DNA of 43,995 nucleotides from Herpetosiphonaceae bacterium (GTDB lineage: Bacteria; Chloroflexota; Chloroflexia; Chloroflexales; Herpetosiphonaceae). Positions 1 through 43,995 of the stretch are shown here, piece by piece; within the stretch, counting starts at the first letter, position 1, and each line of letters opens with the position of its first letter. The notes beneath the pieces were generated by a model. It searched no databases. It saw nothing but the letters and a program-made list of their open reading frames with translations, and was not told where the DNA came from. The stretch is from assembly GCA_013538855.1 (NCBI GenBank), contig JABXJS010000233.1, positions 1 through 43,995 on the forward strand, in the 5' to 3' direction. A program made the translations under genes and the position numbers.

Positions 1-94
1 CGGTTCCTTTCTTGGTTGGCACCACAAAGGATACCGCACGATTCGGCCGCCACACCGTTTACCCTGGCCCCAGGGAGTCCTGTGATCTACTGAG
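1..94. repeat. Left terminal inverted repeat (94 bp)
   Basis: These 94 bases are the exact reverse complement of the last 94 bases of the window (43902-43995). Identity ends at base 95 (a here; its partner position 43901 is also a, where t would be needed). No complete gene lies inside. A sharp boundary with perfect identity suggests both ends of the contig run into two copies of one longer repeat, such as an insertion sequence, where assembly stopped. The true element cannot be named because only this edge is visible. Confidence 0.9.
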
Positions 95-226
95 AATCGC
101 AAGCAAGTGTCTGAAACCATGAAGGATGTGGGAGACACAGTGCAGGATCGGCTGAACCTGCCATCACACGAGTCCTCGTCACAGACTGAAACACAGGCAT
201 ACTTGGGCGAGACGAAACGCATCTAG
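86..226 (+). pseudogene. Possible C-terminal gene remnant next to the left repeat
   Basis: An open frame runs from inside the repeat (after a TGA at 83-85) to a TAG at 224-226. It encodes about 46 mostly polar residues that include ENRKQVSETMKDVGD and end in YLGETKRI. An internal ATG lies at 119 but has no convincing ribosome binding site. The composition resembles the tail of a real protein that has lost its front, which fits disruption by the repeat. I do not recognise the family, and a chance open frame is equally possible. The rest of 95-342 holds only the hairpin at 291-317. Confidence 0.2.
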
Positions 227-290
227 CGGATCGGGGAGAGTGCTCCCGTGCATGGGTCAATGTAGATCGCCCAACTGCATAGCCACAGGA

Positions 291-317
291 AAGGCGGGGG
301 CAATCCTCCCCCGCCTT
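291..317 (+). terminator. GC-rich hairpin upstream of the Nudix gene
   Basis: A perfect 10-bp inverted repeat (291-300 with 308-317, arms AAGGCGGGGG/CCCCCGCCTT) has a 7-base loop. No T run follows, so it is a weaker terminator candidate. It may end whatever was transcribed from the left, or fold in the Nudix leader, since the Nudix start lies 25 bases further on. Confidence 0.4.
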
Positions 318-342
318 ATGCATGATTGGGAGTCTCCCGACT

Positions 343-792
343 ATGAATCGGCAACTAACAAAACAACGCACAGCGTACTCAGCAGGTGGAGTGTGTTACC
401 GCTGGATCGGTGACACACCAGAGGTCGTTCTTATCGCCACGCTCAACGGCACGCGCTGGGGCTTGCCCAAAGGCCAGCCGCACGCCGACGAGAGTCCCGC
501 CGAGGCAGCAATTCGCGAGATCGCCGAAGAGACCGGCATCCAGGGCGAGGTGCTGCGCGAGCTATCCTCGATTGAGTACTGGTTCCGCTCTGGCTCCACG
601 CGCGTGCACAAGCTGGTGGAGTTTTTCCTGCTGCGCTCGTGTGGAGGCAGCATCCAGCCGCAGCTCTCCGAAGTTGATGATGCGCGCTGGATACCGCTGC
701 CGACAGCGATCGAGATGATCAGCTTTCCGCGCGAGCGGGCCATTCTAGAGCGTGTGCGCAATCTTTGGCGCGAAAACGCGCTGATCAAGTAG
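343..792 (+). CDS. Nudix hydrolase
   Basis: A 149-residue protein that should hydrolyse a nucleoside diphosphate linked to another moiety, with a divalent metal; the substrate cannot be read from sequence. The Nudix box is complete: a Gly at GQPHADESPAE, then REIAEETGI, matching GX5EX7REUXEEXGU. It sits near residues 43-65, as usual for the single-domain family. An upstream in-frame ATG at 322 would add seven residues, but 343 gives the standard N-terminus. The next gene is convergent, with only four bases between the stops. The fold is near certain and the substrate unknown. Diadenosine polyphosphate or oxidised nucleotide cleavage are the usual alternatives. Confidence 0.9.
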   Translation: MNRQLTKQRTAYSAGGVCYRWIGDTPEVVLIATLNGTRWGLPKGQPHADESPAEAAIREIAEETGIQGEVLRELSSIEYWFRSGSTRVHKLVEFFLLRSCGGSIQPQLSEVDDARWIPLPTAIEMISFPRERAILERVRNLWRENALIK

Positions 793-796
793 CGCG

Positions 797-1465
797 CTAG
801 CGGCGGGCGAGCGTCGTCACCGTCGGCAGCAGGCGCACCATCTCGTAGGCCACTGGTAGGCCGATAATTGTGATGCCAGCGATCCAGGCAAACTCGAGCC
901 ACACAAGACTCATCCACCAGCCGACAAGCACGAAGTAGATAATGCGCACGCCGATGCTCACATCGGGCAGGCTGCTGTTGTGCGCCAGCGATGCATCCGA
1001 TGGAATGTTGAACGGGCTAAGGAAGGCAATCTGCGGCAGCACGCGCACCATGGCATAGGTCAGCGGCAGGCCGATCAGCGTCATGCTGATGAGCCAGGCA
1101 AACACAATCCAGATCTGGCTGAGCCAAATTCCCACCGTAAAAAAGTAGACCAAGCGCACCAAGATTCCAACGATGGAAAACTTCGCGCTGCCGCCCTGGA
1201 GATCGCGTAGCCAGCGCTCAAGCAGCGATGGCTCGACAGTTGTCGCCCCTGTGCTGGCATAGGCCATGGGGTTGGCCGCTGGCGCGGCCGCTGCCGGAGC
1301 AGGCCGGTAGCCAGCAGGCTGCGGCTCAGCGTAGGTGATTGGCGGCAGATTGGCCGCATTGATCGTTGGGGGAGCAGCGGGGCCAAGCGGAATGCTCTGA
1401 CCACACTCGAGACAGTGTGTAGCATTGGGCTTCAGCGGACTCCCACATTCTTGGCAGTAGAGCAT
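797..1465 (-). CDS. Zinc-ribbon plus tandem YccF-domain membrane protein
   Basis: A 222-residue membrane protein. The N-terminus has two CxxC pairs (CQECG and CLECG), forming a zinc ribbon of the kind found at the front of many small membrane proteins. A Pro/Ala-rich linker follows, then two similar hydrophobic blocks, each ending in an IGLP motif (TLIGLPLTYAMVRVLP and TIIGLPVAYEMVRLLP). This is the YccF (DUF307) repeat. The start at MLYCQECG is chosen over an upstream ATG at 1528 because the zinc ribbon then begins the protein, as in the family, and AAAGGA lies upstream. The function of YccF proteins is not established. The gene is divergent from the operon that starts at 1610. Confidence 0.75.
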   Translation of the reverse strand: MLYCQECGSPLKPNATHCLECGQSIPLGPAAPPTINAANLPPITYAEPQPAGYRPAPAAAAPAANPMAYASTGATTVEPSLLERWLRDLQGGSAKFSIVGILVRLVYFFTVGIWLSQIWIVFAWLISMTLIGLPLTYAMVRVLPQIAFLSPFNIPSDASLAHNSSLPDVSIGVRIIYFVLVGWWMSLVWLEFAWIAGITIIGLPVAYEMVRLLPTVTTLARR

Positions 1466-1570
1466 AGAGAGTGATCCTTTCGCTTTGTTCGTACTGGTTT
1501 GACGCTGGCATCCATCAAAAGGATGCACCCGCGGTGTATATCCACTCTACAGCAATAGGTTTTTCTCTGC

Positions 1571-1576
1571 TATAAT
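1571..1576 (+). promoter_or_regulatory. Candidate -10 box for the 1610-6914 operon
   Basis: A perfect TATAAT lies 33 bases before the GTG start at 1610. No good -35 hexamer is seen at standard spacing. The position in the divergent intergenic gap and the exact hexamer support it as the operon promoter. Confidence 0.5.
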
Positions 1577-1609
1577 TCCTCAAGCTAGCATACATCGAGA
1601 GGATCACCA

Positions 1610-2560
1610 GTGTACCAGCCACCGCCATCGTACAATAATTATGGCGTGCCCAGCACCCCCATCGGCAGCATCTGGTCACAGACCATCCAGCTGCTACGTC
1701 GATTCCCCAGCGTCTTTATGGGGCTGGCAGCGCTAGAAATCATCCCCCAGCTGCTTTTTGCGGTCTATGCCGAGGCTAGCGGCCTCAGTCAGCGCTTCGA
1801 GACCCAGTACCTCCAGCTCGTCGGCGAGCTAGAGCGACGGGTTCAGCAGGCCACCGAGTCCGGCAACAGCAATGTGCTCACCGGCTTCCCATGGGGGCTA
1901 GACTACAGCGCCTTTCAGCAGTTTATGCTCGCCAGCATCGTGCTGCTGCTGATTCAGTACTTCATCCTGCGCAACCTAGCGATTGGCGGCGCGGTGGCAG
2001 CGGTCGGCGACGCGTATAGCACCGAGCGGCCGAGCTTCGGCGCGGCAATGAGCAGCGGCATCCGCAGCCTGCCCGCCCTGCTTGGCTGGGGGTTGATTTC
2101 CGTGAGCGTCTTTCTGCTGTTTGCGGTCACCTTGCTCATCCCATGTTTGGGCGTGTTTATCTGGGCTGGCGTGCTGATCTTTTTGCATATCCGGCTGCTC
2201 TTGGTGCCGCAGGTCGTTGTGGCCGAGCAGCAGGGGTTGTTTAGCGCCATCGGGCGCTCCTGGCAGCTCACCCGCAACCGCTTCTGGCGCTTTTTTGGGG
2301 CGTGGCTGCTCTTCTCGATCGTAGTCACCATGGGCGCGCGCGTTGTCACCAGCCTCTTCAACAGCGTGATTGTGAGCATAACCGGCACCAGTCACGGCTT
2401 CTCGCTGGCCGCCACGCAGGCAGTTGCAACAGTCGTAAGCCTGATCGCAACACCAATCGCCTATATCGCCTACACGCTGCTGTACTACGATGGCGTGCGC
2501 CAGGAGCAGCAAGCACCGCCACCGCCGCCAGTCTATCCAACGTATCCACCGTATCAATAG
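1610..2560 (+). CDS. Multi-pass membrane protein, GDPD membrane-domain type
   Basis: A 316-residue integral membrane protein with about six hydrophobic segments. Its segment RSWQLTRNRFWRFFGAWLL is typical of the membrane domain found in glycerophosphodiester phosphodiesterase-associated proteins (PF10110-like). No catalytic phosphodiesterase domain is present. The tail is Pro/Tyr-rich (PPPPPVYPTYPPYQ). The start is a GTG with GAGAGGATC upstream, because no ATG fits. It is the first gene of a tight operon with DUF4129, DUF4350, MoxR and DUF58 genes, a neighbourhood seen in several phyla. A role in membrane or envelope assembly together with the MoxR chaperone is inferred only. Confidence 0.75.
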   Translation: MYQPPPSYNNYGVPSTPIGSIWSQTIQLLRRFPSVFMGLAALEIIPQLLFAVYAEASGLSQRFETQYLQLVGELERRVQQATESGNSNVLTGFPWGLDYSAFQQFMLASIVLLLIQYFILRNLAIGGAVAAVGDAYSTERPSFGAAMSSGIRSLPALLGWGLISVSVFLLFAVTLLIPCLGVFIWAGVLIFLHIRLLLVPQVVVAEQQGLFSAIGRSWQLTRNRFWRFFGAWLLFSIVVTMGARVVTSLFNSVIVSITGTSHGFSLAATQAVATVVSLIATPIAYIAYTLLYYDGVRQEQQAPPPPPVYPTYPPYQ

Positions 2561-2574
2561 ACGAGAGAGGTTGC

Positions 2575-3489
2575 ATGGCTCTGCTGCGTCGAATTTTAGC
2601 TGGAGCAGCCGTGGTCTGGCTTGTGTGCAGCTTAACACCAGCGCTGGCACAAACAGCCGACTGGACGCTCGATGAGTATCAGCAGCTTGTGCGTGAGGCA
2701 CTGGCTTCCGCCCAGCGCAACGATGAGATCGGCCTGCGCGATGCTGCCGCGAAGCTCAAGGCCATCACAGAGCTGCAAGCGCCGGATGGCAGCATCCTGC
2801 CGGTCAACAACAGCTGGCTAACCACCGAGCTGGATAAGTCGACCGTCAATATGCAGCGGATCGCCACCCGCCTGGGCACCATCATCGAGGTGCTGACCCA
2901 CACCAACACCAGCGATCCAGCCGCGCTAGAGCAGCTGCGTGGTATCTTGAGCAACCCACCGTTCAACTACAACCTCGACGTGCCAGATGTGCCGGTGTCG
3001 CTCAGCGGCGGCGACTGGCTCGCGAGCCTGTTTAGCATCAGCAAGAGCTGCCTTACGTTCCTGGGCATCCTCGCGGTGGTTATTCTGATCGGCTACTTTG
3101 TGGTTACGCTGCGCAATAACTCGCTGCCCGCGCCACGCAAGCTCACCAGCGAGCCAAACAGCGAAGAGCTGCCGATGGTCAAGAGCAGCGGCGAGGCTAT
3201 TCAGCGCGCCGATCAGGTGGCCCAAGAGGAGCGCGACTTCCGCAAAGCGGTGCGATTCTTGTATCTCTCGACGCTGCTCTGGCTCTCCGAGCGCCAGGTG
3301 CTCGCCTTTGATCGCACGCTGACTAATCGCGAGGTGCTGGCGGCCATTCCAACAGCATCGCCGCTGCACGCACGGCTAGCACCAGTGGTGCAGACATTTG
3401 ATCGCGTCTGGTATGGGTTTAAAGATATCGACCAGGCCGCCTTTGAGCACTTTCGGCAGCAGGTAACAGCGCTGCGGGAGGGTCGCTGA
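2575..3489 (+). CDS. DUF4129 domain protein with signal peptide
   Basis: A 304-residue protein. It has a signal peptide (MALLRRILAGAAVVW..., cut near ALAQ), an extracytoplasmic helical region, one membrane segment near residues 155-175, and a cytoplasmic DUF4129 domain at the C-terminus (FLYLSTLLWLSERQ through FDRVWYGF). DUF4129 is the C-terminal domain of membrane transglutaminases of the TgpA type; here it stands alone, with no transglutaminase domain. A longer open frame begins at 2302 inside the previous gene, but the ATG at 2575 gives the signal peptide, 14 bases after the previous stop. Its stop shares one base with the next start, so translation is probably coupled. Confidence 0.8.
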   Translation: MALLRRILAGAAVVWLVCSLTPALAQTADWTLDEYQQLVREALASAQRNDEIGLRDAAAKLKAITELQAPDGSILPVNNSWLTTELDKSTVNMQRIATRLGTIIEVLTHTNTSDPAALEQLRGILSNPPFNYNLDVPDVPVSLSGGDWLASLFSISKSCLTFLGILAVVILIGYFVVTLRNNSLPAPRKLTSEPNSEELPMVKSSGEAIQRADQVAQEERDFRKAVRFLYLSTLLWLSERQVLAFDRTLTNREVLAAIPTASPLHARLAPVVQTFDRVWYGFKDIDQAAFEHFRQQVTALREGR

Positions 3490-4637
3490 TGAATCGGCGC
3501 GGAATTATCCCGGCTGTGCTGGTGGTGCTGCTGATCGGGGGCTGCTTCTGGCTGCTCACATCCGTCAAGCGCAGTGTGCCGTCACTTGGTCCGCCTGGCT
3601 CGATGTACAACACCGATGACGATGGCGCGGCCGCTCTGCAGCGCTGGCTCGCAGCGATCGGCTACAAGGCCGAGTCCTTTGAGTATCGCCAGTGGCAGTT
3701 CGACGACAAAGCTGATGCCCTGCTGATCTTTACGCCAAGCGATCCGATCACCCAGCAGGAGGTTGATGTCGCCCTCGACTGGGTCAGCACCACTGGTGGC
3801 ACGCTGATCGTGGTCGATAGCTTCAGCAACCCGTTTTTCGAGCACTACAACCTCCGCCTCGCGTCCGATGCTGAGCCCTTGACCAACACCACGGTGTTGC
3901 TGCAGCAGCCGCTCGCCAATCCTAGCGTCAAGGATATGACGGTGCGCTCCTCGCTTAGCTTTGAGACGAACCGTAGCAATGGGGTGGTGCTCGCCGAGGT
4001 GCAAGGCCAGCCAGTGCTGGTCGCCATCTCCGAGGGCAGCGGGATGATCTACCTGTGCTCAGCGCCAGACCTATTCAGCAACACCGGCCTCATCAATGAG
4101 AACAATGCCAGGGTGATGCTGAATATGCTCAGCCACGTGCCGCAAAACGGCCGCGTGCTCTTCGATGAGGTGCACCACGAGCGCAATATACCGCCAGCAC
4201 CGCCAGGCAAGCCGGTGGCCTTTCCGCCGCTGGTCGCCGCGCTGATCTATCTCGCGGTTATCCTGGGCATGTGGGCGCTGCTCACCGGACGGCGCTTCGG
4301 TGCACTAGTGCCGCTGCGCTCCGAGATGGCCCAGCGCTCCAGCGCCGAGTACATCCAGTCGATGGCGATCTTGTTCCGACGTGGTCGCCAGAGCAGCTAC
4401 ATTTTGCAGCACTACAAGCAGATGTTTAAGCGCCGCCTGGCCACGCCCTACGCCATCAACCCCAATAGCGCTGACGCGGACTTTATTCGCGAGCTACAGC
4501 GCTTCGTCACACTCGACGCGGCGCGCCTCGCTGCCCTGCTCCAGGCGCTGAGCATCGAGCGACCGAGCGAGGATCACCTGCTGCGCAGCGTCCACGCCAC
4601 CGATACCTTTATTCACGAGCTTGAGAGCAGACGCTAA
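3489..4637 (+). CDS. DUF4350 domain protein
   Basis: A 382-residue protein. It has an N-terminal membrane anchor (residues about 5-22), an extracytoplasmic domain of the DUF4350 type (residues about 35-220; note the N-terminal [14 protein letters not shown] and a [10 protein letters not shown] strand), a second membrane segment near residues 250-267, and a helical cytoplasmic tail. DUF4350 resembles a non-catalytic glutamine-amidotransferase-like fold and is regularly encoded beside MoxR and DUF58 genes. The ATG overlaps the previous stop by one base. The biochemical role is unknown; it probably forms one membrane complex with its operon partners. Confidence 0.8.
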
Positions 4638-4656
4638 TTGGTCTGACGGAGGATCC

Positions 4657-5604
4657 ATGCTGGTAAAACAAGTTGCAGACTATCTGCGCCATGAGTCGTC
4701 CAAAGTGTTGGTGGGCCAAGACGAGGCCTGGACGCAGCTGGTTGTGGCGCTGCTCAGCGGCGGCCATGTCCTGCTTGAGGGCGTACCGGGCACCGCGAAA
4801 ACGTTAATGGCCAAGACACTGGCGCATTTGCTGCAAGCCGAGTTTAAGCGCGTCCAGTTCACGCCCGACCTGATGCCCTCCGACGTGATGGGGACCACGG
4901 TGTACGAGATGGCCAAAAGCGAGTTCCGCCTGCGCAAAGGCCCGATCTTCACCCAGATCCTGCTCGGCGATGAGATCAACCGCGCACCAGCCAAAACCCA
5001 GGCGGCGCTGCTGGAGGCGATGGAAGAGCAGCAGGTCACCATCGATGGCCAGACGCTGGCGCTGCCGCAGCCGTTCTTTGTGATCGCCACCCAGAACCCG
5101 ATGGAGTACGAAGGCACCTATCCGCTGCCAGAGGCGCAGCTCGACCGCTTTGTGTTCAAGGTGCTGATCGGCTATAGCCCGCCGGAGGTGGAGGCCGAGG
5201 TGCTGCACCGCTACAATCAGGGCTTCGACGCCCGCCATCTTGAGTCGGCCAATCTTCAGCCGACCGTCACCCCCGACACCATCGCCAAGTGCAAGAGCGA
5301 GATTCGCGCGCTGCGCGTCGAGGACGGCGTCATCAACTACATCAACGCGATCGCCCAGGAGTCGCGGCGATCGCCCGACCTGCTGCTCGGCGGCTCCCCG
5401 CGCGCCTCGATTGCCCTGCTGCTGACGGCAAAAACCTTCGCCGCCATCCAGGGCCGCGATTATGTCACGCCAGATGACGTCAAGTTTCTGGTGCGGCCGG
5501 TCTATCGCCATCGCATTATTCTTAAGCCAGAGGCTGAGATCGAGGGTCTGACGCCAGACAACGCCATGGCGCGCATCCTGGCGCGGGTCGAGGTTCCGCG
5601 CTGA
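4657..5604 (+). CDS. MoxR-family AAA+ ATPase
   Basis: A 315-residue cytoplasmic ATPase of the MoxR (AAA_3) family. The Walker A motif is GVPGTAKT (about residues 42-49), the Walker B region [21 protein letters not shown], sensor 1 [21 protein letters not shown] spans the conserved Asn and Arg finger, and an AAA lid domain follows. MoxR ATPases act as chaperones that mature or activate partner proteins, often ones with VWA or DUF58 domains. The chosen ATG has GGAGG upstream. An in-frame ATG at 4621, inside the previous gene, is less likely. The stop TGA overlaps the ATG of the DUF58 gene, the usual MoxR partner. Confidence 0.95.
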
Positions 5605-6914
5605 TGATTCCATCACGCCGTTTACTTGCCTTAGGCGTGCTCGGCGTGCTGCCGGTGATCGCCGCCGCCAGCAACGCTAGCCTGTGGGCGCTGGTGGCCT
5701 TCTACATCGCCGTCATCTTCATTGCGCTGTTCGTCGACTGGCAGATCACGCCCAAGCCAGCGGCGCTGGATATCGCGCGCATCAACGAGCCAAAGCTGTC
5801 GCTGGGCGCAGCCAACAAAATTGCCCTGGCTGTGCACAACACCAGCAATCGCCCGCTCAAGCTGCGTATCCGCGATGAGTTCCCGCCAGAGCTGCCGAGC
5901 GACGCGATCTTTTTAGATCTGACAGTTGAGCCAGAGACGGTCGAGGAGGTCACGTACCATCTACGGCCGGTACGGCGTGGCGACTACCGCTTTGGCAATA
6001 TCAATGTGCGCTATGGCAGCACGCTCGGCTTCTTTCAGCGCCAGATGACGGTGGACTTTGGCGAAGTGGTCAAAGTCTATCCGAATATTCTCGATATTCG
6101 CAAGTACGATCTGCTGGCACGGCGGGGCCTGCTGGCCGAGCTGGGCCTACGGCAGGCGCGCATCTATGGCTCAGGCAGCGAGTTCGAGCGCCTGCGCGAC
6201 TATACGCCCGATGATGAGTTTCGCCGCATCAATTGGCGCGCCACCGCCCGCCGCAATAAGCTGATCGCCGCCGAGTACGAGACCGAGCGCTCACAGCATA
6301 TCATCTGCGCGATCGATACTGGCCGCCTGATGCGCCCAACCATCGCCAACATCTCGAAGCTCGACTATGCGATCAACGCTGCGCTGATGCTGGGCTACAT
6401 CGCCTCGCTCAAGGGCGACCATATCGGCATGCTGTCGTTCGCCGATCACGTCGGACGCTTCCTGCCGCCGCGGCGCGGCAAGGCCCAGTTCTATCAGATG
6501 CTGGAGACGCTGTACAATCTGCCGTCGCAGCCGGTCGAGTCCGACTACGGGCTGGCGCTGGCCTACCTCGGCCTGAAGAACAAGCGCCGCTCGCTGCTGG
6601 TGGTCTTCACCGATATCTCAACGATGGACGCCGCACGCCCGCTCATTCAGCATATGAGTCGGCTCGCCAAGACGCACCTAGCCGTGTGCGTCGTTATGAG
6701 CGATCCAACTGTGGTGCGCTACAAGCAGCAGCCGGTGCACACATCGGTCGATGTGTACGAGCGCGCCATGGCCGAGATTGTGCTCAACGAGCGCCAAGTG
6801 GTGCTCGATACGCTCAATCAGGCTGGCGTGCAGACCATCGACGTGGCCGCCGATAAGCTCACCGTCGCGGTGATCAATAAGTACCTGGAGCTTAAAGGCC
6901 GCGGCATGATCTAG
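5604..6914 (+). CDS. DUF58 (VWA-like) protein
   Basis: A 436-residue protein with two N-terminal membrane segments (residues about 5-45), a beta-rich extracytoplasmic part, then the signature DUF58 block: GSGSEFERLRDYTPDDEFRR followed by INWRATAR. After this comes a von Willebrand A-like fold, with CAIDTGR near the expected MIDAS position and LLVVFTDIS as a later strand. Only parts of the metal-binding motif are obvious. DUF58 proteins are the standard partners of MoxR ATPases. It is the last gene of the operon; a strong terminator follows at 6934-6975. Confidence 0.9.
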   Translation: MIPSRRLLALGVLGVLPVIAAASNASLWALVAFYIAVIFIALFVDWQITPKPAALDIARINEPKLSLGAANKIALAVHNTSNRPLKLRIRDEFPPELPSDAIFLDLTVEPETVEEVTYHLRPVRRGDYRFGNINVRYGSTLGFFQRQMTVDFGEVVKVYPNILDIRKYDLLARRGLLAELGLRQARIYGSGSEFERLRDYTPDDEFRRINWRATARRNKLIAAEYETERSQHIICAIDTGRLMRPTIANISKLDYAINAALMLGYIASLKGDHIGMLSFADHVGRFLPPRRGKAQFYQMLETLYNLPSQPVESDYGLALAYLGLKNKRRSLLVVFTDISTMDAARPLIQHMSRLAKTHLAVCVVMSDPTVVRYKQQPVHTSVDVYERAMAEIVLNERQVVLDTLNQAGVQTIDVAADKLTVAVINKYLELKGRGMI

Positions 6915-6933
6915 CCGCCGCCCCAGCCTGCTC

Positions 6934-6975
6934 GCGCCGGATGCCCACACCCACGCATCCGGCGCTTTGATTTTT
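6934..6975 (+). terminator. Intrinsic terminator of the MoxR/DUF58 operon
   Basis: A perfect 11-bp stem (6934-6944 with 6955-6965, GCGCCGGATGC/GCATCCGGCGC) with a 10-base loop is followed by TTTGATTTTT. It lies 20 bases after the DUF58 stop. Confidence 0.85.
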
Positions 6976-7002
6976 AGCAATTTCAAACATGCTGCTGAAA
7001 TT

Positions 7003-7035
7003 GTGTAATGTTTTGCGCCTAAAGCGAGTCATATA
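7003..7035 (+). promoter_or_regulatory. Bipartite promoter-like element, copy 1
   Basis: GTGTAATG (7003-7010), 13 unrelated bases, then GCGAGTCATATA (7024-7035), about 50 bases before the start of the first secreted paralogue. The same two blocks at the same spacing recur at 8613-8645 before the second paralogue, while the spacers differ. Conservation of blocks but not spacer suggests a sigma-factor or activator recognition site. It does not match the housekeeping TTGACA/TATAAT pair well. Confidence 0.6.
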
Positions 7036-7086
7036 AAGTGAGCGTAGAGCATGCCCCCCTTTTTAGTTTGATGATGGAGGAGTTCA

Positions 7087-8499
7087 ATGGTTAAACGCCT
7101 ACTTGCCATGGTTGGACTTGGTCTACTGCTGGCCAGCGCCAGCGTGCGCGCCGCTGCACCACGAGTCAGCGCCCCAACCGCCCCGTTCCGCCACGTCGTG
7201 CTCCAAACAAGCGCCAACACGGAGTTTACACTGACCAGCGATAGCCATGCCCTAGTTACCTACGAAAACAATGCCGTTTATGGCAGCAGTCCGGCAGTCA
7301 TCAGCACCCATACGAGCGATCCATATACGGATACCACCCTGGTCGTCACCGGCACATACTCGTTGGTCACGACAGCCAGCACTGGCTACTACATCGGAGA
7401 TGATGGGCTGATCTACCAGGTGCCTGTTGATGGCGGCACGCCCAGTGTGCTCACCACACCCTACTCATCAACGCAGCCGCCGTCGTCGCCGCCGCTGGAG
7501 CTGCTGTACGAGCCATATCTGTACCTCAGCCCCGACGAGCAACATCTGTTTTACCGCACGGTTCGCGAGCGCGATAGCACCACCAACGCAGTTGTAGCAG
7601 TAGACATCCATAGCGTCGACTTAACCACCGAGGAAGATCAGATCATCAACGGCAGCATTGGGGCGGCACCGCAGTACGACCTGCACATCACCGCGCACGG
7701 CGCAGTGTTCTTCCGCGATGCCACCGCTGAGAGCCTGTATGTAGCCGAGCAAGATGGTAGCGTCACGCTGATCAGCGCGCCAGTGCCACACTACGATGCG
7801 GCCGTGTACCCGCTGCACAGCGTTGACGAAGCGCTGCTCATCACCAAGAACGGCCAAGACTATAGCATTGTGCGCTTTGATGTTGCGACCAAAACCAGCA
7901 CACCCCTTGTTGATGCTGGCACATTTCAGCCAGTCATTCTTGTCCTTAGCCCTGATGAGCAGTCGATGATTGCGCTGCTCAACAGCACGACAACGTTCTT
8001 CAAAGTGAACACGAGCACGGGCGCGCAGGAGCCGCTCCCGATGCTTAGCTCGGCCAGCGAGATCGAGTTCTTTGATCAGACGCACCTGCTGTTCACCGAA
8101 AACAGCACGAGCTCGGGAACGCGCGAACTGTATGAGTACGATTTCCAAAGCCAAAACACCTCCCTGATTGTCGATGTGACCGACTATGGGGTGCTGATCA
8201 ATCACGCAGGAACGGCGGTGCTGCTCCGCTCTAGCTACTGCACAGGCGTATCGCTGTGCTGGGTTGACGGGCTGGAGTACATCGATCTGGCGACGAACGC
8301 GCGCACGCTGATCTACGACGCTACGGCCAACCCGATCCGCGTTGATAATCAACTGCCGTTCTTGATCACCTTCAGCCCCAACGATCAGTTTATCGTCTTC
8401 CGCCAGCTAACCAGCACTGGCGTCATCTACCATGGGCTGTTCCTGGACGCTGAATTCGCGCCAGTCGACCAGAGCTACCTGCCGATGCTGCTGAACTAG
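7087..8499 (+). CDS. Secreted beta-propeller-like protein (paralogue 1)
   Basis: A 470-residue exported protein with a signal peptide (MVKRLLAMVGLGLLLAS, cut near VRAAA). The mature part is rich in short beta repeats of the kind seen in WD40/TolB-like propellers: LSPDEQHLFYRT, LSPDEQSMIALL and FSPNDQFIVFRQL each resemble the S-P-D-x-x propeller blade start. The segment DGLIYQVPVDGGTPSV recurs almost unchanged in the next gene. The protein ends in QSYLPMLLN. A strong ribosome binding site (GGAGGAG) precedes the ATG. No enzyme motif is seen; binding or surface display is the best guess. It has its own promoter-like element and terminator, so it is probably monocistronic. Confidence 0.75.
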   Translation: MVKRLLAMVGLGLLLASASVRAAAPRVSAPTAPFRHVVLQTSANTEFTLTSDSHALVTYENNAVYGSSPAVISTHTSDPYTDTTLVVTGTYSLVTTASTGYYIGDDGLIYQVPVDGGTPSVLTTPYSSTQPPSSPPLELLYEPYLYLSPDEQHLFYRTVRERDSTTNAVVAVDIHSVDLTTEEDQIINGSIGAAPQYDLHITAHGAVFFRDATAESLYVAEQDGSVTLISAPVPHYDAAVYPLHSVDEALLITKNGQDYSIVRFDVATKTSTPLVDAGTFQPVILVLSPDEQSMIALLNSTTTFFKVNTSTGAQEPLPMLSSASEIEFFDQTHLLFTENSTSSGTRELYEYDFQSQNTSLIVDVTDYGVLINHAGTAVLLRSSYCTGVSLCWVDGLEYIDLATNARTLIYDATANPIRVDNQLPFLITFSPNDQFIVFRQLTSTGVIYHGLFLDAEFAPVDQSYLPMLLN

Positions 8500-8522
8500 C
8501 CGCTTCTGCTGCATAGCATCCC

Positions 8523-8566
8523 ACAGCAAAACCACAGGCTACGCTGCGCGCCTGTGGTTTTGCTGT
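8523..8566 (+). terminator. Very strong hairpin after paralogue 1
   Basis: A perfect 17-bp stem (8523-8539 with 8550-8566) with a 10-base loop and a TTTT tract inside its 3' arm. It separates the two secreted paralogues transcriptionally. Confidence 0.8.
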
Positions 8567-8612
8567 ATGTCCGATCCCCTACCTGCATCCTCGTATAAAC
8601 GTTTGCAGCAGC

Positions 8613-8645
8613 GTGTAATGATCTCGCTCTGCCGCGAGTCATATA
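8613..8645 (+). promoter_or_regulatory. Bipartite promoter-like element, copy 2
   Basis: GTGTAATG (8613-8620), 13 bases, then GCGAGTCATATA (8634-8645). It is identical in both blocks and in spacing to the element at 7003-7035. Here it lies about 140 bases before the ATG at 8787, which implies a longer leader than for the first paralogue. Confidence 0.6.
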
Positions 8646-8786
8646 GATAAATCACGGGCAGCATAGCTATCGTCAGCTATCGCACAGCAGCAGCCGAGAG
8701 TGTAAGCGCCTAGGCAGGCATAGACGAGAGCAGGAAGAGCAGGAACAGCGGGGAGCCGTAGCCTTTTGTAGTAATAAGGAGTTACA

Positions 8787-10247
8787 ATGTTCAAACGCAA
8801 GCTTTGGCTCGTTGGATTAGCGGCACTGCTGCTTGTGCAGAGCGTTGGGGCCGCCACACCGCCAGCGCTAACGAGCAGCGCCCCAGCCACCTACCAGCAC
8901 GTGGTCTTTAGCAACACCGATGGCGCATGTACGTTCAGCATTACAACCAACAGCCAGGCTGTGCTGACCTACAAGGGGCTAGGCTGCGCTGGCACGCCGC
9001 TCTCCAGCGTGCCGATCAACACACCCACCAACACAACCTTGCTGACAGCAAACTACACCTACGCGGTAACGAATGTGCGCGACACGGTCTACTATGTCGC
9101 GGATACTGGACTGATCTACAAGGTGCCGGTAACTGGCGGCACACCAAGCGTCGTCGCCGAGCCATACAACTCAACGCCCCGGCCAGCGTCTAATAGCGCT
9201 GTGCACATGCCCTGCCGACCGTCCACAGCTCTTAGCAGCCCCAGCGGAGCAAGCGCCCCGATATATGCCCTAAAGATCAGCCCCGATCAGCGCCAGCTGC
9301 TCTACACCACCCTCCGTGCAGAGCACGACGAGTACTGCGGTACGATAGATTACTCGTTTGATATTCACCGCGTAGCGCTAGACACCAACACGGATACGAT
9401 TATCAACGGTGCGCTTGAGACCGCCAGAACCTTTTTCGTCACCACGTCAGGCGCAGCGATCTTTCGCGACTACAATAATCCCGCTAGCTTTTATCTCGCC
9501 ACCATCGACGGCAGCGTTACGCCAATTACGACAACTGGGCAGATCAGTGACAGCGCCATCCACCCGCTGTACACGCATGATCAGGTGCTGCTGATCACCA
9601 ACGCTGGCGGCAGCTACGGCATCGCCCGCCTCGATGTCGCCAGCAAGACCAGCACGCCAATCTTCAGCGCCGGCAGTGCTCCGCCCAGCATCGTCGCCAT
9701 CAGCGCAGATGAGCAGCTGTTGCTGGTGCGGAGCAATAGCAGCTTTGTGCTGGTCGATATCGCTACTGGCGCGCAGACACCGCTTAGCATTCCTACGAGC
9801 GCAGCGATGGTCTATATGGATCAAAGCAAGGTGATCTATCAGGATGGCCTTAATCTTTATGTCTACATGATCGCCAGTCAACAGTCAACGCTGCTGTTTG
9901 AAGACACCAACCCCGACCGCGACTACTTCTACCTGTCCAACCACGCTGGCACCAACGTGCTGCTCAGCGCCTACTACGAATCCTGGCCTGCGGTCAAGTG
10001 CATCACCACCTTCGAGGCGCTGAACGTGGACACAGCGGCGCGCGAAACGCTCTACGAGCTTGATCCGAGCAGCAACTCTTCCATGTGTGTGCCCTATGAC
10101 GAAACCCAGCCGGTCGCCTTCAGCCCCAATGATCAACTGATTGTCTTCCGGCAGCTCGATAGCGCGGGCTATAGCATCCACGGCCTGTACAAACATCAGA
10201 CGTTCCAAACCGTCGCAACCAGCTACATCCCGCTGCTGCTCAACTAG
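8787..10247 (+). CDS. Secreted beta-propeller-like protein (paralogue 2)
   Basis: A 486-residue paralogue of the preceding gene, with a signal peptide (MFKRKLWLVGLAALLLVQS, cut near VGA-AT). Shared features include a TGLIYKVPVTGGTPSVV segment, propeller-like repeats (ISPDQRQLLYTT, FSPNDQLIVFRQL) and the C-terminal SYIPLLLN. It has several cysteines (for example in CTFSITTN, GLGCAGT and CRPS) that the first copy mostly lacks, so disulfides may stabilise it. The ribosome binding site is AAGGAG. Function unknown. The tandem arrangement, equal promoters and sequence divergence point to an old duplication with both copies kept. Confidence 0.75.
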   Translation: MFKRKLWLVGLAALLLVQSVGAATPPALTSSAPATYQHVVFSNTDGACTFSITTNSQAVLTYKGLGCAGTPLSSVPINTPTNTTLLTANYTYAVTNVRDTVYYVADTGLIYKVPVTGGTPSVVAEPYNSTPRPASNSAVHMPCRPSTALSSPSGASAPIYALKISPDQRQLLYTTLRAEHDEYCGTIDYSFDIHRVALDTNTDTIINGALETARTFFVTTSGAAIFRDYNNPASFYLATIDGSVTPITTTGQISDSAIHPLYTHDQVLLITNAGGSYGIARLDVASKTSTPIFSAGSAPPSIVAISADEQLLLVRSNSSFVLVDIATGAQTPLSIPTSAAMVYMDQSKVIYQDGLNLYVYMIASQQSTLLFEDTNPDRDYFYLSNHAGTNVLLSAYYESWPAVKCITTFEALNVDTAARETLYELDPSSNSSMCVPYDETQPVAFSPNDQLIVFRQLDSAGYSIHGLYKHQTFQTVATSYIPLLLN

Positions 10248-10327
10248 GGCAAATTTCTTCCACGATCCATACATCCAACACCTGTGCACGTCCGTAGAGA
10301 CCAATGAACAAGGTGTTGTCTCCTCCG

Positions 10328-10369
10328 TCAGCCCCGCTGCCTGTGGCCCTCAGGCGCGGGGCTGATGAT
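10328..10369. terminator. Convergent terminator hairpin
   Basis: Outer stem 10328-10337 with 10356-10365 (TCAGCCCCGC/GCGGGGCTGA) encloses a second inner stem (GCCTG/CAGGC). It is followed by TGATTTT on the plus strand and sits between the convergent genes ending at 10247 and 10371. Confidence 0.75.
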
Positions 10370-10370
10370 T

Positions 10371-12008
10371 TTAGCCGCGCAGGTAGCGGTGCACGAAGGC
10401 CACCGCCATCGACCCCTCGCCCACCGCCGAGGCCACGCGCTTCACCGAGCTAGCGCGCACATCGCCAGCGGCAAAAATGCCCGGCTGGCTCGTCTCCAGC
10501 ATGTAGGGCGCGCGCTCTAGCCGCCACACGCCGCGCTCCTGCAGCTCTTGGCCGGTGACGATAAAGCCGTGCTCGTCGGTGACGATCTCCTTGGGCAGCC
10601 AGTCGGTGTGCGGGTCGGCACCGATAAAGACAAACAGTGCGCCCACCGCCACCTGCTCCTCGGCATCGCTCGCTGTGTCGTGCAGCGTCACCGTCTCCAG
10701 ATGCTCGTCGCCGTCCATGGCGCTGACCTCGGTGTGCAGGCAGACCTGAATGTTATCGGTCTGCTCGATCCGCGCCAGCAGATAGCTCGACATGCTCGCG
10801 GCCAGGCTGTCGCCGCGCACCACTAGCCGCACTGCGCGCGCATGATCGGAGAGAAAGATCGCCGCCTGGCCCGCCGAGTTGCCGCCGCCAACCACCACCA
10901 CCTCAGACTCATCGCACATCTGCGCCTCGACCAGCGTGGCCGCATAGTGCACGCCGCGATCCTCGAACTCGCGGCAGCGGTCGATATCAAGGCGACGGTA
11001 GGCCGCTCCGGTCGCGATCAGCACGCAGCGGGCCAGCACCTCGCTGCCATCGTCAAGCTGCACCAGCGGATAGCCGGCGCTGAGCTGCATCCCGACCACG
11101 CGCACTGGCGATGTGAGCACCGCGCCAAACTTCTGCGCCTGCACCATCGCCCGCTCGGCTAGCTCGCTGCCGGATAGGCCCATCGGAAAGCCCATGTAGT
11201 TCTCGATCTTGGAGGAGGAGCTGGCCTGGCCGCCAGGCGCAAACTGCTCCAGCACCGCCGTGTCCAGGCCCTCCGAGGCTCCGTACACCGCCGCTGCCAG
11301 GCCCGCTGGCCCCGCGCCAATAATCACCAGATCGTACACGCTGTGCTCCAGCGGCTGCTTGATGCCGAGGCACTCGCCTAGCTCCTGGTTCGTTGGCTGA
11401 CGCAGCACGGTGTTGCTTGGGCAGACCACCAGCGGCAGCTCGCGCGGCGTGACCGCAAAGTGCTTGAGCAGGTCCGCCAGATCAGCGCGCTGCTCAACAT
11501 CAACCCACGTGAAGGGCACGCGGTTCTTGCTCAGAAACTCGCGAATGCGCGTGGTGTCCGCCGAGTAGCGCGAGCCAAGCACCTGCACGCCAACAAAGCC
11601 GCTCGCTTCCAGTAGCCGCCGCCGGGCGATAAAGGCGCGCAGCAGCTTCTCGCCCAGCGTTGGGTCGGCGCTGACGATATGGCGCAGCTCCTCCGCCGTC
11701 ACGACATAGACCTCGCAGGTGCCGCGCGCCACCGCCGTCGCCACCGCCGGGCGGCCAGTGAGCATGGCGATGTCGCCGGTGAACTCGCCTGCGTGGTGCA
11801 CGGTCAGCTCGCGCTCAGCGCCGGAGGTATCCTCGACAATCGCCACTGCGCCCTGCTTCACAACAAAAAACTTAAAATCGGTGTCGCCGGCGGCGAACAG
11901 GGTTGCGCCGTCAGGAAAGTTGCAGATCGTCGCTACGTCGTCGATGGTGTCAATTTCAGCCTCGGTCAGGGTGGGGTAGGCCACCGCAGAAAGATCGGTT
12001 GCGTTCAT
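10371..12008 (-). CDS. Cyclic-nucleotide-binding domain fused to thioredoxin-reductase-like flavoprotein
   Basis: A 545-residue three-part protein. Residues about 15-135 form a CAP/cNMP-type sensor (GEFTGDIAMLTGRPAVATA). Residues about 140-215 form a thioredoxin/glutaredoxin-like fold without a CxxC (GSRYSADTTRIREFL). Residues about 225-545 form an FAD/NAD(P)H oxidoreductase of the TrxB family, with IIGAGPAGLAAAVYG for FAD, VVVGGGNSAGQAA for NADPH and a C-terminal GIFAAGDVR. The reductase CxxC expected just before the NADPH motif is absent (the region reads YAATLVEAQMC). Disulfide reduction by the usual route is therefore unlikely, and automatic names calling it thioredoxin reductase should be treated with caution. 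AAGGAG lies upstream. It follows selD by 70 bases on the same strand. Confidence 0.88.
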   Translation of the reverse strand: MNATDLSAVAYPTLTEAEIDTIDDVATICNFPDGATLFAAGDTDFKFFVVKQGAVAIVEDTSGAERELTVHHAGEFTGDIAMLTGRPAVATAVARGTCEVYVVTAEELRHIVSADPTLGEKLLRAFIARRRLLEASGFVGVQVLGSRYSADTTRIREFLSKNRVPFTWVDVEQRADLADLLKHFAVTPRELPLVVCPSNTVLRQPTNQELGECLGIKQPLEHSVYDLVIIGAGPAGLAAAVYGASEGLDTAVLEQFAPGGQASSSSKIENYMGFPMGLSGSELAERAMVQAQKFGAVLTSPVRVVGMQLSAGYPLVQLDDGSEVLARCVLIATGAAYRRLDIDRCREFEDRGVHYAATLVEAQMCDESEVVVVGGGNSAGQAAIFLSDHARAVRLVVRGDSLAASMSSYLLARIEQTDNIQVCLHTEVSAMDGDEHLETVTLHDTASDAEEQVAVGALFVFIGADPHTDWLPKEIVTDEHGFIVTGQELQERGVWRLERAPYMLETSQPGIFAAGDVRASSVKRVASAVGEGSMAVAFVHRYLRG

Positions 12009-12045
12009 TCAGCGCTCCTTGAGCCGGGATAGCTGGACGGCTCAA
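12009..12045 (-). promoter_or_regulatory. Hairpin touching the ribosome binding site of the flavoprotein gene
   Basis: On the minus strand, TTGAGCC and GGCTCAA (12039-12045 with 12019-12025) can pair across a 13-base loop. The second arm supplies the first AA of the AAGGAG at 12015-12020. Folding would crowd the ribosome binding site. Whether this regulates translation is a guess. Confidence 0.3.
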
Positions 12046-12078
12046 CCGATCTCTCTGCAAGCGTAAGGCCACAGGTTG

Positions 12079-13119
12079 CTAGGGCGCTAGCTCGATCCCG
12101 CTGCCGTCTACAACCGTGCCAATGCGCCAGCACGCTTGGTCCACAGCCGCATAGCGCGCCTCCAGCGTAGCGGCGTCGGCGGCACTAAGCGCCAGCAGCA
12201 GCCCGCCGGATGTTTGGGGATCACAGATCAGCAGCTCGATCGTGGCCTCAACAGCGGGGTCGCGGCGGATGCTAGCGGCCAGAAAATCGTGGTTGCTGTG
12301 CAGGCCGCCGGGCATAATGTTAGCGCGGGCATACTCGAGTGCGCCAGGCAGCCAGGGCAGCTGGCTGGCATAGAAGCGCAGCCCCACGCCACTGTTGCGG
12401 GCGAGTTCGGCGGCGTGGCCAGCCAGGCCAAAGCCGGTGATGTCGGTGGCGCTGTGCACCGCTAGGCCGTGCGCCTCCTCGGCCGCCACGCGGTTCAGGC
12501 GCAGCATGCTAGCGATGGCCGCGTCCAGATGGGCCTGGTCGCCCTCGCGGCGCTTGATCGCGGTGGTGATCACGCCGGTGCCCAGCGGCTTGGTCAGCAG
12601 CAGCACATCGCCGGGGTGGGCGTTGGCCTTGGGCGTCAACTGATCGGGATGCACCATGCCGGTGACACACAGGCCGTACTTTGGCTCGCGGTCGACCACG
12701 GTATGGCCGCCACACAGCACGGCCCCAGCCTCGTGCACCTTGTCCGCGCCGCCCTGCAAAATCGCGGCGACGATCGCGGTCGGCAGGTCGCTCGGGAAGC
12801 CAGCAATCGCCAGCGCCAGCAGCGGCTGCCCGCCCATAGCGTAGACATCGCTCAGCGCGTTGGCCGCTGCAATCGCGCCAAAAATGTACGGATCATCGAC
12901 AATCGGCGGGAAGAAGTCCACCGTTTGCACCAGCGCCTGCTCGGCGTTGAGGCGGTAGACGGCGGCATCATCGCTCACGTCCAAGCCGATCATCAGGTTT
13001 GGATGGCCCTGCATACGGACTGCTTGCAACATCGTGGTTAGGGCACCCGGCCCTAGCTTCGATGCTCAGCCAGCACATGCGGCCAAGTCCGTCAGGCGAA
13101 TCTCGTCGCGGTTCTGCAC
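12079..13119 (-). CDS. selD: Selenophosphate synthetase containing selenocysteine (UGA at 13066-13068)
   Basis: A 346-residue enzyme that makes selenophosphate from selenide and ATP, the Se donor for selenocysteine and Se-modified tRNA. The plain open frame starts at 13032 (MLQAVRMQ) and lacks the catalytic N-terminus. Reading the same frame upstream gives GTG at 13119, preceded by GAGGAGG. The peptide then runs RLTDLAACAG, a TGA codon, ASKLGPGALTTMLQ, matching the family's LTxx...GAGCGCK region. The TGA falls on the catalytic Cys (Cys17 in E. coli SelD; residue 18 here), and a SECIS-like hairpin follows. The remaining motifs are present: DDAAVY, QTVDFFPPIVDDPYIFGAIA, ANALSDVYAMGG, LCGGHT, TDITGFGLAGHA and CDPQTSGGLLLA. 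The gene lies upstream of the cNMP/flavoprotein gene. Confidence 0.93.
13030..13065 (-). promoter_or_regulatory. Bacterial SECIS element in selD
   Basis: Directly after the TGA, on the minus strand, CATCG pairs with CGATG (13060-13064 with 13030-13034), then a 4x4 internal loop, then TAGGGC pairs with GCCCTA (13050-13055 with 13039-13044) around a 5-base loop CGGGT. Sixteen bases separate the TGA from the apical loop, which carries GGGU. This fits the known bacterial SECIS layout (hairpin inside the coding region just 3' of UGA, G-rich apical loop bound by SelB). Confidence 0.8.
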
Positions 13120-13192
13120 GCTACCTCCTCACAGCTAAAGATCGTCTGGTCACTCAGTGTACCATCAATCAATACCAATACTGGCTGTCACC

Positions 13193-13300
13193 TCAAAAAA
13201 CAATGTTGATCGTCACCAGCAGCCCGATCAGCGCGCCCAGCGCTAGCCCGGCTAGCACAATCGGCAGCACCACCAGCAGCCTCCGTCGGTTAATCTGCAT
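13193..13300 (-). CDS. 35-residue single-pass membrane peptide
   Basis: A short frame beginning MQINRRRLLVVLPIVLAG, with a basic front (three Arg) and one continuous hydrophobic helix to the end. On the minus strand AAAGGAG lies about seven bases before the ATG. It sits between the CopC-CopD gene and selD, about 75 bases before the selD start. The good ribosome binding site and the clean membrane-anchor pattern support translation. No family is recognised, and it could also be a leader peptide. Confidence 0.45.
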   Translation of the reverse strand: MQINRRRLLVVLPIVLAGLALGALIGLLVTINIVF

Positions 13301-13447
13301 CGCTTGCTCCTTTCTCTGCGCCAACGCGCAAGGGTTATGTGAATGTCTCGTCTGTGGTTAACCACTGCGGCTCACGCCCACAGGGTCGGCGCTGGTGCTG
13401 CGCCGCCAGCTCGCCGCGATTGCTTAGCGCGTGGGTTGCGCCGCCAC

Positions 13448-15148
13448 TCAGCGGGTGGCCGCCTGAGTTGCTGGCGCAATCACGACGCCGAAGTGCTGGC
13501 GAATGTCGTCGAAGCCGCTGCGGCGCAGCACAACCTCGACATCCCACGCGCCCGCCAGGCTGAAGAACGTTCCCTGCGTGCTGAAACGCTGCTGATCGGC
13601 GCTGGTCAGGTGCAGCTCCTGCCGCCCAACGTCGCTCTCGGCTAGGCTGAGATGCAGAATCACCTCGGCGGGCACGTCGCTGACCCCAGCCCGCGCGTCA
13701 CGCACATCGACCGCGATCACGCTGCTGCCAACAGTGGTGGGCGCGATGCGCAGCACCAGCTCCGTCTGTGCCTGGTCGGTGCTGGCCATCAACCCGGCCT
13801 GCGTGTGGGCCGCCCAAGCCGCGCGGCTGGGCGCGCTGCTGGTGAGCACGCCTACGCAGCCAAGCACCAGCGCGCCCAGCCCGGCCTCGATCCACAGCGT
13901 GCGCCGCAGCCACACGCCGGGCGCTGGTCCGCGCCGCAGCTGCGGCAGCAGCCACCAGCGGTTCAGAGCCGCCACGCCCAGCGCTGCGCCAAAAAGGCCC
14001 AGCTTGACCAGCAGGGTGCGGCCATAGGCCGTGGCCAGCAGCAGCTCCCAGCTGCCAACCTGCCGCCAGCTGCTGTAGAGGCCGGTCAGCGCCAGCACCG
14101 CCACGCTGAGCAGCGCTGCCTGCGAGAAGCGGCCGAGCGTTGGCTTGAGCGGCACAGGTGCAGTGGAGCTGCTGCGCCGTGCGGTTTGATAGAGCAGCGC
14201 CAGCGCCACCAGGCCGCCAAGCCACAGCGCTGTCGCCAGCAGATGCAGCCAGTCGCTGCCGATCGCGAGCCAGCGGGTGGTCTCAACGGCGGCGGCGTGC
14301 GCTTGCAGGCTGAAGGTCAGCAGCATCACAGCCGCCATTCCATAGCCAATGCGCCAGCGCTGTTGTTGCGCGCCGTGCGGTGCTGCCAGGCGCTGAGTCA
14401 GCAGCAGCAGCGCGCCGATCAGCCCCAGCCGCAGCAGCAGCAGCAGGCCGGATCGGCTGGTCAGCAGCGCCCGCAGCGGCTGGCCCAGCGCCGCAGCCAA
14501 GCCCACATCGCCTGCTAGTGCCGCCTGCTGTAGCAGAAACACCCCCCCAACGAGCAGACTCGCCAGCGCCGACCAGGTAAGCACCTGCACGAGCCGACGT
14601 GTCGCCGCTGCCGCGCTGGCGCTGTCTTCAACACGCCAGATCAGCGCGCCAAAGCCAAACACGCCGCCAAGCAGCGCCGCCAGCAGCAGCATCGCCCAGC
14701 GCAGGCTGCTCTCCAACACTCCCGGCAGCGCCAGCGCGGGATCAGGCGTGCCAAATGGTGGCAGCGTGGCGCTGGCCGACAGCGCGGTGCCGACACCGAA
14801 GGGAATGCTGCCCTCGGTGATATGGCCGTCGATCGTCGAGCGCACGCGCCAGCGCGCAGTGTAGCTGTCGTTCGGCAGCGGCGGCAGGGCTAGGCGCAGC
14901 TGCTTGGGCATGCCTGGTTCGATCACGCCTGGGCCAGGCACCACCACCAGCTGCTGGCTATTGAGCAGCTCGACGCTGCTGAAGCTTGGGTCGAGATCCT
15001 CGCTGAAGTCCAGGCGCAGCTCTGGTGGCGCGCTGGCTAGACTCGCGCCAGCCGCCGGAGTTGAGCTATCGAGGTTGGCGTGGGCAAAAACAGAGCGCCA
15101 GCTCAGCGCCAGCAGCACGCCTAAACTCATCAGAATGTACTTGCGCAT
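13448..15148 (-). CDS. CopC-CopD fusion with C-terminal YtkA-like domain
   Basis: A 566-residue membrane protein for copper handling. It has a signal peptide cut before a His (VFA-HANLDSSTP), giving the N-terminal copper-ligand His of CopC. A CopC beta-barrel domain follows (residues about 23-120, with LRLDFSEDLDPSFSSVEL). About eight membrane helices of the CopD type come next (residues about 150-440), then an extracytoplasmic beta domain of the YtkA type (residues about 460-560). The architecture matches Bacillus YcnJ. A longer frame runs upstream to 15436, but ATG 15148 gives the proper signal peptide. A hairpin with TTTT (15158-15190) just upstream may limit read-through from the gene before it. 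Confidence 0.88.
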   Translation of the reverse strand: MRKYILMSLGVLLALSWRSVFAHANLDSSTPAAGASLASAPPELRLDFSEDLDPSFSSVELLNSQQLVVVPGPGVIEPGMPKQLRLALPPLPNDSYTARWRVRSTIDGHITEGSIPFGVGTALSASATLPPFGTPDPALALPGVLESSLRWAMLLLAALLGGVFGFGALIWRVEDSASAAAATRRLVQVLTWSALASLLVGGVFLLQQAALAGDVGLAAALGQPLRALLTSRSGLLLLLRLGLIGALLLLTQRLAAPHGAQQQRWRIGYGMAAVMLLTFSLQAHAAAVETTRWLAIGSDWLHLLATALWLGGLVALALLYQTARRSSSTAPVPLKPTLGRFSQAALLSVAVLALTGLYSSWRQVGSWELLLATAYGRTLLVKLGLFGAALGVAALNRWWLLPQLRRGPAPGVWLRRTLWIEAGLGALVLGCVGVLTSSAPSRAAWAAHTQAGLMASTDQAQTELVLRIAPTTVGSSVIAVDVRDARAGVSDVPAEVILHLSLAESDVGRQELHLTSADQQRFSTQGTFFSLAGAWDVEVVLRRSGFDDIRQHFGVVIAPATQAATR

Positions 15149-15157
15149 GATTGTACC

Positions 15158-15190
15158 AAAACAGGCCATCCAGTGCTGCTGGATGGCCTG
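15158..15190 (-). terminator. Intrinsic terminator or attenuator before the CopC-CopD gene
   Basis: An 11-bp perfect stem (15162-15172 with 15180-15190) with a 7-base loop. On the minus strand it is followed by TTTT (15158-15161). It lies between the 15842 gene's stop and the CopC-CopD start, only 10 bases before that ATG, so read-through may be regulated. Confidence 0.7.
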
Positions 15191-15209
15191 CGCTGTCAGA
15201 GTGCTAGGG

Positions 15210-15842
15210 CTAGGCGGCGCGCTGCGAGCGGCCAACGGCGGGCGTGGCTTGGCAGCGCGTGCGCCAGGCCAGCACGCCGAAGCCGATGCCGACGAGACCA
15301 AAGACGACGCCAGCGATGGCCACATACAGCGCCTGCTGCGCGCTGGCAGCCGCCGCGTCGGCCTGACTCTGTAGCTCGGCGGTGGTCGCCTCGGCAGCGG
15401 GGAAGGCCACGCTCTCCTTGGATTTGACCGCGCCAAAGGTTTTCTCGCCGCTGGTCATGCGCACATCGACGGGCGTACCCTCGATCGTGCCCCAGATGTG
15501 CCAGGTGTAGTCGCCTGATGCGACCGGCAGCACATCGGCGGTGTAGCCGCCATCTTTGCCCCACTGGGCGCGCACCGGCAGCTCGCGCTTGTTGCTGCCG
15601 GCGATGATCTCGACCTTGAGGCTCTCGGCGAGGTTGTTGACCTTCGCGCCGGTCTTGGTGTTGGTAACGGTCAGGTCCAAGCCATTTGGCTCGCCAGCGT
15701 AGGCTGGCTCCTTGATAAAACCGATCACAAACTCATAGTCACCGACGGTGGTGTGGCCGTGGGCCAGCGCCGCAGTTGCACTGCTCAACACCACAACCAA
15801 GGCAACGATCAGGCTGGCCAGCGGGCGTAGAAACTGCTTCAT
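15210..15842 (-). CDS. Exported beta-sandwich protein with C-terminal membrane anchor
   Basis: A 210-residue protein with a signal peptide (MKQFLRPLASLIVALVVVLS, cut near ALA), a mature N-terminus with two His (HGHTTVGDYEF), a beta-rich domain of about 110 residues, a coiled stretch (ELQSQADAAAASAQ) and one membrane helix near the end (LYVAIAGVVFGLVGIGFGVL). The His-rich front and its place directly upstream of the CopC-CopD gene suggest a copper-binding envelope role; the family is not named with confidence. The start at MKQFL is preferred over an ATG nine codons upstream because it begins the signal peptide and has AAGGAAG before it. Confidence 0.7.
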   Translation of the reverse strand: MKQFLRPLASLIVALVVVLSSATAALAHGHTTVGDYEFVIGFIKEPAYAGEPNGLDLTVTNTKTGAKVNNLAESLKVEIIAGSNKRELPVRAQWGKDGGYTADVLPVASGDYTWHIWGTIEGTPVDVRMTSGEKTFGAVKSKESVAFPAAEATTAELQSQADAAAASAQQALYVAIAGVVFGLVGIGFGVLAWRTRCQATPAVGRSQRAA

Positions 15843-15975
15843 GAGATAATCTTCCTTACAGCGTATCAAAAAAAGTTCAGCGATTCACGGGCGTCAGCGA
15901 CTAGCTGCGCTGCCCAGCAGAGCAGTGCGGCCCAGAGCGCGACGCATAGCGGCACAAATATAGTCGGAAGCAGGT

Positions 15976-16428
15976 CTACACTTCTGGGGGGGGATCGAGC
16001 AAGGTGGGGGAGTGCGAGCGGCCAACGCTCAGCGTTGCCACAAACGGGCGCTGCGCCACTGCCAGATGGATCAGCGGCGGCATGCTGAGCACAACGCTAT
16101 CGTAGACGGCCTGAATGAACATGCGATGGTGCAGCATGCCTGTCGCAGCGCTGCTGAATGTCATCAGGGTGCTCAGATGGCTATGCAGCGTGCAGTCGAT
16201 AAACGTGAGGCGCGTGCGCGCAGCCGCAGCGGGCGGCATCGGCTGGTGGTGCATATGCGTGCTATCTCCGCCAGCGTTGGTGACCATACAGTGCACCACA
16301 CAGGCCAGCGGGTTGATCAGCGCAATCCACAGCACGACTAGGCTCGCCACCTTCAGCGTCAGCGCCGATACTCCACGCAGGGCGCGCGGATGGCTATGCA
16401 GTTGTCTGGCGCTGCTGCGCGCAAGCAT
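15976..16428 (-). CDS. Putative metal-related small membrane protein
   Basis: A 150-residue protein with one clear hydrophobic segment (LTLKVASLVVLWIALINPL) followed by potential metal ligands: CVVHCM, then HMHHQPMP, then IDCTLHSH. Such Cys/His clusters after a membrane helix resemble small proteins encoded in copper-resistance clusters (DUF2946-like pattern, not certain). It is the first gene of the minus-strand set, followed by the His-rich anchored protein and CopC-CopD. AAGGAT lies 15 bases upstream. No enzyme motif is seen. Confidence 0.55.
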   Translation of the reverse strand: MLARSSARQLHSHPRALRGVSALTLKVASLVVLWIALINPLACVVHCMVTNAGGDSTHMHHQPMPPAAAARTRLTFIDCTLHSHLSTLMTFSSAATGMLHHRMFIQAVYDSVVLSMPPLIHLAVAQRPFVATLSVGRSHSPTLLDPPPEV

Positions 16429-17080
16429 GGGCTGTCTATCCTTGATGACGGTTGACCGACAGGTATCGTATCACAGGTTGCGCGGCGCTGTGTTGCGCTA
16501 TCTTCACCTAGCGCAGCAGAATCACCGTTGCTAGCCTAACAAGCATACGTGCAGGCGCAGGCGTTTGGATCACACGGGAGCGAGGCTAGCCCACTGCTCA
16601 AGCAGTCGCACTGGGGACTGGAGCGCCGCCAGCCGGTGCTAGGAAAACGAGCGGGCGCATGAGCACCAGCGCAGGCGCAAGCGGTACAGCGAGCGCCAAG
16701 CACGGCGCTTTTTTTCAAATACCCCACAGAGGGGCTGCCGACAGCTTCAGTGCGGCGAGCACATCTGTGCATATGCCAGCAGCCAGCGCGTGGCGTAAGT
16801 TTGCGCATGGGCGACCAACGACTGCGAAGTGTTGCTATGACATATGGGAGCGGCTACGCGCTGTGCTCGGGGGCGGCGTCCCCTCTCACAGCGCGTAGAG
16901 GGTAGGATGAAAATAAGCGTCTGTGGTTGGGGCATACAGCTCAGCCGACAGGGCCAGGCAGCGCGCGCCCGCTCGTAGGGACGGGCGGCGCTGCTAGCCG
17001 TCAGCGTCGGCGTGATCAGCGCAGCGCTGTGCATGGTGACGGGATCGGCGACGGAAGGTGTGCGGCTACGGGCCAAGCGC
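16429..17080. other. Gene-free stretch with terminator and long hairpin
   Basis: No credible protein-coding frame is seen in about 650 bases. It does hold an intrinsic terminator with seven T on the plus strand (16692-16715) that no visible gene uses, and a perfect 12-bp stem at 16854-16865/16887-16898 whose 21-base interior contains a further GGGG/CCCC pairing. The G-rich tract 16560-16690 contains several short inverted repeats. A non-coding RNA ending at 16715 is possible. I do not recognise RNase P RNA, tmRNA, SRP RNA or 6S RNA in it. Confidence 0.4.
16692..16715 (+). terminator. Orphan intrinsic terminator
   Basis: Stem AGCGCC/GGCGCT (16692-16697 with 16704-16709), six-base loop, then a run of T (16709-16715). 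No plus-strand gene lies upstream, which hints at an unannotated short transcript. Confidence 0.65.
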
Positions 17081-17116
17081 GCTAAAAAGCAAAAGCACCG
17101 CGATGTGCGATGCTTT
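17081..17116 (-). terminator. Terminator of the tRNA cluster
   Basis: On the minus strand, AAAGCATCGC pairs with GCGGTGCTTT (17107-17116 with 17092-17101, one G-U pair), followed by TTGCTTTTT. It lies just after the last tRNA of the cluster. Confidence 0.75.
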
Positions 17117-17124
17117 TAGGGAAT

Positions 17125-17201
<77 letters not shown>

Positions 17202-17223
17202 ACTTTAGAAAAGGTTGTCTCAC

Positions 17224-17309
<86 letters not shown>

Positions 17310-17316
17310 AAAAAAA

Positions 17317-17393
<77 letters not shown>

Positions 17394-17504
17394 ATACTTT
17401 TGCCTACAAAGGAACAAGTGCTGTGGTTTATTTCAGCCCGACTAGTCTACCACAGGGGCGAAATGCTGTCAAACAATTGGCATACCATCACCAGGGTTTA
17501 TAGT

Positions 17505-17534
17505 TTGACGGTTGGCGTAGACCTGCCCTATAAT
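17505..17534 (+). promoter_or_regulatory. Housekeeping-type promoter
   Basis: TTGACG (17505-17510), 18-base spacer, TATAAT (17529-17534), 50 bases before the GTG start at 17584. It is the best sigma-70-like promoter in the window. Confidence 0.75.
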
Positions 17535-17583
17535 TCAGCTACTTTGTCCATTAAAGCACAAAATCTTTTTAGGAGGCCCGCTG

Positions 17584-18063
17584 GTGACGCAACTGACCAA
17601 AGCACCGACGTTTAACCTTAATGAAGGCAGCCTCGCGCTGGGGCTGTTTGTTTTATGGCTCATCGTGCTGGGCGCAGCAGCATTCTGGCTGCGCATGAAA
17701 CCGCAGAAGAATGCAGCGCGCATGGCGTTTCGCAAACGCACGGCGATCGTCCTGCTGGTGATCGCTGGGCTGGGAGTCGTGAACTCGCTAGCGGGTATGT
17801 TTGGCGTGCCGGTGGTCGAGTGGTCGCTATGGGGCTTGATCCTGTTTCTGATCCTGGTGATCTTCTCGATCTACGCCTTCTGGGATGCGCGCACGCGCCT
17901 GCCCGCCCGTGCTGCCAGCTCTGGCCGTGCGGTGCGCGAAGCGCCCAAGCACATCACCGCGCCCGGCACGGTTAGCCCAGGCAGCAGCGTGAACACGCAG
18001 CCGCGACCGGAGGCCACCACCGGCCGTCGCGATGCGCGCCGCGCCAAAAAGCGCAAACGCTAA
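17584..18063 (+). CDS. Small multi-pass membrane protein, unknown function
   Basis: A 159-residue protein with three probable membrane helices (residues about 13-33, 50-70 and 75-98) and a basic, Arg/Lys-rich tail ending KKRKR that should lie in the cytoplasm. It starts with GTG at 17584; AGGAGG lies eight bases upstream and a consensus promoter further up. It stands alone, followed by a terminator at 18104-18143. No family is recognised, and the basic tail could bind nucleic acid or acidic lipids. Confidence 0.7.
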   Translation: MTQLTKAPTFNLNEGSLALGLFVLWLIVLGAAAFWLRMKPQKNAARMAFRKRTAIVLLVIAGLGVVNSLAGMFGVPVVEWSLWGLILFLILVIFSIYAFWDARTRLPARAASSGRAVREAPKHITAPGTVSPGSSVNTQPRPEATTGRRDARRAKKRKR

Positions 18064-18103
18064 GCACCGCTTGCGCTCCGTGCGGTAGCCCCACTTTTGC
18101 ACA

Positions 18104-18143
18104 ACCACCCGCTCTTTGATCAAGAGGCGGGTGGTGTGTTTTT
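18104..18143 (+). terminator. Intrinsic terminator
   Basis: Stem ACCACCCGC/GCGGGTGGT (18104-18112 with 18127-18135), extended by a TCTT/AAGA inner pairing, then GTGTTTTT. It ends the 17584 gene. Confidence 0.85.
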
Positions 18144-18164
18144 AGCCCGCGCAGCGCAGTATGC

Positions 18165-18170
18165 TATAGT
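18165..18170 (+). promoter_or_regulatory. Candidate -10 box of the amylase-family gene
   Basis: TATAGT lies directly after the preceding terminator. Transcription would start near 18177, so an ATG at 18180 would be almost leaderless. The ATG at 18222, with AGGAG before it, is the better translation start. Confidence 0.4.
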
Positions 18171-18221
18171 GACAGCACCATGCAACCGACCCATGTTGCA
18201 CTAGCACTAGGAGTAGGTCCG

Positions 18222-20540
18222 ATGTACAGCGAACTGATGCACGAAGGCTCGTGGGTGATTCAAACCGACGAGCTAGAGCTAGGCTTCTCTCTCGACAGCG
18301 GCATGCTGACGATTCTGCGCCGCCTTGGTGGCGTCAACATGCTCAATGTCGGCGGCTCCGACCTGTCGCTCGACGCACAGACGCCGTGGGGCTGGATGAG
18401 CGAGCGCACCTTTCCGCGCTACCTCAGCCATACCGTTCATCACGACCATGACGCCGTGATTTTAGCAATTCATGTGGGGCTTGGCGGCCTATCGCTGATC
18501 GACACCCTGCGCATCACCGGCACGCTCGTAGCGCGCACTGTCGCCGTGACCAACAACAGCGTCAGCGAGGAGCAGCTGCTACACGTGCGCCTGAACCTGC
18601 CCTTTGTCTGCATTGGCAACCGCAGCGATGCGCGCTTTGAAGCCCCCTCCAACAGCTTCCGCCCACGCCTGGCCCTTGAGACCGTGGCCAAGCTGCGCCG
18701 TGGCGAGCTGCCTGGCCGCGCCATCGCCCCAGCCATTCGCCGCAGCCGACTGTTTGAAAACGCGCCGGACCGCGGGCCGGGTCTGCTGGCGGTGCACAGC
18801 GCCAGCTTAAACGAAAATGTGCTCTGCTGGTACTGGAGCACCGTGCAGCCCGCCTGGCCCGACATCAATGGCAACGATGAGGCGATCACGCTCGGCCACG
18901 ATATCGAGCTGGCGGGCTGGCTTGCGCCAGACCAGACGATCAGCGGCGGCACACAGTACTTTATGCTCGTCAAAGGCACCTGGTTCGATGCCATGAGCGC
19001 CTTTCATGCCACATGGTCGGTGCTTGACGTGCACGGGCTAGGCGATATCGCGGAATGGACGCGCGACGCAGCGATCTACGAGGTGCACCCAGGGCTATGG
19101 GGCGGCTTTGCGTCGCTCACCGCCGCGCTGCCGCACATCCGCAGCCTCGGCTTCAACACGCTTAACATCATGCCGATCTGGCGCTACGACAATCGCTCGG
19201 GGCAGCCGTGGGATCTTAACTGGGCCGCCTCTGGCTCGCCCTATGCGATTGAAGATTTCGAGGCGCTAGAGCCAACGCTGGGCACGCCGCAGGAGTTTCG
19301 TGCGCTGGTCGACCGCGCCCACGAGCTGGGCATGCGCGTGCTGTGCGATCTCGTGGTGCAGGGCTGTAGCCGCACCTCGCGCTATCTCAAAGAGCACCCT
19401 GGCTGGTTCTGTCGCGATGTGCGCGGGCGCATCGTCTCCTCGCACGGCTGGAACGACACCGCCAGCTTCGACTGGGCCAACCCCGAGGTGCAGGAGTTCT
19501 TCCTCGACTGGACGACGCGCTTTATCGAGAAGTTCGATATCGATGGCTGGCGCGTCGATGCGCCGCACCGCAAGGAGCCAAACTGGGATCGCCGCCTGGA
19601 GCGCCCGGCCAGCAGCACATCGTTCGGCGTGCTGCACATTATCGACGGCGTGCGCGCGGCGCTGCGCCAGCGCAAGCCGGACGGCGCGCTGCTGTGTGAG
19701 CTGTACGGGCCGCTGTTCACGCTTAACCACGACTTCGCCTACGACTATCTGGCACACCTGATGTTCTTCCACGCGGGCCTCGGCGTGCTCTCGGCCTATG
19801 AGCTAGGCGAGTGGCTGGAGGATCACCTGCTGGCCCTGCCAGATGGCGTCGTGCGCGTCTGCTTCACCGAGACGCACGACACCCGCGATGTCAACCCGAT
19901 TGCCGATGCGGTGCGCGGCTCACGCCTCGCGCATATGCTGCTGGTCGGCCTGGTTGGCTGCGGCTTTGTCCCAATGCTCTGGACCGGGCAGGAGCAGGGC
20001 CAGGCGGAGTTTGTGCGCCACCTGCTGCACGTGCGCGCCAACAACCCGATCCTGCGCACTGGCAGCGTGCACTTCAACAAGGTGCCCTGCGACATGCCTC
20101 AGGTCTGGACGGCGCTGCGCCGCCTTGATCATGCGAGCTTAGTTGTGCTGTTGAACCTCGGCCCCCATCGGCGCACCGTGACGATTAGCATCCCCGTCGA
20201 TCATATGCAGCTCTCCGATGGCACCTACCACCTCTATGAGCTGCTGAGCGACCAAGTGATCGCCGCTGGCGAGCAAACCAGCTGGCAGCGCGAAGAGCTG
20301 CTGAGCCTCGCGCTAACGGTTGATCCCTTTGAATCCATGCTGCTGGCGGTGCGCGCCGGCGATCCGATCACAGCCGATCCGCCCCGCGCAGACGCCACGC
20401 CAGAGCAGATCCCAAGCGCGCCTGAAAGCGCCAACGAGCAGGCGGTCAACGCCAGCCCGGCCGATCATACCGCTCGTGCGCCCAGTGGCAGCGCCAAGCA
20501 GAGCCGCAGCCGTCGCAGCCCACGCAAGCCCAAGGAGTAG
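18222..20540 (+). CDS. Alpha-amylase-family (GH13) protein with GlgE-like region I
   Basis: A 772-residue cytoplasmic protein: an N-terminal beta-sandwich domain (about 1-265), a GH13 TIM barrel (about 280-620), a C-terminal beta domain, and a disordered basic tail ending SRSRRSPRKPKE. Catalytic positions can be followed: nucleophile Asp446 in DGWRVDAPH, acid/base Glu493 in LLCELYGP, and His552-Asp553 in TETHDT. The usual region I DxxxxNH is replaced by DLVVQGCS (Asp376, Gln380), recalling the maltosyltransferase GlgE. VDAPHRKEP also resembles the GlgE VDNPHTKP. An alpha-glucan transferase or hydrolase is likely; the exact reaction is unknown. The start at 18222 is chosen for its AGGAG; an in-frame ATG at 18180 has none. 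The next gene begins four bases after the stop. Confidence 0.85.
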   Translation: MYSELMHEGSWVIQTDELELGFSLDSGMLTILRRLGGVNMLNVGGSDLSLDAQTPWGWMSERTFPRYLSHTVHHDHDAVILAIHVGLGGLSLIDTLRITGTLVARTVAVTNNSVSEEQLLHVRLNLPFVCIGNRSDARFEAPSNSFRPRLALETVAKLRRGELPGRAIAPAIRRSRLFENAPDRGPGLLAVHSASLNENVLCWYWSTVQPAWPDINGNDEAITLGHDIELAGWLAPDQTISGGTQYFMLVKGTWFDAMSAFHATWSVLDVHGLGDIAEWTRDAAIYEVHPGLWGGFASLTAALPHIRSLGFNTLNIMPIWRYDNRSGQPWDLNWAASGSPYAIEDFEALEPTLGTPQEFRALVDRAHELGMRVLCDLVVQGCSRTSRYLKEHPGWFCRDVRGRIVSSHGWNDTASFDWANPEVQEFFLDWTTRFIEKFDIDGWRVDAPHRKEPNWDRRLERPASSTSFGVLHIIDGVRAALRQRKPDGALLCELYGPLFTLNHDFAYDYLAHLMFFHAGLGVLSAYELGEWLEDHLLALPDGVVRVCFTETHDTRDVNPIADAVRGSRLAHMLLVGLVGCGFVPMLWTGQEQGQAEFVRHLLHVRANNPILRTGSVHFNKVPCDMPQVWTALRRLDHASLVVLLNLGPHRRTVTISIPVDHMQLSDGTYHLYELLSDQVIAAGEQTSWQREELLSLALTVDPFESMLLAVRAGDPITADPPRADATPEQIPSAPESANEQAVNASPADHTARAPSGSAKQSRSRRSPRKPKE

Positions 20541-20543
20541 CCG

Positions 20544-21398
20544 GTGACGTGGTGTAGCATCGATGGCACGCTGCGGCCGCTGTCAGCAGCGGCTGTGTCG
20601 ATCAGCGACCGCGGCTGGAGCCTCGCCGACGGCTGCTTTGAAACGATCCGCGTGCATGCTGGACGGGCGCTGTGGCTCGATGCCCATCTGGCGCGCCTGC
20701 GGCAGGGGCTGGCGACACTGGCCATTCCGGCACCGCCAACGCTGGCCACACTTAGCGCCGAGCTGCGGCGTCTGTGCGACCGCCTGGAGCTGCGCGACGG
20801 CCTCGCACGTGTGCAGATCAGCCGTGGCGTGCAGGCGCAGCGCGGCCTCGCGTGGCATGCGCCCACACCAACCAGCGTGATCACAGCAGCGGCGGCTGCG
20901 CCCTGGCCCAGCGCGCCAGCAGTGCGGCTGGCGCTTGTCGCCCAATCGACACGGCGCAACGAGTGGTCGCCGCTGAGCCGCTGTAAGTGTATGGCCAGCT
21001 ACCCCGACCAACTGCTGGCCCTCGATGAGGCGCGCCGGGCTGGCGCAGACGATGCGCTGATCCGCAACACTGCTGGCGAGCTAGCCTGTACATGTGTTGG
21101 CAACCTATGGCTGGTGCTAGATGGGGTGCTCGTCACGCCGCCAGTGGCAGCGGGCGCGGTGCCAGGCGTTGTGCGCCAACACATCCTGGCGCATGCCGCA
21201 GCGTGGGGCCTAGCGGCACAGGTCGCCAGGCTCACGCTGGAGCAGCTCGCGCGGGCCAGCGAGGTCTTCAGCACCAACGTTGGCTACGGCGTGGCGCAGC
21301 TTCAGCTTATCACGGCCGAGCGCAGCCCAGCACCAGTCAGCATGCGCGTATTGCAGGCGCTGCGGGCTACAGCAGATGCCGATCCAACCTCCGACTAA
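20544..21398 (+). CDS. Class IV PLP-dependent enzyme, aminodeoxychorismate lyase-like
   Basis: A 284-residue enzyme of the branched-chain aminotransferase/aminodeoxychorismate lyase fold (PabC/IlvE/D-amino-acid aminotransferase group). The N-terminus has ISDRGWSLADGCFETIRV, typical of PabC-like members. The PLP Lys is Lys148 (SRCKCMASY), followed by LLALDEARRAGADDALI and NLWLVLDGVLVTPP. The Glu that normally faces the pyridine nitrogen (EGSASNLF-type motif) is replaced by Cys182 (LACTCVGNLW). Folate-pathway lyase is the first guess, but no pabA or pabB is nearby. GTG start with AAGGAG inside the end of the previous gene; probably co-transcribed with it. A terminator follows. Confidence 0.8.
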   Translation: MTWCSIDGTLRPLSAAAVSISDRGWSLADGCFETIRVHAGRALWLDAHLARLRQGLATLAIPAPPTLATLSAELRRLCDRLELRDGLARVQISRGVQAQRGLAWHAPTPTSVITAAAAAPWPSAPAVRLALVAQSTRRNEWSPLSRCKCMASYPDQLLALDEARRAGADDALIRNTAGELACTCVGNLWLVLDGVLVTPPVAAGAVPGVVRQHILAHAAAWGLAAQVARLTLEQLARASEVFSTNVGYGVAQLQLITAERSPAPVSMRVLQALRATADADPTSD

Positions 21399-21423
21399 GC
21401 TTCCTCACATCAACGTGCAGCGT

Positions 21424-21451
21424 GAGCCTAGCAGCGTGTGCTAGGCTCTTT
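21424..21451 (+). terminator. Intrinsic terminator
   Basis: A perfect 10-bp stem GAGCCTAGCA/TGCTAGGCTC (21424-21433 with 21439-21448), 5-base loop, then TTT. It ends the 18222-21398 pair. Confidence 0.75.
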
Positions 21452-21610
21452 GAGCGGCAATCGACAAAAGTGCGCCAATCCTTAAAACAATCGCTAGGCC
21501 AAATAGGCACAATTTAGGGCTTTAAGATGACCAGGTATCAGGGGCAAATTGTCATTAAGGACTATTGCATTAAGAATTTGTTTTTGTTAGCGTAGTTTTG
21601 GCCCCAAAAA

Positions 21611-21626
21611 TTCCCAACCATGGGAA
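21611..21626. promoter_or_regulatory. Inverted repeat upstream of the GAF-STAS gene
   Basis: TTCCCA-ACCA-TGGGAA forms a perfect 6-bp dyad 52 bases before the ATG. Two direct CATTAAG copies lie upstream (about 21553 and 21568) in an AT-rich stretch. A regulator site is plausible but not shown. Confidence 0.3.
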
Positions 21627-21678
21627 CCAGTAGAAGAGAAGGACACACAGCGTGTGTTCTTGTTGAAAGGATGATGAC

Positions 21679-23229
21679 ATGCCCACACCACGCAAGCCGA
21701 GCGGCCCCCGCTCGAGCAAGCCTAAGAACGGCCTAAGCACAGAACAGCAGGCTGAGCTGATCATCAAAGCGACGCAGACCATCGGCAGCGCTCAATCACT
21801 TGATGAAATGCTGGCAACCTTGAGCCGCGTGCTAGAGTTCGACTTCATCGACATCCTTGTGCTCCTGCGCATCTACGGCGATAACTACGAGGGCGTCGAG
21901 GTGCTCAGCGTTTGGGATCGGGCCAAGGAGCTAGCGATGCCAGCAGGCACACGCCTCCCGCGCGAGAAAAATCCGTCGCTCCAGTCCGTGTCCATGGACG
22001 AGCCGACGATCTTCAACGACTATCGCAGCGACGAGCGCGTTGATGAAGACTCGCGCGCCATCATGGTTGATCAGATGAATATCCTCTCAGCGGCAACGTT
22101 CCCGCTGCGGGTGGGCAACACCACCATCGGCATCTTTGGCGTCGATAGCCGTGAGCAGCATACATTCACCCCTGGCGAGATCGAGATCTTCAATAATCTC
22201 GCCCAAGTGCTGGCCGTCGTGGTTAAGGGCATCGAGAGCCAAAACAAGCTGATGCGCCAGGTGGAGCGGATGCACCTGCTCTACCGCGTCAGCGAGCGCC
22301 TCATGCAGTACAACGATGAAGATACGCTGATCAAACAGGCCACGCACATGCTGGTCGAAGAGACCGGCTATCGCAACAGCTGGATCGCGCTGGTGGATCG
22401 CGACGCGGGCAAGCTGGTGGGCCACAGCGGAGCTGGCGTGCTGCTCACGCCTGAGCTGATCGCTATGGAGTACACGCTCGACACGCCGGTCACCGTGGTT
22501 GATGTCGCCAACAACGGCCAGATGATCGCCTACAACTCGCGTGAGCGAGCCAAAGCAGAGGGCTGGGAGGAGCTGGCGATCAACGCCGATCTGTACACCA
22601 CCATCAATGTTCCGCTGCGCACCGCCGAGGCCGTTATCGGCATCCTGGCCGTCGGCTCGTCAGCGCCAACTGCCGAGGAGTCCGAGCTATCGCTGCTGGC
22701 AGCGTTCGCCAATCAGCTGGCGGTGAGCCTCCAGCGCATCCGCCTCACCCAGAAGCAGGCCGAGCAGCTCCAGGCGCTGTCGGCATCGTACGCCCAGCAG
22801 GAGCAGCTGCTCAACACGGTGCGCGAGCTATCGACGCCGACGATTCCGATCTACAACGGCGTGCTGATTATGCCGCTGGTTGGCCATCTGGACACCAACC
22901 GCAGCTCGCAGGTGACCGAGTCGCTGCTGTATGCGATCCAGCAGCAGGACGCCGACGTGGCGATCTTGGATATCACCGGCGTGCCGATCATCGACACCAG
23001 CGTCGCCAACCACCTCATCCAGGCCACCAAGGCGGCCAACCTGCTTGGCACCACCTGTATGATCGTCGGCATCACGCCCGAGGTCGCCCAGACAATCACG
23101 CAGCTGGGCGTCGATATGCAGGGCCTGATCACGCGGCGCAACTTGCAGGCCGGCATTATGGAGGCGTTCCGCCACCGCGGCCTGCGCATCGTCCGCGTCC
23201 GCGAGCGCTACGAGGAGGTCGAAGAGTAG
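21679..23229 (+). CDS. GAF-GAF-STAS regulator (RsbR-like)
   Basis: A 516-residue cytoplasmic protein. It has a basic disordered front (about 1-20), two GAF sensor domains (about 25-195 and 205-355), a short coiled linker rich in Gln/Glu (QKQAEQLQALSASYAQQEQ), and a C-terminal STAS domain (about 385-500). The STAS region keeps the RsbR-type core ILDITGVPIIDTSVANHL, with Thr/Ser at the phosphorylatable positions. Such proteins build stressosome-like complexes or act as sigma-factor antagonist regulators. No RsbT/RsbW kinase gene lies nearby. ATG start with AAAGGATG upstream. A strong terminator follows. Confidence 0.9.
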   Translation: MPTPRKPSGPRSSKPKNGLSTEQQAELIIKATQTIGSAQSLDEMLATLSRVLEFDFIDILVLLRIYGDNYEGVEVLSVWDRAKELAMPAGTRLPREKNPSLQSVSMDEPTIFNDYRSDERVDEDSRAIMVDQMNILSAATFPLRVGNTTIGIFGVDSREQHTFTPGEIEIFNNLAQVLAVVVKGIESQNKLMRQVERMHLLYRVSERLMQYNDEDTLIKQATHMLVEETGYRNSWIALVDRDAGKLVGHSGAGVLLTPELIAMEYTLDTPVTVVDVANNGQMIAYNSRERAKAEGWEELAINADLYTTINVPLRTAEAVIGILAVGSSAPTAEESELSLLAAFANQLAVSLQRIRLTQKQAEQLQALSASYAQQEQLLNTVRELSTPTIPIYNGVLIMPLVGHLDTNRSSQVTESLLYAIQQQDADVAILDITGVPIIDTSVANHLIQATKAANLLGTTCMIVGITPEVAQTITQLGVDMQGLITRRNLQAGIMEAFRHRGLRIVRVRERYEEVEE

Positions 23230-23251
23230 CCAGCGACGGCGCTAAACCACT

Positions 23252-23294
23252 GCGGGCGCACATCCAGTGCATGGATGTGCGCCCGCGCTCGTTT
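23252..23294 (+). terminator. Strong terminator hairpin
   Basis: A perfect 15-bp stem (23252-23266 with 23272-23286) with a 5-base loop, followed shortly by TTTT (23291-23294). It ends the GAF-STAS transcript. The remaining bases to 23495 hold no gene. Confidence 0.85.
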
Positions 23295-23495
23295 TAGCTG
23301 TGCGCGCGACACTTGCGGCTTGGCCAGGGCCGCTTGCGCGCTTCAGGCTAGGCATGGTCGATGTACGCCCGTGCTGGGTAGACACAGCCGCTGCTGCCGC
23401 CTGCGCCTGCGCAATCGCACCCGCTGATCGGCGCGCCTCGCTCGTGTGAGCCAACGAAGGTAGCGCGGGGTAGCGGATGCGCGCCCGCTGCCCGG

Positions 23496-24545
23496 CTAGC
23501 CCAGCGCCTGCGCTAGCCAGCGCCGCCAGTTGCCGCCGAGGACGGCGCGAATATCGGCGTCGCTCCAGCCGTCGCTGGCCAGCGCAGCGCCAATCTGCGG
23601 CAGATCGCCCCAGCGCTCCAGTCCAGCCGGGATGGTCTCGGAGCCAAAGCCGCCGTCGAAGTCGCTGCCCAGGCCGACGTGGCGGGTGCTGCCAGCCAGC
23701 GTGCAGATGTGGTCGATGTGGCGCACGACAGCGTCGAGGCCCACGCTGGCCTTGACGCCGTCCCACTGCGGCACGAGCATCGGATTACAGGGCACAATGC
23801 CGATCACGCCGTCGCGCTCGACGACGGCCTTGATCATCGCGTCGCTGAGATAGCGATCGCGTGGCTCGCTGAGGGCGCGGCAGTTGGCGTGCGAGGCGGC
23901 GACCGGCGTCTCGATCAGCTCCAGCGCCTCCCAGAAGCTCGCCTCGGCCAGGTGGCTCACGTCGAGCGCCACGCCAAGCTGGTTCATGGCGGTGATCAAC
24001 TCACGGCCAAGCGCGGTCAGCGGACCAGGCGCGCCGGTGCCGCCGCTGTAGCGGGTGGCCTGCCAGGCCGGGCCAAGCCAGCGCAGGCCCGCAGCATGCC
24101 ACTCGGCTAGCTCGCTGGGATCGACAAGGCCGTCGGCTCCCTCCATCAGCAGCACCAGCCCTGGCGGTCCGCTGCTGGCAGCGCAGGCGGCGTCAAGGTC
24201 GCTGCTGCTGGCGACAAGGCGCAGGTGGCCGGATGCGACCTGATCCTGGTACCAGCGCAGCTGCTCCAGGGCCTGCGCGCGCGCCTCGGCAGGCGTGCTG
24301 TAGGCGCGCTGGTCAAACGGGGTTCCGGCGCTCGCAGGCACGATGAAGATGGTGCCGCAGACCACCGTCGGCATGTGCGCGGCGATCTCGGGCAGCGTGG
24401 TAGTCAGCGTGCCGTTGTCGCGCCGCCAGGCTGCGGACTGCTCGGCGGCGCGCTGGCGGCCAGCCGCAACGCTAACGTTCAGGTCGCGTCCAAGGCCGAT
24501 AGCGTTGTAGGCGAGATCAAGGTGGGCGTCAATCAGCAGGCTCAC
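23496..24545 (-). CDS. Membrane dipeptidase (peptidase family M19)
   Basis: A 349-residue zinc dipeptidase of the renal dipeptidase (M19) TIM-barrel family. The first zinc motif is DAHLDLAYN, LMEGADGL contains the bridging Glu, SHANCRAL carries the next His, and GLGSDFDGG near residue 280 is the conserved Asp motif. Family members cleave dipeptides, some with D-residues; the substrate is not defined here. No signal peptide is present, so it acts in the cytoplasm. The GTG start at 24545 is supported by AGGAGC and lies two bases after the upstream stop, so it is translationally coupled to the DinB-like gene. Confidence 0.92.
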   Translation of the reverse strand: MSLLIDAHLDLAYNAIGLGRDLNVSVAAGRQRAAEQSAAWRRDNGTLTTTLPEIAAHMPTVVCGTIFIVPASAGTPFDQRAYSTPAEARAQALEQLRWYQDQVASGHLRLVASSSDLDAACAASSGPPGLVLLMEGADGLVDPSELAEWHAAGLRWLGPAWQATRYSGGTGAPGPLTALGRELITAMNQLGVALDVSHLAEASFWEALELIETPVAASHANCRALSEPRDRYLSDAMIKAVVERDGVIGIVPCNPMLVPQWDGVKASVGLDAVVRHIDHICTLAGSTRHVGLGSDFDGGFGSETIPAGLERWGDLPQIGAALASDGWSDADIRAVLGGNWRRWLAQALG

Positions 24546-24546
24546 A

Positions 24547-25026
24547 TCAGTGCTCCTGAACCTGGCCGGTCTCTAGCTCCTGGCGATGCATGCGCATGTG
24601 GATGGTGATCACGCCGATGTAGTCTGCGGGGGCGAAGAGCTGGCCGACCGGGTGGTACAGTTTGAGGTCGGCGGGGGCGCTGGCGCACTGCTCGACGAAC
24701 TGGTCGAAGAGTGGGCCGGCCTGCTGCCAGGCGGTCTGTAGCTCATCGACGCTGCGGCCATTCCAGCCGGCCACCTGCTCCTCGTTCCAGCGATGCAGAT
24801 CGAAGCTGGCGCGCGACGCCTCGCTCTGTGGCTCGCCGGCGCGCAGCTGGGCCTGGCCGAGCTTGATCATGCCGGTGGTGGCGGTGAGAATGTGCACCAT
24901 GATCTGCCAGGGCGTCCAGCCATCGTCGCGCACGGCGGCGTGCAGCTGATCGGCGGCGGCGTACTCCTCAAACTTGGCCCAGATGCGCTGGGCCTCTTTG
25001 TCGAATAGTTGGCGCGGGGTGAGCAT
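24547..25026 (-). CDS. DinB-like four-helix protein
   Basis: A 159-residue protein of the DinB/YfiT-like superfamily, which forms a four-helix bundle that often binds a metal through three His. Suitable ligands are His in QIMVHILTATTG and the pair in HMRMHRQELE near the C-terminus. Members include thiol transferases and many stress-linked proteins of unknown activity. ATG with GAGGAGG upstream. It is first in a two-gene unit with the dipeptidase. Confidence 0.8.
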   Translation of the reverse strand: MLTPRQLFDKEAQRIWAKFEEYAAADQLHAAVRDDGWTPWQIMVHILTATTGMIKLGQAQLRAGEPQSEASRASFDLHRWNEEQVAGWNGRSVDELQTAWQQAGPLFDQFVEQCASAPADLKLYHPVGQLFAPADYIGVITIHMRMHRQELETGQVQEH

Positions 25027-25083
25027 ATAGCTGATCCTCCTCGATCACATGAAACGTGCGCCCCATCATAGCACAAGCGCCCG

Positions 25084-26127
25084 CTAGGCATCGGCGGTGG
25101 CGGGCGGCGCGCTGCCACGTACTGCCGCGAGCTTTGCCAGCAGGTGATGCACTTGCACATTATCACCGTCGATCTCCAGCGCCTGATCCAGATCGGCCCT
25201 AGCTGCGTCCCACTCGTGCCGCTGCATGGCGATCAGCGCCCGGCCAATGTAGACCTGCACATTGGCCGGATCGAGATTAAACACCTTCTCAATACACGCA
25301 CCTGAGCCATCTAGCTCACCACGATTGTATAAAACCCGCGCTTTGCCGACCCAGCCGAGCACGCTGTTAGGCTGCACTTCAATGATGCGCTCGTAGTCGG
25401 CCAATGCGGCTGCATCATTATTGCAGAGCAGAAAGACTTTAGCACGCTCGTACAGCCAGCGCGGATGATCAGGCACAACTGCAAGTATAGCCGTGATGTG
25501 CGCGATAACACCTCGCCAGTCCTGCTGCTCAAAGGCGACGTTGAGCTGACCTATCTGCTGATTGAGCGGTGTCCACAGACGCAGGCTGGCATAGCCCAGC
25601 GCGAGGCCATATAGACCGCCAGCCGCTGCGATACAAGCCAACTTGACCATGCCTTGAGGATCGATAACACGCTGTAACACATACCAGCCGAGCAGCACAG
25701 CGACCATGCTCAGCGTGCTCGCCCACAGCCAGCGCTTCGGCCACAGCGTGAACATCCGGCGATGCTCAGCACTAAAGAATCCCAGAACTGCACCTCCTAG
25801 AATTAACCCCATACCAAATACGACTGGATGGATATCGCGGGACTGAAACGCGCTAATCTGCCATAGTCCTAGTACCATAGCAGCACTACATAGCCATGAG
25901 TCATACACCAACTCTAGCGCAATAGTGCCAAACCGCCCCCTAACTGGCGCACGGACAAGGCGCTCTAGCAGCGGTACCAGCATCAGTAGAATCCAAGCGC
26001 CAAGCGCGGCAAAACGGCTGATCACCAGCAGCGCCGCGCCAGCAGTCAGCGCGCCGCTGAGCGACCACCACAGCAGACAGAAGCGCCGCAGCTGTGGCGT
26101 GAGCAGCGGCTGAGGACTCATGTACAT
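25084..26127 (-). CDS. Membrane protein with C-terminal TPR repeats
   Basis: A 347-residue protein with about six membrane helices in residues 15-190. At least four tetratricopeptide repeats follow in residues 200-345: VVPDHPRWLYERAKVFLL, VQPNSVLGWVGKARVLYN, LDPANVQVYIGRALIAM and IDGDNVQVHHLLAKL. TPR domains mediate protein contacts, here probably on the cytoplasmic face. ATG with GGGGAG upstream, followed on the same strand after a short gap by the DinB-like gene. Specific function unknown. Confidence 0.8.
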   Translation of the reverse strand: MYMSPQPLLTPQLRRFCLLWWSLSGALTAGAALLVISRFAALGAWILLMLVPLLERLVRAPVRGRFGTIALELVYDSWLCSAAMVLGLWQISAFQSRDIHPVVFGMGLILGGAVLGFFSAEHRRMFTLWPKRWLWASTLSMVAVLLGWYVLQRVIDPQGMVKLACIAAAGGLYGLALGYASLRLWTPLNQQIGQLNVAFEQQDWRGVIAHITAILAVVPDHPRWLYERAKVFLLCNNDAAALADYERIIEVQPNSVLGWVGKARVLYNRGELDGSGACIEKVFNLDPANVQVYIGRALIAMQRHEWDAARADLDQALEIDGDNVQVHHLLAKLAAVRGSAPPATADA

Positions 26128-26305
26128 TGCAGTCTCCCCTTTCTAATCAACAATCAACGCGCTCGCCGCCTGCACCAGCGGCGCAGCCACACTGCGCAGG
26201 AGGCCGCGCCGTGCGCAGAAAGCACCAGCTTTGTGCTAGGATCAAAGCGCTGTGCAGGATTGATGATACACTAAACCAATCGTAGATGTTCCGCAAGGAG
26301 TGACC

Positions 26306-26560
26306 ATGCGCATTATTGTTGATTTTGCCGATCCCGTAAACGATCTTGAGGTGCTCGGGCTGCCCGACGGCGTCGAGCCAGGCGCGGCGCTGGGGCCACG
26401 CGGCGCGCCGATCTGGCGGCTGTTTAGCGCGGCGACGCGCACGCTCTTTCTCGTCCAGCAGACGTCGCAGGTGGCGCGCGAGGCGCTGGAGAAGGAGTTC
26501 AAGTTTATCGACGAGCGCATCCGCGAATTCCGCCGCAGCGGCGAGCGAGGCCGCCGATGA
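26306..26560 (+). CDS. Small protein of unknown function upstream of the editing gene
   Basis: An 84-residue soluble protein (MRIIVDFADPVNDLEVLGLP at the front, a charged helix FKFIDERIREFRRSGERGRR at the end). AAGGAG lies five bases before ATG 26306; a GTG two codons upstream overlaps that site and is rejected. Its stop overlaps the start of the AlaX-type gene (ATGA), so the two are translated together. No family is recognised; a partner or regulator of the editing protein is inferred from coupling only. Confidence 0.7.
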   Translation: MRIIVDFADPVNDLEVLGLPDGVEPGAALGPRGAPIWRLFSAATRTLFLVQQTSQVAREALEKEFKFIDERIREFRRSGERGRR

Positions 26561-27741
26561 GCACCGAGCGCCTCTACTGGCTCGACGCCTACCTGCGCGA
26601 GTGGTCGGCGCAGGTGGTGGATCGCCGCGCCGACGGCCACGAGATCGCCCTGGATCGCTCGGCCTTCTACCCCGAGGGCGGCGGCCAGCCTGCCGACCAC
26701 GGCTCCATCAACGGCGTCGCCGTGCTCGATGTCCAGAGCGACGAGGACACCGACCGCGTCTGGCACCGCCTGGCCGCGCCGCTCGCCGACGATGCTGTGA
26801 GCTGTGTCCTCGACTGGGAGCGCCGCTTCGACCATATGCAGCAGCACCACGGCCAGCACCTGCTCTCGGCGGCCTTCGAGGAGCTGTGCCAGGCTCGCAC
26901 CACCGCCTTTCACCTTGGCGCAGACAGCACCACCATCGACCTGGCCATCGACAGCGACGCGCTCACGCCCGAGCGGCTCGCCGCCGTCGAGGAGCTGACC
27001 AACAGCGTCATCTGGGCCGATCACCCGATTCTGGCGCGCTTTGTCACGCCTGCGGAGCTGGCCAGCATTCGCCTGCGCAAGCCGCCCACCGTCAGCGGGC
27101 CGGTGCGCGTGGTCTCGGTGGCCGACTTCGACCACTCGGCCTGCGGCGGCACGCACCCGCGCTCCACGGGCGGGGTGGGCATGCTGCACATCCGCCGCAC
27201 CGAGCGCCGCGGCACCGAGACGCGCGTTGAGTTTATCTGTGGCGGGCGGGCGATGCGCGACCTGCGCTGGAAGAACGCCACCCTGGCCCGGCTGGCCGCC
27301 GACTTCAGCGTCGCCGTCGATGAGATCGAGGCCGCCTTCGAGCGCCTGCGCACCGCCGAGGCCACGGCGCGGCGCAGCCTGGAGCACGCCACCAAGCGCC
27401 TGCTCCAGGTCGAGGCCGCCGAGCTGCTGGCGGCGGCGGACGGCGGCGTGGTCGTGCAGCTCTGGCGCGACCGCGAGCTAGACGCCGTGCGGGCGCTGGC
27501 CGGCAACATCGCGGCGCTCGGCGGCGTGGCGCTGTTTGGACTGGCCGGCGCAAAGGCCCAGCTCGTCTTTGCCAGCGACGGCCAGCAGCTGCACTGCGGC
27601 AACCTGCTGCGAGAGATCGTCAGCGCCTACGGTGGCCGCGGCGGCGGCGCGCCCACCCAAGCCCAGGGCGGCATTCCCAGCGCCGACGATCTGCCCGCAG
27701 CGCTGGAGCAGGCCGCCGCCCAGGTGCGCGCCAGCGTCTAG
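26557..27741 (+). CDS. AlaX-type alanyl-tRNA editing protein with DHHA1 domain
   Basis: A 394-residue stand-alone homologue of the editing half of alanyl-tRNA synthetase. It hydrolyses mischarged Ser- or Gly-tRNA(Ala). An N-terminal beta-barrel carries FYPEGGGQPADHG. The editing core has zinc ligands in HHGQHLLSAAFE (HxxxH) and CGGTHPRSTGG (CxxxH). A helical linker and a DHHA1-like domain (about 310-390) ending with the Gly-rich GGRGGGAPTQAQGG complete it. It corresponds to the long AlaX class. Very GC-rich codon use gives several long shadow frames on the other strand. Confidence 0.92.
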   Translation: MSTERLYWLDAYLREWSAQVVDRRADGHEIALDRSAFYPEGGGQPADHGSINGVAVLDVQSDEDTDRVWHRLAAPLADDAVSCVLDWERRFDHMQQHHGQHLLSAAFEELCQARTTAFHLGADSTTIDLAIDSDALTPERLAAVEELTNSVIWADHPILARFVTPAELASIRLRKPPTVSGPVRVVSVADFDHSACGGTHPRSTGGVGMLHIRRTERRGTETRVEFICGGRAMRDLRWKNATLARLAADFSVAVDEIEAAFERLRTAEATARRSLEHATKRLLQVEAAELLAAADGGVVVQLWRDRELDAVRALAGNIAALGGVALFGLAGAKAQLVFASDGQQLHCGNLLREIVSAYGGRGGGAPTQAQGGIPSADDLPAALEQAAAQVRASV

Positions 27742-27860
27742 CCACGCCAGCGGATGCGCAGCGCGCTCGTAGTGCCGCATATCGCGAGCGTGCCACAACC
27801 CTAGCCAGACGGCAGCAGCTCCTGCTCGCCCCAGCACGCGACGCGATCCATTCGTGCCAC

Positions 27861-27963
27861 GCGAGCGCACCGCTCACGCCATCGCACGCTGGCTGTGGGG
27901 CTGCGCCTGCCTGCCCTGAGCATACAGCGCGCGGGCTTGCACAGCCCCAGCGCGTGCTGGCCG
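27861..27963 (+). repeat. 103-bp direct repeat, copy 1
   Basis: It matches 28013-28115 at 101 of 103 positions, with no indels; copies are offset by 152 bases. It contains a GGGGCTG/CAGCCCC internal inverted pairing. The near identity implies a recent duplication or gene conversion. Confidence 0.9.
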
Positions 27964-28012
27964 CAGCGAACGAGCCAGCCATGCGCTCCTTTTTCTTACC
28001 AACTCCACAGAA

Positions 28013-28115
28013 GCGAGCGCACCGCTCACGCTATCGCACGCTGGCTGTGGGGCTGCGCCTGCCTGCCCCGAGCATACAGCGCGCGGGCTTGCACAGCCCC
28101 AGCGCGTGCTGGCCG
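28013..28115 (+). repeat. 103-bp direct repeat, copy 2
   Basis: Second copy of the repeat at 27861-27963, with two substitutions. The 49 bases between the copies are unique. Confidence 0.9.
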
Positions 28116-28594
28116 AGGAAGCCGGACATAGCACAAGCTAACGTTTTACACAAAACCACACGTAGCTCAAGCAGCGCAGCAATAACACAGGCAGCACTGA
28201 CCTTACCAAAAGCGCATAGGCCATAGCTAGAGCAGATGCAGGAACAACGTTATCTGTGTACGTGTAAAATCTTTATTTAAGTTCGCGGCTAGATCGCCGC
28301 ACGCAGCGCTACACCTAAGCGCTACAAAAATGGCGGTGAAATGGTGCGGCGGTGGACTGTTGCAGCGGCTCAGCAAACAGAGTCTGCGCTGTTGCTCGAT
28401 CAACCGCTCAAGGGGGCAACTTGGCACTGCGGGTGGATCGGCATTGCAGCCAGTGGCGCGGTGACGTCGCAGCCACACGCTGCCGTGATCGGCCTGACAC
28501 TATCCAAGGCGCAGAGCTTGCGCGGCCAGCGAACAGCGCAACCAGTAAGCCTAGCCCAAAGCGCCATCGGTACTCAAGCAAACCACAGCCATGC

Positions 28595-29354
28595 GCGTTG
28601 ACCCACAGCCGTGCAGCCGCAGCTCAACCAAGCCCACACAGCTACGCGGCACGCCAAATCTGCCCAGCGACGCCGCACCAGCCGAGCGCATTGACCGCGC
28701 TCATGCCAGCGCACGCTGCTACGCCGCGCCAGCTTACTACGTTGACCGCGCTCACGCCAGCGCACGCTGCTACGCGCTGCGGCGAATCTGCCCAGCGACC
28801 ACGCGCCAGTCCAGCGCGTTGACCGCGCCGTGCAGCCACTGACCACGCTCATGCGATCTGCTACGCGGCGCGCCGAAGCTGCGCCGTGGCGATGCGCCAG
28901 CCGAGCAGGCTGAGCAGGCGCGCTGACCCAGCCGTGCAGCCGCAGCTCAACCAAGCCCACACAGCTACGCGGCACGCCGAATCTGCCCAGCGACCACGCG
29001 CCAGCTTACTACGTTGACCGCGCCCACGCCAGCGCGTGCAGCCATGCGGCGCGGCAAATCTGCACCAGTGACGCCGCGCCAGCCGAGGTGTTGACCGCGC
29101 CGTGCAGCCACTGACCACGCTCGTGCGATCTGCTACGCGGCGCGCCGAAGCTGTGCAGCGGCCACGCGCCAGTCCAGCGCGTTGACCACGCCGTACAATC
29201 GCAGCGCACGCCTGTGCACGCTGCTACGCAGCGCGGCGAATCTACCCAGCGACGCCGCGCCAGCCGAGCGCGTTGACCGCGCTCATGCCAGCGCACGCTG
29301 CTACGCGCTGCGGCAAACTCACCGTACAATCGCAGCCCACGCCAGCGCGTGCTG
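28595..29354 (-). repeat. Degenerate array of copies of the YndJ-like gene's 3' end
   Basis: On the plus strand a module of roughly 75-105 bases recurs: GCTACG, then a variant of GCGGCGAATCTGCCCAGCGA, then GCGCCAG, then TTGACCGCG. The TTGACC or CTGACC anchor occurs at 28599, 28691, 28742, 28819, 28923, 29014, 29091, 29182 and 29273. The same module, in the same orientation, forms the last codons and stop of the gene at 29355-30323 (anchor 29428). Longer blocks also recur, for example around 28611 and 28934 (offset 323) and around 28831 and 29103 (offset 272). Read on the minus strand, several copies keep residues such as AVNALGWRG and AGQIRRA. Confidence 0.75.
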
Positions 29355-30323
29355 CTACGTGGCGCGGCGAATCTGCGCCGTGGCGACGCGCCAGCCGAGC
29401 AGGCTGAGCAGGCTGAAGCCGAGCGCGTTGACCCAGCCGTGGACGCGCAGCATGCGCTGGATGGTCAGCCACGCGGAGTACGTGTTGTTGACGCGGGCCA
29501 GCGCGTAGAGCGTGGCGAAGGCCATGGCCACCACAAGGCAAAGCGCGGCAGCCAGCAGCAGCCAGCGCGCCAGCGGAGCGCGCACGGCGGTCGCGGCGGA
29601 GCGCAGCAGCAGCAGGGCGATGATCACCATATCGGCGGCGAAGATGATCGCCGCCGCGCCCTCCAGCAGATGCCAGAATGTGATCCCAAGCGCGATAAGC
29701 GCAGGGCAGACCATCGCGATCCAGGTGGCCGCCTGATAGAGACGCGGCAGCCGCCCGCGTGTTGTGCACAGCAGCCGCCCGAGCATGCCCGTGCCAACAA
29801 GGCCAGCCAGGCTAATAAAGTGGAAGTGCACCGCCGTGAGCGCCACAATCGCCGGCGAGAAGCCCATGGGCTTGAGGCCGAGGCGGCTAATCACCAGCCA
29901 CACGCCGCCGATGATTAAGTAGGCCAGCCCAGCATCGACGCACAGCTCCTCCAGCTGGTGCCAGTCGCCAGCCAGCAAGCGCAGCAGCGCCAGCAGCGCC
30001 AGCCCGGCCGTGAGCAGCAGCCAGGGCGTGCTGAGCAGCGCCGCCAGCCAGCCGGAAGGCAGCAGCAGGCCGATCAGCGCCAGCAGCGCCGCCAGCGGCT
30101 GCGCCACGACCAGCAGCGCAAAGAGCCGCTGCGCCAGCGCAAGCTGCTCGGCGGGCTGAGCGAGCGGCAGCGCCAGCGGCATCGTCACCAGCAGCGCCAG
30201 CAAAATCAGCAGATTAAACGTGTCGATGTGCAAAGCGCCAACGAGGTTGAGCAGCCACACCAGCAGCCACGCGAGCGTGCCGCCGCCTAGACTCCAGCGA
30301 TTAACCACAGGCCAGAGGCTCAT
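29355..30323 (-). CDS. YndJ-like multi-pass membrane protein
   Basis: A 322-residue membrane protein with about nine helices. The segment SPAIVALTAVHFHFISLAG matches the core of the YndJ family (Bacillus YndJ and relatives), whose function is unknown; the His pair HFH could bind metal or heme. Its C-terminal end reads WVNALGFSLLSLLGWRV, and this stretch of DNA is copied in degenerate form downstream. The start at 30323 is chosen because AAGGAG lies eight bases upstream; a longer frame to 30413 runs into the tandem repeat and is rejected. The promoter must lie within or beyond that repeat array. Confidence 0.75.
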   Translation of the reverse strand: MSLWPVVNRWSLGGGTLAWLLVWLLNLVGALHIDTFNLLILLALLVTMPLALPLAQPAEQLALAQRLFALLVVAQPLAALLALIGLLLPSGWLAALLSTPWLLLTAGLALLALLRLLAGDWHQLEELCVDAGLAYLIIGGVWLVISRLGLKPMGFSPAIVALTAVHFHFISLAGLVGTGMLGRLLCTTRGRLPRLYQAATWIAMVCPALIALGITFWHLLEGAAAIIFAADMVIIALLLLRSAATAVRAPLARWLLLAAALCLVVAMAFATLYALARVNNTYSAWLTIQRMLRVHGWVNALGFSLLSLLGWRVATAQIRRAT

Positions 30324-30339
30324 AATGCAAGCTCCTTGT

Positions 30340-30698
30340 GCGCCAGCGGCGCGTGTGGCGCTACGGTCTAGAGCAGCAACACAGCGAGCGCTGCCCATGC
30401 GCGCAGCAGGCAAGGCGGGTAGAGCAGATTTGCGACAGCTGCGCGTGTGACGCTACGCTCTAGAGCAGCGACACAGCGAGCGCTGCCCATGCGCGCAGCA
30501 GGCAAGGCGAGTAGACCAGATTTGCGCCAGCGGCGTGTGGCGCTACGCTCTAGAGCGGCGACACAGCGAGCGCTGCCCATGCGCGCAGCAGGCAAGGCGA
30601 GTAGAGCAGATTTGCGCCAGCTGTGTGTGGCGCTACGCTCTAGAGCGGCGACACAGCGAGCGCTGCCCATGCGCGCAGCAGGCAAGGTGGGTAGAGCA
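30340..30698 (-). repeat. Four-copy 90-bp tandem repeat upstream of the YndJ-like gene
   Basis: The unit anchor CGCTACGCTCTAGAGC (first copy CGCTACGGTCTAGAGC) begins at 30359, 30451, 30541 and 30631, giving periods of 92, 90 and 90 bases. Units 2 and 3 differ at four positions. Each holds the palindrome GCTCTAGAGC (GGTCTAGAGC in copy 1). On the minus strand the frame stays open through the array and encodes a 30-residue repeat containing MGSARCVAALERSAT, but without a ribosome binding site. No unique spacers are present, so it is not a CRISPR array. The rest of 30324-30803 shows no gene. Confidence 0.9.
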
Positions 30699-30803
30699 CA
30701 ACAACGGTGGCAGCGCCTGCGCGCCGCCACCGCGCTTCCGAGATGAGACTATGCGAGCAGCCAGCAGCGTGCGCCAGCCAGCACAGCGGGGCAGCCGCGC
30801 CCG

Positions 30804-31481
30804 CTAAAGATTGGGCAGCTCCCAGGCGATCGGCGGCTTGCCAGCGTCGGCGAGCGCAGCGTTGATCTGCGAGAACGGGCGCGAGCCGAAGAAGCCGTGC
30901 TTGGCCGAGAGCGGCGAGGGATGCACCGACTGCACAATCGTATGGCGCGACTCATCGATCAAGCTGGCCTTCTTCTGGGCGTAGGCCCCCCAGAGCACAA
31001 AGACGACCGGATCGGCCTTGGCGTTGACCTGACTGATCACCGCGTCGGTGAAGCGCTCCCAGCCCTTGTTTTTATGCGAGTTCGGCTGGTGTGCGCGCAC
31101 CGTCAGCACGGCGTTGAGCAGCAGGATGCCCTGCTCGGCCCAGGGCACCAAGTAGCCATTGTTGGGAATGGGGCAGCCGATGTCGCTGTGCAGCTCCTTG
31201 AAGATATTGCGCAGCGACGGCGGCGGCTTAACGCCAGGGCGCACCGAGAAGCACAGGCCGTGGGCCTGCCCGTCGTCGTGGTAGGGGTCCTGGCCCAGCA
31301 AGAGCACGTTGGTCTGCTCCAGGCTGGTGTAGCGCAGGGCGTTAAACACATCGTTGGCGGGCGGGAACACGGTGTGCTCGGCGCGCTCGGCGGCGACAAA
31401 CGCAGACAGCTCCTGCCAGTAGGGCTGGCTGGTCTGCTCGGCGAGGTGCGGCTGCCAATTCTCCGGAATGGTCAAGGTCAT
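30804..31481 (-). CDS. ung: Uracil-DNA glycosylase, family 1
   Basis: A 225-residue base-excision repair enzyme that removes uracil from DNA. Motif A is LLGQDPYHDDGQAHGLCFSV (catalytic Asp in GQDPYH), the uracil pocket has PPSLRNIFKELHSDIG and LLLNAVLTVR, and the minor-groove loop is HPSPLSAKHGFFG (catalytic His). The length and all motifs are standard. ATG with GGAGG upstream. It is last of a three-gene minus-strand unit, 15 bases after the methyltransferase-like gene. Confidence 0.97.
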   Translation of the reverse strand: MTLTIPENWQPHLAEQTSQPYWQELSAFVAAERAEHTVFPPANDVFNALRYTSLEQTNVLLLGQDPYHDDGQAHGLCFSVRPGVKPPPSLRNIFKELHSDIGCPIPNNGYLVPWAEQGILLLNAVLTVRAHQPNSHKNKGWERFTDAVISQVNAKADPVVFVLWGAYAQKKASLIDESRHTIVQSVHPSPLSAKHGFFGSRPFSQINAALADAGKPPIAWELPNL

Positions 31482-31496
31482 TGTGCCTCCAGCAAG

Positions 31497-32072
31497 CTAC
31501 AAATTCGCATTGGTTGTGATACCAGCCAGGCTGCGGATGTGGCCGCGGACCACGCGGATCGGATCGACGCTATAGAGCGTGGTGAGCGGGGCGGCGATGG
31601 CGGCGAGGCGCTCCTGGGCCAGGCCCCAGTCGTGGGTGCGTGAGCCGCCGACGTAGAGCGGCGCGTTGGGCACGAGGCGATCAGCGAGATCTTGCAGGGC
31701 CGTGTTGGTCTCGCGGGTGCCGAGGTGGTAGGGCAAGAGCATCACGCCGTAGGTCCACGGCTCGGTGGGGAAGCCATCGGGATCGTCCAGCTCGGCCAGC
31801 TCCTGCACCACCTGGAGGTTGGCGTAGCTGGCGAGCTGGCGGGTGAGCGCGTCCCAGCGCTCGAACTCGATGGCGACGAGCGCAACCTGAGCGACCTTGG
31901 GGGCCAGCGCGGCGGCGAGCTGCTCGAGGTCGTCGCCGACGAGCAGCACGCGGGCGTCGGCAGGCGGCTCATCGAGCTTGGCCTGAAGGTGGGGCAGCAC
32001 CTGGCTGGCGTAGGTAGCGCGGCGGTCGGCGCGATGTTGCTCGCGGGCGCCGCGGCCTTTAGCACGGGGCAT
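31497..32072 (-). CDS. Class I methyltransferase-like protein
   Basis: A 191-residue protein with a Rossmann-like front (ARVLLVGDDLEQLAAALA) and a later acidic strand (VALVAIEFERWDALTRQL). The fold resembles the N-terminal half of RsmC-type 16S rRNA methyltransferases; YVGGSRTHDWGL is similar to their YVAGN-type segment. The usual SAM-binding glycine motif is degenerate (LLVGDD), so activity is uncertain. The basic N-terminus (MPRAKGRGAREQHRADRR) could contact RNA. AAAGGA upstream; gaps of 15 and 18 bases to its neighbours indicate one operon with ung. Confidence 0.55.
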   Translation of the reverse strand: MPRAKGRGAREQHRADRRATYASQVLPHLQAKLDEPPADARVLLVGDDLEQLAAALAPKVAQVALVAIEFERWDALTRQLASYANLQVVQELAELDDPDGFPTEPWTYGVMLLPYHLGTRETNTALQDLADRLVPNAPLYVGGSRTHDWGLAQERLAAIAAPLTTLYSVDPIRVVRGHIRSLAGITTNANL

Positions 32073-32090
32073 GGGCGGGAGTCCTTTCTG

Positions 32091-32927
32091 CTACTTCAGG
32101 CGCTGATAGATCGTGGCGATCGCCAGACCCAAAAAGATCGCCAAGGTCAGGAAATTAATGCGAAAGCCAAGCGCGACGTAGACGATGCCTGCGCCGACCA
32201 AGATCGCGATCGCAGCGGTGGCCTGGATGATCGGCCCGCGCTTGCGCGTGGCCCAGGTGATGACGCGCATAACGCCCTCGCCGATGGCTGCGCCAGCAAA
32301 GGCCAGAATGAAAAAGATGAAGAAGAAGCCGCCGCCGATCAGGCTCGACAGGAACCCGCCGAGCGCGCCAGCGATCACGCCGACGATGGCCGTCTTGATC
32401 ACATCGGCGGCCTCGACCTGATACAGCGGCGAGCGGCGCGCCTTGCGACACTCTGGGCAAATGTAGCCGACCGGCGTTGGATAGGCGCAGTCCGAGCAGA
32501 TTGGGCGCGAGCACTGAATGCAGTGCAGGCCCGTCTCGCGGTTAGGATGGCGGTAGCACACCGTGATCTCGGTCGGGGCGTGGGTGGCCATGGGATCAAG
32601 CGGTGGCAGCTCTGGCTTGACCGGCTTTTTGCTGCCGTGCGGGTTGACCTCGCCGCTGAGCAGCGCATCGAGACCGCTGCGGGCCTCGGCGTTGTCCGGA
32701 TCAAGCTCGAGCGCGCGCTCGTAGGCTTGGCGGCGCTCGGAGAACGTGCCGACAACCTGCGCCACACCCAGCCATGCGGCGGCGTTGTCAGGGTCAAGGC
32801 GCGCGGCCTTGCGCAGCGCAGCGCGTGCTGTCGTCTTGTCCTGCCGTTCGGCGGCCGCAAGACCGGCCGTAATCAGGGTGGCGACATCATCGGTGCGCTC
32901 AACATCGGCTGGTGAATTCAATGCCAT
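32091..32927 (-). CDS. TPR, B-box-like zinc finger and membrane-helix protein
   Basis: A 278-residue protein. The front has two TPR-like repeats (ARAALRKAARLDPDNAAAWL and RQAYERALELDPDNAEARSG). A B-box-like zinc-binding module follows (CYRHPNRETGLHCIQCSRPI, then CSDCAYPTPVGYICPEC). Three to four membrane helices complete it, with the striking GGGFFFIFFILAFAGAA. The start MALNSP at 32927, with AAGGAA upstream, is preferred to an ATG seven codons earlier. It is first in the unit with the methyltransferase-like gene and ung. Similar B-box/membrane proteins of unknown function occur in other bacteria. Confidence 0.75.
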   Translation of the reverse strand: MALNSPADVERTDDVATLITAGLAAAERQDKTTARAALRKAARLDPDNAAAWLGVAQVVGTFSERRQAYERALELDPDNAEARSGLDALLSGEVNPHGSKKPVKPELPPLDPMATHAPTEITVCYRHPNRETGLHCIQCSRPICSDCAYPTPVGYICPECRKARRSPLYQVEAADVIKTAIVGVIAGALGGFLSSLIGGGFFFIFFILAFAGAAIGEGVMRVITWATRKRGPIIQATAAIAILVGAGIVYVALGFRINFLTLAIFLGLAIATIYQRLK

Positions 32928-33246
32928 GGAAGATTTCCTTTTGACCATCCGCTAGGCTACAATCAGCGTAGCGTTTGATAGCACTGGAGAACAAGCCATA
33001 GCGCCCATCCGCAGCCACTGGCGGTGCTGTGACACACCTGCCAGTGCCGGTTGGCGCTAGCATAGACTAATAGAACATTTGTGTCAAATCTGACGACGAC
33101 AGCGGCACTCGGGGCCGCAGCCCTAAGCATCTGAGCAGCAGCTCAGCAGCGTATGCAGTCGCAATGGACGCACACGAACTATACAACGTTCGTCTCCCTC
33201 ATTATACTGATTTTCGCGGCAATCTGCCGCTTATGGAGTGATAGCA
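32928..33246. other. Divergent intergenic region before crtI
   Basis: No gene is seen. An AT-rich part (33168-33215, with TTATACTGATTTTC) just upstream of crtI is the likely promoter area. No consensus -35/-10 pair at good spacing is identified. Confidence 0.4.
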
Positions 33247-34737
33247 ATGCGCATAATTGTAATTGGCAGCGGCTTCGGCGGCCTTGGCGCGGCGGTGCGG
33301 CTGCAAACCCGCGGGCACGAGGTGATCGTGCTCGATAAGCGCGACAAGCCTGGCGGGCGCGCCTATGTGTACGAGCAGGATGGGTTTAAGTTCGATGGCG
33401 GCCCGACGGTGATCACCGCGCCGTTTATGATCGACGAGCTGTTCAGCAACGCTGGCCGCCAGACCAGCGACTATGTGACGATGCTGCCCGTGACGCCGTT
33501 CTATCGCATCTTTTTCCACAACGGCGAGCACTTCGACTACTCCGACGATCTGGCGGCGATGGTGCGCCAGATTCGCGCCATCAACCCCGACGATGTCGAT
33601 GGCTACCTGGAGTTTGTGCGCCGCGCCGAGAAAATTTTCAACAAAGGCTTTGTCGAGCTAGCCGACCAGCCCTTCCTCAAGGCCAGCGACATGCTCAAGA
33701 TTGTGCCGGACATGATGCGCCTTGAGTCGTACCGCACCGTCTACGGCTTTGTCTCGAAGTTTGTGCAGGACGAGCGCCTGCGCCAAATCCTCAGCTTTCA
33801 CCCGCTGCTGGTCGGCGGCAACCCATTTCAGACCACCAGCATCTACACGCTGATTAACTTTTTGGAGCGCAAGTGGGGCGTGTGGTTCGCCAAGGGCGGC
33901 ACCGGCGCGCTGGTGCAGGGCCTCGTGCGGCTGTTCGAGGAGCTAGGCGGGCAGATGCAGCTGAACACCGAGGTGGGCGAGATCATCGTTGAGCAGGGGC
34001 GCGCAGTCGGCGTGCGGCTCACCGATGGCCGCGAGCTACGCGCCGATGCCGTGGTGTGCAACGGCGAGGTCGCCTTCGCCTATCAGCACCTGCTGCCCAA
34101 GCCGCTGCGCCGCAAGTACACCGACAAGCGGCTGGCGCGCATGCGCTACTCGATGTCGCTGGTGGTGATCTACTTCGGCACCGACAGGCTCTACCGCGGC
34201 CAGGATGGCCCCAAGCTCGCGCACCACGATATTATCCTAGGGCCACGCTACGGCCCGCTGCTCGACGACATCTTCACGACCAAGAAGGTCGCCGACGACT
34301 TCTCGCTCTACCTGCATATGCCGACGCTGACCGATCCCTCGCTCGCGCCGGAGGGCTGCGAAGCCTTCTATGTGCTGTCGCCGGTGCCGCACCTTGGCTC
34401 GGGCACCGACTGGCGCAGCGCCGCCCGACCCTACCGCGACCGGATTATGCACTTTCTGGAGCAGAACTACCTGCCCGATCTGTCGAAGCACATCGTCAGC
34501 GAGCATATGATCACGCCGCTGCACTTCCACGAGACGCTGAACAGCTACCTCGGCAGCGCCTTCTCGGTCGAGCCGATCCTCACCCAGTCGGCCTGGTTTC
34601 GCCCGCACAATCGCTCCGAGGAGGTCGATGGCCTCTACTTCGTGGGCGCAGGCACACACCCAGGCGCAGGGCTGCCCGGCGTGCTCTCCAGCGCCAAGAT
34701 CGTCGATGATCTGATCGGAGCGGCGGTGCCAGCCTAG
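33247..34737 (+). CDS. crtI: Phytoene desaturase-type carotenoid oxidoreductase
   Basis: A 496-residue FAD-dependent enzyme of the CrtI family, which introduces double bases into carotenoid precursors at the membrane. The FAD motif VIGSGFGGLGAAVRLQTRGH starts at residue 4. It is followed by KRDKPGGRAY and DGGPTVITAPFMIDELF, both typical of CrtI. The C-terminal FAD-contact block is GLYFVGAGTHPGAGLPGVLS. Length and motifs fit phytoene desaturases; related diapophytoene or zeta-carotene desaturases cannot be excluded. GGAG lies eight bases before the ATG. It is alone, without crtB or crtO nearby. A hairpin with a T run follows. Confidence 0.92.
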   Translation: MRIIVIGSGFGGLGAAVRLQTRGHEVIVLDKRDKPGGRAYVYEQDGFKFDGGPTVITAPFMIDELFSNAGRQTSDYVTMLPVTPFYRIFFHNGEHFDYSDDLAAMVRQIRAINPDDVDGYLEFVRRAEKIFNKGFVELADQPFLKASDMLKIVPDMMRLESYRTVYGFVSKFVQDERLRQILSFHPLLVGGNPFQTTSIYTLINFLERKWGVWFAKGGTGALVQGLVRLFEELGGQMQLNTEVGEIIVEQGRAVGVRLTDGRELRADAVVCNGEVAFAYQHLLPKPLRRKYTDKRLARMRYSMSLVVIYFGTDRLYRGQDGPKLAHHDIILGPRYGPLLDDIFTTKKVADDFSLYLHMPTLTDPSLAPEGCEAFYVLSPVPHLGSGTDWRSAARPYRDRIMHFLEQNYLPDLSKHIVSEHMITPLHFHETLNSYLGSAFSVEPILTQSAWFRPHNRSEEVDGLYFVGAGTHPGAGLPGVLSSAKIVDDLIGAAVPA

Positions 34738-34740
34738 CAC

Positions 34741-34797
34741 GGTGATGATCAAACAGTCGCGCCAGATGATCAGCCGTTGATCACCTGGTGCATTTTT
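34741..34797 (+). terminator. Probable crtI terminator
   Basis: GGTGATGATCAA (34741-34752) can pair with TTGATCACC (34777-34785) with a small bulge, followed after seven bases by TTTTT (34793-34797). Three TGATCA palindromes fall in the same 50 bases. The remaining stretch to 35065 holds no gene. Confidence 0.5.
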
Positions 34798-35065
34798 ATG
34801 TCAAATTATTAATACTGCCGCTGGTACGCTGTGGACACGCAGCGTGCGATCAAGGCCACTGCTTGATCCATCGCCCCACGCCAGCCACGCGGCAATGCCA
34901 ACCGGTGCGCAGCCTGGTCAGCGGGCGGCTGGCGCAGCGTGGGAGCACAGCGCGCAGCGCCTGTTTAACCACGCTACGCCGATCAACCACATGCGCGACC
35001 GAGCGCAGACACAACGCCAATGAGCGGACGCCCAACCACGCAGCGCTGATCAAGCAGGCAGCGGG

Positions 35066-36211
35066 CTACTCGCCGTGGCGCAGGCGCGAGATAGCGCGGC
35101 TGGCGAGCTGCTGGCGCAGGCTGACCAGCTCGGGGTAGTCGTAGAAGAACTTGACCTTCTGGTCGGCGACGCTGCTGCCACGGGGCTTCGGCTTGAGCAC
35201 AAACTCCATCCAGCTCTCGGCGATGTCCTCGTCGGCGTTGGTGGCGGCATAGTCGCTGACGAACTCATCGGCGTAGGTTTCGTAGAACTGATAGACCAAG
35301 TCCTCGGTCTCGGCGGGATCATCGACCTGCGTGTCCTCCCACTCGGCCATAAAATCGGCGGGCCAGAACTGATCGACGAAGGCGGTGATGTAGGCATTTT
35401 TGAGCGAGCACCAATCCTCGGAGCGATAGTAGTGACAGCGACCATTCTCGCTGAGGTAGCGGCCCTGGCTAGTGCTAAGCGTGAGCATATGGCCGAACTC
35501 GTGGATGAGCGTTGACGTCAGCTCGCCAGGCGCGTCGATGTCCTGAATATCGACGCCGAGCACGGTCAGATTCTCATCGTTCTCGTCGGGCATGACCCAG
35601 GCCAGCAGGTTATCGGGGCCATCGGTGAAGACCACAAACTGGCTGATGTCGCGGCGCTCCTCCAGCGGAACAAGGCTGGTAAAGAAATCCCACATCTTGG
35701 CCTGGGTCTCACGGTCGCGCTGCAGCGAGCGCATGGCGGCGTCCGACAGCTTAGGCGCTTGGGGGCGGCTCAGTGTATCGCTGCGGACCGTGTAGGTGAT
35801 CAAGTCGGTCTCATCGGCGGAGACCTCGGCGTCCGCGTCGGTCAAGCTCTCGTCCAGCTCACTCGCTGCATCGAAGTCGTCCCCTGAAGGGAAGAGCTGA
35901 TCGGTATACTTGGCCAGCTCCTTGTCGAGGGCCTTGGCATCGCCGTCGAAGATGCAGATCTGGCGGGCGGTGTCGAAGGTCTCATCATCGAAGCACTCGG
36001 CGGGATTCTCGGAGTAGGCGGCGGGCGCAGCGGGTGAGGGCGCGGCCTGCGGCGTTGTGGTCGGGCGCGGGCGTTTGGTTGGCGTAGGCTTGGCCTGAGC
36101 GGCGGACGGCGCAGTTGGCGTGCGCGTAGCCGTGTCCTCCTCGTCGCTGCCGAAGACCCACACGACGAACACAGCCAGCACAATACCCAGAACCACGAGT
36201 GCTTTTTTCAT
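35066..36211 (-). CDS. Anchored extracellular zinc metallopeptidase (zincin)
   Basis: A 381-residue exported protein. One N-terminal membrane segment (MKKALVVLGIVLAVFVVWVF) is followed by a Pro/Thr-rich linker (residues about 30-65) and a globular domain. The zinc motif is HEFGHMLTLS (HExxH). Downstream acidic residues in YADEFVSDYAATNADEDIAE could supply the third ligand. Paired cysteines (ECFDDETF and RQICIFD; RCHYYRSEDWC) suggest disulfides. It does not match a large named peptidase family with certainty. GAGGAA precedes the ATG. Confidence 0.7.
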   Translation of the reverse strand: MKKALVVLGIVLAVFVVWVFGSDEEDTATRTPTAPSAAQAKPTPTKRPRPTTTPQAAPSPAAPAAYSENPAECFDDETFDTARQICIFDGDAKALDKELAKYTDQLFPSGDDFDAASELDESLTDADAEVSADETDLITYTVRSDTLSRPQAPKLSDAAMRSLQRDRETQAKMWDFFTSLVPLEERRDISQFVVFTDGPDNLLAWVMPDENDENLTVLGVDIQDIDAPGELTSTLIHEFGHMLTLSTSQGRYLSENGRCHYYRSEDWCSLKNAYITAFVDQFWPADFMAEWEDTQVDDPAETEDLVYQFYETYADEFVSDYAATNADEDIAESWMEFVLKPKPRGSSVADQKVKFFYDYPELVSLRQQLASRAISRLRHGE

Positions 36212-36538
36212 GAATGTTCCTCATACCAGCTTGAGCACCCAGCAGGCTGGGTGCAGAGGAACCCTGCCGCGGGCGTGGTGCAGCGCTCTCAACCGGCATA
36301 GATTGATTGCTGGCGCACCAGTGTTCATGCGCAGGCGGGCAGGGCTTCGCTAGCCATTATAGGCGGCGGCGCAGGCGTTGACTATAGCGAAATCCATTAA
36401 AATCAGCGCGGCGCAGGTGTGAGCGCGGCTCACCTGCGGTGGATGGGTAGGCGCTGGACTGATACCAGTGCACCGTGATGGTCGGCTTGTGTGCTATCAT
36501 GAAGCCCGCTACACCAATTGCGCAACTCTGAGGAGTGT
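36212..36538. other. Divergent intergenic region
   Basis: No gene is seen. It holds a bulged hairpin with GCAGGTG/CACCTGC arms near 36412-36436. A TATCAT at 36495-36500 is a candidate -10 box for the cytochrome-mnmE transcript. Confidence 0.35.
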
Positions 36539-36916
36539 ATGTCACAGCCTGAACTTCCCGAAGACCCAGCGGCGGAGGAAGCCGCGCCAACCTTTGATAA
36601 AGAAGCCGCGCGGGCGCGCTACCGGGCGCTGATGCGCTCGTGGCCGATGCGGCTGATGTTTATTGTGACCGGCCTAGTGCTGGTGATGACGTGGGTGCTG
36701 GCCTTTGGCTCGGCCTACGCGCCCAACGTCGAGAAGCTGCCGGGGCACGACATCACCGTGGGCGTGGCCGAGTGCAAGGGCTGCCATAACAGCGGTCTGA
36801 ACAGCGCGCCGCGCTACAACCACGCCTATGCGCCAACGTGCGGCTTCTGCCATCGCCAGGGCCTGCCCGATCAGCCGCTCTCCGGACGTGCGAAGGTGCT
36901 GCATGCTCTACGCTGA
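36539..36916 (+). CDS. Membrane-anchored diheme c-type cytochrome (small)
   Basis: A 125-residue protein: acidic cytoplasmic front (about 1-30), one membrane helix (LMFIVTGLVLVMTWVLAF), then an extracytoplasmic part with two CxxCH heme-binding motifs (CKGCH and CGFCH). Further His (RYNHAYAPT) may act as a distal heme ligand. It is shorter than NapC/NrfH proteins. It would need a cytochrome c maturation system and an electron partner encoded elsewhere. GAGGAG lies only three bases before the ATG. Its last 14 bases overlap the start of mnmE, so the two are translationally linked. Confidence 0.75.
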   Translation: MSQPELPEDPAAEEAAPTFDKEAARARYRALMRSWPMRLMFIVTGLVLVMTWVLAFGSAYAPNVEKLPGHDITVGVAECKGCHNSGLNSAPRYNHAYAPTCGFCHRQGLPDQPLSGRAKVLHALR

Positions 36917-38267
36917 CACTATCGCTGCGCTCGCAACGCCGCCAGGCGTCGGCGGCGTGGGGATTGTGCGCGTGAGCGGTCCACAGGCGTGGGCCATTGC
37001 CGCAGCGCTGTTTACACCAGCGCGGCCTGGCCCGTGGCGGGCCGCGCAGATGCGCTACGGGCAGATCACCGATGCCACAGGTGCGCCCATCGACGAGGCG
37101 CTGGCGGTGGTGTTTCGCGGGCCGCGCTCATTCACCGGCGAGGATGTGGCCGAGCTACACTGTCATGGCGGGCCGCTGCCGCTGAGCCGCACGCTCGAGC
37201 GCATCTATGCGCTTGGCGCGCGCGCGGCCGATCCTGGCGAATTCACCATGCGCGCCTTTATCAACGGGCGCATCGACCTGGCGCAGGCCGAGGCGACGCT
37301 CGACGTGATCGAGGCCCAGACGAGCCTTGGGCTGAAGCTGGCGCTCGATCAGCTGCAGGGCGGGCTATCGCGCGAGGTGCGCGCCATTCGCGAGCAGCTG
37401 CTCTACCCGCTGGCCTACGTGACAGCGCTGACCGACTTTCCCGAGGACGACGTGCCCAGCGAGGACCTGCTGCCACGGCTCACAGCGGCGCGCACGCAGC
37501 TGGCCACACTGCTGGCAGGCGCGGAGCGTGGCATGATCGTGCGCCAAGGCGCGCGGGCGGCGCTGGTCGGGCGGCCCAACGCAGGCAAGTCGAGCCTGCT
37601 CAACGCGCTGCTGCGCAGTGAGCGCGCTATCGTCACCGCCATTCCGGGCACCACCCGCGACACGCTGGAGGAGACCGCGAACCTGGGCGGCGTGCCGGTG
37701 GTGCTGATCGACACCGCCGGCATCACCGAGACCGCCGATCCAGTCGAGCAGATCGGCGTCGCGCGCTCGCGGGCGGCCCTGGAGCGCGCCGACCTTGTGC
37801 TGCTGCTCATCGACGGTTCGCAGCCGCTACATCACGCTGACAGCGAGATCGCTGCCCTCACCTGGGGCCGCCCAACGCTGCTGGTGCAGACCAAGGCCGA
37901 TCTGCCGATGCAGGCCGATCTGACGGCGCTGGCGGCGGCGCACCCGCAGCTCGTGGCGTATGTGGCCGTATCGGCGCACACCGGCGCGGGGCTAGCTGCA
38001 CTGGGGGCAACAGTGGCGCGCACGCTGATCGGCGAGGTGGCGCTAAGCGACGCGCACCTCGTGACCAACCCGCGCCATCGCGAGGCGCTGCGCCAGACGG
38101 CTGCGGCGGTCGACGATGCGCTGGCTGGACTGCGCGAGGGGCGACCAGTCGATCTGATCGCCGTCGATCTCAACGCTGCCGTGGCGGCCCTCGGCACAAT
38201 CACTGGCGAGACGGTCGAGGCCGACCTGCTCAATACCATATTCAGCCACTTCTGTATTGGCAAATAG
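36903..38267 (+). CDS. mnmE: tRNA modification GTPase MnmE
   Basis: A 454-residue GTPase that, with MnmG, places the aminomethyl-type group on U34 of certain tRNAs. The N-terminal folate-binding domain begins DTIAALATPPGVGGVGIVRV. The central helical part includes TDFPEDDVPSEDLL. The G domain has GRPNAGKSSLLNALL (P-loop), GTTRDTLEE, DTAGITETADPVE and TKADL. The C-terminus ends in the family's CIGK. All parts are present at normal length. The start at 36903 is chosen because it gives the standard N-terminus; it lies inside the cytochrome gene. Confidence 0.97.
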   Translation: MLYADTIAALATPPGVGGVGIVRVSGPQAWAIAAALFTPARPGPWRAAQMRYGQITDATGAPIDEALAVVFRGPRSFTGEDVAELHCHGGPLPLSRTLERIYALGARAADPGEFTMRAFINGRIDLAQAEATLDVIEAQTSLGLKLALDQLQGGLSREVRAIREQLLYPLAYVTALTDFPEDDVPSEDLLPRLTAARTQLATLLAGAERGMIVRQGARAALVGRPNAGKSSLLNALLRSERAIVTAIPGTTRDTLEETANLGGVPVVLIDTAGITETADPVEQIGVARSRAALERADLVLLLIDGSQPLHHADSEIAALTWGRPTLLVQTKADLPMQADLTALAAAHPQLVAYVAVSAHTGAGLAALGATVARTLIGEVALSDAHLVTNPRHREALRQTAAAVDDALAGLREGRPVDLIAVDLNAAVAALGTITGETVEADLLNTIFSHFCIGK

Positions 38268-38277
38268 GGGGTGCGTG

Positions 38278-39312
38278 ATGGAAGCGCAAGCCGCACAAGA
38301 TGGCGTTTTACTTCGGCGAGCCGAGCTGTATGCCAACGCTCTGTTAGGCATCACGCTGCTGTTTATGCTGGTGGGCCTGGTCGACTGGATCAACACACGC
38401 GCCGTGCTCGGCGAGGCCATGGGCCTTCTGATGCTGGTCAGCACGCTGGGCTATCGGCTGCTGATCGGCCGCGTGGCCCTACGTCCGCTGACGCTGGGTT
38501 TTCTGCTGCTGCAGACAGTGGCCGTGTGTGGCGCGGTACACAACGCAGGCGGCTTTTTATCGAACCTGACGGCGCTGTATGTGGCGATGCTGCTCGGCGT
38601 GGGCTTTGTGCTCGGCCAGCCGCGCTGGAACATCGCCGCAACGCTGATCACGGCGCTCGGCGCGGTGACGCTGGCTGTGCTCGAAATGGCCGATGTGCTG
38701 CCTGACACCAAGCCAGGGGCGATTTTGCTGTCCACCTCGGTGGGCTTTCAGATCTTCTCGCTCACCTCGCTGGTGCTGCTCATCCTTGGCGTCGGCTGGC
38801 TCGTAACAGTGATTATGGGCAGCATTCAGCAGCGCGAGCAGGAGCTGGAGCAGTCGCGCAGCGCCATCGACCAGCGCCGCCGCGAGGCACAAAATTTGAC
38901 CAGCCAGCTTGAGCAGGCCTACACCGATGTGCAGATCAAAGAGGATCTGCTGCGCCAAACCGTCGATGCGCTGACGGTGACGAGCCTGCCGCTGCGCGAT
39001 GGCGTGCTGGCCCTGCCGCTGATCGGCGTCTTTGATGATATTCGCGCCGCCGAAATTCAAGAGCGCGTGCTAGAGGATGTGCGCCGCCTGCAGGCCCACA
39101 CGGTGATCATCGACCTCACCGGCATCGGCGAGGCCAACGCGGCGCTGCTATGGATGCTCGGCCGCCTGATCAACGGCACGCGCCTGCTTGGCGGCGAGGT
39201 GATTCTGGCGGGCTTGCAGCCAGCAGTGGCGCGCAGCTTGGTTAAACTGCGGTTCGACCGCTCACGGGTTCGCTCGGTGCCAACGCTGGCCCAGGCGATT
39301 GACTTAGTCTGA
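38278..39312 (+). CDS. Membrane sensor with cytoplasmic STAS domain
   Basis: A 344-residue protein with about six membrane helices (residues 15-190), a coiled-coil linker (SIQQREQELEQSRSAIDQRR), and a C-terminal STAS domain (about 240-344) with the core TVIIDLTGIGEANAALLWML. Where RsbR-type proteins have Ser/Thr after IDLTG, this domain has EANAA. Phosphorylation there is therefore unlikely, unlike in the GAF-STAS protein at 21679. No ATG-proximal ribosome binding site is clear, but it starts 10 bases after mnmE and is probably in the same transcript. Confidence 0.85.
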   Translation: MEAQAAQDGVLLRRAELYANALLGITLLFMLVGLVDWINTRAVLGEAMGLLMLVSTLGYRLLIGRVALRPLTLGFLLLQTVAVCGAVHNAGGFLSNLTALYVAMLLGVGFVLGQPRWNIAATLITALGAVTLAVLEMADVLPDTKPGAILLSTSVGFQIFSLTSLVLLILGVGWLVTVIMGSIQQREQELEQSRSAIDQRRREAQNLTSQLEQAYTDVQIKEDLLRQTVDALTVTSLPLRDGVLALPLIGVFDDIRAAEIQERVLEDVRRLQAHTVIIDLTGIGEANAALLWMLGRLINGTRLLGGEVILAGLQPAVARSLVKLRFDRSRVRSVPTLAQAIDLV

Positions 39313-39361
39313 GGAGACAAGCGCTGTCGCCGCTGTGGGGCAGCGCGTAGGAGACATCAAC

Positions 39362-39640
39362 ATGGATACACATCGCGCTCACGTCAAGGTGACAGGACGA
39401 GTTCAAGGGGTTGGCTTTCGCGCCGCATGTCGCGATCACGCGCGGGCGGCGAAGGTCAACGGCTGGGTAAAAAACATGCCCGACGGCAGCGTCGAGGCGG
39501 TCTTCGAGGGGTCACAGGCTGGCGTGCAGCGCATGATCAGCTGGTGCTACAGCGGCCCGATCAACGCCCACGTCGAGCACGTCACCTCGAACTGGGAGGA
39601 GCCGACCAACAAAGAGTACTCGTTTGATATTTTGTGGTGA
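39362..39640 (+). CDS. acyP: Acylphosphatase
   Basis: A 92-residue enzyme that hydrolyses carboxyl-phosphate bonds. Catalytic Arg is in GRVQGVGFR and Asn in GWVKNMPDGSVE, both invariant. The length is typical. ATG 39362 has AGGAG upstream; an in-frame ATG nine codons earlier is not used by the family. The stop is seven bases before the DJ-1/PfpI start, giving a compact pair. Confidence 0.96.
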   Translation: MDTHRAHVKVTGRVQGVGFRAACRDHARAAKVNGWVKNMPDGSVEAVFEGSQAGVQRMISWCYSGPINAHVEHVTSNWEEPTNKEYSFDILW

Positions 39641-39647
39641 GGCCGCT

Positions 39648-40241
39648 ATGCCGCGCACAATCGGTATGCTGCTGTTCAATGATGTCGAGGAGCTAGACGT
39701 CGTCGGCCCATGGGAGGTGCTCGGCTGCGCGCAGCGGCTCGGTGCCGCGCACACGCTGCTCACGCTTGGGCCAACCGCAGAACCAGTGCGGGCGCGCTAC
39801 GGCCTGCGCATCACGCCAGACGTCGATCTTGCCAGCGCGCCAGCGCTCGATGTGCTGCTGGTTCCCGGCGGCCTCGGCGCGCGCACCTTCGCCCGCGAGC
39901 ACCCGCCGATCCTTGAGCTTGTGCGGCGCACGCACGCCCAGGGCTGGGTTGTGTCGGTGTGTACCGGCGCGCTGGTGCTGGCGGCGGCAGGCGTGCTCGA
40001 CGGCCATCGCGCCACCACCCACGCCTCGGCCTTCGAGCTGCTGCGTGAGACACCAGGCATCGAGGTTGTCGCGGGCGCGCGCTGGATCATCGAGGAGCCG
40101 GTGGCCTCCTCGGCGGGCGTGTCGGCGGGCGTCGATCTGGCGCTGGCGCTGGTCGAGCACTGGTACGGCGCAGAGCTGCGTGCGGCGGTGCAGCAGCGCG
40201 TGGAGTGGCCGCACTGGACCGCCGAGCACGCACAGCGCTGA
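39648..40241 (+). CDS. DJ-1/PfpI family protein (isonitrile hydratase-like)
   Basis: A 197-residue protein with the class I amidotransferase-like fold. The nucleophile Cys lies in the elbow VSVCTGALVLAAAGVL, and the following GHRATTHASAFELL matches isonitrile hydratase-type members. An acidic residue in DVEELDVVGPWEV supports the Cys, as in the family. The substrate is not certain. GTGGTGAGG precedes the ATG, and it is seven bases after acyP. Confidence 0.88.
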   Translation: MPRTIGMLLFNDVEELDVVGPWEVLGCAQRLGAAHTLLTLGPTAEPVRARYGLRITPDVDLASAPALDVLLVPGGLGARTFAREHPPILELVRRTHAQGWVVSVCTGALVLAAAGVLDGHRATTHASAFELLRETPGIEVVAGARWIIEEPVASSAGVSAGVDLALALVEHWYGAELRAAVQQRVEWPHWTAEHAQR

Positions 40242-40327
40242 TCTTCACACAAAATTCACCGCTGTGGTCTACACTCCTCGTAGTGAACCAACGTGGCTGC
40301 GGCCATCAACGACAAGGAGGACGACCT

Positions 40328-40528
40328 ATGCGACCTTGGTACCCACGACGACGGCGACGCCGGGGACTGTTTTTGTTTATGCCGGGCCTGTTCTTCTGGC
40401 GACGGCCGCGGCTGCGCCGCTGGGGCGGCCCGTTTGGCATCGCCCCGCACCCGCTGGGCTTTCACCACCGCCCGCACCACGGCTTGCGCCACCACGGCGG
40501 CCCGCAAGGGCGCAGCCACCGCTTCTAG
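40328..40528 (+). CDS. Small Arg/His-rich protein
   Basis: A 66-residue protein beginning MRPWYPRRRRRRGLFLFMPG, with a short hydrophobic stretch (GLFLFMPGLFFW) and a His-rich tail (GFHHRPHHGLRHHGG). AAGGAGG lies eight bases before the ATG and a terminator follows at 40566, so it looks like a complete single-gene unit. The basic and His-rich parts could bind nucleic acid, acidic lipid or metal. No family is recognised. Confidence 0.6.
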   Translation: MRPWYPRRRRRRGLFLFMPGLFFWRRPRLRRWGGPFGIAPHPLGFHHRPHHGLRHHGGPQGRSHRF

Positions 40529-40565
40529 CAACTCGCGGCCTTATGCGCAGCAGCCCCCATGCACG

Positions 40566-40590
40566 CAGCGCCGGAGCAACTCCGGCGCTG
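40566..40590. terminator. Convergent terminator hairpin
   Basis: A perfect 11-bp stem CAGCGCCGGAG/CTCCGGCGCTG with a 3-base loop, followed by TGTGGTTT on the plus strand. It lies between the small Arg/His-rich gene and the convergent lpdA. Confidence 0.7.
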
Positions 40591-40612
40591 TGTGGTTTAA
40601 GCTGCACGATGT

Positions 40613-42010
40613 TTAGAAGTGGATGAAGCCATCGAGCAGGCCGTGGGCGGTCTCGTGGATGGCCTCGTACAGCGTGGGGTGGGCGTGGATGGTCGCCAGC
40701 AGCGACTCGACGGTCGCCTCGTGCGACAGGGCCAGGCCGCCCTCGCCGATCAACTCGGTGACGCGCGGGCCGATCATATGGAAGCCGAGAATCTCGCCAT
40801 ACTGCTCGTCGGCGACAATCTTGATGAAGCCGTTGCGCTGGCCAAGCACCGTGGCCTTGCCCACGGCGGCGAAGGGGAACTTGCTGACCTTGACATTGAA
40901 GCCCTGCTGGCGCGCCGCCGCCTCGGTCAGCCCAACGCTGGCGACCTCTGGCGAGCAGTAGGTGCAGCCGGGGATGTGGTTGTAGTTGATCGGGTGCGGC
41001 GTGTGGCCGGCCATGTGCTCGACGGCGATCACGCCCTCGGCGCTAGCAACGTGGGCCAGCCATGGCGTGGGCACCACATCGCCGATGGCGTAGACGCCAG
41101 CGACATTGGTCTGCATCATGCCGTCGGTGAGGATGTAGCCGCGCTCGTCCATCTTGACGCCCAGCTCCTCTAGGCCGATGTTGCGCGATAGCGGCGTGCG
41201 GCCTACGCCGAGCAGCAGATAGTCGCCATCGAGCGTGACCGCCTGGCCCTTGCTGTCGGTGAGCGTCACGGCAACGCCATCGGCCTTGTTTTCGACGCTC
41301 TCGGTGCGCGCGCCAGTGTAGATCTTGATGCCGCGCTTGCGCAGCGCCTTATCGAGCTCGGCGGAGATTTCCTCGTCCTCGGCAGGCACGACGCGCGGCA
41401 GCATCTCGATGATCGAGACCTCGGAGCCAAAGGCGCGGTACATCGAGGCGAACTCGCAGCCGATCGCGCCAGCGCCGACGATGATCAGGTGGCGCGGCAC
41501 CTCTTTCAGATTGAGCGCGCCCGTGCTGGAAAGAATGCGCTGCTCGTCGATCTTGGCAAAGGGCAGCGAGCGCGGCGTCGAGCCGACGGCGATGATGATG
41601 TTGCGCGTCTCCAGCTGGGTCTCGCTGCCATCCTCGGCCTTAACGCCGACGACGCCGGGCTTGATCACGCGGCCAAAACCACGGTGTAGGTCGATCTTTT
41701 TATTTTTAAACAGGCCCTCTAGGCCGCCGCGCATGGTCTTCACCACGCGGTCTTTGTGGCCCATCGCGCCCTTGAGGTCGAAGGACACCTCGCCAGTCAC
41801 GACGCCGAACTTCTTGCCCTCGCGGGTCTCCTCCAGCAGGTCGGCGCAGTGCAGCAGAGCCTTGGTGGGGATACATCCGACATTGAGGCAGATGCCGCCC
41901 ACCTGATCTTTTTCCACAACGGCTGTCTTCAGCCCAAGCTGCACGGCGCGCAGTGCCGCCACCTCGCCGCCTGGACCTGATCCGATAATGACTACATCAT
42001 ATTGAGCCAT
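40613..42010 (-). CDS. lpdA: Dihydrolipoamide dehydrogenase
   Basis: A 465-residue flavoprotein that reoxidises lipoyl groups of 2-oxoacid dehydrogenase or glycine cleavage complexes with NAD. FAD motif GSGPGGEVAALRA, redox-active disulfide GGICLNVGCIPTKALL (CxxxxC), NAD motif IIVGAGAIGCEFASMYRAFG, FAD/dimer block YAIGDVV, and the C-terminal catalytic HAHPTLYEAIHE are all present. ATG with GGAGGAA upstream. It stands alone, divergent from purC. Confidence 0.96.
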   Translation of the reverse strand: MAQYDVVIIGSGPGGEVAALRAVQLGLKTAVVEKDQVGGICLNVGCIPTKALLHCADLLEETREGKKFGVVTGEVSFDLKGAMGHKDRVVKTMRGGLEGLFKNKKIDLHRGFGRVIKPGVVGVKAEDGSETQLETRNIIIAVGSTPRSLPFAKIDEQRILSSTGALNLKEVPRHLIIVGAGAIGCEFASMYRAFGSEVSIIEMLPRVVPAEDEEISAELDKALRKRGIKIYTGARTESVENKADGVAVTLTDSKGQAVTLDGDYLLLGVGRTPLSRNIGLEELGVKMDERGYILTDGMMQTNVAGVYAIGDVVPTPWLAHVASAEGVIAVEHMAGHTPHPINYNHIPGCTYCSPEVASVGLTEAAARQQGFNVKVSKFPFAAVGKATVLGQRNGFIKIVADEQYGEILGFHMIGPRVTELIGEGGLALSHEATVESLLATIHAHPTLYEAIHETAHGLLDGFIHF

Positions 42011-42096
42011 GCGCGCTAGTTCCTCCAGCTAGTTCAGTTCGCTTGATATGATAGCACAGGACGCTGGGCGCTGTGCCCAATGCGCTGGCGCGGCGG

Positions 42097-42102
42097 TATA
42101 AT
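42097..42102 (+). promoter_or_regulatory. Candidate -10 box of purC
   Basis: TATAAT lies 44 bases before the purC start. No strong -35 is visible at the expected distance. Confidence 0.45.
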
Positions 42103-42145
42103 GCAGCTACGGAATCCCGCATTTAGCTCTGGAGGAGCAACCACC

Positions 42146-42895
42146 ATGGACTACGGCACGAAGTTGGCCGAGGGCAAGACCAAGATCATCTACGCGCACC
42201 CGAGCGATGCGCGCTTAGCCTATATGGTGCAGAAGGATGCGATCAGCGCCGGCGATGGCGCGCGCCGCAACGAGATTGCGGGCAAGGGCGCGATCAGCGG
42301 GCGCACGGCGGCGAACGTGTTTGCCGCATTGAACCACGCGGGCGTCGCCACCCACTACCACGCCGATCCCGAGCCAGGCGTGATGCTGGTCGAGCGCTGC
42401 GCGATGCTGCCGCTGGAGGTCGTGATGCGGCGGCTGGCCACCGGCTCGTACTGCCGCCGCCATCCGGAGGTCGCCGAGGGCACGCGCTTCGATCCGCTGC
42501 TGGTGGAGTTTTTCCTCAAGGACGACGCCAACCACGATCCGCAGATCGACGCCGCAGGCATCGTGGCGCGCGAGCTTGGCTCAGCCGCCGATGTCGAGAC
42601 CATGATCAGCCAGGGCCGCCAGGTCTTTACGGTGCTGGAGCAGCTGTGGGCCGCGCAAGACGTGCAGCTCGTCGATCTCAAGATTGAGTTTGGGCGCGCA
42701 CCAGACGGCCAGCTGATCGTGGCCGACATGATCGACAACGACTCGTGGCGGCTCTGGCCCGGCGGCGACAAGGCCCAGATGCTCGACAAGCAGATCTACC
42801 GCAACATGCGCGAGGTCACGCCCGCAGGCCTAGAGCAGCTCAAGCAGAAGTATATTGAAGTGCGCGATCTCACCGAGCGCTTCCGCCCGCAGTGA
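42146..42895 (+). CDS. purC: SAICAR synthetase
   Basis: A 249-residue purine biosynthesis enzyme joining aspartate to CAIR with ATP. The front LAEGKTKIIY is the family signature, followed by KDAISAGDGARRNEI, the substrate-binding CAMLPLEVVMRRLATGSYCRR, and the metal-binding LVDLKIEFG and IVADMIDNDSWRLWPGGDKAQ. Length is typical of bacterial PurC. ATG with GGAGGAG upstream. It is followed after seven bases by the DUF983 genes. Confidence 0.96.
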   Translation: MDYGTKLAEGKTKIIYAHPSDARLAYMVQKDAISAGDGARRNEIAGKGAISGRTAANVFAALNHAGVATHYHADPEPGVMLVERCAMLPLEVVMRRLATGSYCRRHPEVAEGTRFDPLLVEFFLKDDANHDPQIDAAGIVARELGSAADVETMISQGRQVFTVLEQLWAAQDVQLVDLKIEFGRAPDGQLIVADMIDNDSWRLWPGGDKAQMLDKQIYRNMREVTPAGLEQLKQKYIEVRDLTERFRPQ

Positions 42896-42902
42896 GGCAA
42901 CC

Positions 42903-43280
42903 ATGCGCGGTGTGCTGATGCTGCTGCGCGGCCTGGCTGGGCGCTGCCCGGCCTGTGGGCGCGGCAAGGTGTTCAACTCGTTCTATGGCCTCAACAGCGT
43001 CTGCGCGCGCTGCGGCAATCGCTTCCACATCGACGGCAGCCCGACCGTGGGCGCGATGATCATCAATATGTTTATCACGATCCTGATCGGCTTTGTGGCG
43101 GGGATTTTGCTGGTGCTGTGGGTGCCAGCGGAGCAGCTGTTGTGGGGCTTGGCCGGGCTGCTGCTGGTGATGGCGCTGTTCAGCGCCCTGTTCTATCGCA
43201 TCGCCCGCGGCCTGTGGGTGGGCATCACCACGCTCACCGGGGCCTACGAGGGCGATGAGCGTTTGGCTGGTGAAGAATGA
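42903..43280 (+). CDS. DUF983 protein 1
   Basis: A 125-residue protein: a front zinc-ribbon-like part (CPACGRGKVFNSFYGLNSVC then CGNRF), then two membrane helices (about residues 55-80 and 85-105) and the end GLWVGITTLTGAYEG. This is the DUF983 pattern. Starts seven bases after purC and overlaps the second DUF983 gene by four bases. Confidence 0.85.
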   Translation: MRGVLMLLRGLAGRCPACGRGKVFNSFYGLNSVCARCGNRFHIDGSPTVGAMIINMFITILIGFVAGILLVLWVPAEQLLWGLAGLLLVMALFSALFYRIARGLWVGITTLTGAYEGDERLAGEE

Positions 43281-43636
43281 TCCGTTTTTTCCAAGCGCTG
43301 CTGCGCGGGTTCTTTGGGCGCTGCCCCGTCTGCGGCCGCGGGCGCATGTTCCGCTCGTTCTACGGGCTGCGCGAGCGCTGCGAGTACTGCGGCACCGAGT
43401 ATGAGCGCACTGGCAACCAGAGCACTGGCGGCATGGCGATCAACCTGGTTGTGACGATTCTGCTCGGTTTTATCGGCGGCATCATCCTGGTGCTGCGCTG
43501 GCCCGACGCTGTGCTGCCCGGCCTGGCGCTGCTCATCGTCGTGCTGACGCTGTTTCACATTGTGTTCTACCGCTGCGCCAAGGGCCTCTGGCTCGGCATC
43601 ACCTCGCTCACCGGCGACATGGAGCACGATGGCTAG
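43277..43636 (+). CDS. DUF983 protein 2
   Basis: A 119-residue paralogue of the previous gene: CPVCGRGRMFRSFYGLRERC then CEYCG, two membrane helices, and GLWLGITSLTGDMEHDG at the end. It overlaps the first copy by four bases (ATGA). The family function is unknown; the pair may form a heterodimer. Confidence 0.85.
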   Translation: MIRFFQALLRGFFGRCPVCGRGRMFRSFYGLRERCEYCGTEYERTGNQSTGGMAINLVVTILLGFIGGIILVLRWPDAVLPGLALLIVVLTLFHIVFYRCAKGLWLGITSLTGDMEHDG

Positions 43637-43873
43637 CAGCGCAGCGGTGGGCCAGCCCAGGCGCTGGATGCAAGGACACCAGCATCCCGCGCCTGTGTGC
43701 TGCCAGAGCGCATAGAGGATCGCATGCTCCAGGGCGGTACCGCTAGGCAGCAGCTGCAGCACGCCACCTGCGCCTTTAATGTATGGTAGACTTTTAGGCA
43801 GAGGCTTGACGGTCCACGAGGCGACAGTCGCAGCAATGCGGCTGTTTTCGTGTTTTTGTATAAGGAGGTGCTG
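43637..43873. other. Non-coding leader-like region at the right end
   Basis: No complete gene is seen. It holds an intrinsic terminator (43825-43857) directly upstream of a strong ribosome binding site, an arrangement seen in attenuated leaders. Confidence 0.4.
43825..43857 (+). terminator. Terminator or attenuator upstream of the truncated gene
   Basis: CAGTCGCA/TGCGGCTG (43825-43832 with 43837-43844, one T-G pair) with a 4-base loop, then TTTTCGTGTTTTT. It may end a transcript from the left or attenuate the gene starting at 43874. Confidence 0.6.
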
Positions 43874-43909
43874 ATGCTGCTAGCTACACTGGGGCAGCAT
43901 ACTCAGTAG
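43874..43909 (+). pseudogene. Gene start cut by the right terminal repeat
   Basis: AAGGAGG lies just before an ATG whose frame reads MLLATLGQHTQ and then stops inside the terminal repeat (repeat begins at 43902). The strong ribosome binding site and terminator-like leader suggest a real gene whose first codons survive and whose remainder was displaced by the inserted element. Too short to identify. Confidence 0.45.
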
Positions 43910-43995
43910 ATCACAGGACTCCCTGGGGCCAGGGTAAACGGTGTGGCGGCCGAATCGTGCGGTATCCTTTGTGGTGCCAACCAAGAAAGGAACCG
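43902..43995. repeat. Right terminal inverted repeat (94 bp)
   Basis: The exact reverse complement of 1-94. It begins CTCAGTAGATCACAGGACTC and runs to the end of the window. See the left copy for interpretation. Confidence 0.9.

What the first reader, a model, noticed from the sequence alone, without database searches (positions are those of the whole stretch)
12079..13119. SelD is itself a selenoprotein: in-frame UGA at the catalytic position hides 29 N-terminal codons
Seen: upstream of the apparent ATG at 13032 the same frame continues through TGA (13066-13068) to a GTG at 13119 that has a GAGGAGG site. The peptide on both sides of the TGA matches the SelD catalytic region, with Sec at the position of E. 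coli Cys17. Known: SelD proteins often carry Sec or Cys at this residue. Inference: standard gene calling truncates this gene and removes the active site. The second Cys of the E. coli motif is Ser here.
Basis: partly seen in the sequence, partly recalled or inferred. Interest (0 to 1): 0.85.

Follow-up and report, generated by a model that had tools for sequence, protein, structure and literature searches.

The report
SelD enzyme containing encoded selenocysteine
The gene for SelD, the enzyme that activates selenium for making selenocysteine, has a UGA "stop" codon at its catalytic position that is almost certainly read as selenocysteine; this is a well-known kind of selenoprotein that plain gene calling cuts short, here with an unusually close and tightly conserved RNA signal behind the codon.

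Summary
On the minus strand the selD frame runs from GTG 13119 (GAGGAGG at 13130-13124), through TGA 13068-13066, to the stop ending at 12079. The TGA falls exactly on the catalytic Sec/Cys of SelD. The extension adds 25-27 bits to SelD profile scores, 59 of 60 readable order relatives keep the TGA (one has Cys), and nearly all start at the same codon. The internal Met is not conserved.

(1) The SECIS: a short hairpin, UAGGGC-CGGGU-GCCCUA, whose loop begins 16 nt after UGA. It shows strongly suppressed synonymous variation and a compensatory stem change that alters the protein (Ala to Val). This proximal type characterises one SelD clade; most other relatives carry a different, distal hairpin. 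(2) selA and full-length selB are in the genome, ybbB is not, and selC was not found by four methods. The assembly is demonstrably incomplete (both tuf genes are broken at contig ends), so I read this as a gap. No other UGA-read-through gene appeared in the families tested or in a 1.56 Mb scan (about a quarter of the genome).

Verdict: a genuine Sec-SelD, a new member of a well-described family; modest interest.

The parts
12079..13119 (-). selD, selenide water dikinase (selenophosphate synthetase), 346 aa with Sec at residue 18
   Evidence: TIGR00476 378.5 bits, Pfam AIRS and AIRS_C
13117..13119 (-). GTG start codon
   Evidence: relatives have ATG (sometimes GTG) at the aligned codon
13124..13130 (-). 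GAGGAGG ribosome-binding site
   Evidence: read directly
13066..13068 (-). TGA read as selenocysteine (aligned with E. coli Cys17)
   Evidence: TGA in 59 of 60 readable order loci, TGC in one
13039..13055 (-). SECIS upper hairpin UAGGGC-CGGGU-GCCCUA, loop starts 16 nt after UGA
   Evidence: fold; synonymous constraint and compensatory change
13025..13068 (-). extended SECIS, lower stem formed with the UGA strand
   Evidence: single-sequence fold, -18.1 kcal/mol, z -1.8; lower stem not tested by covariation
13030..13032 (-). internal ATG that a naive caller would use as start
   Evidence: not conserved

Best explanation
This is selenophosphate synthetase (SelD) that is itself a selenoprotein. 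Translation starts at GTG 13119. At UGA 13068-13066, a SelB-Sec-tRNA-GTP complex recruited by the SECIS hairpin just downstream inserts selenocysteine instead of stopping. The Sec then serves as the catalytic nucleophile that, with Lys21, handles selenide, and ATP is used to make selenophosphate, the selenium donor SelA needs. Shown here: the frame, the conserved UGA, the start, the constrained SECIS, and selA and selB in the genome. Inferred from established biochemistry of the family: actual Sec insertion, catalysis, and a selC that lies in an assembly gap.
For: Profile gain of 25-27 bits from the part upstream of the internal Met. Alignment through the catalytic motif with solved SelDs. UGA at the same codon in 59 of 60 readable order loci and 70 of 76 outside. 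Hairpin codons almost frozen (CCG 49/49, GGG 49/55, GCC 40/50) while neighbouring codons use nearly all synonyms; stem pair 15-23 changes from G-C to A-U with a protein change GPGA to GPGV; the genus-g3 sequences form the same hairpin in a shifted register. The element fits the published bSECIS rules (loop 3-9 nt, G in the first two loop positions, 16-37 nt spacing; PMC13188914). selA and selB with SelB-wing_2 and SelB-wing_3 present. TGA is otherwise an ordinary stop here (160 of 668 open frames of at least 350 codons).
Against: No tRNA-Sec gene was found in this assembly with Rfam RF01852, a relative's selC by BLAST, a conserved pattern, or a model built from 25 relatives' selC. The energy of the short hairpin region alone is not unusual against shuffles (z -0.29). 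There are no expression data.
Confidence: 0.95

Rival explanations
1. The TGA is a real stop and a shorter SelD is made from the internal ATG at 13032 (317 aa).
For: That ORF is open and still scores 351 bits as SelD.
Against: The Met is replaced by V, L, I or T in 54 of 60 loci. No Shine-Dalgarno-like sequence is seen before it. Upstream codons are conserved at protein level with free synonymous variation, so they are translated. The product would lack the catalytic Sec and Lys.
Confidence: 0.02
2. The TGA is a sequencing error or a nonsense mutation (pseudogene) of a Cys-type SelD.
For: The only Cys form in the order (L041) differs from TGA by one base.
Against: The same TGA is in 59 of 60 order loci and in other phyla, with a constrained SECIS behind it.
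Confidence: 0.01
3. UGA is read through, but this organism lacks tRNA-Sec, so another residue is inserted or the gene is a relic of a lost Sec trait.
For: selC was not found by several methods; no other selenoprotein was detected.
Against: selA and selB are intact. The selD frame and SECIS show no decay. The assembly lacks the body of EF-Tu, and both tuf starts sit at contig ends, so genes are demonstrably missing. Most relatives have selC.
Confidence: 0.02
4. The gene is a Sec-SelD, but the hairpin at 13055-13039 is not its SECIS; the real signal is elsewhere and the GPGAL codons are conserved for protein reasons only. (This concerns the signal, not the main reading.)
For: GPGAL is also conserved as protein; most other SelDs use a hairpin further downstream.
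Against: Protein conservation cannot explain CCG 49/49 or the synonymous constraint confined to the hairpin codons, nor the paired change GGAC/GTCC. The distal hairpin is absent from the window sequence and from the other proximal-type order members.
Confidence: 0.08

Closest known systems
Sec-containing selenophosphate synthetase SelD (Aquifex aeolicus type; solved structures 2yye/2zod; that the native Aquifex enzyme has Sec is from my own knowledge)
   Same: Sec/Cys in a G-[UC]-A-x-K motif at the N-terminal loop, AIRS plus AIRS_C domains, similarity over the full length.
   Different: Ser, not Ala, two residues after Sec; SECIS hairpin of a proximal type.
E. coli SelD (Cys17, solved structure 3u0o)
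   Same: Same family and catalytic position; alignment E-value 5.6e-70.
   Different: Cys instead of Sec; second Cys of E. coli is Ser here; no UGA.
Bacterial SECIS elements (bSECIS model, PMC13188914)
   Same: 5-nt apical loop with G in second place, 6-bp upper stem, 16-nt spacing, all inside the published limits.
   Different: At the minimum allowed spacing; distinct from the distal GCAGGUUCUGC hairpin found in most SelD relatives outside this order.

Membership tests
SelD / selenide, water dikinase | Full-length match to the curated SelD equivalog model | tested here: met
   TIGR00476 378.5 bits against cut-off 125; NF002098 342 against 299
SelD / selenide, water dikinase | Catalytic Cys/Sec and Lys in the N-terminal motif | tested here: met
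   U18 and K21 align with E. coli Cys17 and Lys20
SelD / selenide, water dikinase | Enzyme activity: selenide plus ATP to selenophosphate | not testable with these tools
   needs an assay
Selenoprotein (Sec-UGA) gene | In-frame UGA conserved among homologues and aligned with Cys in others | tested here: met
   UGA in 59 of 60 order loci; Cys codon in L041, L119, L141, L149, L155, L158, L174
Selenoprotein (Sec-UGA) gene | bSECIS element downstream | tested here: met
   hairpin within published limits, synonymous constraint, compensatory change
Selenoprotein (Sec-UGA) gene | selA and selB in the genome | tested here: met
Selenoprotein (Sec-UGA) gene | selC (tRNA-Sec) in the genome | tested here: inconclusive
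   not found but the assembly lacks other essential sequence; present in most relatives
Selenoprotein (Sec-UGA) gene | Sec physically present in the protein | not testable with these tools
   needs 75Se labelling or mass spectrometry
Selenouridine trait (ybbB/SelU) as a user of SelD's product | ybbB gene in the genome | tested here: not met
   only a 21-bit partial match against cut-off 219.75
Se-cofactor trait (yqeB plus yqeC) | YqeC homologue in the genome | tested here: not met
   no match to E. coli YqeC in the composite query; yqeB itself not tested

The most novel reading that the evidence does not exclude
SelD is the only selenoprotein of this bacterium, and no other selenium trait uses its product, so the whole Sec machinery (selA, selB, selC, selD) exists to make the Sec of its own supply enzyme; decoding uses a lineage-specific proximal SECIS that replaced the distal one once in the ancestor of this SelD clade.
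Probability: 0.12. Interest if true: 0.55.

Novelty: new member of a known kind. Interest (0 to 1): 0.27.

Why it matters
As a gene it is an annotation correction: a naive call removes the catalytic Sec and Lys while the protein is still named SelD. The more useful part is the comparative set of about 130 SelDs with two alternative SECIS hairpins. It gives a natural experiment on which RNA features SelB needs, including a genus in which one species went Sec to Cys (L041) and its loop changed from CGGG to CAGG. If SelD proved to be the sole selenoprotein, this lineage would be a clean test of why a cell keeps the Sec machinery at all; Zhang et al. 2006 (PMC1794560) discuss SelD as a single selenoprotein in several species that also have YbbB, which this genome lacks.

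Tried and rejected
selC: Rfam RF01852 in own genome, a same-family relative's selC by BLAST, a degenerate pattern, a covariance model from 25 relatives' selC over the genome and over 1.56 Mb directly. The candidates examined with ARAGORN were ordinary tRNAs; one unassigned tRNA with a four-base anticodon (gctg) and weak sub-20-bit hits were not followed. I thought selC might sit next to tuf as in G043 (L089); the two broken tuf starts (contigs C77, C188) have no selC upstream, so that placement is not supported. Operon idea: the neighbouring cNMP-binding/thioredoxin-reductase gene and the copC/copD gene are not next to selD in relatives, so no functional link is claimed. My first scan settings were too strict and missed selD itself; they were relaxed with selD as the positive control, so that filter is tuned to selD-like genes. 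An alternative genetic code was rejected: TGA ends 160 of 668 long open frames.

Full report
WHAT IS THERE. The window is a whole 43,995-base contig (C192) of a 6.34 Mb, 285-contig assembly rated 100% complete and 0.29% contaminated. Its SelD groups with SelDs of its own order, and its nearest named hits are mostly Chloroflexota and Thermomicrobiota, so I take it for a Chloroflexota bacterium (inference). On the minus strand, selD begins at GTG 13119 after GAGGAGG (13130-13124), meets TGA at 13068-13066, and ends with a stop at 12079.

IS IT MORE THAN CHANCE. The truncated ORF from ATG 13032 scores 351.0 bits with the SelD model, the extended protein 378.5. The extension aligns with E. coli and Aquifex SelD through the catalytic loop, with the UGA on E. 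coli Cys17, Lys21 on Lys20 and Ser20 on Cys19. In the 82 genomes of the order, every complete SelD except one has an in-frame TGA; among 60 loci with a readable motif 59 have TGA and one, L041 in genome G028, has TGC. Of 76 further readable loci from named genomes outside the order, 70 have TGA and six have Cys codons. In a mechanical scan of 14,422 in-frame TGA contexts in 1.56 Mb of this genome, four passed coding-potential and hairpin filters: selD and three that look like adjacent genes or chance; the filters had been relaxed with selD as positive control.

THE START. Relatives begin at the aligned codon, usually ATG. The internal Met is V, L, I or T in 54 of 60. Codons before the UGA vary freely at synonymous sites while the protein is conserved, so they are translated.

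THE SECIS. The strand after the UGA folds into UAGGGC-CGGGU-GCCCUA (13055-13039), loop starting 16 nt after the UGA, and the longer segment forms a lower stem reaching back to the UGA (-18.1 kcal/mol, z -1.8; the upper hairpin region alone is not unusual against shuffles, z -0.29). It satisfies the published bacterial SECIS limits, at the minimum spacing (PMC13188914). In 55 distinct order sequences with the proximal element, the codons under the stem are almost frozen: GGG 49 of 55, CCG 49 of 49, GCC 40 of 50, whereas flanking codons use nearly all synonyms. Stem pair 15-23 changes from G-C to A-U in five sequences, all from the f4 family, altering Ala to Val in the protein; the six genus-g3 sequences form the same hairpin in a register shifted by one. 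The pairing support is therefore real but rests on few independent events. That this element is the SECIS is my inference; no reporter exists.

TWO KINDS OF SECIS. Most SelDs outside the order carry a different hairpin about 30 nt downstream with the loop region GCAGGUUCUGC (48 distal, 4 with both, 15 other, 2 proximal, 6 Cys), while the order has 51 proximal plus its one Cys form and 4 distal (classes assigned by sequence patterns written after looking at the data). On a SelD protein tree the 52 order members with the proximal element form one clade, with the four distal ones branching outside it (SH-aLRT 97 and 95). With the SECIS-coding part of the protein removed, two label changes are needed and only one is forced by well-supported branches. 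So the proximal element probably arose once in this clade; two Clostridiales MAGs (L112, L123) have it separately. In the one Sec-to-Cys species (L041) the stem survives but the loop CGGG has become CAGG, one case only. I found no description of this in the papers searched, but the library is incomplete.

THE MACHINERY. selA is intact (C24, 534 bits, Pfam SelA). selB is full length with both SelB winged-helix domains (C234). ybbB is absent and YqeC was not found. selC was not found with the Rfam model, a relative's gene, a pattern, or a model built from 25 relatives' selC, although most relatives have a clear tRNA-Sec. The assembly is demonstrably incomplete despite its rating: EF-Tu is represented only by its first codons at the ends of contigs C77 and C188. 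An assembly gap is the simplest explanation, but it is inference.

OTHER SELENOPROTEINS. Homologues of formate-dehydrogenase-like molybdoenzymes, thioredoxin, peroxiredoxin, MsrA and HesB/ErpA-type proteins are present without any TGA, and the scan of a quarter of the genome found nothing convincing beyond selD. SelD as sole selenoprotein is thus possible but not shown; short proteins, Sec near a terminus and three quarters of the genome were not covered.

MECHANISM AND PLACE AMONG KNOWN SYSTEMS. SelB bound to the hairpin delivers Sec-tRNA to the UGA; Sec18 with Lys21 then makes SelD active for selenophosphate synthesis (established for the family, not tested here). [quoted passage not shown] The finding is therefore a correct and useful gene correction of a known kind.

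Noticed in passing
window 10371-12008 (-): Gene downstream of selD encodes a cyclic-nucleotide-binding domain fused to a thioredoxin-reductase-like oxidoreductase; it is not next to selD in relatives.
   Followed up: partly
window 30339-30698 and 29075-29282: Arrays of about 90-91 bp tandem repeats (4.0 copies at 93% match, and 2.3 copies at 75%) in a stretch with only spurious-looking ORFs.
   Followed up: no
G049 loci L023 and L258: One relative carries two different Sec-type selD genes on separate contigs, which are sisters in the tree.
   Followed up: no
L041 (G028): Sec-to-Cys SelD inside a genus whose other members keep UGA; SECIS stem retained, loop CGGG changed to CAGG, and selC still present.
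   Followed up: partly
L112, L123 (Clostridiales MAGs): Same proximal GGGCCGGGTGCCC element as the window's order, although their SelDs are distant in the tree.
   Followed up: no
G000 contigs C77:3-68 and C188:23891-23956: Both tuf (EF-Tu) genes are cut at contig ends near their start; the gene body is missing from an assembly rated 100% complete.
   Followed up: yes

Follow-up and report, generated by a model that had tools for sequence, protein, structure and literature searches.

The DNA directly downstream of a yndJ gene in this Herpetosiphonaceae genome is very probably a non-coding, satellite-like array that arose from the 3′ end of the neighboring gene by local tandem duplication, presumably through slippage or unequal exchange. 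It is a large case of local repeat growth, an ordinary process that is widespread in this genome, and represents no new element or system. The window (the whole stretch of DNA analysed, 43,995 nucleotides) is one entire contig of a 6.3-Mb draft genome in 285 contigs. The gene and its array comprise the following features:

29355–30323, minus strand: intact gene for a YndJ-family membrane protein of 322 amino acids (PF14158 match and open reading frame list).
29352–29451, minus strand: the repeated tail sequence within yndJ itself, encoding approximately HGWVNALGFSLLSLLGWRVATAQIRRAT and the stop (local alignments; conserved HG..NA...GW in homologues).
28590–29351, minus strand: array of nine degenerate non-coding modules from the yndJ 3′ end (repeat scan, self-BLAST, local alignment and shuffles).
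28587–28641, minus strand: incomplete first copy, at the array margin away from yndJ (alignment 28587–28623, score 36).
28858–28946, minus strand: module nearest to yndJ in sequence (81% with gaps, 91% over ungapped columns).
28590–29058, unstranded: first block of a higher-order duplication, with its partner at 28915–29317 (self-BLAST, 72.6% over 470 columns).

The layout is essentially that of the original prediction. With yndJ on the minus strand the array is on its 3′ side, directly downstream, and in place of the "about nine" modules foreseen we located nine anchors (28642, 28717, 28767, 28858, 28963, 29038, 29129, 29220 and 29298) along with the gene's own at 29352. Direct repeats occupy 28590–29451 and both of the predicted offsets were recovered, 323 for a 124-nt family and 272 for a 161-nt family; the self-BLAST block pair listed above likewise bears out the predicted rearrangement in blocks. 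The remaining self-BLAST pairs within the region are at 62–79%, and the pairwise identity between modules ranges from 58 to 91%. That the modules share the last codons and stop of the gene is evident from non-overlapping local alignments of the yndJ 3′ end against the region, which scored 111, 73, 65, 62, 54, 44, 44 and 36; the top score in 500 dinucleotide shuffles was 43 and the second 31, seven of the tail matches exceeding all of the shuffles and the eighth all but one. As in a long-unit bacterial satellite, the copies are non-coding and follow each other head to tail, in direct orientation, at a single locus. A CRISPR array was considered and rejected, the modules being degenerate, spaced at variable intervals of 50–105 bp and without a constant repeat.

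The direction of the copying can be read from the protein and from a deletion. The yndJ product matches PF14158 with 194.5 bits against a curated cut-off of 27 (E 2.7e-57, residues 39–303 of 322), and a search of NCBIfam with the same protein gave no match. The modules repeat the codons for HGWVNALGF...LLGWR, a C-terminal sequence that homologues across the phylum conserve. By eye, in an alignment of 18 homologues (there were 19 other YndJ matches in all, L021 being left out as below the cut-off), the HG is found in 18/18, the following N in 17/18 and the W of LLGWR in 14/18. Moreover, the YndJ C-terminus is of the same length class as in these homologues and has no extension. To judge from these sequences, the YndJ family had its conserved C-terminal end before the array existed, and the modules derive from the yndJ tail.

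Seven of the nine modules have lost the same 24 bp between two AGCCGAGC repeats, and yndJ itself is undeleted. As for the remaining two, module 28858 still has the segment that the others have lost, with a different deletion of 11 bp, and module 29298 is without the segment. Since the gene has both the undeleted form and the C-terminus conserved in its homologues, yndJ is the source and not the product; and since the 24-bp deletion is common to so many modules, most of them arose from an already altered copy via later block duplications. Thus the duplication of the gene's tail that had been proposed as the origin is upheld, with the ancestral form in yndJ and the modules confined to this locus, whereas simple repeated copying from the gene is, in view of the derived deletion, too simple an account.

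These same observations bear on the other origin that had been suggested, namely that the C-terminus of yndJ is an inserted member of a family of small MITE- or REP-like mobile sequences. Similar-sized direct copies side by side and the many intergenic repeats of this genome are what such a family would produce, but the stretch that is shared encodes the conserved YndJ end, the protein has no extension relative to its homologues, and the polarity of the deletion already refutes this reading, which we therefore regard as highly improbable. Furthermore, no copies turned up elsewhere. A DNA search of the genome placed the modules at this locus only (40 of 234 candidates scored), a pattern search allowing ≤3 mismatches found six places, all on the contig of the window, and the core pattern had 0 matches in the species collection, which may not contain the record of this genome itself. 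The dispersal to many unrelated loci that was to have undone the tail reading was thus not found, and the earlier view that the array is neither a CRISPR nor a standard insertion sequence holds. An insertion sequence or a MITE or REP family was rejected because of this lack of copies at unrelated loci. Downstream of the homologous genes we found copies of the 3′ end in 0/18 cases, within the 630–1470 bases examined.

Contrary to the expectation that partial reading frames had been kept, there is no sign of coding constraint in the array. Mismatches between the modules and yndJ are spread evenly over the three codon positions (24/125, 20/125 and 20/127, or 0.19, 0.16 and 0.16), the 11-bp deletion of the best copy (28858) shifts the frame, a codon-usage gene caller found no gene in 27742–29354, and 0/8 open reading frames of the gap matched Pfam. 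Nor is there an excess of RNA structure in a 500-nt stretch (z −0.69; 25/100 shuffles fold equally well), Rfam matches in the window are limited to three tRNAs, and a scan of 27700–30850 for promoter-like or terminator-like sites found none. The modules are most simply read as non-functional, and no function is needed to account for the array. In silent gene-cassette arrays of the pilS or vls kind, promoterless partial copies lie beside one expressed gene, and the present locus, with its promoterless 3′-end copies in one orientation beside a single intact gene, could be taken for such a store, whose truncated copies recombine with the gene and vary its C-terminus. This is very unlikely, given copies that are frame-shifted or deleted, mismatches that are flat over codon positions, a YndJ C-terminus that is standard and conserved, and the fact that most arrays of this genome do not touch genes.

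The array is part of a larger block, which contains two other sets of repeats:

27742–30803, unstranded: 3.06-kb block of repeats, array, yndJ and further repeats between an AlaX-like and a uracil-DNA glycosylase gene (tblastn).
27861–28115, unstranded: two 103-bp direct repeats, 98% identical, with 49 bp of unrelated sequence between them (repeat scan and self-BLAST).
30339–30698, unstranded: about 4 × 90 bp of direct repeats on the 5′ side of yndJ (TRF period 90, 4.0 copies, 93%).

In G003, which belongs to the same family and a different genus, the AlaX-like and uracil-DNA glycosylase genes are convergent neighbors only ~140 bp apart, with no yndJ between them (tblastn on L160 and the sequence of the short gap). 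A gain of yndJ followed by repeat growth fits this comparison best; alternatively, G003 may have lost the gene. Within the order, yndJ was found in 1/82 genomes, this one, and in the phylum sample YndJ occurs in 18/400, this genome counted; a protein search of the species collection confirmed no YndJ relatives. The array is probably younger than the arrival of yndJ, a timing that comes from G003 and hence from a different genus. The repeats at 30339–30698, between the start of yndJ and the uracil-DNA glycosylase gene, are private and unrelated to the tail array, and the pair at 27861–28115, like L041:9443–9684, is not a plain tandem duplication. The sequence between this pair and the array (28131–28589) has a lower G+C content (56%), is private in the sample and carries no recognised genes.

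To place the locus in a more global context, we examined 1,257,035 bases of the genome, the window included. They hold 86 mostly non-coding local direct-repeat arrays, which make up 15% of the intergenic bases; this count includes a tRNA pair as well as two CRISPR-like arrays, and, like the densities, gap counts and gene-tail counts below, it is approximate, as it rests on our home-made and unbenchmarked gene caller. The yndJ array is the largest of the sample after one of the CRISPR-like arrays. The two CRISPR-like arrays (L039:11602–13626 and L037:16679–17403) have an exact 37-nt repeat with a period of ~72–79, and a Cas6 gene (L037:14216–15007) is on the same stretch as the second. The first 645-kb part of the sample has 7.3 arrays per 100 kb. 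Two genomes of the same order come close to this density, G013 (which we take to be Roseiflexus sp. RS-1) with 7.0 and G028 (presumably Chloroflexus aurantiacus) with 6.0, followed by G016 with 4.0, G404 with 1.0 and G007, a member of the same family that we assume to be Herpetosiphon aurantiacus, with 0.6. G001 had no arrays, nor did G020, for which the sample was smaller than planned, and G009 had one in only 20 kb, again a smaller sample than planned.

Among intergenic gaps of ≥200 bp, arrays are present in 13/37 that are convergent, 34/136 that are tandem and 6/77 that are divergent (convergent versus divergent, p = 7e-4). Such a bias might be taken to favor a spacer function for the array, which could, for instance, buffer transcription ends or supercoils where the AlaX-like and yndJ genes converge. 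However, it is also expected if copies that disturb a promoter are removed by selection, and promoter avoidance accounts for the same convergent bias; the RNA structure and terminator results above give a spacer no support, and the arrays have little sequence in common, 35/47 of those in the first 645-kb part being without a similar place elsewhere in the sample. A functional spacer therefore seems quite unlikely.

Is the copying of gene tails a more general phenomenon? We asked how often the last, first or middle 100 nt of a gene recur in the adjoining non-coding DNA. The last 100 nt recur downstream in 8/642 genes, against 0/642 for the middle-downstream control (p = 0.008). On the other side, the first 100 nt recur upstream in 3/686, the middle in 1/686 (a marginal case) and the last in 1/686, and the first recur downstream in 0/642. 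The excess of 3′-tail over 5′-head copies (8/642 versus 3/686) is not significant (p = 0.13), and the other genomes taken together have 0/345 last-downstream cases, a borderline difference from the 8/642 here (p = 0.056). The clear second case is a class-III aminotransferase gene (L033:12607–12882) with its last 106 nt duplicated downstream at 93%. The tail cases of L037 and L060 lie between adjacent genes whose 5′ ends are also copied, the match of L107 is just 16 nt, and at L110:6551–9661 an 80-nt match (82.5%) to the 3′ tail is upstream of its gene and not, as is usual, downstream.

These data allow a scheme for the growth of the array. In at least one event, slippage or unequal exchange would have produced copies of ~100 bp that comprise the last codons and the stop; one copy would then have lost 24 bp between the two AGCCGAGC repeats, and the shortened form would have multiplied in blocks at offsets of ~91, 272 and 323 bp, the copies decaying neutrally, without selection. 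The gene would tolerate this growth, its frame being completed by a copy that stays intact. A like process would be at work throughout the genome, mainly where no promoter is disturbed, as in convergent gaps and in the DNA that follows a stop. The growth was not a simple outward addition, since the most gene-like module (28858) is not adjacent to yndJ. Some of the other arrays consist of near-identical copies with non-homologous spacers between them, which plain slippage does not directly give, so that template switching may be needed for some arrays. A bolder idea would give this lineage a process, linked to the ends of genes, that repeatedly copies their last tens of codons into the downstream DNA, perhaps through template switching where transcription terminates or converges. 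If so, non-coding arrays would be supplied steadily and new C-termini now and then; we think this unlikely, and prefer local tandem duplication of the yndJ tail.

Inverted copies of one 97-bp sequence lie at the two ends of the contig (1–97 and 43899–43995). This sequence has at least 40 matches in the genome, with 40 of 207 candidates scored. Many of them are ≤5 bases from a contig start, and the sequence probably belongs to the edge of an insertion sequence at which the assembly broke. Could the array, too, be an artefact of a draft in 285 contigs, among them contigs that end in a common 94–97-bp repeat? This is hardly credible, since module pairs that are only 58–91% alike are too divergent for mis-joining, and comparable arrays are present in the single-contig genomes G013 and G028.

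We conclude that the end of a neighboring gene can act as the seed of a bacterial intergenic satellite, with a polarity that follows from protein conservation and a common deletion, and that arrays of this general kind, rarer between divergent genes, are a sizeable part of the sampled intergenic DNA. Their recognition should be of use in annotation, where they give rise to spurious open reading frames, and they are a natural record of local duplication. In the open-licence literature we found neither this locus nor a survey of gene-tail satellites in the Chloroflexota; the accessible portions of a 2014 survey of close repeats (PMC4060949) and a 2010 paper on small variable segments (PMC2884548) give general context.

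Silent gene cassettes resemble the yndJ array in their promoterless, partial copies beside one gene, but the array differs from them in having no kept frame, no coding constraint and no variable C-terminus. The bacterial satellites described in the accessible part of PMC6749651 are mostly unique and unrelated to each other, some with units >30 nt, and are scattered through the genome. Chloroflexus aurantiacus is at the top of its list of satellite-rich bacteria, with 76 satellites (14.4 per Mb) and a last-column value of 42.1, read here as the percentage with long repeats. That part contains no discussion of gene tails as satellite seeds. In the Borg genomes (PMC9879509, accessible portion), tandem repeats also form independent local arrays in intergenic regions, and a repeat region may start inside the end of an open reading frame; Borg units are A-rich, ~20 nt long and perfectly repeated, whereas the yndJ array is GC-rich, degenerate and built of long units. 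It is thus with the satellites of PMC6749651, as far as the accessible text describes them, that the yndJ array shares the property of being a locus-private, long-unit array, and it differs from them in having a unit taken from the adjacent gene's tail and copies that are old (62–79%).
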